Source: Pithys albifrons albifrons
Taxonomy: Eukaryota > Chordata > Aves > Passeriformes > Thamnophilidae
Assembly: GCF_047495875.1 (NCBI RefSeq)
Contig: NC_092458.1
Coordinates: 4,423,939-4,487,938, forward strand
Length of the DNA stretch: 64,000 nt
Direction of reading: 5' to 3'
Shown: positions 1 through 64,000 of the stretch, piece by piece
Numbering within the stretch: position 1 is the first letter of the stretch
Layout of the letters: every line of letters begins with the position of its first letter
Notes under the pieces: model-generated
The model's input: the letters and a program-made list of their open reading frames with translations, nothing else
The model's database searches: none
What the model was told of the DNA's origin: nothing
Made by a program: the position numbers and the translations under genes

Positions 1-285
1 ATCTGCTTCTCATTTTGTTCTGAATCATATCTCTAATTCATTGCTAAATAGCTGTTTCAGACTTTTCTGAGCTGCACATTCAAGGCACTGAGGTGAAAAG
101 TATAAACCTCTTCCCGAGGAGAAAGTGTTTGGTTGCTTTCGAGATCACAAATGTCCAAAGGACCTCTGGCACTGGCAAAACACTGACAGCCATTTGAAGT
201 AACTGGTGTTTGCACAAAAGGCCCAAAAGAGGAGAGTGAGTTACAATACAGAAAATCATTTAGGAGACAAGATTCACTGACTCTA
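1..285. other. Unique flanking DNA, no gene seen
   Basis: Sequence upstream of the first LTR. I see no repeat family, RNA gene or plausible exon. The 93-codon open frame on the minus strand (57-338) runs across the LTR boundary and has no recognisable protein features. Confidence 0.5.
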
Positions 286-291
286 ATAGTG

Positions 292-830
292 TGTTGGAGG
301 TGGCGAGTACATGGACATGCAGGAATGGAGGAGAGCAAGGGATCGCCGAACCGAATTCGACGTGTGGAAGGTCCAGGAGGACCATTCCTGACCTAGACCA
401 TATCCCTATACTAAGGACTTTGTCTGTTACTGCCTTTCTCTTGTTCTAGCAGTTTCCCCCCGCAGGCAGGAGCTGTCACAACAGGTGCAGCTCCCATTGG
501 CCGGCTCCCTCCAAGGGGCGGTCCCAGTCCTGCGAATCCCCAGTTCACACCCCTTCAGTTCCTTCACCCAGTAGTATGTAGCGGATTTGCATGCTCCGCC
601 CTAACTCCGCCTCCTTTCCAGAACATTCCCTACCCAAGGTTATATAAATCCCTTGTTCTGTTAATAAAGTGGATCAGCTCAGACCATCCCTGGTTTCCTA
701 GGTGTTTGTTTCTCCCTCGAGGCGGGCAAACCTTACCTGGGGCCTGGGAACCTGCGAACGACAGCTCAGCAGACGGTCTGCGAACCCCCGTCGCTGGTCT
801 GGTCCCTTCCTAACGACCAAGACTGCGACA
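292..830 (+). mobile_element. Solo LTR E, ERVK-like (6-bp target duplication)
   Basis: A complete solo LTR of 539 bp beginning TGTTGG and ending GCGACA, flanked on both sides by the 6-bp direct repeat ATAGTG (286-291 and 831-836). A 6-bp duplication is the usual signature of ERVK/class II (including alpharetrovirus-like) integrases. Internal promoter logic is readable in order: octamer ATTTGCAT at 585-592, a GC-rich stretch, a TATA box TATATAAAT at 641-649 and a polyadenylation signal AATAAA at 663-668, only about 20 bp after the TATA box. No gag, pol or env adjoins it, so it is the product of LTR-LTR recombination. This is the only copy of the family in the window. The exact duplication implies a fairly young insertion. 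Confidence 0.88.
585..668 (+). promoter_or_regulatory. LTR E core promoter: octamer, TATA box, poly(A) signal
   Basis: ATTTGCAT (585-592) matches the POU/OCT octamer, TATATAAAT lies at 641-649, and AATAAA at 663-668. The order is that of a retroviral U3/R junction. Whether the promoter is active cannot be judged here. Confidence 0.55.
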
Positions 831-836
831 ATAGTG

Positions 837-2263
837 TTCAGTCTTTTGCTTTTGGTAAAACATGTTCCTCTCCAAGCTTTCCTTTGTTAATGCAGTTGGG
901 ACTTTGGTGTGAGGTCTCCAAATATTGAAATTCCTAGTAAGATGCAGAAAGATTCAGCTGCTTCTCAGCACTTGAACTAAATAAATAAATCTGGCATCTA
1001 TTGAAACATTCTTTCCACATTTTATCCTGTATCTGTGAAGGAATTTACACCTGAAATTTTCAAAGTTTTGTAGTCAATTACAAAGAAGCACTGTTACTGC
1101 AGCCTACAACTTCTCTGATTCTATTTAGACTTCCAAAATTAAGCTGCAAAGGATAAATGGAACAAATCCACAAAGACTTTTGAGTGCCCTACCACTATTT
1201 ATGTATACCACAATTGCAACTGAAATCAAAGGGAAATAAGATATTAGACTCCTCAATAACTTTGCACTTCTGTTTTTCCCTTATGCAAACCATGAACTAA
1301 ATGGAATTCAACAAAATGCATTCAAAAATATGTAAGGTCAATCTTTATATTTCTCTTCACGTCTTGAATTCTGCCTCTGTGCCCGTGTATAAGTACTGAA
1401 AAGGTCAATCTGTATTTCCTACATAGTCTTGGTGTGAGTTTGAAGATGTGGCACTCCTCAAAAGCACCAGGAGAAGCCCAGCCAGGTGGGTTTTGTGACT
1501 GTCAAACATGTTCAGACGTCCCATAAAAAGCAGCTGTGGTTGCTATTTTTTTTTCTAAAGAGCTGCCATAATGCCACTGTCTGTCTTTTATATAATGCCT
1601 CAGAGAATTTGTCTAGAAGTAGGAGTTCAGTTCAATCAAAAACCTAACAGGGATCCAGCCCACATATCTCTCAAAAGCACCCTATCACCAATAGATAGAT
1701 TGTACTTAAGTTCTCCAAGCTACGCTGTTGTGCAAGGACAAATCTGATGTTATAGAGTACACAGAGGCAAAGTGTGACTTTTTCATTGCCTTATCTGTGA
1801 GGAGGAAGTTCTGGTCCCTTTTTCTAAAGCTCTATCTATATTTCAGTTCTTCAGTCTCTGAGTAAAATGCAACCCGGTGAACAGAAACTACAGTTACAAT
1901 TGCCCCCTCATAGCTGAGTGCCTTCAGTGCTAGACTAAGAAATCATACTTTTTTTCACTCTTTTCTTTCTCAATAAATCTTGAATGACCTTCAGCACAAT
2001 GTTATAGGATCACTTTGACAGGGAGCATAAGTTGCTCTGCATTCCACATGGTTAATGCACAGCATAAATTTTTTCAACATTTGGTAACTGAAGCATTATC
2101 TTGAACTAGGAAATTAAATGGATAATGTATGTCTTGAGGAAGTTCTCTGAATTGTGGGGAATGGAAATCATTATTCCCTGCCCTGTCTATGCATTCCATC
2201 AAAAACAGTATGACTGGAGACATGAAATACAAACCTGAGAAACTGAGAGAGGTCTTGCGATTA
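837..2263. other. Unique AT-rich DNA, nothing recognised
   Basis: About 1.4 kb with stop codons in every frame and no repeat I recognise. Confidence 0.5.
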
Positions 2264-2268
2264 GAAGG

Positions 2269-2896
2269 TGTCCTAGTTCAGCTGGAGGGACCAGCTAACC
2301 CTGTGTGGTGGTGATCAAACCTGTGTATTCCACCCCCTCTATTCATTCCCCAAGGACAATGGGCCATTAGCAGCAGCTGCCCAGGGAGTCATTATCACCT
2401 TCACACCCAGCCTGGGGGGGGCGGAGCTGCTAATGGGCCATCAACAGTTCAACACCCCCTGGCTCCCAGAGTTAATCACCCATTGTGTGAGTCCCTGCCC
2501 AGGGGGAGGGACTGAGAGCTCCCTGAGGGTACATAAGTGGTGGGTAAGAAGACCTCGGGAACCTCTCGTTGGATCCAGAGCAGCAGCAGGACCTTGACAG
2601 GAGGAGATCACCGCTCTCGCCCAGACCACAGCCCTCGCCTGCACCAACAGGTTTTTCTTTTCCTTTTGCTCTGGACTTGGAGGAACCACAGGGGTCTCAG
2701 CACAAGGGCAAACAAACCCCCTTGGGTTTGTGCCCCAGGACACTGGGTTATACTGCTGGGGTTTTGTGAGTTGAAAGCAATTTCCCTTTTGTGTCAGTGT
2801 TGTTATTGTAATATTGTTATTAAATTTTAGGTCTGACTTACAATCTCTCTCGTGGTGAGTTCATTTCCCCTGCTGGCTCACCTTTAAACCAGCACA
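2269..2896 (+). mobile_element. Solo LTR C, copy 1 (5-bp target duplication)
   Basis: A 628-bp LTR running from TGTCCTAGTTCAGC to AAACCAGCACA, flanked by the exact 5-bp repeat GAAGG (2264-2268 and 2897-2901). Two further copies lie at 13823-14449 (minus) and 57422-58049 (plus), also 627-628 bp and visibly very similar along their length. A TATA-like TACATAAG sits near 2530-2537 and an ATTAAA poly(A) signal near 2819. Five-base duplications are common for ERVL/class III elements, so that is my best guess at class. There is no internal retroviral sequence. The overlapping 97-, 100- and 66-codon frames inside it are chance readings of LTR sequence. Confidence 0.88.
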
Positions 2897-2901
2897 GAAG
2901 G

Positions 2902-5900
2902 GTAGCCTGAAATGGTGGTACATTAGAAAGGTGAGGACAGGGAAAAGTTTAGGATCCTAATTTGGGGGAGGGACTGAGAAGTGTAGTTGGAGGAAGATGA
3001 ACTTCTATGCCTTTGTAAGATGCAGCATGGAGTTTAATCTTTTGCTACCTTATCAGTTTTCTCATTAATTGCCAGTGCCACTGGATATACCTGTATCTCC
3101 TACTACATTGCAGTATTACGAGGGGTTACATCTGACTGCTCTAAATTTGAAAGCCTGGTACATTATTGTGACTGATGGGCAGGATCAGCATCACTGCTGC
3201 TCTTCTTGACACAGTTTAAAAGAAAAGAGCTGTTGAAGATCTTTTACAAGTTCTTTCAGCTTCTTGATTCTTTCCCTTCTGAAAAAATTGTGTCATCTTC
3301 TCTGAACTGGACTCACATGAATAATCACCAGACCAACTTCAGAATTCTCCAGATTCTTGCATGCATAAAAAAAATCACAAGAAAAAATATTTTTTTTCCT
3401 AATTGAAGTGTTCATTTTTGGTATAACAAACTGTTCTGCAAAATAATCACATCTCTAATTTGCTTGAGCTGTAAACTGGGTACAATAAGTATTATATGTT
3501 CAAATTGTTTTGCCTTGATAGTGTTCGTGTACCTCATTCCACATGTTCTGTATTGAGACTTATATGCCAGCATATTTATTCTCCAAAGCAACCTTAATAT
3601 TCAATCCATTATTCTATATGTTCTATATATGAAATAAAAAGCATAATTGACAATAACTGGAAAATATTTAATGTGTCTTGTGAAGCTAAAATAATCAGGC
3701 ATTGTGAAAATATCACATTATTAATTTTTAGTAAGGTTCAGAAGAGCTGTGAAGTCTCAACTCAGCTTTACAATCTTTTACATAAGTTTTCCTCTTGTAG
3801 ATGATATAAAAATCTTATAAATTCCTGCATAGTAAAAATCAGTAGAGAAAACAAAGGGGGTTACTTCTACACTATTTTCAGTGTCATGCATAAAATTTCT
3901 GAATTTTTCCTGTGTACTTTATGTTTTAGGGTTGGTTTGTTTGTTTTGGGGTTTTTTTACATGTTGATATACTTGCCCATGTAGTTTAAAAATCATGTTC
4001 TGGCTACAGTTTCTCTTATTCCCATTTTGACCATATGTAATATCTTTTCAAAAAAAGGCATATTCCCCAAGTTTTGGAAAAATAATGAAAAAATATACAG
4101 TGGTTTACAGTTAAAGATTAAGAAGAGAAGTTGAAGAGGAATATTTTACAAAGCTGCTTCTGATGTTTGTGGAGCTGAAACACATTTGAAAAACTATGGC
4201 CCATTTGCAAGAGACAATTGGAAAAGATGAGTAATATTTCTGATACAGGACACTGTGCAAAAGTCACTCCATTTGAACAAAAATTGCCAATTTTCATATT
4301 TAAATGAGATTAGCCATTCAGCTATCCATGTGTATCCATGTGAACACTTTCAAATGTTGTAAGACTGAATCTTTTGAATGTTAGTGGGCTGAAATGCCAC
4401 TTCACAAATGTGGCAGTTCTGTAGTTTCTGCTCTTCACAGAACTTGCATGTACTCCATTCCAGAAGAGGTTTCTTTCTCACGGGTACAAAAGCATGCTCC
4501 TTTTCCAGATTTTCAATTTAAACATACAAAGAAACCCAAACCAACCACGTTTTAAAGGCATCCTTGATCCTGAAGAGTTATTACTCTTCTCTCCAGAGGG
4601 AAAAGGGTTATCATTCCAATGTCAGTGTGGGTTGAATACACAGCTCATTTCAAAATCAAGCTTTTGGATCAAGACTCACAAATATTAGATCATTTCTACA
4701 GCCACCCATGTTACACATAAGAATGCCCATAAGTATGAAGATGTTTGTATGCTGACTTGTTCAATAAAGATACTAAAATATAATTATGTCAACCATTTTT
4801 TAGTAAATAGAAAGAGTAAGTTACAGGATGGTGTGCTTTCCTGTTCTTAGACTTACTTGTGAAAAAAAAAAATTACACAGAAGTAGAAAATAATTTTCAT
4901 CTTTAAAAATAGTTACACTTTTCTGTGCTGGTCTAGCCAAACTCAAATTTTGTTTTACTTTGTTAGTTCTAATGAATAACATACCTACATACACCAAGGG
5001 AAATCACCTGCTTAAACTACTGCAATTGATGCTCCATCATAAAGAACCCAACAGAATTTGCAACACAGTGAAAGACCATCAAGCAATTTGTTTGCAATCA
5101 TATTTTAAAAACTCAAAATCTAGACAAAGCCATTTAAAATATACAAGCCTTATTTTTACACCTTTCAACACAATAGTACTGTAGAATATCTGTTTCAATT
5201 AAAAGGTTAACCCTGAAGCAGTGTAAGGGCAGTCTGAGGAAGCAACTGTATTGTGCTTTAAGATTGAAACATTTTTGTTAGTTGTTTTGACTTAAATACC
5301 ATTTTAACTTATTGCTAAAAAAGCCTTTTAAAATGTCATGTTGTTTGCTTTGATGCTTAACAGTTTTTAAGTTATTTTTGAAAACTTCTTTTTCTCACTA
5401 CCATGTTGCAATCCATAGTTCATTCTCCAGCTCAAGCTGCTACTTTGTTTACACCTCATCAAATTTTCTTTAATTCTTTTCATCTTCTCTGCTGATAGTC
5501 ATCTCTCTTTTTCCCCACTGACATGAAAACAACTCAATAGAAAGCAGTACATCCCTTGCAAAAGCTAATAAAGAGAATAAAATGATTTTGTAGTTTGATG
5601 TTTGGCATCATGGCAAATAAAAGGGCTTCCAGCAGAGCTCCATCTAACCTTGTTTCCTCCTTACAAAGAGATTTGCCTCAAACATTGATATTGTCAGAAA
5701 TCTTGTAATTGCTACTCTCCTTATAGTGACATGGCAGAACAGGAGTCTCATTACAATTATTATGTGAGAAGAAAATTTTAATTCGTTTCAGCTCACAGAA
5801 TCAAACCTTAATTACTCAGTAAAATTTGTTAGGCAAAGTTATTATAAAAATATCTTTCTGGATAAACTGGCTTCTGAAAGAGTAAAATAGTTCTGTCAGC

Positions 5901-6375
5901 TGAAAGGCTAACAACCCTGCTGTAGGTAATAGAAATAATATAGATGAGAGCAAAATGAGTGAAACACTCTGTGAATGTATTTTGAAGTCTGAACAGCAAT
6001 ACTGCAAGCTTTTGCAATGCCCAGTGAATTTAGCTTTGTTTTGAAGGTGTTTCTTCTGTTTATACAGGGAAGCCCTGTTTATAGCACATGAAAATCTCAG
6101 CTCCTTTTAAGTGGAAGGGATGGCAGTGCAAATTCTGATGAGTGAAATATTTTCATTTTCTCATGGTATGCTCTGTTTGGAGTATGTGTCTGGGCAGCAA
6201 TGGATGAGGCCACTGATTGCCCTATCCTGACTGCTCCTCCCTGAAGGTGATGTTGCCTTCTAGCAGCATGAGCCTTTCCCCGGGGGAGAATGAGTATAGT
6301 TGGACCTGAAAGCTTTGAGAGGACAGAGATGGAACAGGTAGAGAGAGGAACAAGGGCCTGAAAGCTGCTGCTAGC
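2902..6375. other. Unique DNA, nothing recognised
   Basis: About 3.5 kb of AT-rich sequence with only short homopolymer runs. I could not match any stretch to a transposon family in this window, and no frame longer than about 75 codons looks protein-like. Confidence 0.5.
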
Positions 6376-6993
6376 TGTTATGGGTTTACGCAGGTGGGCC
6401 TAAACTTAGGTTCTAAAGTTCAGCTAGGCCTAGGATTGTCAGCTGATTTAAGCTGGGCTGAGCTAGCTCACAGCTGACTTCTTCCAGACAATAATATTGT
6501 ATTCCATACCATACTACATCATCTCAAAGGGTGTAAAATCCAGAGTGTGGGAGTGGCTTAGTTAGTTCCATCATGGCTGCACTAAGAGGAGGACATCTGG
6601 CAGCTCCTCTACTATGCTGGGCCCTGCTCCTGTTGCCTCTGCTTGCATTTTGTTTGCATTCAGGGAAGTAGAGATATTTTGTTGTTATACTTTTTCTTGC
6701 TGAGTGTCCTTTGGAGTGCTTATGAATTTAGAGTAATGGGCTTTGTATTAATTGGGGAGTGGGAAGTTATGCCTTGTTATATATATGTAACTTGTGTAAG
6801 TGTGTGTTATATTGTAGTTTCCTCTTAATATTCTCTTCTCTGTATAAATACATGTAGTTAGTTTCAGCATAAACCTGGTTTTGAGGGTTTTTCTTTTCTC
6901 TCTCTCTTCTTTTTCCCTTGGCTGGTTGGGGGGAGGAGGAACCCTTTCACTCTGTCCTGGACAGTTGGCGTTTTGCCAGCTCAACCCAGGATA
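6376..6993 (+). mobile_element. LTR A, copy 1 (no clear target duplication)
   Basis: A 618-bp LTR starting TGTTATGGGTTT and ending in CCCAGGATA, where the other family-A copies end in CCCAGGACA. It contains the family landmarks: the paired CAGCTGA/AGCTCACAGCTGAC segment, GTATTCCATACCATACTACATC, and a TATA-like TATAAATACATG near 6843. The bases before it (CTAGC) and after it (CTGAA) do not form a duplication. It may therefore be one LTR of a once larger provirus, or its right end may be altered. The 61- and 113-codon frames in it are shadows. Confidence 0.82.
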
Positions 6994-7466
6994 CTGAACC
7001 TGGAGCCAAATGAGCAGGGCAGGAATATCTTTCAACAACCTTGACCAGGTCTGTGAAGAACTTCTTCCTTCCAGGAACTCAGAACACACTCTGTAGAGTT
7101 AGCATTACTTTTGTATTCTACCTGCTAATGTGTGGGAGAACCAATATCAGATGACAAACGGAGGACATGAAACAACCTGAGAGACTGTTAAGACTGTTAC
7201 AACCGAAGTTTGGTTCAAGTTCATTGCACTTATTATTGTACGGGTTTTAGTTATAAAGTTCTGTGTATCCGCCCCCTATTTTTTTCCCTCATAGCCTTTT
7301 CACCGTTTGTCCTCCATGTTGTCTTCTTCCCCCTATACTCTTTCCCTGCCTTTGCCCTGAGCCCTGGAATCCCACTGGTTAGCTTTTCTGCCTTTTCCCA
7401 AGACTCTGTTTTCCCATTGGGCTTTGGTGACCATTGTCTCATTGGCCATCCAGGTTCCCTAGTTAC
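6994..7466 (+). other. Possible retroviral internal or LTR sequence, unassigned
   Basis: This stretch follows LTR A copy 1 with no duplication between and is more GC-balanced than the surrounding unique DNA. It is cut by LTR D at 7471. No retroviral protein motif is visible, so its link to LTR A rests only on position. Confidence 0.25.
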
Positions 7467-7470
7467 ACAC

Positions 7471-8018
7471 TGATGCCGAAAGGGTTTTTTTTAAATTTTT
7501 CAATCTTCATATTTTGTAGATTTTAGGAGCACAGTAGATGTAATGCTGTAGATTTTAGTGAATTAATATTCAGCAGCTTGTAGCATAAAGTCCTTCTATC
7601 TCTACCCCTGTTCCAGAACAGGCAGCTGAGATCTGCCAGCTATTTAGTCTCTTCCTCAAGGTACCTGATTAAAGCATATCAGAAGAGAACATAAACATGG
7701 AGCAGTGTGACCCGAAGCCCAGGAGAGCATCCAAGAGACTTTTGTGTGCTGAAGAAGAGGAAGTGGATGAAGGCAGAGGGTTCCAACGACCCCAGCCCCA
7801 ATTCAACAGGGGTGGGAACTGGGAGGGGACAGAGGTGGAACTGGACATGTGGACAGTAGTGATTGGATAGGTTATATTATAGAAGCTGTAGAACTTAGAG
7901 CTTGCAGGTGCACGTCGATGTATTCCTGGATGAGCGGGGCTGCTCATTAAAGTGCCTGCCCATTATCTTATCTCCTACAAAACTTGGCTCGGAGTCTTTT
8001 TTACAGACTTTTACGGCA
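7471..8018 (+). mobile_element. Solo LTR D, copy 1 (diverged)
   Basis: Starts TGATGCC and ends ACGGCA, aligning along its length with copies at 26381-26958 (minus) and 50372-50952 (plus). If the end is placed at 8018, both flanks carry ACAC (7467-7470 and 8019-8022), a possible 4-bp duplication, though the local CACAC repeat makes the boundary ambiguous. It is clearly more diverged than the other two copies. An ATTAAA poly(A)-like signal lies near 7948. Confidence 0.75.
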
Positions 8019-8022
8019 ACAC

Positions 8023-11000
8023 ACTCTGCCCCTGGTTTTACCCAATCCCATTCAAATTCCAGAACCTTCCCCCCAGAACCCTTTATAAACCTGAGTTTCT
8101 CTTAATTACTTGCTTTTGGTGCCTTTGCTTGTGGAATGTGCTGGAAGTCTTTTATTTTCATTTCTCTCTCAGTTAACAGCCATCACTGATTTTTTTTTAC
8201 TCCTCCTAATCTTAAAAAAAAAACAAAAAAAAACAAAAAAAAAAAGAAGAACAAACAAGCAACAACAAGGAAAAAAACTTTAAAAAGCCTCTCTCTTATC
8301 TATTCAAATAAAAACATTTTTAATGCTAAAGCCTTGACGACAGCCTTTCCGTACTCAGCATAGGAAGCTGTCTATCAACATTGACCTGGAAGGTCATAGC
8401 AAGTTCAGAGTCCCATCACACAGTGAATAAAATTAATATAAATTAACTACAGTGAAATGACTTTTTACCCATGTTGAACAGACTGTTTCACTTGTTGCTC
8501 ACCTTTAATTTAGTTGTACTGGTCACAGACACAAAACTTGCTACAATTTTGCTAAGTTGGGCCCTACAAGTGATTGTCTCAGTCATATGAATCCTCTGCA
8601 AAACACAAGTTATTTTGTGCAGAAATTGGCTAGCTTTAAGAATCTTTATTGTTGTTGTGTGTCTCTAACTCTAGGACAAAACCCTACATTAAAAAAAAAA
8701 AAAACAACAACAACAAAAATGTGAGTTGTGAACACTAGTTCTGTTTTCTGAAAGGAGCTGGAACAAGATCCACAAAGTTTTGTTTCTTATCTGTAAGCCA
8801 GTCTGCAAGCGAATTATTGCATGAAATTCCAAGTCTATGCTTTGCAGTTGAATCCTAATATCAAATACACAGCAGGTCACTGCAAGCTCAAATATACCAT
8901 TTCAATAGTTTATATTTTGATCTGAGCTTTATGTCCAATGACATTACCAGAAAGAATATTCAAAGATAAAAATAATCACAGACAAGGAATAAACAAAAAG
9001 GTCCAGCAAGATTCAGGATAAGATTAGAAAGTTTTATGGATATGAAGTAGTTACATGGCTATTAAGTGTATCTATACTTATATTAGGTAGTATTTAATAT
9101 TTATAAGCCACCTAAATGCTTTAGGGCATGATCCAGCTTTTGCTGTCAATGTGTGAAGAAGGTATTTTGCCATGTGACTAAATGTTCTATGGCTGAGTAT
9201 TACACATATGTGGAAAATAAAAGGTTCTTTGCAGGGAAAGGAGGTTTTCAGCCTCTCCTGCACCCATTGCCCTGGCAAACTGCAATCCTGATGTGGTAGG
9301 TGCAGATATTTTTGAGTGTTTGTATTCACACCACTACCTTTTACACCTTAGTGTTTCTCAAAAATACTGTATGTATGTATGTATGCATGTAATTTTGTTG
9401 TATATGAATTATAAGATCATAAAGTCTGAGGAATTGTTTCACTGTTTGGGAAACCAAGTCGTCCTATGGTCCTTCTTTAATTTGCCTCAGTTTTAAAAGT
9501 CCTTTACTTAAGATCCTCACTAAACTGCTAGGCCTAGAAGAGAAAAAGTATACATCTTTAGCTCCCCTTTGAGATAGTTCATCTGAAAGACTTCTGATTT
9601 ATTAGAGAAAAAAATTTGTCCCTCGTACTAATACATGTACAAAAATGCATGCTCATGCAGACTTAAAGTACATTTCTAAATTCTGTTCAGAAATAAGCAT
9701 TGAATTTTTCTTATTCTGATGTACTTACTGAACTTATTCTTTGGTGCTTTTTACATCTCTTGCTAGTTTTAAACAATTTTTCTCCCTACTCTTTCCAATT
9801 TTACCTCCAAAAGTTTGTTCTATTCTTTTGCAAAATTATTCTTAGACATGTGCCATTTTCCAGTATCCTGCAATTCCTTTCTTGAGTAGGAGTCTTTCTC
9901 AGTCTTGCTGCCTTTCCCTGGCACCAGGCTAGTTTAGTGGTGCACTTTCAAGAGTCTGTTTTAGATATTAATTGATATTAATTACACTGTACTACGTTCA
10001 TTAGATTACTTTCCATACCTGAGTTTGCTAAAGCTTGTTTATTTGGAAGCCCAGTTTTCTTATACTGCTTTTTGCACACTTTAGGCTTCTTAGAAGGTTT
10101 TTCTCTGGTCTCCTGGGATGACTTTCATTCAAATTGCCTTCTACGTTTCAGTCTCATCCAGCTTTTTCCTACTGGTTGAACTCAGATCTAAAAATAGCTA
10201 CTTCTTAGTTTTTCTTCTCCAAAGAAAAACATTGTCTCCAAATTAATTATAGCAATCCTTACTTCTGCCCTATTTATCTTTTTTTTTTAACATTTGCTAT
10301 GGTAAAACAGTCAAAACCCCATAAAACATAAACAGTTCTAAGTTAAAAAGCTGATTTCCTGTAATGCAGGAAAAAAATCTGCAGTATGCAATATTTGTAA
10401 ATACAGTCAAAAAGCCCAGTACACCACATTATTATAGTTAACATTTAGAGATATGTTTTTCTTGTGGAATACTCGTATGTTTTGCATTTCATATTCTTTT
10501 ATCTGCCTGTTAGGTTTGCAAGAACATGTTTGAATAATAATTTACAGCATGTCAGTGTATCTAGAGTAGTATAATTTGTCTTCATTTATCAATTTTATTA
10601 CTGAATGACACATTCAAAATGCACAAAAATGTCCTGTAAGTTGGAAAGGAATGAAGTGGCTATTTCCAGTAAGAACCCCAAAGTCTTGTAATTACTATGT
10701 GTATCCTTTGTGTCTCAAAAGAACCCAGATAGGGTGAATATTGCCATAAAGTCCAATAAATAAATAAAACTTGTCACTAATCAGCAGAGCAGCAGAGCTA
10801 TCTTCCCTGTTTCTGCTGCAGTATAATAGTCAGAGTGGGAAAAGATGATATGCACCTGACACATCACACCATGAACTAAAAATAATTGTGCTTCTCTGAA
10901 ATAAAAAATGCATCCTTTATTGCTACTGTATTAAATGTCCTGACCTTTTCTTGGCAGTAAAATATTTTCCCTTTTCTTTTATTCTCAAAATTGCTATAGA

Positions 11001-12270
11001 GCTTGTCCAAAGAGCTCATCTAAGTGAGAATGATGTTCTCCAAGGACTTCAAATGATGAGATGATCTTGCCCTTTGCTCTACAGTTATTCCTTCACAGTT
11101 ATTGAGATACTAATCTTCAGTCTGTGAAAAACAGTTCTATTTTCTTAGATCAAAACCATACATTTCTCTTATTCAGAACACTGATTTGCCTCCAGACATA
11201 CTGAGGGAAAAAATCTGGTTCTACAGTAATGTGATTGTCTCAGAAAGAAACAAATGAGCAAAGTGTACTCTAAGTAAATCATGATCTAGACCCGATTATC
11301 ATTTTTAAATTATTTTCCTTTTTTTTGTCACCACATATGAAGCCATAATGACAATGTAGAGAGAAAAAATAAGAAAGGAAGGTATTGTTACTGGCATTTG
11401 AAGAATTTTAACAATATGTATGCAATGATTGTACAGTTTTCCACCAAGAATGTGAAAATACTCACCACAAACCTTGAGATGCAATCATATGGCTCTATAG
11501 CCTACCAGTTATATAACTACAATAAAAATCTCAAATGAGGATCAAAATTCAAGCATATTTAATTTATTTATTATTTTGTCTGGTGGAAAGGATGTTACAG
11601 CAAAACATGTTTGGAACCAGTATTTGGAACCAGCTTCCTGATTGCTTTCTGCTAGATTGATTATCTGATAAAATTTGAAAGGTGTCTTCTGCTGTCAAAT
11701 CATTCTAGGAGCAAATTCTGAGCTGTCTGCATATGATCCAATTCCATATTGTTATATAATTGTACATAGCCTTTCAATTAGTGCTTGCATTGTTGTCAGG
11801 AATCTGAGTGCCATTGCTTGTTTTGAACATTGTCAATTATCTGTGAGATTAAATTTTTAATGAACATTCAGAATTTTTTGTAGGCAGTTAGACTCTGGGC
11901 CAAAAAAATTTTTTCTTTTCTACAAACTGATCTTTATAGAGAAATTTTATATATAGAAGTCTTAAAAAATTACCTACAAAAAACAAACAAACAAAAAAAA
12001 CCCAAAAAGGAATAGATAAAAATCCCAAGTTTTCTGTTTTTCTCTCTACAGAACAAAAAAAATCACTGCTCACTCCTTTCAGCACATCAAATCAGGGCTG
12101 AAGCATACTAAGATGCTCAAGTTCTTGATCATCTCATAGGAAATTTTGCTTTTGCAGTAAATCAGAAGCATCCTCACAAGTACAACTATTGATGGCTCTA
12201 TTCCTCAAGTTCAAAGAATAGGCTTGGGAAACTCCACAAAAACCCCCAAAGTACATACATGAAATAATCT
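8023..12270. other. Unique AT-rich DNA with short A-rich runs
   Basis: No transposon or gene recognised over about 4.2 kb. It holds an A-rich tract with C interruptions at 8213-8250, a poly(A)/(CAA)n tract at 8691-8717 and a short (GTAT)n run at 9370-9387. A TATAAA at about 8083 follows a C-rich segment that might belong to the element cut by LTR D. Confidence 0.45.
8213..8250. repeat. A-rich low-complexity tract
   Basis: Runs of eight to eleven A separated by single C or G. Probably a decayed poly(A) or simple A-rich expansion; no element abuts it that I can identify. Confidence 0.8.
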
Positions 12271-12603
12271 GGAGAGGAGAGGAGAGGAGAGGAGAGGAGA
12301 GGAGAGGAGAGGAGAGGAGAGGAGAGGAGAGGAGAGGAGAGGAGAGGAGAGGAGAGGAGAGGAGAGGAGAGGAGAGGAGAGGAGAGGAGAGGAGAGGAGA
12401 GGAGAGGAGAGGAGAGGAGAGGAGAGGAGAGGAGAGGAGAGGAGAGGAGAGGAGAGGAGAGGAGAGGAGAGGAGAGGAGAGGAGAGGAGAGGAGAGGAGA
12501 GGAGAGGAGAGGAGAGGAGAGGAGAGGAGAGGAGAGGAGAGGAGAGGAGAGGAGAGGAGAGGAGAGGAGAGGAGAGGAGAGGAGAGGAGAGGAGAGGAGA
12601 GGA
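12271..12603 (+). repeat. Perfect (GGAGA)n pentanucleotide array, about 66 units
   Basis: 333 bp of uninterrupted GGAGA with no substitution. The strand is purely purine, a sequence type able to form intramolecular triplex (H-DNA). A 135-codon frame on the minus strand is only the translation of the repeat. The same unit occurs on the opposite strand at 40941-41165. Array length in an assembly may differ from the true length. Confidence 0.98.
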
Positions 12604-12799
12604 TCCAGTTCCGAGCATCTAGTTCATATGTGGTGGGTTTCCTTGTGTGTGGTTCTTTTTAAATTTGTTTCTCTGTTTATGCACAGCTACTCAGAAGTTG
12701 CAACCACCCTGCTCAGAGATACATAATGAAAGGAGAAGAAGCAATGAACATACATTGAAAGTTGGGAAATTATGCCCTGATATAGATTAACAAAGACCA

Positions 12800-12936
12800 G
12801 AAAAGGTGCTGAGAGTGTCTGTGCACGTTCCACTCTGGAGATATTCAAAACTAAACTGGACACAACCCTGAGCAGCCTGCTCTAAAGTCCTGCTATGAAC
12901 AGTCAGATGGATGTGATGTGATCCCATGATTCTACG
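12800..12936 (+). mobile_element. CR1 LINE 3'-end fragment
   Basis: Resembles the last part of CR1: a segment encoding the end of ORF2 (GGAGATATTCAAAACTAAAC, then CTGGACAC), then the ACCTGCTCTA-like region, ending in CATGATTCTACG, a version of the CR1 3' octamer. The usual stretch before the octamer is shortened. This is an old, degraded copy. Confidence 0.7.
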
Positions 12937-13817
12937 TGTTTTGAGTGATTTGAAAGAAACATTTCTAGGGTTGACAATCCACTTACTAAATATGGCTTCT
13001 ATGATTTTTTTTCATTGTTCAGAGAAGGATTAAGCTTTGGTGGTATATTGACTGTTTTGATTTTTCCACGTAGAGAATCTGAAAGAAGTGATGGCTTAAC
13101 TCAAAATCCTCACATCCCACTATAATGCTAAGTACCTTCATATTATACATTTACAATCTTGGTATAAAAGCAGGGAGATGCCAGAGGTTAGGTCTACTAT
13201 GAAAGTGATGACACAATCTGCCCACCCACCTAGTTCAAATACTATTACCAATATATTTAGGACCATCATACTTTCAGTGGTTAGACTTCTATCTCAAACT
13301 GGAATATCCTAAAAATTTGCACTACTGGGACCTTTGAATAAAACATGATATCAGTAGTCATTGACAACATTACCTTATAAGCACACCACAATGGCTTTTC
13401 AGTATGGTTTACACAAAGCTTTGGATTTCTAATAGGATTGAATTTAATTTTGAGCATAGACAGCTAGGTTTCATACAATTTATGGGTACTTTTTTATCTG
13501 TTTAGTATCAAGAAAGCTACGTTCCCTTGATACAATATTAACTTGAAAGTGATGAGTGGATCTCTTTCTTCCAATCTGTATATTATGTGGACAATCGGTT
13601 CTCTTTCTGCTTTCCTTCTTGTATGTATGTCAAGAGTTTTCCCTTTGTTATGCTTTACCCTAACGTGATGTAGTCATACATGCTATGAACCCAAGAATTC
13701 AGCACTCAGATTAATATGATTTTGTCAATTTCTTTCATACTTAGGAATAAAATAATCTGCTAATATTTTCTGTTAACCATAGATGAATTAATGCCACATC
13801 AGACATTTTTATTTTGG
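12937..13817. other. Unique DNA, nothing recognised
   Basis: AT-rich, no open frame or repeat that I can support. Confidence 0.45.
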
Positions 13818-13822
13818 ATAGG

Positions 13823-14449
13823 TGTGCTGGTTTAAAGGCGAACCAGCAGGGGAAATGAACTCACCACGAGAGAGATTATAAGTCAGACCTAAAATTTAAT
13901 AATAATATTAAAATAAAAACACTGACACAAAAGGGAAATTGCCTTCAACTCACAAAAAACCCAGCAGCAGAACCCAGTGTCCTGGGGCAAAAACCCAAGG
14001 GAGTTTGTTTGCCCTTGTGCTGAGACCCCTGTGGCCCCCCAAGTCCAGAGCAAAAGGAAATGAAATACCTGTTGGTGCAGGCGAGGACTGTGGTCTGGCT
14101 GAGACCAGTGATCTCCTCCTGTCAAGGTCCTGCTGCTCCTCTGGATCCGACGAGAAGTTACCAAAGTCTTCTTACCCACCACTTATGTACCCTCAGGGAG
14201 CACCCAGTCCCTCCCCCTGGGCGGGGACTCACACAATGGGTGATTAACTCTGGGAGCCAGGGGGTATTGAACTGTTGATGGCCCATTAGCAGCTCCGCCC
14301 CCTCAGGCTGGGTGTGAAGGTGATAATGACTCCCTGGGCAGCTGCTGCTAATGGCCCATTGTCCTTGGGGAATGAATAGAGGGGGTAGAATACACAGCTT
14401 TGATCACCCCCACACAGTGTCAGCTGGTCCCTCCTGCTCAACTAGGACA
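13823..14449 (-). mobile_element. Solo LTR C, copy 2 (5-bp target duplication)
   Basis: The reverse-orientation copy of the family at 2269 and 57422: 627 bp from TGTGCTGGTTT to ACTAGGACA on the plus strand, flanked by exact ATAGG repeats (13818-13822 and 14450-14454). The intact duplication and length show a solo LTR with no later rearrangement. Frames of 72-102 codons on both strands lie within it and are not genes. Confidence 0.88.
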
Positions 14450-14454
14450 ATAGG

Positions 14455-14846
14455 GCAGAAAACACAAGAATATTGAACAACCTTTATTCAAATTATTGCA
14501 AATATTGGTAGAAAAACTCTCTAATCTTTGTATTTTACCTTAAATAATCAATCATTCATGACTGAGCAGAAGAGAAAGGGAAATAACTGCTAGTTTAATT
14601 GTAAGTACAGACCTTGTCTAGTCTCCAGAACTCCAGCATAATACATATTTTGCCAAGGGGGTTCAAACCCATAAAATCTTTTCTTTAAAGCTAGCCTTTA
14701 AAGCTGTACTGGGTTCAAGAGTGTCAAAACACTTTGATTTATATGTGACTGAGTGTGCTTTCAGAGCAGACTGATAGAAGTGCTGCTGAGTCATATTCTC
14801 AAGATCCTTGATAACACATGCAGATTGTCACCCCCTGGCTCCATAG
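14455..14846. other. Spacer between two reversed LTRs, nothing recognised
   Basis: About 390 bp of ordinary sequence between LTR C copy 2 and LTR A copy 2. Confidence 0.5.
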
Positions 14847-14851
14847 TACCT

Positions 14852-15480
14852 TGTCCTGGGTTGAGCTGGCAAAACGCCAACTGTCCAGGACAGAGTGAAA
14901 GGGTTCCTCCTCCCCCCAGCCAGCCAAGGGAAAAAGAAGAGAGAGAGAAAAGAAAAACCCTCAAAACCAGGTTTATGCTGGAACTAACTACATGTATTTA
15001 TACAGAAAGGAGAAAATTGAGAGGAAACTACAATATAACACACACTTACACAAGTTACATATATATAACAAGGAATAACTTCCCACTCCCCAATTAATAC
15101 AAAGCAAAGTCTATTACACTGGATTTGTAAGTACTCTGAGAGACACATAGCAAGAAACAGAAAGAGTAACAACAAAAATGTTTCTACTTCCCTGAATGCA
15201 AACAAAATGCAAGCAGAGGTAACAGAAGCAGGGCCCAGCATAGTAGAGGAGCTGCCAGATGTCCTCCTCTTAGTGCAGCCATGATGGAACCAACCAAGCC
15301 ACTCCCACACACTGGATTTTACCCCCCTTTGAGATGATGTAGTATGGTATGGAATACAATATTATTGGCTGGAAGAAGTCAGCTGTGAGCTAGCTCAGCC
15401 CAGCTTAAATCAGCTGACAATCCTAGGCCTAGCTGAACTTTAAAACCTAAGTTTAGGCCCACCTGGCCAAACCCATAACA
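14852..15480 (-). mobile_element. Solo LTR A, copy 2 (5-bp target duplication)
   Basis: 629 bp, on the plus strand TGTCCTGGGTTGAGC to AACCCATAACA, flanked by exact TACCT (14847-14851 and 15481-15485). This copy fixes the boundaries of family A: on its sense strand it begins TGTTATGGGTT and ends AACCCAGGACA. Two frames of 114 and 108 codons overlap inside it and are shadows. Copies elsewhere at 6376, 28250 and 59505. Confidence 0.9.
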
Positions 15481-15485
15481 TACCT

Positions 15486-18400
15486 CTAACAGCACCTGCT
15501 GCACACAATTATTCCCCCTACTTTTCATTTTCTCAGCCTATAGTGTGGATGCCAATCCTGTTCATCAGCCAAATAACTGTCAGCTGCCCATGCCATCATT
15601 AACAGATGTTTTTCAGTGCTGATTTTGAGTTTGAGTATTTTTAGCATAAATATCTTTTTTATCTGAATTATGGCCACAGCAATATCAGTGTGTTGTAAAA
15701 TCCACCTCTTCTTCTCCTGAGCAAGGTGAGGAGTGAAAGTACTCAGTGTCTCTGTGCTTTTATTGTCTTGAAAAAGCTATGAGACACAATTAACATGTCT
15801 AACACTCAGTTCCCCAATGGAAGTCTGATGTCCTAGGGTAATTAACAAAGCTAGTGATCAAAAGCCAGAAAATAATTTTTGAGAGAATATACAGTGGTTT
15901 ATGTATTTTCTTCTCACAGTTTTGATTTTTCTTAAATTTAAACTTATTATTTTCACTGTTTAATAATTGTAGTGGTAGTAAGAGTAGTAATAGCACTAGT
16001 GTTTTTATAAAAGAATGTCCTAAAAATAATAATTTTAATAAAAGACTGAAAAGCAACAAGAAAGACAGGGCAAATAATTTGGAATGTAATTGAATTTCTG
16101 TCCTTTCTCATTATACTTGTAAAGAAGAACTAATGTAATCTACTCTTCACATTCATTAGAATTAGGTACTTGAAAAAAAGGAAATCCATGGGTCTGGGTG
16201 TCATTGAAAGTACCAGAGAGTGACTATTTGTTAGCCATGAGAACAGCTTTGCCAGACTCTCAAAAGAGAGGCAAGTAAATAAACATGTTCACAGGTGTTA
16301 ACTATTCTCAGGAATAAAATTTTTTCCTTGCTAAAGAGCAATCCTCACTTTGATTTCAATAAACTAAAACTTGTCTCTCACATAATTTATTATGTTTTTT
16401 TGTTTTATCACATTAAATTGAATAAACTGGAGATATTTTTATCACAGATTTCTGCAGTTTTATTATTTTCTTAATCATAAATTAAAATATTTCTTTCTAC
16501 TTTTCTTCTTGTTCAAGTCTATTAATCTTACTGAATTTACTGGATCTTGCTGACTTTAACAAAGAGAAATGCAGCATCATTGAACTTGTTCTGGTATCCT
16601 GCAGATGTTGTATAATTTCCTAATTTTCTTTTTTTTGGCGTTTAAATATGAAAACTGATCATCAAACAGATTTTTAAATCTTTGCTCTTAAGTATTATTG
16701 GAATAGTAATGTTTCAAGAAGCCATCCACATTCAGCTCAACTGGTTTATTGATCAAGACACTAATTAACCAGTAGATAAATGTGTTACCTGGCTCCTCTG
16801 CTCTCCAGTCCCCTACAATGTGACAGCAAAAATATGGAAAGTCCATAATGTTCAATTAGCTACTCAAGTTAATACCCCTCCAAAGCCTAGAGTTCCTTAA
16901 TTCCCACCTGCTTAATCTTTGAAAACAGAAATATCAGTGACTTAAATATCAATCACATGTGGTTTTTCTGGTATCTGCTTTGCCAGGTGGTACTTTAAAA
17001 GAAGAATATGGAAAATGGCAAGATGTACAAATCAGTCATAATTACTATAAAGGACATATCTAGATACACAGGCTAATGAGTTCCCAAAAGAATCAGCTAG
17101 GCCAGAGGTCATAAGTTTAGCCAGTCCTAAACCTGAATAGCAAAGTATTATGGAAATTTGGTTCACTGATTAACATAAACATGCACAATCTTATGGTAAA
17201 ACACACGTAAGCTAAAATCAGTGTTTAAATAAAAGTATGACTGCTAATAACAGTCCCTCTGGGAATCTGTGAAATATTACTTACAGGACCAAAATTTTAA
17301 CTTCCAAAATTCCTAAGGTCTTAGTCAACTGAAGCCAAATTAAGATAACTGACAGAGAAATCCCTAAAATATTCTTCCAGTTTGTTAGTCTCATACTTTG
17401 ATAGCCATCTGAGATAGTTTCCTTCACTGAAACTATATTTAGGTACACAGTCACACATTAAAAATGAAACGTTAAACTATCTAAAAATGAAAGGTAAAAC
17501 CTTTACACAGTAAATAAATAAAATTACTAATGTAAACAAAGAAACTTTAACATATAACAAGCAACCAAACCAAGTATAAGCCTATCAAACATTCTAACTA
17601 CATTAAAAAAAGCTATGGCTGTCTTCTTTTTCTGGTCCAGTCTGTTACTTTTTATTTACCTACTCTCCTGTATTTCTCCATCTGGACTTTACAGGTAAAC
17701 AGAAAACTTGAAATTAGCTTTTAATTTTAAGTAGTTTTTCTTGACGTGTTTAACCTAAAACGCTGATGACATAGCTAATAATTTTTTAACAACTCAGTTG
17801 AACCCCCTTTAATTTTATAATTTGAAATTGAGTACCTTTTTTTAAACTGGTAAAAAAATATTTGGCCTGTTCCCCACTAATTGCAGTATGTTCTGATTTT
17901 GATATATAAGTTATCATCTTCTGCTTCCATCCCTTAATGTAGAAGCTGACTCAGCACACCCAAGGTGTAGCTGTTGGGTTGCAATCCTGGTTGAATGCCT
18001 AATGTACTATTGCATTATGCTGATAAGGTGATGAAGTATAAAGTTTGTACTGTGTAATTCCTCCATGTGCTTCTAGGATCAACAGCTGAAAAAAAGCAAT
18101 CCAACAGTTCTATTTTTTGTAAAGTAACATAAGGAAGGTCAGTCATGACATTTTTCTAACATACACTTAAAAATACCTAAAACTATGCTAAAATCCAGGC
18201 ATAAATCCATAAATCCAGTGGCAAACTAGTATTGATAATTATAACAACTATTAAATAAGGCATTCATTGAATTTGAAAAAGGTATATAATTTTTTTTTTA
18301 ATTTTAGTCTGGGAGACTTTTTAAGAACACAAACCAGTTGCATAACATTAGCAAATCCAGACTCAGGAGATAGTGCAACTTTTGGTTTCAAAAAACATCT

Positions 18401-19538
18401 ACAAGGCTTTACAGTTGAATGTCAGGAATATCAGCAGTATAATAACATGAAATTGTAAGGTTGTGATTTAAAAAAGAATATTTCTATCAAATAATCTTGT
18501 TCACACTCTATGTATTGCAGTCATACTAAAATGTGGCCCCAAAAGCCTTTAAACAAAATACCCCTTCTTTGATCAAAAGTGGCCTTTGAAAAAGTAGTGG
18601 CTTAGATGATTACTAAATTGAAAAGGGACACTCATTCACATGCTTTGATGGACTGAAGTTTTTACAAGTTTATCAAGAAACAAATGAATAGTAGTTTATT
18701 CCTAATATTTCTTTGAAATGTGTGAGAATGATAGTTGCATAAAGATCTTTCCAGAAGTAAAGATACTCTTTCCTGACAGTTTATCTGTGAAACAGTGATG
18801 ATGCTGTTTCCTAGCTCATGATTAATTTTAAACTAAGATTAAGTACCTAACATGGAACAAAATACTTAAGCATTGAAGGACATGAATTTATGTCTTCAGA
18901 ATCAGACTAAAAGCAAATGAATAAAAAAAGAATTTGGATGCCAAAGAATAATTTAGGTCAAATTGGATATTTATATGGATGGTGATAATAGTGGAAATCT
19001 AATGTTCATAGTTTCAAGCTAATAAATGGGTTTGTTTTCCATTCAATCCCTCTCTAATGAAAGTGCAAAAATACTTCCTGAAGTACTGGTAAACATCTTT
19101 GGCTGCTAAACAACTGTTTAATACACATTAATTACTGTGAATCATTCGGAAGTAGCTCAGCTTAGTGATCACTTCTTTGTGCTAAAAACAACTTTTTAGA
19201 ACAATGGACAACTATTGTTTGATGAACACTGAAGGAGTTGTTAGTCAAATTCCAAGGTCTGGAAAATGTCACTTGCTTTTATTGTTTTTGCATTGAAAAT
19301 AAATATCTCCTGTCACTAGATAAAATCCCAGAAAGCATATGGATCACAGGCTGGTATTGTTAGGATAGCAATAAGAATTTATCTTTCCAGGTCAGTGTCC
19401 TAATGAAAAAATATAAAACTTCTGTTCCCAAACAGGGAGTGACCTTAAAATATTTTACATAGTAAAAATATTCAACCAGTCACATTTAAAAATTGAAAAA
19501 AAAAAGCTAGATAGTTGAATTAATCCCTTTCCAAGGTA
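15486..19538. other. Unique AT-rich DNA, nothing recognised
   Basis: About 4 kb with no repeat family or exon that I can support. The longest frames (86 and 63 codons) are AT-rich and lack protein character. Confidence 0.45.
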
Positions 19539-20645
19539 CATAGAATCATAGAGCAGTTTATGTTGTATAAGGATATCTCATTCCAACCCTCCCTGTCATG
19601 GGCAGGGGACCTTCCACTAGACCAGGTTACTGAGAACCTGATTCAGCCTGGCTTTGAATATTCCCAGGGATGAGGAGTCCACAGCCTCTCTGGGCAAGCT
19701 GTTCCAGTGCCTCACAGTCAAGAATTTCAAAGATGAAACCACATTCACAGTAAAGAATTCCTTCCTAATATATAATCTCAACTTATCCTCCTTCAGCTTA
19801 ATGCCATTCCTCCTTGTCCTATCCCTACATGTCCTTCTGAAAAGTCCTTCTTGTAAGTCTCCTTTAGGTACTGGAAAGCTGCTAGAAGGTCTCCCTGGAG
19901 CCTTCTCACCTCCAGTCTGAACAGCCCCAATCCTCTCAGCCATGGATAGATGTTCCAGCCCTCTGATCATCTTCATGGCCTGTCTGTCTTGTGTGAGGGC
20001 CCCAAACCTGGATGCAGTACTCCAGGTGGGGTCTCAACAGAGCAAAGTAGAGGGGGAGAAATACTTTCCTCTACCTGCTGTTCAAGTCTCTTTCAATGCA
20101 GCCCAGGAAGTGGGTGGCTTTCTGGGCTGTGAGCACGCATTGCCAAGTCAGTTGAGCTTCCCATCAGCATGCCCAAGTCCTCCTCTGCAGTGCTAGTCTC
20201 AATCAATTCTCCACCCACCCTGTACTTGTGCTTGGGATTGTCCCTACCCAGATGTAAGACCTTGCACTTGGTCTTGTTGAAGTTCATGAGTTTTGCATGG
20301 GCCCATCCTTCAGGACTGTCCAGGTCCCTCTGGATGGCATCTCTTTCCTCCAGCATGCCAACTACACCACATAGCTTCATGTCATTGACGAACTTGAGGG
20401 TGCACTCAATCCCAAAATCCATGTCACCAACAAAAATGATAAAAAGTGCCAGTCCCAATATCAACCCTCAAGAAACATCACTTGTCACTGGTGTCTACTT
20501 GGAGATCAAGCCAATGACTACAACTCTTTGAATGAGACCATCCAGCCGATTTTTTATCCTCACAGTGGTCCACTCTTCAAATACATGTCTCTCCTATTTA
20601 GAGACAAGGATCTCATGCAGGACAGTGTCAAGTGTTTTGCACTTC
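19539..20645 (-). mobile_element. CR1 LINE copy, about 1.1 kb, 3' end at left
   Basis: The right-to-left order is that of the second half of CR1. Its 3' terminus is the reversed octamer at 19539-19553. Next comes the end of ORF2 on the minus strand at 19617-19976, including a segment with KFLTVRHWNSLPREAVDSSS. The reverse-transcriptase active-site region follows at 20093-20464, and an upstream RT segment runs to about 20645. The active-site box, normally F-A-D-D in CR1, reads F-V-N-D here, so the first catalytic aspartate has been lost. The two open pieces lie in different frames. It is a 5'-truncated dead copy, as is typical of CR1. Confidence 0.87.
19617..20464 (-). pseudogene. Remnant of CR1 ORF2 (reverse transcriptase and C-terminus)
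   Basis: Two frames: 20464-20093 carries the RT palm region with the decayed box FVNDMKL, followed by the CR1 segment around KTKCKVLHLGRDNPKHKY. 19976-19617 carries the C-terminal region (RGLEHLSMAERIGAVQTGGEK and on to ARLNQVLSNLV). Frameshifts and the altered active site make it non-functional. ORF2 normally nicks and reverse-transcribes CR1 RNA at the target. Confidence 0.82.
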
Positions 20646-23600
20646 AAATACCCATAGTAAGTAAAGTGACATAGTTTCCTCTACCCTAGAAGTACTTTTT
20701 TTCTCCAAAATTACTCCACAAAGAGTCTAGATGCCTGAGTTAAAGTAACCTGCAGTTTTTAAATGGCTACATTTAACTTACACGAAAACTTGCCCTTGTT
20801 CTGTGGAGACTTGTTTTGACCTTATTTTCCCATGAAATTTGGGCTATAGATCAGTGCTAAAGAAATAATAACTTTCCAGCTCAAGCCTTTGTGTAGTCTA
20901 AAATCAAATCACTCTTTGTGGTTGTTACCAGACCACTAAGAGGGTAACTTCTGATCTGCCTTCCTACCTTCTGTCAAATAACAGATTATGAACTTTCTCT
21001 TCTTCAAGTTGCTGCTTGACTTTGAAAGCAAACATTAGCAGAGAGATGCAAGTTAGCAAAACAAACCTTGAAAGAAAATGGGATTTTGTTCTAAATATGC
21101 TGCTACATAATTTTATTAGGTGTTAACTTTTTTTTTCTCAGAGTGAGAAGTTTATTCTTTTTACCTGTTTAGTAAAATTTGTTTCATGCCGCCATTCAAT
21201 TACATCTTCTCTAGGCTGAAATATTGAGGGGTATTTTATGCAAAGATCTTGTAACACACATCTGATCATCCTGCTTCCTTAGTCTAAATCTTAAAATACA
21301 GTCATATTCAAGGTAATGTTATGTCATACTGATGTTCTTTATGTTTTCCATAACAATTCTCAGAATTCTACTTTCCATTTTTGTCTCTTCTAATGAGGGA
21401 GATGATGTTTCCAGAAAAACAAAACAAACAAACAAACAAACAAAAGCAACAACAGCCAAACTGCAATTGCATTTTTATGAATTTCCTAATTCCTAATTTC
21501 TTTAGAGCCTATTGCTCTTTCTGAGTACTTAACATTTTTCTCACCCAGAGTCAAATGGCAAACAGATTATATTACTTCTGCATGTATCAACTTTGAATTC
21601 TTACTGGTGCTTTATCTCTGAGACATGACAGGTTATTAAATCTTACACTTGAGGTTTAACTTTTCCAGAATATCTTCCTATCACCAGAAAACTTTTTATC
21701 ACACTTTCCAAACTTTTCCAAATCAATAAGTTAAAAAGTCCTTCTCATATATATTCATACAAAGCCCGTCCTTTGTGCAAGCTATTTGTCAAATCCTTAC
21801 TTCCTCTCTTTTAGTAGATTATTAATCCACAAATTACTTTAAGAATATGAGAACCTTCTTTCAAGAACTCAAATCAATTACAAAGCAATTTTTTTTCTTT
21901 TTGTAGACACTGTGTTGCTTCTTCCTAAATAGGTAAGATCTCTATTTCATGCTCTTTAAAGAAAAAAATGCTTTCTTCTGCTTCTTCCAGAAAAAACGTG
22001 ACTTATTAGTTTGTTGGTCCTTTTATGTTCCCTGGACTTCTTCTAAAAAAAAGGAAAGAGAAAACCCAGACAAGAACCTCTTCCCTCCTCCTCACTGAGT
22101 CAGAGATATGACGGAGATTACACATCGTAATTAATAATTCAGCATATGTGACAATGCACAGAATTTTTGGCATTACTGGTTGTAGCATGTGACATCAGAA
22201 GACTTTGTAATGAGGAGACAGTGATTTCAAGCATGATCTAGGCAGAGTTTAACCATACATATTACCTGCAGAGAGCTGCATGTTAGCATGAATGACTGCT
22301 CTATATTTATATAACCTGAGCACATCACATTTTTGTTGTCCACCTTACTTTTTCAAACTGAAGTGTATGAATTTTTCCATTATTTATTTTTTGGATAGAA
22401 AGAAGGCTTTCTGAAATCTTTCTTGCTTCTATTGACCTCCCTTACGCTTGTCAAATTCCTTTTGGACTTTCTCAAGTCTTTGTTTGATAGGGTGTATGCA
22501 TTTTTCAGAACATCCAGGACAGCGTCTTTAAAGTACTTTCCATTATGTTTGAAGAGATTTTGCTCTTTTAGCTGTTTTTCTTTCTGATTGGAAAAAAATT
22601 CCCATGTAGCTCTCCTTTTTATAGTTCCATTTCCATTTTATACCATAACAGTCTAGTTTCTTTCAGAGCCTTCAGAAAAAAACAAAGAACAAAACAACAA
22701 AAAACACCCCCCAAAAACAACTTTGTTAAAAACCTTTTGAAAAATAACTCTATATCATCTGAATACATAATACAGCATATTTACCCATATAGTTACTAGT
22801 TACAGTTTGTTGTATTTCCTGTCAATTTGTCTGGTACAAAGGTCAAATTTACTTGGTTTCAGCTCTTAATAGCATCTTAGAAATCTGATAAAGAGCTATG
22901 TGTTCCTCTCTAGACCTAAATTTGTATGGATTATTTCTGTTTGTGTCAGTATTCAATTTAATCTTCAAAAGACAGTAAATCCATCTCATATATTCCTGTT
23001 GGCTTATGCTCAAAACTGGACTCTAAATCCATATTTATCCTGATCACAGGATCACTGATAGTTTCCTACCAGAAGCACACCCTTAACCTTCTCTTATGCT
23101 GCTTGTTTGTATCAACCCTCAGTTAAGCAAAACTGATGGACCGAAAGCAGACTCAGAATTGCTACGTCCCCTATGACCTCTGTCTCAAAGTTATGATTAG
23201 ATACTGAGGTCCTAGCCCTTTATTTTTTCTTGATGATTTCTGATGAGTCAAAACCTAATCATAACTCATTGGCCTCTAGTCTGAACACAATTCCAGCCAA
23301 AGCTGTCAGCTGAAGAATTAATTTTTGTTATTGGCCTATGTGTCTTCCAACCTACTCTCTCACTTTATAATTTCTTTTTAATTGTCTCTAGTCACTTAAA
23401 CCTGAGCAACCTCTAGTTTTGCAGTGAAGAATATATATATTACTTTCATTCTTTTAGTTTGGACTAAATAATTGATACATTTTTCACTGTTTGATTTTCA
23501 AACATCAAACCATTATGTTTACATAACTTCACTAAAATATCAGTGCCATTTGTAACTCTAAATCTTCTTTCACCCTCGGCATAACAAATACCAAGACCTA

Positions 23601-24164
23601 AAGTGATGTTGGTCACCAAAGATCCTGGAGACAACATACTACCCAACCATTGGCCTATTTTCCTCTCTAGAAAAACACTTTAATATCTATTTCGCTGCAG
23701 GACAAAACAAATACTGAATACTGAAACGTTTCAAAACAGAGAAAGAACATAAAATAAAAGATCAGCAACATAATGATGTTTTAAGGGCCTTTGGCATTTC
23801 TCTAATCCAATCTCACACTTAAAGCAGAGGCATGTCTGAATTAACACCAAGATGCTCAGGACCTTGAATAATGAAAATCTCCAAGGAGGAAGATTCTACA
23901 GCCTTGCTAAGAGATCTGTAGTTATTCCAAGATATTATTATAGTACTGTTTTTTATTCTCCCCTATGTCTCATCAGAAATTTCTTTGTTTCTATTTGTGA
24001 CTTGTTCTCTCTTGTTTTCCTTCTGTGCACTTCAATGCAAAGTCTGCCTCTGGCTCCTTGATAACCCCCTCACAGACACTATCAGGTGTCTGTTAGCACC
24101 CCCACCACTGCCACCAAAATTTATCTCCTCTCCAGTGTGTGCAAGTCACACTCATTATCCTCTC
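20646..24164. other. Unique DNA; short (AAAC)n tract
   Basis: Mostly AT-rich sequence without recognised features. A short (CAAA)n tract lies at 21420-21445. Around 22380-22640 the sequence is less random than its surroundings, but I cannot name a family. A 60-codon minus frame at 23464-23646 has no known features. Confidence 0.4.
21420..21445. repeat. (AAAC)n microsatellite
   Basis: About six CAAA units in a row. Confidence 0.85.
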
Positions 24165-24365
24165 TTCACAGTGACAGTGCTCCAATTCCTGACCATCTTG
24201 GCTGAGGGTTCATCTCTGTTGAACCCATTTAAATTCACCACTGTGGCTCCTGGAGGACCCAAAGCTGGGTGCAGTGTTTCAGATACAGGAAGCACTGAGT
24301 AAAGGGGAATAATCACTTCCCTCAAGCCTGTTGATAGAGTCCAGTATGGTGTTTACCTTCATCTA
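24165..24365 (-). mobile_element. CR1 LINE fragment, old
   Basis: Read on the minus strand this matches the late part of CR1 ORF2. The plus-strand landmarks are a GTGCTCCAATTCCTGACCATCTTGG-type segment and, about 90 bp on, ACCCAAAGCTGGGTGCAGTGT, which correspond to the conserved 'squares' of CR1 coding sequence. Neither end of the element is present. It is diverged enough that exact limits are uncertain. Confidence 0.6.
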
Positions 24366-26006
24366 CCTTACTAAATTAGCTTTTTCTCAGAATAACAGGA
24401 ATTATTTTTGTAGGAGAGAGTTTTGCAGAGAGTTTCCACAATCAAGGATGGCAGCAGGTAGTAATACTGCTGTTACATATGATGTGCTTGTGGTCATTTA
24501 AAAAGTACTTTAAGAGCTGGTATGAAGAACAGATAATTATGTCTCAGATTTTCTTAACAGTGGACTGACACCTACATTAAATCATATGCTAGGTTTATAA
24601 ATCATGTATTTCTAGAAATAATGTAATTGATTTATAACTTATGAACATGAATTATAACTATGTTACTGATTTATACACTGTTTGATGATTTCCATAAATC
24701 ATATAACCCATTTGTGAAAAGTATTGGGTGTGATTAATAACGGTGCTACCTTCATTTCAGATATGATGCAACTGTCTTTTGGTTTATGTAATAGATATCA
24801 TAAGATGATATGTTTTACTATCACTTGTGAAGTTTACTTTCCCAAAAGTCACTACAGTATTCTGCCTTAACTCATACTTGATTCATTTGCTTAGGTAGCT
24901 GCTCTCACACCTCTAATCAGATTTGCAACTAACATCTTTTGCTTACTTCAAGTCCTGGTAACAAAAAGAGAATAAGAATCACAGAAAGACCTTGAGAGTA
25001 CATTCATTAAAATGAGTTAAAGAATCCTAAAAATATATTGATTTTTTTTTCTGTCTGATAATATGTCTGCTTATAAACCACAGCAGTTACATTGTATATG
25101 GGTCAACCTTCCACTGGTCAGCCAGCTAAAACTGGTCTAGATTCCTTCTTCTGTTAAGTAATTTATTAAATATTAGGTCACAACCTTGGTGATCAAAATG
25201 TGTTCTGGTATTTCAGGCTTTCTTTTTAACGGTTTTATCAGATAGAAAAAGGCTTAAAATAGGGCATTTCTCTTCCTTACTAATGTTTCTATTTATTTTA
25301 TTTATAGAATTTTGTGCAGGTGTGTAGGTATGTATATGTATTTGAAAAGTTTTCTTGCTTGTTTTCAAAAGAAAATAGACAAAATTGACACTGTAAGAAT
25401 TTTGAACCAGTCTTTGAATTGTTTATATGCTAAGAATTTTTAATGTTTCATTAATTTGAGTTGCTTCATTGAACAAATGAACCTCCAATTACTTTTGTAA
25501 TTTAGGATTCAGTTTAAGATTTGCATTTTATTTTGAAACTGAAACCATTATTTCCTTTTTTAAAACAGTAATAAAGTGTATTGACATGGGGCTAGCAAAT
25601 TCTTTTCTGATACTATCCTTGGTTTTGCTTGGACTCAATGAAAAAAAAAAGTGAAAGCCAGGTAAATGTTTAAAAGCAAATATCATTTGTAGGTAAATGA
25701 ACGTGCCTACACAGAATTTTAGGTGGGGTTTTTTTCCAAATCTTACTTGGGTCTTTTAGTGAATATAAAGACAATAAAGCATACTTGGTTTAATCCTTAA
25801 GTTCACTGTACTTGTACAAGCCCCGAAGTGGCTAAAAGCACTAACATGGCTACATTCATAGAAAGCTGAAGCTTATTAAAATATTCTTAGCTTGTAAATC
25901 TCCACCAAAATACTCAGTGGAAGTATAAAATCCAATTTTATGCCAATCATGCTGTTCACATCTTTAAGAAGTTTTTGCTTCATCTAAAACTCTTAACTTT
26001 GCATCA
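24366..26006. other. Unique DNA, nothing recognised
   Basis: AT-rich, no repeats or frames that I can support. Confidence 0.45.
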
Positions 26007-26310
26007 GCTACGGCCATGGCACCCTGACACCCAATCCCATCAGATCTCGGAAGCTAAGCAGGGTCAGCCCTGGTTAGTACTTGGATGGGAGACCTCCTGG
26101 GAATAATGGGGGCTGTAGGTTCTAGTCCTGAGGACTTCACTGTCACCGTCTAAGCTCGCTCGGCCGTGGCAGATGAACCTTAGGAGCAAAGAGTGTGAAG
26201 TATTTCATGCATGCTGTGCCTCACCTAAAAAATCCACTGCGCAGGCTGGAAGGGTTCACCCACGTGGGTAGAGCTCTTCCCAAATCTTCATTCACAAAGC
26301 CTAGCCATGA
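26007..26310 (+). mobile_element. 5S-rRNA-derived SINE with RTE-like 3' tail, copy 1
   Basis: The first ~120 bp are a 5S rRNA derivative: GCTACGGCC at the start, GATCTCGGAAGCTAAGCAGG at 26043-26062, TTAGTACTTGGATGGGAGAC at 26074-26093 and GGGGGCTGTAGG at 26108-26119. The 5S internal control region (A box about 26051-26066, C box about 26080-26100) is well kept, so Pol III type 1 transcription is plausible in the parent. A ~130-bp body follows that is shared with the copy at 42738-43056, including CTCGCTCGGCCGTGGCAGAT. The last ~50 bp (from about 26260) match the 3' terminus of the RTE LINE at 29375-29428, ending in AGCCATGA. CpG positions in this tail have decayed to CA/TG. The target duplication is not clear; AACTTTGCATC before and AATTTTTTACATC after are only similar. 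Confidence 0.85.
26051..26100 (+). promoter_or_regulatory. 5S-type internal Pol III promoter in the SINE head
   Basis: The A-box block AAGCTAAGCAGGGTCAG and the C-box block ACTTGGATGGGAGACCTCCT sit at 5S-like spacing. In 5S genes these bind TFIIIA and TFIIIC. Function here is inferred from sequence only. Confidence 0.6.
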
Positions 26311-26376
26311 ATTTTTTACATCTGTGTAAACATTTTCCAATGCTGAAGTCTACAATAATCGTTATTCATTTATATG
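26311..26376. other. Spacer between SINE and LTR D
   Basis: Short unique segment. Confidence 0.5.
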
Positions 26377-26380
26377 AGGC

Positions 26381-26958
26381 TGATGCCATGAATGACCCTT
26401 CCCCCAAAAACAGGACTTTGAGCCACGTTAGTGTAGGGTAAGATAAAAAGTAAAGGTCCTTTAATATCACAGGGCCTACAGCCCACAGGAATACAGGATG
26501 ACATGCATGTGTCCCAGTTCTTGTTTCCATGGCTTTTATAATAAGATTCCTCCAATCATTGCTTTACACATTTCTCAGTCCAGCCCCGGTCCCACCCCTG
26601 GACCAATCCCTGGAATTGGGTCTGGGGTCGTGAAGACCCTCTGTCTTCATCAACTCTTCGTCCTCAGGCAGACAAAGGTCTCTTGGAGTTCATCCAGTTC
26701 TGGCTTTTGGGTCACTCTGACCTATGTTTATGTTTCATTTTGTAGGCCTTCTGATATCCTTCAGCTCTACCTTGGAAAGGAGTCTAAACAAGATTAATTA
26801 ACTAAAGGAATTTGAGCTCCCTGTTCTGGGACAGGGCTAGTGATAGAAAGGCATTAAACTTAAACTGTTAGAAATATTAACCCTCTAAAAACCTACAACT
26901 ACTGTGTTCCTAAAATCTACAAAATGTGAAAATCAGAACAAAAACCCCTTTGGCATCA
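26381..26958 (-). mobile_element. Solo LTR D, copy 2 (4-bp target duplication)
   Basis: 578 bp with long inverted termini TGATGCC...GGCATCA, flanked by exact AGGC (26377-26380 and 26959-26962). A 4-bp duplication is typical of ERV1/class I gammaretrovirus-like integrases. The sense strand (minus) has a TATAAAA box near 26542 and a TTTAAT/ATTAAA poly(A)-type signal near 26461. It is very close in sequence to the copy at 50372-50952, including a shared segment that gives the frames of about 60-100 codons on both strands; these are not genes. Confidence 0.87.
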
Positions 26959-26962
26959 AGGC

Positions 26963-28150
26963 ATAAATAAGTAATATTGTAACTATTTTAGCAATGAAAA
27001 GTTATAAAAAATCAGATTTCCCAACATACATTACTTTATTACATGAACATTAGAAACAATGGTTTAGATTAAGCAAACATCATTGGTGTGTATTTTTCAA
27101 ATTATTTGAACTCTACCCACAATTTAATGTTTTAGAACTGGAAATTCAGTAAAAGATGTATGTAAAAATAAACATTTGCTGCAATAAACAATAGTATGTG
27201 CAGCCCAGTAAACACATCTTTGCTACTGCTAATAAAAGGCCGCAGGCTTTGGACTGACCTGACAGTTCAGAATCTCAGGACCTGTCTGAGCTTGCCAACA
27301 CCTGAGCTGGTTTTCACTAGTTTTTGCAATTGAATAGTGGCCAAGGGACTGTTGCCCTGCCTGGGTTGGTTTAAGGTCTATGACTAGCAGATAAAAGAAA
27401 GTTCTCAAAAACTCTGCTCATCACTGTGTGACAGACTGTTAGCAGATGCAGAGGGAAACCATAAACTTTCCAGGTTTAGCTGGAAACCACTGAGGAGGAG
27501 GTAGACTGCGAGAAGTACACACTTCAAACTAAACCCAAGAGGAGTCCAGAGTGGGGCAAAAGAGGAACATCCCCAAGAACATCATATGCCACCTATCAGA
27601 GGCATCCATGTGTATGCTGATGACTTCTTAGGAACACCTGTGCCCTTGTCTTTTTGTGGAATGAAGGTCCATCTTCGGTCCCTGAGGAGCTCATGATGGG
27701 TAAAGGCAACATCAGAGAGGGAGACACCAGGCTTTTACCATTGTATCAATTTCAGCTCTATGATCAGTGAGGCTGTTTTCATGTTAACAGGGTGATTTAG
27801 ACTGTCAGAAAGCTAAAACATCAATTGAACAATAAAATCTTTTCTCCCATATGTTTATTGGTTTTCCTTTCACCCATAACATGATTTGGCAGGTAACGCG
27901 TGCATCACACTGTAGTCACTCACGGTCTATCTACCATGCATGCATGCACCTTTCCACCAGATGGGAGACATCATGTTCTCGCAACTACAAGGCTCCAAAA
28001 TAATATGAAAGAAATGTACTTTTACATAGATGACTGATGCAGACAAAATTATAATTATCCACTCTAAATATGTTGATTATAAATTGATTCATCCATCACC
28101 TTTAATTGCAAAACTCTAATATTCATAAGTGAAATAGCAGATCTTTATTG
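26963..28150. other. Unique DNA, nothing recognised
   Basis: Slightly GC-richer around 27230-27560, but no family or exon could be assigned. Confidence 0.4.
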
Positions 28151-28241
28151 TGCTGTGGATCCCAGAAGGGGACACAGTACTCTAGGTGAAGTCTCAGAAT
28201 AGCAGAGAAGAGGGGGAGAAACACCTTTCTCAAATTTCTGG
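28151..28241 (-). mobile_element. CR1 LINE fragment, left part of a split copy
   Basis: CAGAAGGGGACACAGTACTC and AGAGGGGGAGAAACACCT are reversed CR1 ORF2 landmarks. The fragment stops at the target site of LTR B. Its continuation, CCATCCTTGTTTTTAAACAG, lies at 30904-30930 on the far side of the nest and matches the next segment expected in CR1. Confidence 0.68.
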
Positions 28242-28249
28242 TGTCGTGG

Positions 28250-28664
28250 TGTTATGAGTTTGGCCAGGTGGGCCTAAATTTAGGTTTTAAAGTTCAGCTA
28301 GGCCGGGGATTGTCAGCTGATTTAAGCTGGGCTGAGCCAGCTCACAGCTGACTTCTTCCAGCCAATAATATTGTATTCCATACCATACTACATCATCTCA
28401 AAGAGTGTAAAATCCAGTGTGTGGGAGTGGCTTAGTCAGTTCTGCCATGGCCGAGGTACAAGCCGGATGTGATCCAACTTTTGTCTTGGAGCAGACCGTG
28501 CTCCAGCCCCTGCTACCTCTGCTTGCATTTTGTTTGCATTCAGGGAAGTAAAAACATTTTTGTTTCTACTCTTTCTGTTTCTTGCTATGTGTCTCTTAGA
28601 GTCCTTACAGATCTAGTGTAATAGACTTTGCTTTGTAGTAATTTGGGAGTGGGAAGTTATTCCT

Positions 28665-28707
<43 letters not shown>

Positions 28708-28902
28708 ACTTGTGTAAGTGTGTGTTATATTGTAGTTTTCTCCTAATTTTCTCTTTTCTGTATAAATACATGTAGTTAGTTTCAGCATAAACCTGGGTTT
28801 TTTTCCTCTGCCTCTTCTTTTTCCCTTAGCTGGCTGGAAGAAGGAGGAACCCTTTCCACTCTGTCCTGGACAGTTGGTGTTTTGCCAGCTCAACCCAGGA
28901 CA
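28250..28902 (+). mobile_element. Solo LTR A, copy 3, nested in LTR B
   Basis: 653 bp from TGTTATGAGTTTGGCC to CAACCCAGGACA. It sits eight bases inside LTR B and is flanked by CGTGG (28245-28249) and CATGG (28903-28907), a 5-bp duplication in which one copy shows a CpG-to-CpA change. It is longer than other family-A copies partly because of a (TA)n expansion at 28669-28695. The 78-codon minus frame in it is a shadow. Confidence 0.86.
28669..28695. repeat. (TA)n microsatellite inside LTR A
   Basis: About 13 TA units followed by GTATGTATG. Other LTR A copies have only three or four units here, so it expanded after insertion. Confidence 0.9.
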
Positions 28903-29374
28903 CATGGGTTCACCTAGGTGGGCCTAAATTTGTGTTTTTGAAGTTCAGACTAGGCCTGGAGCTGTCAGCTGATTCGAGCTGGGCTGAGCTAACAGCTGAC
29001 TTCATCTAGCCAATAGTGGCTTATTCCATACCATATTACGACATCATTTTCCAGGGAAGTAGAAGTCAGTGTGGGAGTGGTTTGGTCAGTCAACCCACAG
29101 CATTCTTGCTGAGAGGACACACACATGGTGCAGTCCCAGGAGAGATGGGGAGGCCCAGCAGTTGTTTTGAGAAGTAAAATGTTTGTTGTTGGTTCTTCTC
29201 TTTCTGCTCGGGTCTGGCTCTCTGGGGACTGTCTTTTAAGATAATTTGGGGTTAAAATGGTGAGATTTGTGTGTGTACTGAGAAGTGAGAAACTGTTCCT
29301 TGCTGTGTCCAGCTTGTGTGAGCGTGTATTGGTACTTTCTTTTAATGTTCTCTTTCTTTCTGTAAAGTATATGT

Positions 29375-29428
29375 CATCATCATCATGGCCAGGCTTCGCG
29401 AACGAAGATTTGGGAAGGGCACTACCCA
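29375..29428 (-). repeat. RTE 3' terminal region shared with 5S-SINEs
   Basis: On the minus strand: CGTGGGTAGTGCCCTTCCCA, then AATCTTCGTTCGCGAAGCCT, then GGCCATGATGATGATG. The same order of bases ends both SINEs (26257-26310 and 42750-42803 reversed). In LINE biology this is the segment recognised by the reverse transcriptase. TTCGTTCGCGAA contains the near-palindrome TTCGCGAA, suggesting a small hairpin. Confidence 0.82.
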
Positions 29429-30755
29429 CGCTTGCTGCAAGCTGCTGGTGGCTAAAAAGGCCGATACGGGATAGGCAGGTCCGGTCACAAAAGGCACAGC
29501 GGAACGTCTCCCTGGGTGACATTGGCAAGGAACGGTTCTTTCTGTGTTGTCTTTTCTCCTCAAGACTGACTCTCCGTGCATTCTCAAAGGAAGCAGCAGC
29601 GTCGTGAATGGTGTGTCTCCATGAATCCCGATTGGAGGCCAGAGTGGACCATTGGTGGCAGTCAATATGGCCAAGGCTGAGGTGTTGTTTCAGGGAGTCC
29701 TTGTATCTCTTCTTCGGGGCTCCTCTCTTGCAGCAGCTGGTGGCGAGTTCACCATAGAGCACAATCTTTGGGAGGCGGTGGGTGATCCTCCATCCTGGAG
29801 ATGTGCCCTGCCCAGCGCAGCTGCTTTCTCATCTGCATGGCCTCGATACTGCTGACCCCTGCCTGTTCAGAACAGACACATTGGTCACGTAATCAGACCA
29901 GTGGATGTTTAGGATTGAACGGAGGCAGCGCTGATGGAAGTGTTCAAGAAGCCGCAGGTGGTGGCAGTAGATGACCCATGATTCAGACCCATATGAAAGA
30001 GTAGACAGTACAATGGCTCTGTAGACACTGATCTTTGTACTTTTCTTCAGGTGTTTATTGGACCAGACTCTTTTATGGAGTTTTCCAAAGGCTTTGTATG
30101 CCTTTGCCAGCCTGTTGTCTATCTCTTTGTCAATCTTACCCTCTGAGGAAATGATACTTCCCAGATAGGTGAACTGCTGGACTGACTTAAGCTCTGAATT
30201 GCCTATGGTGATGTGAGGATGATGGAAGACTTCTTGAGGTGCAGGTTGGTAGAGAACTTCCGTCTTCTTCAGGCTGACTTCCAGTCCAAAAAGCTCAGCA
30301 GCCTCTGCAAAGCAGGATGTGAAGCGCTGCGGAGCTGCTTCTCTGTGAGCAACGAGGGCGGCATCATCAGCAAAAAGCAGCTCACAGACAAGGTGATTCA
30401 GGGTCTTGGTGTGGGCCTTCAGTTGCCTTAGGTTGAATAGGCTTCCATTGGTATGATATCGGATGTAGATGCTGTTTTCTTCTTCAAGGTCTGCTGTGGC
30501 TCTTTGGAGCATCATGCTGAAGAAGATTGTGAATAGAGTTGGTGCAAGAGGGCAACCTTGTTTCACACCGTTGGTTATTGGAAAGGGCTCAGAGAGCGCA
30601 TCGCCATATCTGACTTTTCCATGCTGATCCTCATGTAGCAGGATGATCATTTTGAGGAACTTGGGGGGACATCCTAAACATTCCAAGATCTGCCACAGGC
30701 CTTTTCTGCTCACAGTGTCGAAAGCTTTGGTGAGGTCAACGAAGGTTACATAGAG
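29425..30755 (-). pseudogene. RTE LINE reverse transcriptase remnant
   Basis: The open frame on 30899-29829 encodes LINE protein only from about residue 50 on; its first ~47 residues are read from LTR B. Visible RT motifs, numbered in that 356-codon frame: VTFVDLTKAFDTV (about 51-63), GVKQGCPLAPTLF (111-123) and the catalytic FADD (176-179), all intact. The thumb-like region with TYLGSIISSEGKID follows. The frame breaks near 29845, and again near 29770. It then continues in the frame 29762-29430 with GAPKKRYKDSL and a cysteine/histidine motif (C89-x2-C92-x12-H105 of that frame). One further missing base hides the last cysteine of the motif and a stop at about 29425. The enzyme would reverse-transcribe its RNA at a nicked target. 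This copy is dead. Confidence 0.83.
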
Positions 30756-30903
30756 AAGTATATGTAGTTTTAGCATAAACGTGGGTTGAAGTTTGTTTTT
30801 TTCCTTCCCCTCTCTTTTCCTCCCTTTCCTTGGTGTTGGGAGGGAGGCTCTGGCCCTGTACTTGGAGGGTTGGCAGTTTGCCAGCTCAAACCAAGACACC
30901 TGG

Positions 30904-30930
30904 CCATCCTTGTTTTTAAACAGTAATGTG
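30904..30930 (-). mobile_element. CR1 fragment, right part of the split copy
   Basis: CCATCCTTGTTTTTAAACAG continues the reversed CR1 sequence broken off at 28241 after the LTR B target duplication. Short, so the assignment depends on its position. Confidence 0.5.
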
Positions 30931-31446
30931 AGATTTCACTCAGCTGGCTTTGATGGGATTTGCCTCTCCCTCCTACAACACAATAGTGCAAGAGTATCCT
31001 GAGAAAAATCAGAAGGTTCAGCTTGCCCCTCTGTTTCAGGACTTGAAGACCCGTATTTTCCAGCTTCCAGAAGTAAGGTTCAGTGACTTAGGCACTGTTT
31101 CTTTTTGGCTCATAAAAAATAAGTTGGTAATCTGGGGGACTAAAAGCAGGAAAAAGAAAATTAAAATGTGTCCCAGGGGGAGAACACACGCATTTGCATG
31201 TGAAAGCTGAAATCTTAGCTTTCTGTTTTAGCTTTCAGAACTATCAAGAGATGCTGTCCAATTATTTTATTAAGTAAAATTTACAAACAGAACAAGTATT
31301 AGTATTTCTAATACAATAGTCTCATTTCTTAGCACTGCGTAGCACCAGTTTGCAGACTGTGAACCCCAGACCAAGACCACAAAAATTCTAGATATGAGTC
31401 TCATTGAATCCACTCAAACTTTTTTTTTTCCCCCAGGAAAAGGATT
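30931..31446. other. Unique DNA between two LTR B copies
   Basis: No repeat or gene recognised in about 500 bp. Confidence 0.45.
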
Positions 31447-31451
31447 ATAAG

Positions 31452-32079
31452 TGTCTTGGTTTGAGATAAGCAACTGCCAAGCCCCCCAAGCACAGAGAGA
31501 AAAGCCTTCCTCCTAACACCAGGGAAAGGGAGGAAAAGAGAGGGGAAAGGAAAAAAAACACTTCAAACTGCATTTATACTAAATCTACATATATTTTTCA
31601 CAGAAAACAAAGAGACAATTAGAAGAGAGTACAAATATACACTCACACAAGTCTGCAACAACAAGTTCCCCACCTCAACTTCTTAACGTACACACAAATT
31701 CTACTGTCTTAACTACACATTGCTTAAGAAGAAGCTTATTCCCCAGGGGGACAAACCCAAGCAGAAAGGAGAGACCCAGAATAACACAGTTTACTTTCCT
31801 GAGGTACCCTGTGAGCCAGTGGTGGGCCTGGTCCTCTCCATCCCCCCTGGGACAGCATCGTGCGTCCTCCCAAGAGGAGGGCTGAGAAGCGACTGCCTTA
31901 ACCACTCCCACACTGGTTCCTACTTCCCTGGAGATGATGTCATAATGTGGTATGGAATACAAAGTTACTGGCTAGAAGAGGTCAGCTGTTAGCTCAGCCC
32001 AGCTCAAGTCAGCTGACAGCTTCAGCCTAGTCCACACTTCAGAGCCCAAATTTAGGCCCACCTCGGTGAACCCATAACA
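31452..32079 (-). mobile_element. Solo LTR B, copy 2 (5-bp target duplication)
   Basis: 628 bp, plus-strand ends TGTCTTGGTTTGAG and AACCCATAACA, flanked by exact ATAAG (31447-31451 and 32080-32084). Nearly identical in layout to copies at 35405 and 56166. Overlapping 90- and 95-codon frames on opposite strands are not genes. Confidence 0.9.
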
Positions 32080-32084
32080 ATAAG

Positions 32085-34199
32085 TGATTTCTCAAGATGC
32101 TTCTCGAGGAAAATTCATTTCATTGATGAGTATTATTCTGCCTAATAAATTTTAACAATTGGATCTCAAGTAAGTTACTAGGTGACACAGAAGCATAAAC
32201 ATCTTGAAAGCCACATTTCTTACCATTTTGGCTGTTAAAGTCTTCAATACATAAGAATTTTCCTGCCTCTGTTTTGAAAATCTGGCACTGACCTCATTCA
32301 GAATAACTCAATCTGATCAGTGATCAAAGGACATCTTGATCTTGACTGAAAGTATGAGCACTAAACAAACATAATTCAGATATATCTTAGGGCCTGAGAT
32401 GTCTCTTAAATTTTCTGTTCTAGGTAAAAAAAGGAGGTAAACATCAAATAGCCCTATTTATATATATATTGCATTGTCAAGCCAAAATATTCTTCCCAAA
32501 GCAACAGAGGTCAAACAGAAATATTAGCGAGAATTATATTGCATATGGAATGGATATTGTGATTTGTAGAAAACTCTATGACAAACAAAATGTTTCTTTC
32601 TCTGATAATGAACCTGACATGAGAGTCATAATACTGAGAAAATTTATGGAAGATTTGAACTGCTGTTTTCTTTATGTAAGTGCTCTCTGGTAATACACCA
32701 GACTTTCATGGAGAAGAAAATTATAGTTGTGTCAGTAGACATCTGTTACATCAAATATTTTTTTTTCTATTCATGGAAATTTGTATTGTTGAAATAGCAC
32801 ACTACAATTTTTTTTCTATTTACACGACCTGCCCCCATATACACACTGGTATCATAATCTCAAATAATTCTAATACCAAGCTTGCACGTTGATCCTTTCA
32901 TTCTCAAAACACAAAAATACTTCTTAACATTTTTTCACAATGCCAGGTTAAATATACTATATTCTTCTGAACAGCAAGGAAAACTAAGAGAAGAGACATT
33001 TGGCTTAAGTTATGAACAAAAGAATGATTAATTAAAAAAAATGTCTTGCTGTTTAAGCCTGACATTCCAGAAATTTTAGACTACAGCCTGAAGGAATATC
33101 TATAGCACAGTACTGAGTGCTGTACATCTGTCCAAACAGGCAGCAACCTGGCCATACTGATGCTTCAGGAGAAGGCATTTCTGGTTTGTCCACAAGATGT
33201 AAAGCTGCATCATTACAGTGAGGCAACCAAGGTGAAGGTTATTTTGCTTCCAGCACTACCTTAAGCCAAGGCACTGTTTTGTTGCATCTCACTCAGCACA
33301 GTTGTGACCTGAAATGTTAGTGTTGAAGATAACATGGAATTAAACACTTTTTTTCCAGTTTTTTTTAGTTGTTTTGTTTTGGAGGGGATGGTTGGGGTGG
33401 GGTTGGGTGGTGGTGTTATGTGTTGGGTTTGGGGACTTTTGTTTTGGGGCTTTTTTATTGTTTTGGGGTTTTTTTAATTTTTGTTGTCATTTTGGAGTTG
33501 TGGGGGTATTTTGGTTGTCATTTGTTTGTTTATTAAAGGAAAGTTCCATGTTATATATTTTCAGTAGTATTTTCTCAGTTTCAATAGATCCCATAAATTT
33601 TCAGGACTGTGACCATGAAGTACTTTGAAGAATTATTTTTGTTCTGTATGTGTCCCTATATATTACACCATGTCTAGTACTACCCATGGCTCTTTCTAAA
33701 CTGGGGTGTGTTGGAGACCCACAGTTCACTTATGTAGTTACTGCCCAGGTGACACTGAGGGCATGACTCAAAAGCTTAGGTTTTCTCCCTGCCCCACTGA
33801 ATGCTCTGATTTCCTCTGCTGGGTGTCACACTCCAGTAATCTTCCAGCCTAGATAAATGCAGAAGTTGGATTATAAAGCAAACTGTGGGCTGCAACTGGC
33901 CCAGAGCTTTGGATCAGTTTCATACCAGCTGAATTAATATCCCTTAGAAACAGTTCCAGATTGAGACTACTTTAAAGCCTCACTCCTTAAAAATTGCTTA
34001 TGGTTTTGATACCCTCAATGGTTTGAAGGCTATCATGATTTTTTTTTTCACACAACACCAAGTCAGAAAAAAATGGATTTTAATGAAATACTGTTTCCTC
34101 TTTGCCTCGCTTACTTTCACTTGTCATTACATTTAAGACTGAATGCAATTTTAGCATAGTTGATTACAGATTTTTACATAGCTTGAAGGCACATTTTTA
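32085..34199. other. Unique DNA with a G/T-rich tract
   Basis: No gene or transposon recognised apart from the G/T-rich tract at 33360-33530. An 84-codon frame at 33374-33628 is the translation of that tract. Confidence 0.45.
33384..33407 (+). repeat. Potential G-quadruplex in a G/T-rich tract
   Basis: Four G runs with short loops: GGGG (33384-33387), GGGG (33394-33397), GGGG (33399-33402) and GGG (33405-33407). The tract of mostly G and T continues to about 33530. Fits the G3+N1-7 rule for quadruplexes. Confidence 0.75.
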
Positions 34200-34308
34200 T
34201 AGAATCATAAAATCACAGATTCATAGAATGATTTGGGCTGGAAGGGACCTTAAAGATCACATAATTCCATGCTGGGACACCTTCCACCAGGTTACTCAAA
34301 GCCCCATC
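34200..34308 (-). mobile_element. CR1 LINE 3'-end fragment
   Basis: About 110 bp: reversed octamer repeats (ATAGAATCATAAAATCACAG), then TTTGGGCTGGAAGGGACCTT and the ACACCTTCCACCAG region. This is the extreme 3' end of a CR1 copy, the commonest form in bird genomes. Confidence 0.88.
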
Positions 34309-35399
34309 TATCTGTAAGAAATAGAGATACCAAGTGTTTCATTGATTTGGATTGATACTCTGAAGTGTCATTATGCTCCATGAAGTGTAAAGGTAATTTT
34401 GAAGACCATACAACAAACCTGTATGTTTTAATTTGTCCTTTTAATAACTAAAAATACTGTCTTAAAATATAATAAAAATACTCAGAGAGAATTAATATAG
34501 ATTTAACACTGAAATGCTCCGGAAAAAAAAAAAAGGGCAACTTTTAGCATGGTAAGTATATTGATTATTTCATATGTTGATTTACTCTATGAAAATGTCA
34601 GGTTGATTTAATGAGAGCATTTTATAAACTTTAAATGATATGAAATTAATAACTTTCTGTAGGCATTATTTTGGCCTACACATATGGTTTTACAGATATA
34701 ATGGTACTCTTTTTTAACTCTGAAAAATATTCCATGTACTTTTATGGTTATTATTAATTAGATAATTAGTATCACTCTGGCATCAGATAGCTCCAGCTCT
34801 GATTAGGACATCCTTACTTTAAACTGTCACAGGGATTGGGGGGAAAAAAACATCACTGCAATAATTTCTGAACATAAACACATACAAGTAAGGTTAGGGC
34901 ATAAGGTGGTATCTGCTGGAAAACTGACCTCAGATGATTACACATATTATTGGCTTCTGGCATTTGTTTGCAAGGATTATGGCAAAGATAGTTGTAATAA
35001 TGGAAAGGAGAAAAATGTTGGCTTTTATATCCCATGAGATAATCAGAAAAACTGTGATTTTTTTTCCAAGATTCTGTTTTTGAAGACTCATTTTTTAAGG
35101 ATAAAGAATTCCCATTGAATTAAAATCAATGGCTATAGCTGAAATATTTTTGAGTTATTTAAAATTTGCAAGCAATCATTTTTACCTTTGTAATGTTATT
35201 GCTTTCAGTCAATGTGAAAAACAGAATCAAAACACCCTTTCTGCTGGATTACAGCCAAAGTTCCCAGTCTCTTTTCTTCACGGTAAATGAAAGTCACCAT
35301 GGATTCCAAGACATTTGAAGTCTGAAATTTTTCCAGAGACCTGCTTTGGCATAATCTGCAGCTATTTTTACATTATGCCATTGCAATCTTTAACTATTT
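34309..35399. other. Unique AT-rich DNA, nothing recognised
   Basis: About 1.1 kb without supported features. Confidence 0.45.
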
Positions 35400-35404
35400 T
35401 GGAG

Positions 35405-36031
35405 TGTTATGGGCTCACCTAGGTGGGCCTAAATTTGGGCTCTGAAGTTTGGACTAGGCTGAAGCTGTCAGCTGACTTGAGCTGGGCTGAGCTAACAGCT
35501 GACCTCTTCTAGCCAGTAACTTTGTATTCCATACCACATTATGACATCATCTCCAGGGCAGTAGGAACCAGTGTGGGAGTGGTTAAGGCAGTCGCTTCTC
35601 AGCCCTCCTCTTGGGAGGACACACGATGCTGTCCCAGGGGGGATGGAGAGGACCAGGCCCACCACTGGCTCACAGGGTACCTCAGGAAAGTAAAATGTGT
35701 TGTTCTGGGTCTCTCCTTTCTGCTTGAGTTTGTCTCCCTGGGGAATAAGTCTTTCCTTAAGTAATGTGTAGTTAGGACAGTAGAATTTGTGTGTTCGTTA
35801 AGAAGTTGAAGTGGGGAACTTGTTGTTGCAGACTTGTGTGAGTGTATATTTGTACTCTCTTCTGATTGTCTCTTTCTTTCTGTAAAAATATATGTAGCTT
35901 TAGTGTAAATGCAGTTTGAAGTGTTTTTTTTTCCTTTCCCCTCTCTTTTCCTCCCTTTCCCTGGTGTTAGGAGGGAGGCTTTTCTCTCTGTGCTTGGGGA
36001 GGTTGGCAGTTGCTTATCTCAAACCAAGACA
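35405..36031 (+). mobile_element. Solo LTR B, copy 3 (5-bp target duplication)
   Basis: 627 bp from TGTTATGGGCTCACC to CAAACCAAGACA, flanked by exact TGGAG (35400-35404 and 36032-36036). It shows the full family-B sequence that allows the interrupted copy at 28242 to be reconstructed by comparison. TATATGTAG near 35888 marks the position where the RTE LINE entered the other copy. Confidence 0.9.
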
Positions 36032-36231
36032 TGGAGTTTGTTTTTATCTATTTCTAGAAATACATCCTCTGAAAAAATAAAAACATTTAGATTTTATGAA
36101 AACTACCAGAGGAAAAGCTTCAATAGGAAAAAATGAGACACTTGCTCCTGACAATCTGAGAAGTAATCCTGTGAAGGACAAAGTGGCTCCGTCATAGATA
36201 AGCCACAGCTGCTTGTGGCTAAGTACAAATA

Positions 36232-36925
36232 TCATAGAATCATTTAGTTTGTAAAAGACCTGTTAGATCAAGATCACCAAGTCCAGCTGTAAACTTAGCA
36301 CTGCCAAATCCACCTCTACATGTTCTTAAGTGCAACATTCACATGTCTTTTAATTGCCTCCAGGGGTGGTGACTGCACCAATTCCACAGACAGCCTGCTC
36401 CAATGCCTGACAATCCTTTCAGTAAAGAATTTTTTTCTAATATCCAATCTAAATCTGTCCTGGTGCAACTGGAAACCATTTTTTCTAATCCTGTTGCTTG
36501 TTATTCAGGAGAAGGTACCAACCCCCACCTCTCTACAACCTTCTTTCAAGTAATTGTAAAAAGCAATATGGTCTCCCCTCAGCCACCTTTTCTCCAGGCT
36601 AAACATCCCCAGCTCTCTCAGCCGCTCCTCACAAGACCTGTGCTCCAGACCTTTCATGAGCCACATTGCCCTCCTCTGGACATGCTCCAGCACCTCAATG
36701 TCTTTCTTGTAGTGAAGGGCCCAAAACTGAACACAGGATTTGAGATGTGGCCTCACCAGTGCTCAGTACAGAGGGACAGTCACTGCCCTGGTCCTTCTGG
36801 CTGGAGTATTCCCGATACAAGCCAGGGTGCCACTGGGCTTCTTGACCACCTGGGCACGCTGCTGGTTCATGTTCAGCCATTGTCAACCAGCACCACCAGG
36901 TCATTTTCTGTCAGGCCGTGGCAGA
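36232..36925 (-). mobile_element. CR1 LINE copy, about 0.7 kb
   Basis: Reversed CR1. The 3' octamer ATCATAGAATCA is at the left end, then the conserved GACCTGTTAGATCAAGATCA and CCAGTTGCAC-type landmarks. The C-terminal coding part follows on the minus strand at 36756-36505 ([20 protein letters not shown], then [16 protein letters not shown]). The 188-codon plus-strand frame at 36403-36969 is antisense to this and not a gene. Confidence 0.87.
36505..36756 (-). pseudogene. CR1 ORF2 C-terminal remnant
   Basis: An open frame of 83 codons matching the conserved CR1 tail region: [21 protein letters not shown] and [20 protein letters not shown]. The upstream RT domain is absent, so the remnant cannot function. 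Confidence 0.82.
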
Positions 36926-37142
36926 ATTATAAATGCTGTGAAAGTCTCAAGGTGAAGTTGCTACTTTGAACTTCTAACCTGGTTTTCAGCATAATGAATT
37001 TCATTATGTTTTAATGCAGAGGAAGCTACCAGAACATTGATAGGTATTAATTTAAGTCCTTCATTACACTAGAATTTCAGATCAGTGAAGATTCTGTCTT
37101 AAAGAATGAATATGTGTGTTTTACATATATATATATATACAC

Positions 37143-37173
<31 letters not shown>

Positions 37174-38159
37174 GATATATACAGATATATATGTGTGTAC
37201 ATATGTATATGTGTATATATATATACACACAAATGTGGTTTATTCTTGTTTCATTGAAAGGAATGGAAAAACTGCACTGACCTCAATAGCAGAACATTCA
37301 TATTTGTAGATTTTCTAGAAGTAGGATGTCTCAAAATAAGGTGTTCTTCAAGTGTCTCATCTGAAAAATCCAAAATAATATAAGAACTACAAATAATAGT
37401 AATAAAAACTATATTTTCAGAACTCATGTGATTTCTATCATTTGGATATGACTTTTTTTGAAGCACTTAATTTTCAAAGATGCCTTCCACTGTCTTTTGA
37501 AATTGAACTTTAGAGGCATCTTCAATGGGCATCCCACACTTGGGCAAAATAAAGGCAATGGGCCTACCTGACAAAACACTCAGTTGCCAGTGTAACTACA
37601 AGACATTTTACTAGGGGCGTGATGTTATCTGGAACTGAACAACATATATTTTCATTGGCATGAATGACCTCAAATGTGCTAGGAGAAGTTAGCCTTGATA
37701 CCAAAAGTATTTTTACATGTATTTACCATTGAACTTGTAGAGTAAATCAGAGAACAATATGGCCAATCCCATGTGCATTAAAGCTGATGTATACTAAGCT
37801 TAAAATGGGCAAATGCATAATCAGAAATTTCTCTAAATGAGAAGTTTAATTCATCCAGAAAACTTTGAAATCAAACATTCAGTAGCATGCAGCTGTCTAT
37901 ACAAAGTTTTGCACAAGGTGAATGCAAATGAAGGCAAAAGGAACAAAGGCAATAACATAAAACAGGGAAAATAATCCAGACAGAAGAATATTTAATGAGG
38001 ATCCAAGTGTTTTAGCCAGGCTAGGATATATGCATGACTCTATTCTAATAAAAAAAGGAATTATGAAATTTTCTATGGCATTAAACATAATACAGGAAAT
38101 CCTATAGTGTTGAAGAGCTTGACTCCCATTCTGATTTTCCTAAAGAAACACTGTTGTCG
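36926..38159. other. Unique DNA with a dinucleotide repeat
   Basis: Only the AT/CA-rich microsatellite at 37121-37230 stands out. Confidence 0.5.
37121..37230. repeat. Mixed (TA)n/(CA)n microsatellite
   Basis: Alternating blocks of TA and CA/TG dinucleotides with a few GATATA interruptions over about 110 bp. Confidence 0.92.
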
Positions 38160-39030
38160 GGATCACTGATGGTGTGATACACCTGTTGGCTGGTTGATAG
38201 ACCTGAAGGCTGCATTACCATGAATAAAGGGACCTTGATAGGCTGCAGAGTTGGGTGGAGAGAAACCTATTGGTGTTCACCAAAGGCAAGTGTAGTGTAC
38301 TGCACCTGGGGAGGAATAAACCCAAGTAACAGCACAGGCTGGGGGTCTGACTGACTAGAGAGAAGCTATGAGGAAAAGAACCTGGGAGTCTTTGTGGATG
38401 ACAAGTTGACTATGAGTCAGCAGCATGCCCCTGTGGCCAGGAAGTATTCTGGGGTGCCTTGGAAAGACCATGGCCAGCAGGTTGATGGAGGCGATCCTTC
38501 CCCTCTATTTGGCCCTAGTGAGTCCACACCTGGAGTACTGTGTTCAGTTCTGGTCTGCACAGTTCAAGAAAGGCAAGAAGCTACTGGAGAGGGTACAATG
38601 GAGGGCCACAAAGATAATTAGAAGTCTGGAATGTCTCTTCTCATATGGAGCTGGTCATGTTTAGCATAGGAAGAGAAGAATGAGAGGGGATCTCACTAAT
38701 GCATATAAATACCTCAAAGATAGGTGACAAGAGAATGGTGTCAGACTCTTTTCATCTGTGCCCAGCTACAGGACAAGGAGCAATGGCTACAAATTAAAAC
38801 AAAAGAAGTTCCGCCTCAACGTGAGAAAAAAATTCATTACATTGAGCGTGGCAGAGCACTTGGACAGGATGCCCAAGGAAGTTTTGCAGTCTCCCTCTAT
38901 GGAGGCATTCAAAAGCCCCCTGGACATGTTCTTGTGCAACCCGCTCTAAGTGACCCCACCATGGTGGTCAGGTTGGACTAGATGATCTTCAGAGGTCCCT
39001 TCCAATCCTAACAATTCTGTGATTCTATGA
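38160..39030 (+). mobile_element. CR1 LINE copy, about 0.85 kb with intact 3' end
   Basis: Plus-strand CR1 ending precisely in ATTCTGTGATTCTATGAT (39013-39030). Earlier landmarks are GTACTGCACCTGGGGAGGAATAA (38298-38320), the CAGCATGCC region, CCACACCTGGAGTACTGTGT (38524-38543) and AGGTTGGACTAGATGATCTT (38970-38989). Coding remnants in two or more frames (38394-38664, 38724-38981) represent the end of ORF2. The 5' limit is uncertain; the match is convincing from about 38215. Confidence 0.86.
38425..38949 (+). pseudogene. CR1 ORF2 C-terminal remnant, frameshifted
   Basis: 38425-38664 encodes the [20 protein letters not shown] segment and [19 protein letters not shown]. After a frameshift, 38758-38949 encodes RTRSNGYKLKQKKFRLNVRK and the segment ending PLDMFLCNPL. 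Both match the conserved CR1 tail. The RT domain is missing. Confidence 0.8.
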
Positions 39031-40934
39031 TACAAAATAAGAACTAATAAATTCAAAAGAATGATCTGAGAACACCTAGTTCCAAAATGAGAAACTCACT
39101 CAAAACATTTAGCCTACAAGAGAACTGATGAGTAGTCAGAAGGAGAGGTGGGTGAGGTTTGTTGGTGGAAACTGCTGATTGAGAGAGAAACAATTCATCT
39201 TAAAAATAGAATAAAACTAAATTTAAATGATTAGTCTATTGTTCTTTTCAGATGTATTAATTTTACAAATTTATAGGCTCTTTCAGTAAAATAAAAAGTT
39301 AGTTCTTTAATCACAGGATGGGAGGAAAATATGTGTCCTTGTGATTACTCCTCTATGCCAGTGACTAAGGTGGACAGAACTAAACTCAATATTTTGGCAT
39401 TTTTGTACACCCAAACTATTGCAAAAGTGAAACCAAGCTTCTGGTTGTAACAGAAAAACACCATCACATCTTATTGCAGCAGTTTAAGATGTTATGAATC
39501 CAGAAATTCTGTCCTGCCTTTCTGACAGAGGTCAGTGCCCTTGCACTGCATCAGAAGAAAGAAACAACTGTCGCCTGGTCCCCATGTCCAGTGTGTTAAA
39601 TCCTGTACACTCTCCATTGACAGGTGAAGCTAAGAAGTCAAGATCTGCACTGCTGAGTTTCTGTTCAGTTTTATTGACTGCTGCAGGGAAAGTGCAACAA
39701 AGCAACACCTGAAATGTTTGAAACAGGAATTCTAGACATTTATCTGCAAAAATCACCATGCCATAATTAAGAAATGGAACCTAGTTTCAAAGATTCACTG
39801 TATTTAAATCTGTGAGAGGTATAGAATGCATTTTATTCAGACAGGAACGTAAGTTAACTTAGTTTATGAAGTTATTTCTGAGATTTCACATAATATGAAA
39901 GGTTTGTCTCTTTTGGAAATGGTTATTTTACTGCATGTATCAGTATTCTATGTCGGTTTAAAAACACTGCCTAATTAGTCTACTATTAAGAATTTCAAAA
40001 ATTTCCAACATATTTTATTTCAAGGTACATAAATAGAGGTAATCTCTTTTTTGTTATGGTAATATATATCTGCAGAAACTTACAAGAATGGACTTTCTCT
40101 CTTGTTTCAGTACAATTATTTGCCTTTGAATGGTAGAAGGAGAATAATCAAATTTATAATAAAGTGTTCTTGCAGAGGGATGGGATGGATTTCAGTCTTC
40201 ACTGATTATCTATTTCAAAGCAGTATATTTTCTGCTGTGGGAGTCAATATAAATAATTAATAATGAAAATGATACAGTGAAAATGTGCATACTAAAAAAA
40301 AACAAAACAAAACAAAACTGAAATCGAAATCAACGAACCAACATAATAAAACAAAAAAAATAAAGCAAGTCCTGTAACTTTGAATCATGCTAAATTGAGT
40401 TCAGATTGTATAATGCCTTTAGATTGAAAGACAGCTGAAGAACACCTGTTGAAATTTTTCTAGCAAAAAAGTTTCATTCGAAAATGCAAAATTCTGAAAT
40501 AGTAAATATTTTGCTAAAAGTAAATCACCTAGAGTTCATCAACTTTTTATGAACAGCAGACAGCAGATAAAGATCTGGAATCCTGGTGGGCTGTCACCTG
40601 CCACTCTGATTATCTAGTCAGTTGGAAAGGAACTCCTGGAAGCACAAGCTAATCATTCAGGAATCCCCACCTATGGATGAGCTTGTGCTGTTCCACACAC
40701 TTGGCCCATTCATTTGCAGCGTGTGAGCTTAGGGACACCTCTTGTTCCTTCTTTTCAAGGTTCTTCTTTATTGTTCTGGTGGATTTATTTTAGTCTGATT
40801 TCTGTAAGTCCATACCGGGTGAATCTAAAACTGTTCCAAACTAGAGCTGGATGTTTTTAATTTTTATTTTTAAATTTTTATCTAGTGATATGTAGAAAAG
40901 ATACATTTGGAAGCATTCTGTTAGAAGACGGTGA
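39031..40934. other. Unique DNA, nothing recognised
   Basis: About 1.9 kb. The 72- and 75-codon frames at 39494-39759 overlap on opposite strands and lack features. An A-rich (AAAAC)n tract lies at 40295-40317. Confidence 0.45.
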
Positions 40935-41217
40935 TCCTCCTCTCCTCTCCTCTCCTCTCCTCTCCTCTCCTCTCCTCTCCTCTCCTCTCCTCTCCTCTCC
41001 TCTCCTCTCCTCTCCTCTCCTCTCCTCTCCTCTCCTCTCCTCTCCTCTCCTCTCCTCTCCTCTCCTCTCCTCTCCTCTCCTCTCCTCTCCTCTCCTCTCC
41101 TCTCCTCTCCTCTCCTCTCCTCTCCTCTCCTCTCCTCTCCTCTCCTCTCCTCTCCTCTCCTCTCCCTCCCCTCCCCTCCCCTCCTCTCCCCTCCCTTCCC
41201 CTCTCCTCTCCTCTCCC
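40935..41217 (-). repeat. (TCTCC)n pentanucleotide array, about 45 perfect units plus degenerate end
   Basis: The perfect part is 40941-41165; units then change to CTCCC and mixed forms to 41217 and finish in a T-rich run. This is the same motif as the array at 12271 in reverse complement. The 115- and 116-codon frames across it are translations of the repeat. Confidence 0.97.
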
Positions 41218-42239
41218 TTTTTTTTTCTTTTATAAGTTAAAAGCTGAATTTACACAGTTATGGTGCATATTAAAATAATTACTTTTTCTTACTAGGGAGG
41301 AAAAAAATATTGCGTTTTTAAATACAGCACAATCAGATTCAGTTCAGAATTTCAATCTGCCTTTTGTGATATTCAGATACAGTGTTGCATCTTTAGGACA
41401 GATATTTTGGTGCAAAGCCTTTTATTTATCCCTTTCCAAAGGCAGAATCATAAACCAATTTTCCTTCTGTCTACTTTCAATAAATTACCTTATATGAAAA
41501 CAGCACCAACAAAGCACCTAAACATCCTGCCTTCTCTTAGAGAATTAGCATTTTTCCTTTGATGTGGTTCAAAGTGGGAAACCACATTAGTGTGGGATTC
41601 AGCCAACTTCTGCTATTGCACTGACATCAGCTGCAAAAAACTGCTTTGTATTGGCCTCTCTGACCAAATGTTGGCTTGGCATATTTTACAAAACAGAAGG
41701 AGTAGTAGGTGTAGCTTCAGTAAAATTCTGTCCTGAGGTCTTATCCTCTAAAACAGTTTCTCAGGCCATAATCAACTGAAATTTATTTGATGTGATCAAA
41801 CACAGGTCAAGAAGAAAACCTTGACTTGTATATTTGATATTTTTTAAACAGAAGAATGATTAAAGACAGGGATAGAATCCTGAGGGCTTGACAGGCCCAT
41901 TGCTCCTGCCAAAGGGTCTTTACACCACCTGGTCTACCCTATGGACAGCCACGGTGCAATGGCAGGGAATAAGGCTCAACTTCAGATACAGAAAGTTTTC
42001 TCCATATATTCCTGCGTATAATAACCCTATCACAAGTGGAAGTCAAAAATCTGATGCAAAAACTGTTTTTATAAGCCAAATAATAGTTACAAAACATGTC
42101 TAATGCTGTAGAATATAGTCACAGATCACAGTATAAATGATTTTTGTCACAACATATTTTGGATATTTTATAACTTGTCATATTTAAAGGAAGTTCTGAT
42201 GTGCAAAACTGAAGACAGTCTTAGCTATAGAAAATTGAA
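41218..42239. other. Unique DNA, nothing recognised
   Basis: About 1 kb without supported features. Confidence 0.45.
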
Positions 42240-42620
42240 GACCTGTGTATAACACTTATAGCACTTTCTATTGTGACCATTCCCTCCCAGAAGCCAGTTA
42301 AATTCTTTTTGAGTAGAAAGGAAATAGGGAAATAGGGAAGACACCAATCCAACCTAAAGAAACCAAATGAATCAAAACAAACACAATTAAAAACCTCAAG
42401 GAAGGGGAACAAGAATGAAACAATCTCACCCAGGACAGGAGAACCACCAGGCACCGGAGGGACCAGGCTTCAACTACCTCCTTCTAGCTCCTCAGCCAAG
42501 GAAGGGAAGAAGACACTACACCACTCCCCCACTGCTACGTGGAAGACACGTGTGGAATACTTGTAACTTCCTTAGATACAATGGTTACTGAGGAAGCCAT
42601 GGGTCAAACCATTACAAACA
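42240..42620 (-). mobile_element. Possible old LTR remnant, related in layout to LTR A/B
   Basis: Read on the minus strand it has the order TGTAATGGTTTGACCCATGG, then GTATTCCACACG, then GTGGGGGAGTGGTG, recalling LTR A/B (TGTTATGGGTTT, GTATTCCATACC, GTGTGGGAGTGGC). It lies between TGTGTATAACAC and CCATTACA. No duplication was found. The resemblance is partial, so this is tentative. Confidence 0.35.
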
Positions 42621-42737
42621 CCCAATGTCTAAGTGTATTAGAAAGGAATAATAAATGAGTTGCATTGCTGTGTTAGGTAGCAGTTAGAAAGAAAGGGGTT
42701 TAGCTATGGTGGCGACACTAACTTCATTGTCTGTCTT

Positions 42738-43056
42738 GTGTATGTATGTATGTGTGGCCAAACTTCGCGAACAAAGATTTGGGAAGGGCTGTCCCCACGT
42801 GGGTGTGCCCTTCCAGCCTGCACAGTGGATTTTAGGTGAGGCTCAGCGTGTGCAGAACTGGCCCCACCATTTCAGTCCTGAGGTTCATCTGCCACGGCCG
42901 AGCGAGCTTGGACAGTGCCAGTGAAGTCCTCAAGACTAGAACCTACAGCCCCCGGCATTTCCCAGAAGGTCTTCCATCCAAGTACTAATCCGGGGCTGAC
43001 CCTGCTTAGCTTCCGAGATCTGACGGGATTGGATGTCAGGGAGGCATTTAACTGCC
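42738..43056 (-). mobile_element. 5S-rRNA-derived SINE with RTE-like tail, copy 2 (13-bp target duplication)
   Basis: A full SINE of 319 bp, flanked by the exact 13-bp repeat CATTGTCTGTCTT (42725-42737 and 43057-43069), which is proof of LINE-type retroposition. On the minus strand it starts near 43056 with a degenerate 5S 5' end. It then has GATCTCGGAAGCTAAGCAGG (43021-43002), TTAGTACTTGGATGGAAGAC, and GGGGGCTGTAGGTTCTAGT. The ~130-bp body is shared with copy 1. The final ~50 bp contain CCCTTCCCAAATCTTTGTTC and GCGAAGTTTGGCC, which match the RTE LINE 3' end. The tail is a short (ACAT)n/(ATAC)n repeat at 42738-42754. Two CpGs of the TTCGCGAA core survive, suggesting it is younger than copy 1. 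Confidence 0.92.
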
Positions 43057-43069
43057 CATTGTCTGTCTT

Positions 43070-46000
43070 ACAGAGGAGAAGAACACTCATGTAAATCGGT
43101 TGTGAACAGTTGTGTGTTTTCCACCCAAAGGCTAGGGCAGATGGCAAGGTTCCAGGACTTTTTCTCATATCTTTTTCCCAAAGCATACATGAAAGATGGT
43201 GCATAGAGGACACACTCATGCTCTCTGATCAGGGACTATGCTTGTCTGAGCAAATGGTGTGGGGATGAAGGCCCAATTTGAGTCCTGGCATGACTTTGCA
43301 ACACAAGGACAAAGTCCAACAGTTCATACCAAAATCCATCTCTGGTTAGGCAGCTTACTCATATTTGCTGGAATTTCTGAGCTCATATTCTCTGTTAATA
43401 TTTGTCTGTTATTTCAAAAGAAAAAAAAATAAGAGAAACAACACTTTTAGCTCTAGGGTGCTAGTTGCTATAAAACAAATAACCTTTCTTCAAAGCCTGT
43501 AACATTTCTCACAATAAACAGAAACTAAATATTCCACTATCCTTGAAGTCCTATTGTTCCATTTATAAGAAGCCCTGAGTATTTTGTCTCTCAAGAAAGA
43601 ATGCAGGAGTTGCAATTTTGTAACTCCTAGCAATCAAACAAACCAATAAAAAAATTAGAAAATACATTTCAGCCAAGCCTTTCTCCAATGTACAACCAAG
43701 ATTAACAGAATAATACTTTACATTTAATTGCATCCTTGGCATAAAATTCAGGTTCAAATTTTATACTTATTCATCAAATAATTAGGAGGATAGTATTCAG
43801 ATTAAAATCTTTCATTTATTGTGTAAACAGCACTATTTGTAAACAGAAAGTAGGTGTATATATACAAACCACTATTTGAAATAGCTTATTTTCAGAGATG
43901 CCTGTTTAGGAATGCTTGGGTGTGAACAAGGGTGAGCACATATAAGAAAACTGTTTTTATCTAGCTTAAAATCAGACCACAATGGCCTGGATGTTAAAGA
44001 GAAAGGATTTATTTTTGTTACTGGGTTCAAACACATACCTCATTTAAACATATATCTAGTCTAACCCAAAGGAAAAATTACAGCAACAAAAGTTAAGGCA
44101 TGTTTTGGAGCAGAACAAGTGAAGGAAAGCATGGCTCAAAGACTTCTCTGGTCTTTTCCACCCTAATTAAAAGCTTTTACTATTGTTAGTCTTCCCTGAA
44201 TTCTTCTATTCCTATCAATCTCCAGACTGAAGTTGTTCCGAAAGCAATTGAAAAGACTTCTTGTTTCAGTAACTAATTATGCTATGAATACTTCCCTAGG
44301 GGAGGTCTAAAGCCCAATAATTGAAGTAACTTTTATGAGAACATGCCCAGTGACTTTGCCTGCTGAGAGCTACATTGAAAGGCCTTGCCAAGCCAGGAGA
44401 TAGAGCAGATTCCCAGTGCTGTTAAAAAAAAAATCAGTTCATAGGCTTCAAAGCACTAGAACAGCTGAAATACTAAGTAGGTATGTGCAAGTCCTCATTG
44501 ATTAAATTTAAAGATGCTGTCAAATGATAGGATTTTCTACAATGTAAAGAATTTTTGATAAATAAACAAAAACAAAAATTTGTGCTGAAAGACAATGCGT
44601 TACTATGGCATCTTCTGACATTTTCCCTACATTCTCTTTATTGAAGAGTAATTGTGATCTATTTGTGAGCATACCTACTGAACAGCATTTGCTTCCCAGA
44701 GATCCTAAAAACTAATTATCATTGTTTGTTGGCAGATACTCAGTTGGCAAGTTTCATCCATATTTTTGCTGTCATTTCATATTACTCCACTTTTGCTATG
44801 TGTTCTTTACCTCCAGATATTTTTGTCATGCTAACATTTCTACTTTTCAATTATGCATGCAAATCCTTTTGTAATAGATATCTGCCACAAAGCACTTCCA
44901 TGCATCTCTCCATATGAAACAATTCTGGCCTTCTTTTCACAAATGAATTAAAATCTTTGTTGGAATGACCCTAACTTGCAGTAGATCTGCTGATCATAAA
45001 TGACTAAAACCAAGGGCAAGCCATTGCTGGAGCAGCCTGGTCTCCCAGCTGGTGTGAACTGGTCCAGTTCCATTCAACTGAAAGGATGTAGATTAGCCCA
45101 GCTTCATTGATTTTGCTGAAATTATGCAGTTTAACAACAGCTGAGAACTCAAGCCAAATGACAATATGATATAACTTAGAGTCTTTCTGGTTTTTTTCTT
45201 CGTGAAACTATTGCAGTTGCCACTTTGCATCAAAACATTCCTTAAATCCCTTTTATTTCCATAAGTTTTATTATATATGTATTCATATATTTTTGTCATG
45301 TTTAGGAGAATTGTAATTTCCAAATGGCTTATTTTGGTTATCATATAATAAAACACACTAGCTATCACACTGAACATCTTTACTGAAAGCTTTCAAAAAC
45401 TTAAACCTAAGTGAAAACTCTTTTTAAGGGCAAAGTAAGGTAACAAAACCAAAATAAAAATAAGCACCAAACAACATCAAAAAACGTACAAGAAAAGTAA
45501 GGCAAAGTGAGACATTTTCTTGCAAAGATAACATGGATGTGGAGATTCTGACTATTTCAGTAACCTCAGTTTCAACCCATTTGTGATTATAATCAGGTGA
45601 GACATATTACAGTCACCAACTAGGAATCTTTCTAGCTCTGGCCTACCTCTAAGATGAGTTTGTGAAAGCACATAGACTACACACAGGTAAACCATGAGGG
45701 GATATAACCAAGAGAGAAACTGACTTTGCCCAGGAGTAAGCAAGTAAGCAGCCTGTCTTATTCTAGAATGCAACACATCGTGATAGAAGACATCATGAGA
45801 AATGAGGAAATGTCTTTCCATTCACTATTTCACATCTGAACCTTCTTGTGATGCAATGGTGGAAAAATGTGAGAAATCTTTGTGCCTGAAACACCATACA
45901 AAATCTTTATATCAGTGTGGGGAAATGCAGATTCTTGATGCATTTTGATGGGGAAATGCAGATACCCCATGAAACATATAACTTTGCAGCTTCAGTTTTT

Positions 46001-49000
46001 ATGTTGCAGTGTATTCTTAGACTAATTTGTTGCTTACATAATTTACCTGAGTTTGATAAACCCTTTGATTTTCCTTTTGGATCAACTGCAATTTTTTTTT
46101 TTGTGAAGGTCATAAGTCTTAAACATATCTGAATCCTCAATTGTGAAAAATTCCCATAGGGTTATTCAGCATACAATTAATTTGTACTCTATTTAATTGT
46201 AATCTTAAATTATTTGCTCCTTTATGAACCTTTCAGCTTTACTTGCAGAAATTATTTATTGCAGGTTAAGTAAGAAAACAATGAAGCAAGAAGAAGTTAT
46301 CATTAGCATATGACACTCAGAGAATCAATAATTAATATTGAGTACAAAGGGGGGACACTGGTAATAATTTCTGAGCTATAGATGGCCTTGGATGATGTGC
46401 ATTATGCCATTTCTTTTAAAGCTGTATAACATCCATTTAGATAGTAGCAAGGCAGTCAATATTAAGCAGGAAGTGTAACAACAATGGATCCAGATAACAT
46501 ACTTGTAATATAACACAATACTGTTAAATAAGCTGGGATGTGATGGAAGAATGCCTAAATTAGTATCTTTACAGCTAATGTTTGCAGACTGCCTTCAGTT
46601 CACATTTTACTATAACTAAAAATAATTTATAAGGCTTGAAGTCAACAAAAAATGTCACAAGTAGTTAAGTCTAGCAATATGCAGCAAAAAAAAAACCCAA
46701 CCAAACACGAAAAAGCATGAACATTCAAAGCAGAAATGAAAAAGCTTCTCTAAGCAATGTGCTGCAACTCCTTGAGAGAAGACTGCATGTATCCTGCTTC
46801 AGTAAGCTCCCTAAGTGAGCTTACTGTTGAGTGAAAGTTCCTGTTGCCTGGGATACAACATAGAGGTAGAAATATTAATGAGATAGTCCCAGAACAGTTA
46901 AAGGCTAAAGGTCTGTTACTGGAGGAATATATACCTAAAAGGTCAGCAATGACAGTGAGGTCCACAGGTGAACGTGGGTGTAATTCAGGGTACCTGAACC
47001 TGGATGCGCATCTTTGCTTCATGCTGAGCTTACATCTAAAGAGAATATCAGCACATAACTGCTACCAAAAGGGAACTCTGTTTTCTCTGTTTCTACACTG
47101 CATGAAAGAAAACATAGGCTTTTAAACTGTTTGGACATGAATTAAAACAAAAGAAAGGTAAGAGACTCAAAGGTAAAGTGAACCTGAACTGTAACAGTAA
47201 CAGGAAAAAAAAAGATCTACGAATTTACCAATATGCAAGGTATTTCCATCACACTTTTAGAACATCTGTGTTTGGGTAGAGTTATTCGCCAGGAATAGCT
47301 CAATAGGAAGGAATGTTTACAACTGACTCCCTGAATTAATAGATATAGTGACCTGGGCCAAAATTTACAATCAGGGAAGGTGTGTTGAGCTCTTCATTCA
47401 GTGCCAGTTTGCAACAGTAAGGTAAACTGGTTAAATTCATCTATCTAAGTCATCATTTTTTTATTTTGAAATTAGAAAAAAATACATCTTACTGAGCATT
47501 TAGAAGCATATTTACCTGCATTATATAACTGCTGAACATCAACACTCTGGTCTAAACCAAATACACATGCAAAGGTTGCTCTTTTCAAGGTACAAATGAA
47601 AGCAATTCAACGCAGGCACACTGTTTCCACATATAAATTTAAAAAGCCTAGAAGAGGAAGAAAGGGAAAAGAGTCTGCAGAAGGGATAAAAATAAGCTTG
47701 ATACCTTCTTGGAGGTAAATTTAGGGTTATAGAAAACAGAATCCCCCCTTCTCTCACAGCAAAATATGACACATGTGACATTTATGGAAGTTGCTTCTAG
47801 AGTTTTGAAAGAGGTTCTGATGCTGTCAAGAGTAGCCCAATACTGTGTTGCAAATCTGACAGTCTCCAACTGAGTTGGTAGCAATATTAAGCCCAAGGTA
47901 ATGTATTACTCACTTTCCATAATAGCCAATGCTGATCTCTTCTTAAGTATTCCTTTAGGACACACAATAAAAAAAATCATGCAAATTTCAGCTGCTGTAT
48001 GCTGTTCTTGTCAGGAAGGTGTATAAATAAGACTGCATGATGCAAAAGATTAAGCAAGGTTTTTCATTAATGAGTACATATTTTTTCTCCTAAACATATT
48101 TATGTTTTCTTCATTTTTACTTACGTTCTTGTTGAATTTTTAGTCAGTTTTTAAAATAAGCAGCTGTCTGAGTGCAATTTATGCTTGAACAAATGTTTTG
48201 TATTTTTATTTTTAAAAAGTAAATAAAAAAGCAATCTGTCTTTGAGCGAATCAAAATCTGTACCTCCTGTCTGCTCTGATCAGATGCACTTCTTTAGTCT
48301 ATCCCAAGAACAGCTGATGGTGACATGACACTGAAAAAGGAAGTGCAGTCAACTCTTCTTTTTCTTGATACATGGTTTTGAGAACATAAATTTCCTTTCC
48401 TTAGCCAATAATTACTATATTTGTGCTTATTTATAATTCTGACTTCTCTTTTTATTTCCAAATGGAACTGTCTTTGAACTTGAAATTCATTCTGTGAGAC
48501 AGGTGAGAAAGAATTGGTGTATGGGATTTTCTGCAGACCCAGGAAGGAAGAGTCATCTTTCTTAGTGTTCTTGACTGTCCTTACAGATGTGATTTGGATC
48601 ACTCTAACATTACATTATTTATTTTCCTTTGACAACAACACATTTCACTGTCCTAATTCACAAATATGCTTGATATGAACTCCACAGGGAAAGGTATGAA
48701 AGGAAGAGAATACAGAAGGAAATAATTGCTGTTATAAAGACATCCATCCTTCAACACAGATATGATTTTTTGCAATGTTGAATTAAGAAAACATCATCTA
48801 GAAATGTATATTTTACTAGCATGAAAAATTGCAACTACAGTGACAGCATTCTTTTAGTTCTTCACAATTATGCTTGTGGCAATTATAATTAAAACAGATG
48901 CTATTGTGTATAAATAGCAAGCACATTTATCAGTCTCTTGATAAAAAAATAAATAATTCTCTATATGGTTTTAAATTTTCCTTGTTTTTATTTTTTAAAA

Positions 49001-50371
49001 GAACTAATGGAAATTAGCCAGCAAAAGCCAAAAAGTGTTAGGCTGTGATTCTACACTTCCATTTTTATTCAAACAAATGGAAAGAATAGACAGAGAAGGA
49101 AAAAAACACGAGTCTGCTTTCTATTCACAGGATTCTTCACAGAGGACTGTGCTTTTACCACAGGCAGCAAGCATTCAAAATACATTTGTCCACCTTTCTA
49201 AACCATCTTTCATTCAGATGATTTTTCTGTCACAGATGAAGGGAAAGAGTTTTGATTAACCTAAGCCAAGATATATTCTTCTTACTTCCTTTTTCATCCT
49301 CCCAGAAGCAGCTTCTCTTGTGCTGCATCACAAAACAAAGGGCTTTAGGAGACTAGTGCCTGTAGAACAAAGTTTCTCTGAAGATCAATTGGTGCCTGCA
49401 GTCTGAGTTTATGCACCTGAGGCATATGTGTGAAGAGAGCTCTCCAGCACAACATGCTTACAGCTTGTATGACAAAAAAATGGTGATTTAAAATGCATGC
49501 AATAACCAGATTTGTCTTTTAAAAAATAGGTACTGCCATATATAGTCAATACCTTCTCTGAATATCTTTTGCACTCTATTAATAAAGGAAATGACCAGCA
49601 ATTCATGTACAACATACATTTTGCTGTTTTCCTGAGTTTACATTTGAAAACCAGAATTTGGTCTAAGTGGGGGTTTTTTATTATTATTATTATTATTTTT
49701 ATTTCTCCCTAAAGTATTGAGAAGTTAAATTCTATATTGAAACACGGGCATTTGTTTAATGTCACCCAGCTGCATGCAAAAATTGATTGAAATAACACTG
49801 TACAAAGAGACACAATGGTGATAGAGAGGAACTGTGGACAAAATCTTAGTCCAAATTTCAGATGTGAAGCTTGTAAGTAAGTCAAAGTTCATCATCTACA
49901 GAATATAACCACTTTGCAAATATACTGATTTGTCATTATATTTGTGTTCTAAAATTGTGACCCTCTTAGTTTAGTTTGCTTCTGTGGGTGGGATTTTTTA
50001 GGGTTTTAAGCTGGGTACCCAGAGTTTTTACAATGAGCTCTTCCCAATTCTGTTAGAATGGTGAATGAATGAGGATGGTCACAGGCTCATAAGATTGGGT
50101 CCAGATATGTTAGTGTCCAAAGTTCTGCTGCAGTTTTCGTTGACCTGACAATATGAGGTAATAGCAATTATTTTTGCCTTAAATCTTTATTCCATGCTTT
50201 TTTACTTACGTGATATTTCTTCAAAGAGGAAAAGAATACCGTAATTTTTAACTTTTGTTTAGACTATTACATATGTAATACATATAAATAGAGTTGTTTC
50301 CTGTAAGAAATTACTGACTTTGATCAGGAGAGCTCTATAATTATTTGGGCTCAAAACCCAGTTGTCTTGGT
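43070..50371. other. About 7.3 kb of unique DNA, nothing recognised
   Basis: I see no transposon, RNA gene or plausible exon in this long stretch. Frames up to 102 codons exist on both strands but overlap each other and show no protein character. A run free of recent insertions in so dense a transposon landscape is itself worth noting. Confidence 0.45.
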
Positions 50372-50952
50372 GATGCCAAAGGGGTTGTTGTTCTGATTTT
50401 CACATTTTGTAGATTTTAGGAACACAGTAGTTGTAGATTTTTAGAGGGTTAATATTTCTAACAGTTTAAGTTTAATGCCTTTCTATCACTACCCCTGTCC
50501 CAGAACAGGGAGCTCAAATTCCTTTAGTTAATTAATCTTGCTTAGACTCCTTTCCAAGGTAAAGAGCTGAAGGATATCAGAAGGCCTACAGAACAAAACA
50601 TAAACATAGGTCAGAGTGACCCAAAAGCCAGAACTTGATGAACTCCAAGAGACCTTTGTGTGCCCGAGGAAGAAGAGTTGATGAAGACAGAGGGTCTTGA
50701 CGACCCCAGACCCAATTCCAGGGGGTTGTACCAGGGGTTGGACTGGGGCTGGACTGAGAAATGTGTAAAGCAATGATTGGAGGGATCTTATTATAAAAGC
50801 CATGGAAACAAGAACTGGGACACATGCATGTCATCCTGTATTCCTGTGGGCTGTAGGCCCTGTGTTATTAAAGGACCTTTACTTTTTATCTTACCCTACA
50901 CTAACGTGGCTCAAAGTCCTGTTATTGGGGGGAAGGGTCATTCACGGCATCA
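50372..50952 (+). mobile_element. LTR D, copy 3
   Basis: 581 bp from TGATGCC to GGCATCA, very similar to the reverse copy at 26381-26958 and with the same inverted termini. A TATAAAA box lies near 50791 and an ATTAAAG signal near 50867. The flanks TTGG and TGGA do not match, so it may have lost its duplication or come from recombination between two proviruses. Confidence 0.85.
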
Positions 50953-51753
50953 TGGAAAAACTCTGATGGTATTAAAGTAAAAAATCTTTTCAAAGGAAGA
51001 TAAGCCCAAGTGTAAATAATGAAAAAAAAACAAAAACAACAAAATAATTTGTAAGTCACAAAATAAAAATTTTAAACTACACCAAGACAAAGAAGTGCAG
51101 GCAAACAAGGGGAAGTAAACAAGCAATAAATTTTCCACTTGCTCTAAGGCTGTTTTGTTGTCCATGAAAGGTTAGTTTTTTACTTAATTGTAAAGTAGCA
51201 CAGCTGATTAGTTATTTTAAGTGCAATGGAATAGCTGAGAAATAATGACTATAATAATAGAACAAAAAAGGGATAAATTAGATTGTGTGATGACAGCAAA
51301 GCAGGTTCTGGCATAGTGGTTGACACTGGCTAACAATGAAGACAATGGAAAGCGATGCAGTTATAAAAGGAGCAGCATTGAGATAGCCTGCCTGCATCCT
51401 GCATGTGAGTGTATCAACTGGAAATTAATGCATATGGGAATGAAAAAAAAGCCAAAGAGAATGAAAAAATATTGTGAGATGGAAGTAAATTAAAGAAATT
51501 TTAAGAAAAAATCATAACTCTGTTGTTTAAGGAATAATCTTTCTGTGTATTGAACCAAAGTTTATGAGACTGCCTTCACTGTCCTTGTCCTGTCCAGGGT
51601 ATATGCATTATACTTTTCTTGAATACTGCAGTCCATCTAACAACACATTCTTCCTCACATGCCCTCTGAGTAAAAGAAAAAGAACCTCCATCACCTCCTT
51701 TGATTGAGAGAGGTGAGAGTGCTCCACGAGGCAGAGCTATCCCACAGTGCAGG
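50953..51753. other. Unique DNA, nothing recognised
   Basis: About 800 bp without supported features. Confidence 0.45.
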
Positions 51754-52329
51754 TGTGACTATCAGCGGATTGGAAATAACCCACTGATACGGTGGAGAGG
51801 TTTCTGATTCCAGGAGTAAGGCTAGGAAAGCAGCAAGCGGTGCTCTCTAGGATCAAGCCCCTTAGAAGTGAGGTAGGCTCTTCCCACACCCAGCCCAGAC
51901 ACCACCCCAAACGGAGTAAGTCCACAGCAGCTGGTGGTCCATGAGGAAAAGCCAAGTTTAATGCCTCGCGCTGGCTTATAAGGAGAGCATGGGAATTCCC
52001 CGGATGTAGGCGGGGAAGAGGGGCGGAGACTGGGCGGAGTAACGCACTTCATTGAGTGCATGCAAACGAAGGGAAGGAGGGAGGGGAGGAGCGGCAAAAG
52101 GACCAATAGGAGAATGAGATAGGCGGGGAAGTTCCACCATGGGGCTTCTGCACTCCAAGGCAGGGACAGCCCCCGCCTGGGCTCCAGCGGTGCCTCATGG
52201 GCGGCCCCGCCGGCAACCGCCCTCATGGCCAGGTCGGGCCAGGAGAGGGGGCTGCAACCCGGAGGGTTTTGTGGGAAGAGGAAACTTGGATAAGGAACAA
52301 CTAAGGGAAAAATAACCAGGGTAGTCACA
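51754..52329 (-). mobile_element. LTR F, GC-rich, joined to retroviral internal remnant
   Basis: 576 bp with 8-bp inverted termini TGTGACTA...TAGTCACA. On its sense strand (minus) the U3 part is unusually GC-rich, with several GGCGG/CCGCC boxes (52010-52035, 52110-52130, 52199-52220), a CCAAT-type box at about 52101-52107, a TTATAAG TATA-like box near 51974-51980 and ATTAAA near 51958. The right flank does not match the left flank, as expected if internal viral sequence continues to the right. The 180-codon frame across it is a shadow. Confidence 0.65.
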
Positions 52330-53040
52330 TTAAGGGTATAACATTTAAACTGGGGAAACATCAATATAGGGTATGAATTTATTAAAGTCCTTATAAATCT
52401 CTCGCAGAGCTTCCATATTCGGGGAGCTGGGTTCCTGGACTTCGGCGTCTTCGTCTATCCATCTCTTGTAGTATTTTTGCCACTGTATAAACCCCGGGTC
52501 TACTCCGACATGTGACATTAGTATTAAAATCAGTTTCTTCCCATTTCCTAAACAGTTTCTACCTTGGAATCTCTTTTGACAGGCTGTTTGGTATCTATGA
52601 GTAACATATTGGTAAGTACAGTCTTAAAACTATTAGAATATTTTTAAGATGTATTAATGTAAAAGGGGATTAGCATGAATCCATTGATGAAAGGCAAGCC
52701 AACTCCCTCCAAGGCTACCTAAATCTATAATGAGACAGTTTTCTGTCCTTTCTGAAGAGGATCTGGAGTGGGTTCTGAATGGGGAGGAAGTTCAGGCTTA
52801 AAACTTAAATATCCCAGAGCCAGTCCTTGATTCCAGCAGTACAAAAAGCCTCTATAAACCACCAAGTCTGTTTTCTTAGGTTTGGTGGATTTGTCAAACT
52901 TTTTCTAGGTATTACCTAAATGGATAATTTGTTTCTCCGCTTTGTTAGACAGCAAATTTTGGAGTGCCTTGGTGTCTCAGCCGAAGGGTTTACAAGGTCT
53001 CCAGTACTTTTATGGTGAGGTTAGAAGAGTCTATTTAAAA
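52330..53040 (-). pseudogene. Endogenous retrovirus-like internal remnant upstream of LTR F
   Basis: On the minus strand, frames with protein-like composition lead up to LTR F. One runs 52623-52345 (92 codons) without a stop and ends 16 bases before the LTR. Another open stretch lies at about 52918-52730, with a single stop before a further open piece upstream of it. Position just inside a 3' LTR would fit the end of env or an accessory frame, but I recognise no family. It could also be a non-viral sequence into which the LTR inserted, because no polypurine tract is evident. Confidence 0.4.
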
Positions 53041-53309
53041 TGGAAACTGACTGAGCAGCAGGCATGCTTCTTATGAAATCCCGTTGGAGGAAGGAAAAGC
53101 TATGTATTTCACAGTTTCCAAAATGCACTCACACATTTTATAAAGTATTTCTTGGATGGCCTCTGCTAAGTAGATGCATAAGTATAGATCGTTAATTTCA
53201 GTGGATATAATCTAAATATTGAGAGTTTGCAACCAAGGGTTTGTAAATAAATGTTTCTTAATTAATTTACTTGCTTTTCTTTTCAACAGATCTAAAATCT
53301 ACTGGCTGA

Positions 53310-54295
53310 ATGGCAGATCCTGGAGGGTTATGATCAGTGCACATGGTCTGTTTGGTGGCCTGTCACTAGTGGTGTCCTCCAAGGTTCAATACTGGTCCCA
53401 GTATCATTTAACTTTATCTTTCAATGATTTGGATGAAGGGGCAGATGCCTCCTCAGCAAGGCTGCTGATGACACAAGGCTGGGAGAAGTGGCCAACACCC
53501 CAGAGGGCTGTGCAGCCCTTCAGAAGGACCTCAATACGTTGGAGAAATAGGCAGAGAACTGTGAAATTCAACAAAGGCAAATGCAGGGTCCTGCACCTGG
53601 TGAAAAACAATGTCAGGCACAAGAAAGAGACAAGCTGCTGGAAAGCAACTCTGAAGAGGAGGCCCTGGGGGCCCTGGGGGACAACAAACTCTCCATGAGC
53701 CAGTAGTGCCCTTGTTGCCAGGAAGGCCAATGATATCCTGGTCTGCATTAGGAAGAGCATTGCCAGCAGATGGATGGAGGTGATCCTGCCCCTCTACGCA
53801 GCCCTAATGAAGCCACGTCTGGAGTTCTGTGTCCAGTTCTGGGCTCCTCAGTGCAAGAGACATGGAGCTCCTGGAGTGCTCCAGCAGGGGGCTATAAGGA
53901 TGAATAAGGGACTGGAGTATATCTCATGAGGAAAGTCTGGGGGAGCTGGGCCCGTTCAGAATCAAGAAGAGATGACTGAAGAGGGGACCTCATCCATGTC
54001 TACACTATGTGGAAGGAGGGTGTAAGTGCCAATAAATAGGACAAAATTCAACAGGTGAAAACTGATGCACAGGAAGTTCCACCTTAATATGAGGAAGAAC
54101 TCTGCTATGGGCATGCCTGTGCACTGGAACAGGTTGCCCAGAGAGGTTGTAGAGTTTCCTTCACTGGTGATATTCAAGATCCATCTGGACACAATTCTGT
54201 GCAATGTGCCCTAGGATGACCCTGCTTGAACAGGGAGGTTAGACCAGATGTCCAGCTGTGGTCTCTTCCAAACTTACCCATTCTGTGAGTCTGTT
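53310..54295 (+). mobile_element. CR1 LINE copy, about 1 kb
   Basis: Plus-strand CR1, old and frameshifted. Landmarks in order: TGGTGTCCTCCAAGGTTCAA (53371-53390), a degraded RT region, AAATGCAGGGTCCTGCACCTGG (53578-53599), CTGGAGTTCTGTGTCCAGTT (53819-53838), AAGTTCCACCTTAATATGAGGAAG, and the 3' part GGTTAGACCAGATGTCCAG. It ends in ATTCTGTGAGTCTG rather than a clean octamer. The 159-codon frame at 53219-53698 includes part of this ORF2 and is not a gene; minus-strand frames here are antisense shadows. Confidence 0.85.
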
Positions 54296-56160
54296 AAATG
54301 TCCTATTTTCTTTTTTTCTCCATTTTCTTTCACTAATTCTTAGAAGTTAATATCTTAGGGCTAAATTTGGTAGGGTACTGACATGGTCCAAGCCTTGATG
54401 AATGATTAGTCTGGATAACCTGGAATAAGAATTTGAGAAGTATTGTGCATGACTAGACTGAATACTGAAAACTATGAGTCCATTCACCCAAAACTGGTCA
54501 TGTAAAGAGGATGATAACCATCTACAGGACTAAAAAGCAATCAGAGAATTATGAGGCTTTAGATACAAAGCAGGAATTAGCTTCGTAAGAAGTATAAAAA
54601 CAGCATAAAAATTCATAACAGGAGGAAGACACTCTGGAGTTGAAACAATACGAGTGAAACCTGATTTGGCACTGCCAGAGGTCACCTTGTGGCATCACAG
54701 CTGCTGCCCAGCCTTGAGCGAGCAGCCTCCCTGCTCAGTGCCAGGAAGTGAATGTCCTGGCCTTTGTGACTGGCTGCTCCCCATGGGATAGGGACAGCAA
54801 GTGGACACATTAAGCTGCAGCTCACATATCTCCCACAGGAGGAGTGAGCAAGCAGGGCAGACCCATTTCCTGGAGTCTGGGGAGTCACTGGCCACACGCA
54901 TGCTCTGCTAGGAAAGGTATGCTAGTAACTGTGTGCATGTCTCTGTCTATGCATACATGTGTGTTTCGATGGGATTAAAACCTTTAGAGATAGATTTGTG
55001 ATAAAAATATTTACAAAATTGTGCAGCTTTGACATTCTACCTCCTGTATTGCAGTTATTCTATTTCCAGTTTTGATCCTATACACATAGTTTACTGATTG
55101 CTAGGTAACTGAAAGTTGTTTATACATCAAGAAACTCTTTCAATCCCAGAGTAGTTTAAATTCTTCCTTTGACAAGTTCCAGCCTGGAAAACCCATTTGA
55201 TGATATCGTAAAAGTTCATGGTTGAGAGAAAACTAAACCCATGAACTAAAAATTTATATTAAAAATGGTGATGTTTACTTTATGAACTATTTTGTTAAAG
55301 CTATCAAAGAATATCATGAAAGAATACTGGTTAAGCAAAGGAAGAAGGATATCAGCTTCATAATTTATCACTGGTCACTTTAGTCTTTCTTATTGACTGC
55401 AGCCCCTGATATTCTAGTGCAACTGATGAAAGCTGAATAGCATGAAGTCATGACTCAGCACATCATTCACCAGTGTAAGTTTGCCTGCAAGCTGATAACC
55501 TGAAACACCTGGGTTTGTCTCTAGGTCTGTTAGTGATGATGACTCTAAGGAAACTCATTTACATTAAGGTCTATTTTTTTCCTCCTACATATCTATGTCT
55601 ATAAAACAACTTCAGTATTTTTTAATGAGTAGCTGAAAAGAGAATCTGAATTTTTGCTTCATATTTCAGCTTATCTTTAGAGCCTACTTCTTCCTTTCGC
55701 TTTACAGTGGCAAGGAGCGCACTCACCAAGTGCTAAAAATCTTTAAAGATAAGAATAATTGCCAGGTGTTCCTGACAGTTCATTATCACCACTTCAGCAT
55801 TTCTTTCTTTTCCTCACTTTGATTACACTGTGATAAATTTCCAGGAGACTTTCACTAAATAGAACCTAGCTTACACTTGAATAAACCAAGATGACAATAT
55901 CATTAATCACTTAAGTTGATCGTTATTATATATACTTGCTTTGCACTTGATCTGCACTTCACCAATTATAATCATTAATATACCATAAAAGTTTGACACG
56001 TTAGAGAAAGATAGGCCCAAACCAAAAAAGAAACAAGATAAAATGCATTTATTATAGTGCTATTTTTGACTGAGTTTTGCTGTAAGCTTTAACACTCTCT
56101 GGTTGTTTGAATAAATGGGGAAGTTTGTCATATGAAGCCAATAATAGAAGAAATAAGAAA
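54296..56160. other. Unique DNA, nothing recognised
   Basis: About 1.9 kb. The two overlapping minus frames at 54682-54901 lie in a GC-richer patch but have no recognisable features. Confidence 0.45.
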
Positions 56161-56165
56161 CTATA

Positions 56166-56791
56166 TGTCTTGGTTTGAGATAAGCAACTGCCAACCCCCC
56201 CAAGCACAGAGAGAAAAGCCTCCCTCCTAACACCAGGGAAAGGGAGGAAAAGAGAGGGGAAAGAAAAAAAACACTTCAAACCTCATTTATACTAAATCTA
56301 CATATATTTTTCACAGAAAGAAAGAGACAATTAGAAGAGAGTACAAATATACACTCACACAAGTCTGCAACAAAAAGTTCCCCACCTCAGCTTCATAACG
56401 AACACACAAATTCTACTGTCTTAACTACACATTACTTAAGAAAAGACTTATTCCCCAGGGAGACAAACTCAAGCAGAAAGGAGAGACCCAGAACAACGCA
56501 TTTGACTTTCCTGAGACACCCTGTGAGCCAGTGGTGGGCCTGGTCCTCTCCATCCCCCCTGGGACAGCATCATGTGTCCTCCCAAGAGGAGGGCTGAGAA
56601 GCGACTGCCTTAACCACTCCCACACTGGTTCCTGCTTCCCTGGAGATGATGTCATAATGTGGTATGGAATACAAAGTTACTGGCTAGAAGAGGTCAGCTG
56701 TTAGCTCAGCCCAGCTCAAGTCAGCTGACAGCTTCAGCCTAGTCTGAACTCCAGAGCCCAAATTTAGGCCCACCTAGGTGAACCCATAACA
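56166..56791 (-). mobile_element. Solo LTR B, copy 4 (5-bp target duplication)
   Basis: 626 bp, plus-strand TGTCTTGGTTTGAG to AACCCATAACA, flanked by exact CTATA (56161-56165 and 56792-56796). Very close to the copies at 31452 and 35405. Confidence 0.9.
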
Positions 56792-56934
56792 CTATACTAT
56801 GTAAGTAGGTTTTTTTTCTGTTGAAATAAAAATCATTAATTGTAATCGGGTATTTAACAAAATTAATTTTAATCAAAAGACAAGTATAGGATAAAGTAGA
56901 ATGTGAAATGTCAGAGAAAAGTTAGAGATATTGT

Positions 56935-57416
56935 AGTTGGCAGGGTCTGATGAGATTCTCCCCAGAGTACTGAAGGAACAAGCTGATGCAGTGTCTGGAC
57001 TGTTAGCAATTAGTACTGAGACTACTTGGAATAGAAGGAAGGTCCCAGAGGGCTGAAGGAAAAAATAATTGTACTTATATTAAGAAGAGAAGAAAAGCAG
57101 AGTCAGTAAAACTATAGAGAAGCAAGTCTGATTTTGCTTTCAGGAAAAAAAAATAACATTAAATAAAGTATAAACTTATAGAGAATAAACCATTTTGACG
57201 GTGAGTGAGAGAACTCAAATTGATGTATTTAGGCTGAATAGTAGAAATCCATTTAGTTTATTTATTTGACAGGATAACTATGCTATTAGATAAAGAATGT
57301 TCAGTAAAGCAGTTATATCAGAACTTCAGAAAGGCTGTTGATATTGTAACATATGGCAATATCTTGAATCATTGCCAGAGTAGGTATGTAATAGATGAAA
57401 AAGCACACTCCAAAGA
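56935..57416 (+). mobile_element. Ancient CR1-like LINE, left part of a copy split by LTR C
   Basis: TGATGAGATTCTCCCCAGAG, then GTACTGAAGGAACAAGCTGATGC, translates to the conserved RT segment with the pattern P-x-V-L-K-E-x-A-D. This is followed by the KVPEG-like stretch and, near 57330-57375, a decayed version of the LINE motif F-x-K-A-F-D-x-V. Strongly degraded and interrupted, so boundaries are approximate. Confidence 0.5.
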
Positions 57417-57421
57417 CTATG

Positions 57422-58049
57422 TGTCCTAGTTCAGCAGGAGGGACCAGCTAACACTGTGTGGGGGTGATCAAAGCTGTGTATTCTACCCCCTCTATTCATT
57501 CCCCAAGGACAATGGGCCATTAGCAGCAGCTGCCCAGGGAGTAATTAGCACCTTCACACCCAGCCTGAGGGGGGTGGAGCTGCTAATGGGCCATCAACAG
57601 CTCAACACCCCCTGGCTCCCAGAGTTAATCACCCATTGTGTGAGTCCCCGCCCAGGGGGAGGGACTGAGAGCTCCCTGAGGGTACATAAGGGGTGGGTAA
57701 GAAGACCTCGGGAACCTCTCGTCAGATCCAGAGCAGCAGCAGGACCTCGACAGGAGGAGATCACCGCTCTCGCCCAGACCACAGCCCTCGCCTGCACCAA
57801 CAGGTTTTTCTTTTCCTTTTGCTCTGGACTTGGGGGAACCACAGGGATCTCAGCACAAGGGCAAACAAACCCCCTTGAGTTTGTGCCCCAGGACACTGGG
57901 TTATACTGCTGGGGTTTTGTGAGTTGAAAGCAATTTCCCTTGTGTGTCAGTGTTGTTATTGTAATATTATTATTAAATTTTAGGTCTGACTTATAATCTC
58001 TCTCGTGTTGAGTTCATTTCCCCTGCTGGTTCACCTTTAAACCAGCACA
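57422..58049 (+). mobile_element. Solo LTR C, copy 3 (5-bp target duplication)
   Basis: 628 bp, the same length as copy 1, from TGTCCTAGTTCAGC to AAACCAGCACA, flanked by exact CTATG (57417-57421 and 58050-58054). Same internal landmarks as copies 1 and 2 (TACATAAG near 57684; ATTAAA near 57972). The 117-codon plus frame and the 100-codon minus frame overlap and are shadows. Confidence 0.9.
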
Positions 58050-58054
58050 CTATG

Positions 58055-58790
58055 TACAGGTAGCTTCGGTCCAGGTGGGGGAACTACAGTCTGAAAAGTT
58101 TACTGAAGGGTCAGTCTCCATAGATTTTTGTTACTGGCCAGATTTACTGAATAGACAATATATATATATATTGAACTCATTGCGGTTAATGGATTCCAAA
58201 CACTTTGGAGGGCAGCATTCAAATCTGAAATCATTTTAACTATTTGAAGAAAATGTCCAAAATGGACAGTTATGAAGTTTAGTAAGCAGTAGTACAGAGA
58301 ACTAAAGTATAGAAAGTTATAGTTAAAATAGGAAAGATTATCTTAGATTTAGAATGAGCAAAATGTACAAGAAAAGATGATGATGTAAAGAAGCAAATTT
58401 TTATCTGGAGTGTAATCAATAGGAGTTTTGAATGACAAGCTTTTCTGCTCTCTTTGCCCCATATAAGACTGCTAGTAGTGTACTGAATCTGCTCTAGGTG
58501 AAAGAATTTTTAGGAATGTAACTGATAGAAGCATACAGAAAAGTACACAGAAAAGGAACAAAACAAATGAAAACATTCAAAAAAATAAGACCTCTTGAAA
58601 AGGCTGAAGGAATGTATTTTACCTTGGGAAAAAAAAAGTAAAAAGGAATAGGGATAGTGATAATTGTCTTCTAGCATATAACCTTTGATTAAAAAGAGGG
58701 TGATGTTAAGCTATTTCATGTATCTGCTTGGGGAAGACAAGAAGAAAATGATTTAGCTTGCAGAACAGAGAAATTTAATTAGATATTATG
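58055..58790 (+). mobile_element. Ancient CR1-like LINE, right part
   Basis: AGACCTCTTGAAAAGGCTGAAGG (58588-58610), ATTTTACCTTGGGAAAAAAA, and after about 120 bp CTTGCAGAACAGAGAAATTTAATT with AGATATTATGAAAAA, follow the order of the CR1 ORF2 end (LEKA, FSLEKR, then the RKFHLN-like and NMRKN-like segments). The part between 58055 and 58570 is not clearly assignable. Confidence 0.42.
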
Positions 58791-59504
58791 AAAAAGGGGG
58801 AGGGGGTGGTGCAACAAATGGAAAAATAATGAAAAGGAAAACCTAAAGGATACCTGGGTTTGAAGGGTTTTGGTAAGTTTAGCAAACATCTATTAGTCAC
58901 TGCCCAAAGACTACAAAATACACACTGTTCTGAAGCAAAAGATTCTAAAACATCCTTTGCTGTCTTGGCTTTCTTTTGTACACTGTATGCTGCCATTTTC
59001 CTACAGGCATTTTGGAAAATCCCAAGTTGATTACGGTAACTTCAAGAGATATTTTATTTATTCTTCAAATCTTTTACATTTTAGTCATCAAAAGTCCATG
59101 TGAGACAATAGTACTTTATTTCAACACCACTGGTTGTACTCCAAATATGTTTCTATTCCCTGGACAAAAAAGGCATTAACTTTGGGGTCACTCTCAGTGA
59201 CACTTGGGGGTTGCTCTCTGTTGAGGTGAGGCAGGAGAGACAGACAGCTTGCTGTGGCTGTGAGGCTTCTCCTTGCAGTGGCTGCATTCACAGCAGGTAC
59301 GAGTTGAGCTGTCTGAACTCACAAAAACAGTCAGTACAAGGAATAAAACGAGTATCCAGTGGCAAGGGGACATTGTTTATATTAGATGTACCAAAGCAAT
59401 GCAGATATCAAGGAATGTTTCTATAACAAAGCTCCCGGGAACCCTGCCAACCTTCTGGGACACTTGCTAGTGTCCTTCGTTTCCCGGCCAACGCACCATT
59501 TATC
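58791..59504. other. Unique DNA, with a GC-richer segment next to LTR A
   Basis: From about 59180 to 59504 the sequence is markedly GC-richer than the DNA to its left and contains AATAAAACG near 59341. It could be another retroviral fragment, but I recognise nothing specific. Confidence 0.4.
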
Positions 59505-60128
59505 TGTCCTGGGTTGAGCTGGCAAAATGCCAACTGTCCAGGACAGGGTGAAAAGGGTTCCTCCTCCCCCCAACCAGCTAAGGGAAGAGAAGAGGGAGAG
59601 AGGAAAAAAAAACTTCCAAAACCAGGTTTATGCTGAAACTAACTACATGTATTTATACAGAAAAGAGAAAACTAAGAGAGAGCTACAATATAACACACAC
59701 TTACACAAGTTATGCATATAAAACAAGGAATAACCTCCCACTCTCCAATTAATACAAAGCCCATTACTCTAAATTCATAAGCACTCCAAAAGACACTCAG
59801 CAAGAAAGAGAAGGTATAACAACAAAATATTTCTACTTCCCTAAATGCAAACAAAATGCAAGCAGAGGCAACAGAAGCAGGGCCCAGCATAGCAGAGGAG
59901 CTGCTAGATGTCTTCCTCTTAGTGCAGCCATGACGGAACTGACCAAGCCACTCCCACACACTGGATTTTACACCCTTTGAGATGATGTAGCATGGTATGG
60001 AATACAATATTATTGGCTGGAAGAAGTCAGCTGTTAGCTAGCTCAGCCCAGCTTAAATCAGCTGACAATCCTAGGCCTAGCTGAACTTTAAAACCTAAGT
60101 TTAGGCCCACCTGGCTAAACCCATAACA
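59505..60128 (-). mobile_element. LTR A, copy 4
   Basis: 624 bp, plus-strand TGTCCTGGGTTGAGC to AACCCATAACA, aligned along its length with the copy at 14852. The immediate flanks (TTATC and TATTT) do not match; ATTTAT occurs on both sides but one to two bases off. Either the duplication has mutated or the LTR formed by recombination. Confidence 0.87.
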
Positions 60129-62156
60129 TATTTATAAAAACAATTGTTCATTACATTATCTACCCTGCAGACTTCAATACATCAGTAGTGTCTGATTTAT
60201 TGGGTTTGTCTGTCAGTCTGCATTTTGTATCTGTATCAACTATTTTTCTAGAAAAGTAAAATGAAGATTTAATTGCTGTGGACCATTTGTTTGCTTGTAC
60301 AAGCAAGGAATTGCTGTTTACTTCTTTTACGTCTAGAAAAATGGTAAATCTTCCACAGAATGATGTCTCAAACTCTTAAGATCATTGTAGGTCTGAAAAG
60401 AGTGCCTTCATCCTTTGCAGAAATTTTAATGTGTTAGGCCTCAATGAACTTCAACATAAGCAGAAACTAACTTCCTTGTCTTCTGGAATTTCAAATAAAA
60501 TTGCAGTACAGACATAAATCTTTTGATTTCTATTAATGTTTCTCCATTCTTAGTATGCATACATATATAAAAACTCCTTTGTAGTGATTAAAGATTAAAA
60601 TAGGAAGATTCATTCATCAAAGTTGATTTATAGGCAGTGGAAAATTAATTCTATATGTCAGTGAAAAATTAATTATATATGCATCTATAGTAATACTTTA
60701 TGCACTTTTTTTCCTAACAGTGTGTTGATACTGTAGTTTTTCCACAAAAATAAATTTGATGGAATAGACTGCTGCACAGCCAGAAAAGTAGATCTGACCC
60801 TGTGAATGTAAAATGGTAAACAATTTATGTCCAGATAAATGCAATTCTCTAAGTTCGTTAATTTCTAAAACGGTTTCTCAGAGAGCTTAAATTAAGCAGA
60901 GGAACTGCAGAGTCCACATTGAATTTGTTAAAAGTACATAAACAGATCCCTTAACCTGAGGTTTAGCTAAGTGAACTGATCATGAGAAGCTGCTGAATGT
61001 AGAAATAAGAGGCTATTGTGGGTCTCACTATAAGAAATGGTTGGATTTTGCAGGTGGTTAAGAGAGAGCAAGGTGAGAGACAGCTGAACCCCGCAGGTCA
61101 TTGAGAGAATTGGAAACATCTTGATGAGAAAAATCTCTCAATTGCAATGTGGTTTTGGCAACCATAACCTGCGAGGCTGGCCTGACAGACCAGGTCACTG
61201 TGTCACTCATAGTATATGAGGCTGCAGTGCTCTAGGTAGCAATAACCGATTAACATAAGTGGCAATTTTAGGTATGGATGCAGCAAAACTGTGACTATTT
61301 TGTTTAGGCTGGCCTTTATACCTGTGAGGAGATAAGGACGAAGGAAGGGAATGATCAGTGTAGATAGAGGAAAAACAAGAATGGGAAGTGGAGAGGAAGG
61401 AACATAAGGAGAGCCAGCTGAGCAAGAGAAAAGTGCAGATCAATGCATTTGGCTGTTTGAGCCCTGCACCTGAACACTGCAGGCTGTTTTGTTTTCTTAT
61501 TAAAATTCATTTCCAGCAATATTCTGTGTGAACTGCTGCGCCCCCTCTCTGCACTTACATATGTGTGTGCATGGTTTTTTGCTGTCAAATTTTCAGCTGC
61601 ACTAGCCAGAAATTCAGAGGAGACACTCAGAAAAAAAAAAAAAAACAGGTCTGAGTTAGTGGCTGGGTAAAGAGATGGGGATCTGCATAGGTATATGACA
61701 AGACCCAGAGTATGTGGTAACATTTGAGGTGTCTGAGAACATGGCTGTGTCTGTGCACCAAAAGATTTAGGGTGTGTTCATTCTTCACTGAGAGAAGCTA
61801 AACCCTGATCAGCCAGAGAGGAGGAACAGGTGTAGGCTGTCTATGATGGCCACTGCTCTCTGTTTAAGTTGATTTTTATGGCCAGCCATGTTTGCACTAT
61901 GTGTGGTAGGATGGGCACCTATCAGGAATACATGCCACTGTTGACTGGCCTTGGGAGCCATGGCAACATGACTATATCATACTGGGTCTGAATGAATCAT
62001 GGGGTCTGGGATAAAGTTGGCTCTCGTGGACCAGGACAGAGAATTTTCCTTTCTCCCAAAGCCCACAAATTTGGCTTCATGTGCTAGAGTTAGTATGAGA
62101 ATGTTCAGGAAGTGTGTGGTCCTATAGCTTTCCTAATCTGCTATGGACTTAGAGAA
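60129..62156. other. Unique DNA, nothing recognised
   Basis: About 2 kb with no supported feature beyond a poly(A) run at 61631-61644. Confidence 0.45.
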
Positions 62157-62340
62157 CACACCCACCTCATTACAACCTCCTTTCAGGTAGTTGTAGAGAG
62201 TAACAAGATCTCACCTGAGCCTCCTTTTCTCCAGGCTAAACAATCCCAATTCCCTCAGCCACTCCTCATCAAACTTGTTCTCTACCCCCTTCACTGGCTT
62301 CATTGCTCTTTGGATGCACTCACCAGACCACTGAAACTTC
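62157..62340 (-). mobile_element. CR1 LINE fragment
   Basis: Reversed CR1 ORF2 end: CTCATTACAACCTCCTTTCAGG (62167-62188), GAGCCTCCTTTTCTCCAGGC (62217-62236), then CCTCAGCCACTCCTCATC (62256-62273). Same region as 36530-36680. No 3' end. Confidence 0.78.
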
Positions 62341-64000
62341 CATAATGATATTCCATAGCAATACTCCCAGTATTCCAATGATGTCTAAAGGGCATAGCCT
62401 ACCTGCTGGAAAAATACCTTCTCTGCAGTTTACACTAATATGGATGGATTATATCTACAAGGATATTTAGCCTGAGAATTTTCCAGAACATATTCATTTT
62501 CAGGCTGCAGCCTACTGCTTTCCCTCACCTCGCAACAGGTGTTCTTACTGACATCCTGGTGCAACTTATATTGACTCTACAGTCCTTCAGAATTCTCTTT
62601 CAATCTCCAGGGGCAGAAAAGATACTGCAGTTCTAAATATCCCTTATAGAGCTATAAATGACAAATACAAGGGATTAAGGAACTTGTGAGAATTTACTTC
62701 AGTTACACATGTGTTTTGGAAACTTCCTGGAATAGGCTGAAGGTGGCAGCCATAAGCAAAATACAATCCAATAACTCTCTTCTGGACTGTCTTGGGTGTT
62801 CTGGCACTTGATACTGATTAAAAAGCATGCATGAGTAACTCTGGACAACCAGATGGAAAAATTCGGAGTAGAATTTAAAATAGGTTTAATCACTTCTATT
62901 GCCAAACCTTGATCAGACTATGCCTTGGGTAAAAAAAATAAATAGAAGAAAATGTTACATTTTTTGGTACTGAAAGCAGAAGCTACTTTTTCAAATGGAA
63001 CGGATAAAAATTTCATATATCAAATACAAACAAATAAAAGACTTGCTGTGTTCAGGACAGTAATAAATGTATGACATGATTGTTGAGGTGCTGAGTACTT
63101 TTCATACATGTCCAATTCTAAAAAGCCCACAGAGTAAAATGATAACTGCTACAGAATGCTCTAGTTAACTGGATGAAGAGTAAGAGTATGCCATAGCCAT
63201 AGAAGAGTCTGCTGATATTCAGAAGAACATGAGAAAAGCAATTTATTTGTAGTGATGTAATTCTTTTTTCTAAATTGGGGATGAACAAAGAAAGAGGAAA
63301 GCTATGCAGTCAGGATGCAAGTATCTGAAATATTTATTCCTTACAGCAAATTTCCACCAGAAAAGACAACTTGCAAAGGCAGTGTATTTACAGGTTTCAT
63401 ATAATCTAATCGTGTCAGAAGTTACATTAATAAAGGCATCAATATCAGGAGTGAAGTCTGTCTTTCTATTCACCTTAAGACAGAGAATATTTTCGATGGA
63501 GAATTCCACATTTCTATACTCACTGAAACATATGGTACTGTAGCTCTGAAGCTATTTAAATATGCTCACATTGTCAGCTCAAAAAGATTGACAGAGATTC
63601 AATGTAAAGAGCTGCCATCACGTTCCAACATACTTTAAAAAAATCACTTTCATCATAGAAATAAAGCCATTGAACACTATCACATATACCTACCACATAG
63701 GCATTACTATACATTTCTTGCTATAATGTACTAAATTTGTTACAGAAGTTTCTATTCACCAATATTTCTTATCTTGGTTGATTCGTTTACTGTGTCACAA
63801 CTCACTCTTTGTAGTATCATAATTGTTTCCATGGAGATGGCCTGTGATACCACCAGCACAGACATTTAAGGAAAATGATTCAGGAGGGAAATGCCTATGT
63901 ATCATTTATACATATATACACATAAAAGAGATTAAATCAGAGCTATAGAAGATGCAAATCAAACATAGTGGGTGCAGAAGTTATCACTTACCACAGGAAG
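62341..64000. other. Unique DNA, nothing recognised
   Basis: About 1.7 kb. Overlapping 79-codon frames on both strands at 63270-63543 are the longest and have no recognisable features. Confidence 0.45.

Follow-up and report, generated by a model that had tools for sequence, protein, structure and literature searches.

Structure of the SINE at 42738-43056

The window (the whole stretch of 64,000 nucleotides that was analysed) carries a complete SINE of 319 bp at 42738-43056 on the minus strand, which lies between perfect 13-bp target-site duplications (TSDs). The duplicated sequence, CATTGTCTGTCTT on the plus strand, is identical at 13 of 13 positions between 42725-42737, on the 3' side of the SINE, and 43057-43069, on its 5' side. 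An earlier note on this DNA had placed at exactly these coordinates a SINE with a 5S rRNA head, an RTE tail and a perfect 13-bp target duplication, and this description proved right, the unit being read on the minus strand.

The first 120 nt of the unit (42937-43056, minus strand) match the Rfam 5S rRNA model (RF00001) and form a 5S rRNA-derived head with an internal pol III control region. This head was also aligned to a vertebrate 5S rRNA sequence. The Rfam match itself spans 42940-43059 on the minus strand (54.7 bits against a gathering score of 38, E 1.1e-08), and its last 3 nt extend into the TSD. Short length and a head taken from a small RNA gene, which are generic features of SINEs, are thus both present. 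As judged from the sequence, the SINE would be transcribed by pol III from its 5S head; the motif TTTT, which was looked for in the consensus of 40 genome copies, was absent.

The head is followed by a body (42797-42936, minus strand) and a tail (42755-42799, minus strand), which overlap by a CGT that they share at their junction. A hairpin with one arm from the 5'UTR part and one from the 3'UTR part of the unit (GGAAGGGC...GCCCTTCC) is predicted at 42782-42814 on the minus strand. The unit ends in a (CATA)n-like short repeat (42738-42754, minus strand), read from the sequence, and a similar terminal repeat is present in most of the 40 genome copies.

The probable partner LINE and the source of body and tail

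A 5'-truncated copy of the LINE AviRTE lies in the same window at 29375-30755 on the minus strand, with an RVT_1 domain (Pfam, E 1.4e-19) and a TSD (AAGTATATGT) at 29365-29374 and 30756-30765. Three of ten AviRTE primers are present in this copy with 1-2 mismatches each, and it is 95.6% identical over 1374 columns to a full-length AviRTE of ~4.0 kb (TSD AAGTAAAGAA) carried by a sampled 10-kb stretch of the host genome (L055). The ten primers given by Suh et al. 2016 were all located on L055, in order and with 1-4 mismatches each. The ORF of L055 consists of two stop-to-stop pieces, which were scanned separately and without frame repair, one containing an endonuclease domain (Exo_endo_phos) and the other a reverse transcriptase (RT) domain (RVT_1). 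Thus, L055 possesses the features by which AviRTE is recognized, namely endonuclease and RT, a long ORF, a long 5'UTR, a short 3'UTR and the primer sites. A search of the genome for the primer AviRTEfull-1F with at most one mismatch gave 0 matches, a count that is uninformative on full-length LINEs because L055 itself has three mismatches there.

Among the 120 listed of 3382 RT relatives, the only named birds are Manacus candei, Pseudopipra pipra and Myiozetetes cayanensis, which we take to be suboscines. Their RT identities are 82%, 81% and 85%, respectively, with 64-72% of the query covered, and the top of the same 120 relatives is occupied by entries that are unnamed or come from aquatic invertebrates, at ~70-75%.

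The tail of the SINE corresponds to the AviRTE 3'UTR, matching 29386-29430 of the window LINE at 39 of 45 positions (E 2e-08). It had been described as identical in order to the 3' end of the RTE LINE; the order stands, whereas the identity does not. The body, for its part, had been regarded as of unknown origin, and this has to be revised, as it is a 5'UTR fragment of the same LINE. Indeed, positions 121-260 of the unit are 85.9% identical over 142 columns to the 5'UTR of L055 (8634-8774 of that stretch), and the site of the published 5'UTR primer AviRTEint-F is present in this SINE copy with three mismatches. In terms of sequence, the SINE is a 5S head placed on an internally deleted AviRTE. 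Two other candidates were rejected: a separate body sequence of unrelated source, on the match to the AviRTE 5'UTR of L055, and CR1 as the partner LINE, on the tail and the target signature, both of which are those of RTE. A 26-nt core of the body gave 0 matches against viral contigs.

Genome-wide copies and target-site duplications

The host genome (1.144 Gb, 53 contigs) was searched with the unit, and the best-scoring 40 of 4460 first-look candidates were scored, a choice which is biased toward the copies nearest to the window copy and whose figures therefore give no family age. All of these 40 copies are at least 95% identical to the unit (100% for the window copy and 95-97% for the others), and their matches run from position 1-15 of the 319-nt query to position 315-319. 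The 39 other copies were taken with 300-bp flanks for alignment and TSD scanning. Because all 323 consensus columns are filled in 40 of the 40 aligned copies, the junctions between the parts are constant among them. Divergence from the consensus ranges from 1.2 to 6.5% in these best-scoring 40, where the outermost columns may hold a few flanking bases.

Exact TSDs of 8-14 nt were found in 36 of the 40 best-scoring copies, compared with 14 of 1560 pairings (0.9%) in a control that combined left and right flanks from different copies. In L019 and L021, both among the 36, the TSDs consist of AT repeats and count as weak evidence, and the match in L021 lies 20 nt beyond the 3' end; no exact TSD of at least 8 nt was found in the remaining four (L029, L033, L036 and L038). 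In addition, 20 sampled 10-kb stretches, placed at round coordinates on 12 contigs, contained one full-length LINE and two SINE copies, one of them without the first ~30 nt of the unit. Two copies per 200 kb would correspond to ~11,000 copies, a figure of very large uncertainty (~1,400 to 41,000, our own Poisson estimate). Many dispersed copies with TSDs, another generic feature of SINEs, are therefore found here.

5S pseudogenes are common in vertebrates, and the locus might be read as a dispersed 5S pseudogene or as a chimera formed by chance beside RTE debris, with no transposing family behind it. Such an origin is extremely improbable in view of the identical junctions of at least 40 near-full-length copies, of TSDs in 36 of 40 and of a common target signature, and a 5S pseudogene was rejected on these grounds. 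The genome search, proposed in the earlier note as a check, thus yielded many copies of constant three-part structure with varied TSDs (8-14 nt), that is, 40 near-full-length copies rather than one or two or copies with differing junctions. The reading that the element moved by target-primed reverse transcription is upheld.

Target-site signature

Targets of the RTE clade bear a Tn-TA signature, with three T ~10 nt upstream and T/A at the nick, the A being the first TSD base. At the 36 sites with TSDs, T/A was present at the nick in 21 without re-anchoring (background 5.9%) and in 28 after a one-base shift of the TSDs starting with TA, a shift which is our own choice and in which the T may belong to the (CATA)n-like tail of the SINE. 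In the unshifted sites, T occurs at -13, -12 and -11 in 26, 25 and 14 of 36, respectively (background 28%), and TT occurs within -15 to -10 at 24 of 36 sites versus 16 and 11 of 36 in two adjacent control windows. The first TSD base is A in 23 and T in 11 of the 36. Both AviRTE copies with a readable TSD, the one in the window and that of L055, show TTT at -14 to -12 and T/A, and the nick of SINE copy L064 has the T-run with C/A instead of T/A. These data indicate that the targets of the SINE bear the RTE-clade Tn-TA signature.

Tn-TA has been reported for Bov-B LINEs of squamates and cattle, Sauria SINEs and plant RTEs, while in birds it "remains to be elucidated" according to the available text of the same 2026 paper (PMC13295347), and the newness of the bird signature is taken from this single sentence. 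Our results supply this signature for an RTE/SINE pair of a bird, with a Tn-TA pattern as in reptiles, cattle and plants.

A second window copy and subfamilies

A second copy of the SINE, with a LINE-like tail, is located at 26006-26307 on the plus strand; it is absent from the earlier note. Rfam 5S_rRNA matches its head at 26006-26121 on the plus strand (82.2 bits, E 6e-16), and 26016-26307 aligns to the first copy with 249 of 297 positions (84%) identical over head, body and tail. The order of the parts and their junctions are alike in both window copies. The start of the 5S part is more canonical in the second copy, and primer AviRTEint-F matches it at 26127-26147 with 0 mismatches. No clear TSD was found for this copy, the longest exact match being 4 nt, besides windows of 8-9 nt with a mismatch. 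Its divergence from the young-copy consensus is 19.7%, compared with 3.7% for the first copy, and it is either older or a member of another subfamily.

Two variants of the head occur in the host genome. Both window copies and the young consensus lack the same 3 nt of the 5S sequence in their heads and have identical head/body junctions. The LINE-type tail (GCC..AGCC.TGA...) is kept by the second window copy, L064 and L054, and L064 combines it with a young-type head start. In most young copies, GTTTGGCCATACATAC replaces the LINE-type tail, and the young consensus could therefore form a longer stem at its end (CCAAA-T-CTTCG-TTCG-CGAAG-TTTGG, as judged by eye); for the window copy, a comparable stem is predicted. 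Three young copies (L016, L026 and L040) carry TGAGCCACACAC at the 3' end where others have GGCCATACATAC, and may represent a further subfamily with another terminal repeat.

Identity of the family

In the available text of Suh et al. 2016 (PMC4844689), five AviRTE-mobilised SINEs are described, all with a bipartite tail of 5'UTR and 3'UTR, whose emergence was repeated and lineage-specific, with different heads on one bipartite tail plan. Among these five, the legend of their Fig. 1 gives a 5S rRNA head for GymnSINE of the antbird lineage alone. Three features of GymnSINE are present here, namely the 5S rRNA head, the AviRTE 5'UTR part in the tail (85.9% over 142 columns, and the AviRTEint-F site) and the AviRTE 3'UTR at the 3' end (39/45 to the window LINE). 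The partner is likewise AviRTE and the host probably a suboscine, and no difference was found on comparison with the description in that text. We conclude that the element, with three parts of traceable source, constant junctions in the examined copies, TSDs, a target signature and many copies, is a GymnSINE-type SINE, i.e. a pol III-type non-autonomous retroposon mobilised by AviRTE (probability about 0.88). On its anatomy and primer sites, set against the published description, the family is very probably the published GymnSINE itself, and the host would belong to the antbird lineage. The guess in the earlier note that a similar SINE might have been reported alongside AviRTE is therefore borne out, whereas its suggestion of a distinct system has to be given up, since the anatomy is that of GymnSINE, which stands beside four other AviRTE-mobilised SINEs (PMC4844689). 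The family as such is ordinary, being a SINE type from the literature that is confirmed here in a large-contig assembly; more weight falls on the target signature and on the UTR pairing at the junction. In the literature searched, the name GymnSINE occurred only in Suh et al. 2016 (PMC4844689), and the available text of PMC8665684 holds nothing on a 5S/AviRTE SINE.

Alternatively, a 5S head may have been gained separately in another AviRTE-bearing bird, for instance one of some other suboscine line, which would make the element a 5S/AviRTE SINE independent of GymnSINE. The two head variants in the host genome are consistent with such a gain, but the 3-nt 5S deletion and the head/body junction shared by the window copies and the young consensus argue against it, as does the finding that the named birds among the 120 listed of 3382 RT relatives are the three presumed suboscines. 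The repeated, lineage-specific emergences with differing heads on the same tail plan in Suh et al. would also allow for a separate gain, yet among the five SINEs in their Fig. 1 legend only that of the antbird lineage has a 5S head, and we consider this alternative unlikely.

For a GymnSINE-type element, the 5S rRNA-derived head would give an internal promoter, and the remainder is an internally deleted AviRTE with ~140 nt of 5'UTR joined to a ~45-nt 3'UTR. The endonuclease and RT of AviRTE would recognize the 3'UTR of the SINE RNA, which would be inserted by target-primed reverse transcription at T-run...T/A sites, giving TSDs of 8-14 bp. The SINE would thus probably be mobilised in trans by AviRTE.

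Comparison with known systems

SINE3 of zebrafish, reportedly described by Kapitonov and Jurka in 2003, is said to have a 5S-derived pol III head, as here, and differs in its fish host and in its tail, which is said to come from a CR1-like LINE. The head of Sauria SINEs is of the tRNA type. According to the available text of PMC13295347, the Bov-B/Sauria SINE pair of reptile hosts has an RTE-clade partner and the Tn-TA signature in common with the present pair. Sauria SINEs carry an (ACCTTT)n 3' repeat and have TSDs starting with T, whereas the repeat found here is (CATA)n-like and the TSDs mostly start with A, as do those of Bov-B. HaSE3 of the moth Helicoverpa armigera likewise unites a 5S rRNA head with an RTE-derived 3' tail, but its host is an insect and its body is common with the tRNA SINE HaSE1, a LINE 5'UTR being unreported in the available text (PMC3272025). 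ManaSINE1, ManaSINE2, BuceSINE and MeloSINE follow the same bipartite AviRTE tail plan as the present SINE, and in the available description their heads are tRNA-Glu, a GC-rich sequence or 28S rRNA in contrast to 5S here (PMC4844689).

UTR pairing and a possible origin of the bipartite tail

At the internal junction of the SINE, CGT is common to the 5'UTR (CACCCACGT) and the 3'UTR (CGTGGG). Pairing was computed on one LINE with a 5'UTR (L055). Apart from a single mismatch and a single bulge, the 5'UTR at the junction (GAAGGGTTCACCCACGT) pairs throughout with the 3'UTR (GCGTGGGTAGTGCCCTTC), at -26.8 kcal/mol. No other site of the LINE pairs as strongly with the 3'UTR arm, the next being at -21.9 kcal/mol for a 19-nt arm and -23.7 kcal/mol for a 30-nt arm, and none of 120 random 19-nt LINE segments (including 30 with G+C of at least 11), scanned in steps of 3, had an equally strong partner elsewhere in the element. 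When the 5'UTR was shuffled with its dinucleotides preserved, 5 of 200 shuffles reached the same duplex energy; they were scanned in steps of 2 and the real sequence in steps of 1, slightly favouring the real sequence. A strong local hairpin of the two arms is predicted in the young consensus, the second window copy and L064, and was not predicted in L054. For an 87-nt stretch of the window copy, the folding z-score is -2.18, with 8 of 200 shuffles being as stable.

As the junction lies at the strongest UTR pairing site of the LINE, a structure-guided template jump is suggested, and it is plausible but unproven that template switching at the closed end of a UTR-paired loop made the body and tail. 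In a broader model, which we hold to be possible but doubtful, UTR-UTR pairing would loop the AviRTE RNA, and an RT jump across the closed base would remove the ORF and leave a two-UTR hairpin, a composite which may be recognized by the RT. If true, looping would explain why bipartite 5'UTR/3'UTR tails recur in AviRTE SINEs with unrelated heads, and a structural reason for this common tail would bear on the old question of how SINEs originate from LINEs.

For this origin step, we lean toward a deletion of the LINE at a random CGT microhomology, with the strong UTR pairing there being coincidental, a grading which concerns the origin step only and is not additive with that of the family's identity. 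CGT is present on both sides of the junction and falls inside the pairing blocks, the pairing was computed for a single 5'UTR-bearing LINE, the real duplex energy is equalled in 5 of 200 shuffles, and SINE copy L054 has lost the fold, all of which fit a random deletion. Against it stand the rank of the junction site as the best partner of the 3'UTR arm (-26.8 versus -21.9 and -23.7 kcal/mol) and the 0 of 120 random 19-nt segments with a partner that strong elsewhere.

Other features of the window

The open frame at 19617-20033 presumably resembles a 3' fragment of a CR1 LINE and gave no Pfam match. Two long five-base G/A repeat arrays lie on opposite strands at 12271-12589 and 40937-41165, with 229 nt perfectly complementary between them. 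LTR-like repeats of ~480 nt, 94-96% alike and in direct or inverted orientation, are located at 31605-32079, 35403-35888 and 56308-56793. The window AviRTE (29375-30755) lies between 28956-29366 and 30847-30899, two segments with matches to LTR-like repeats at other places in the window.
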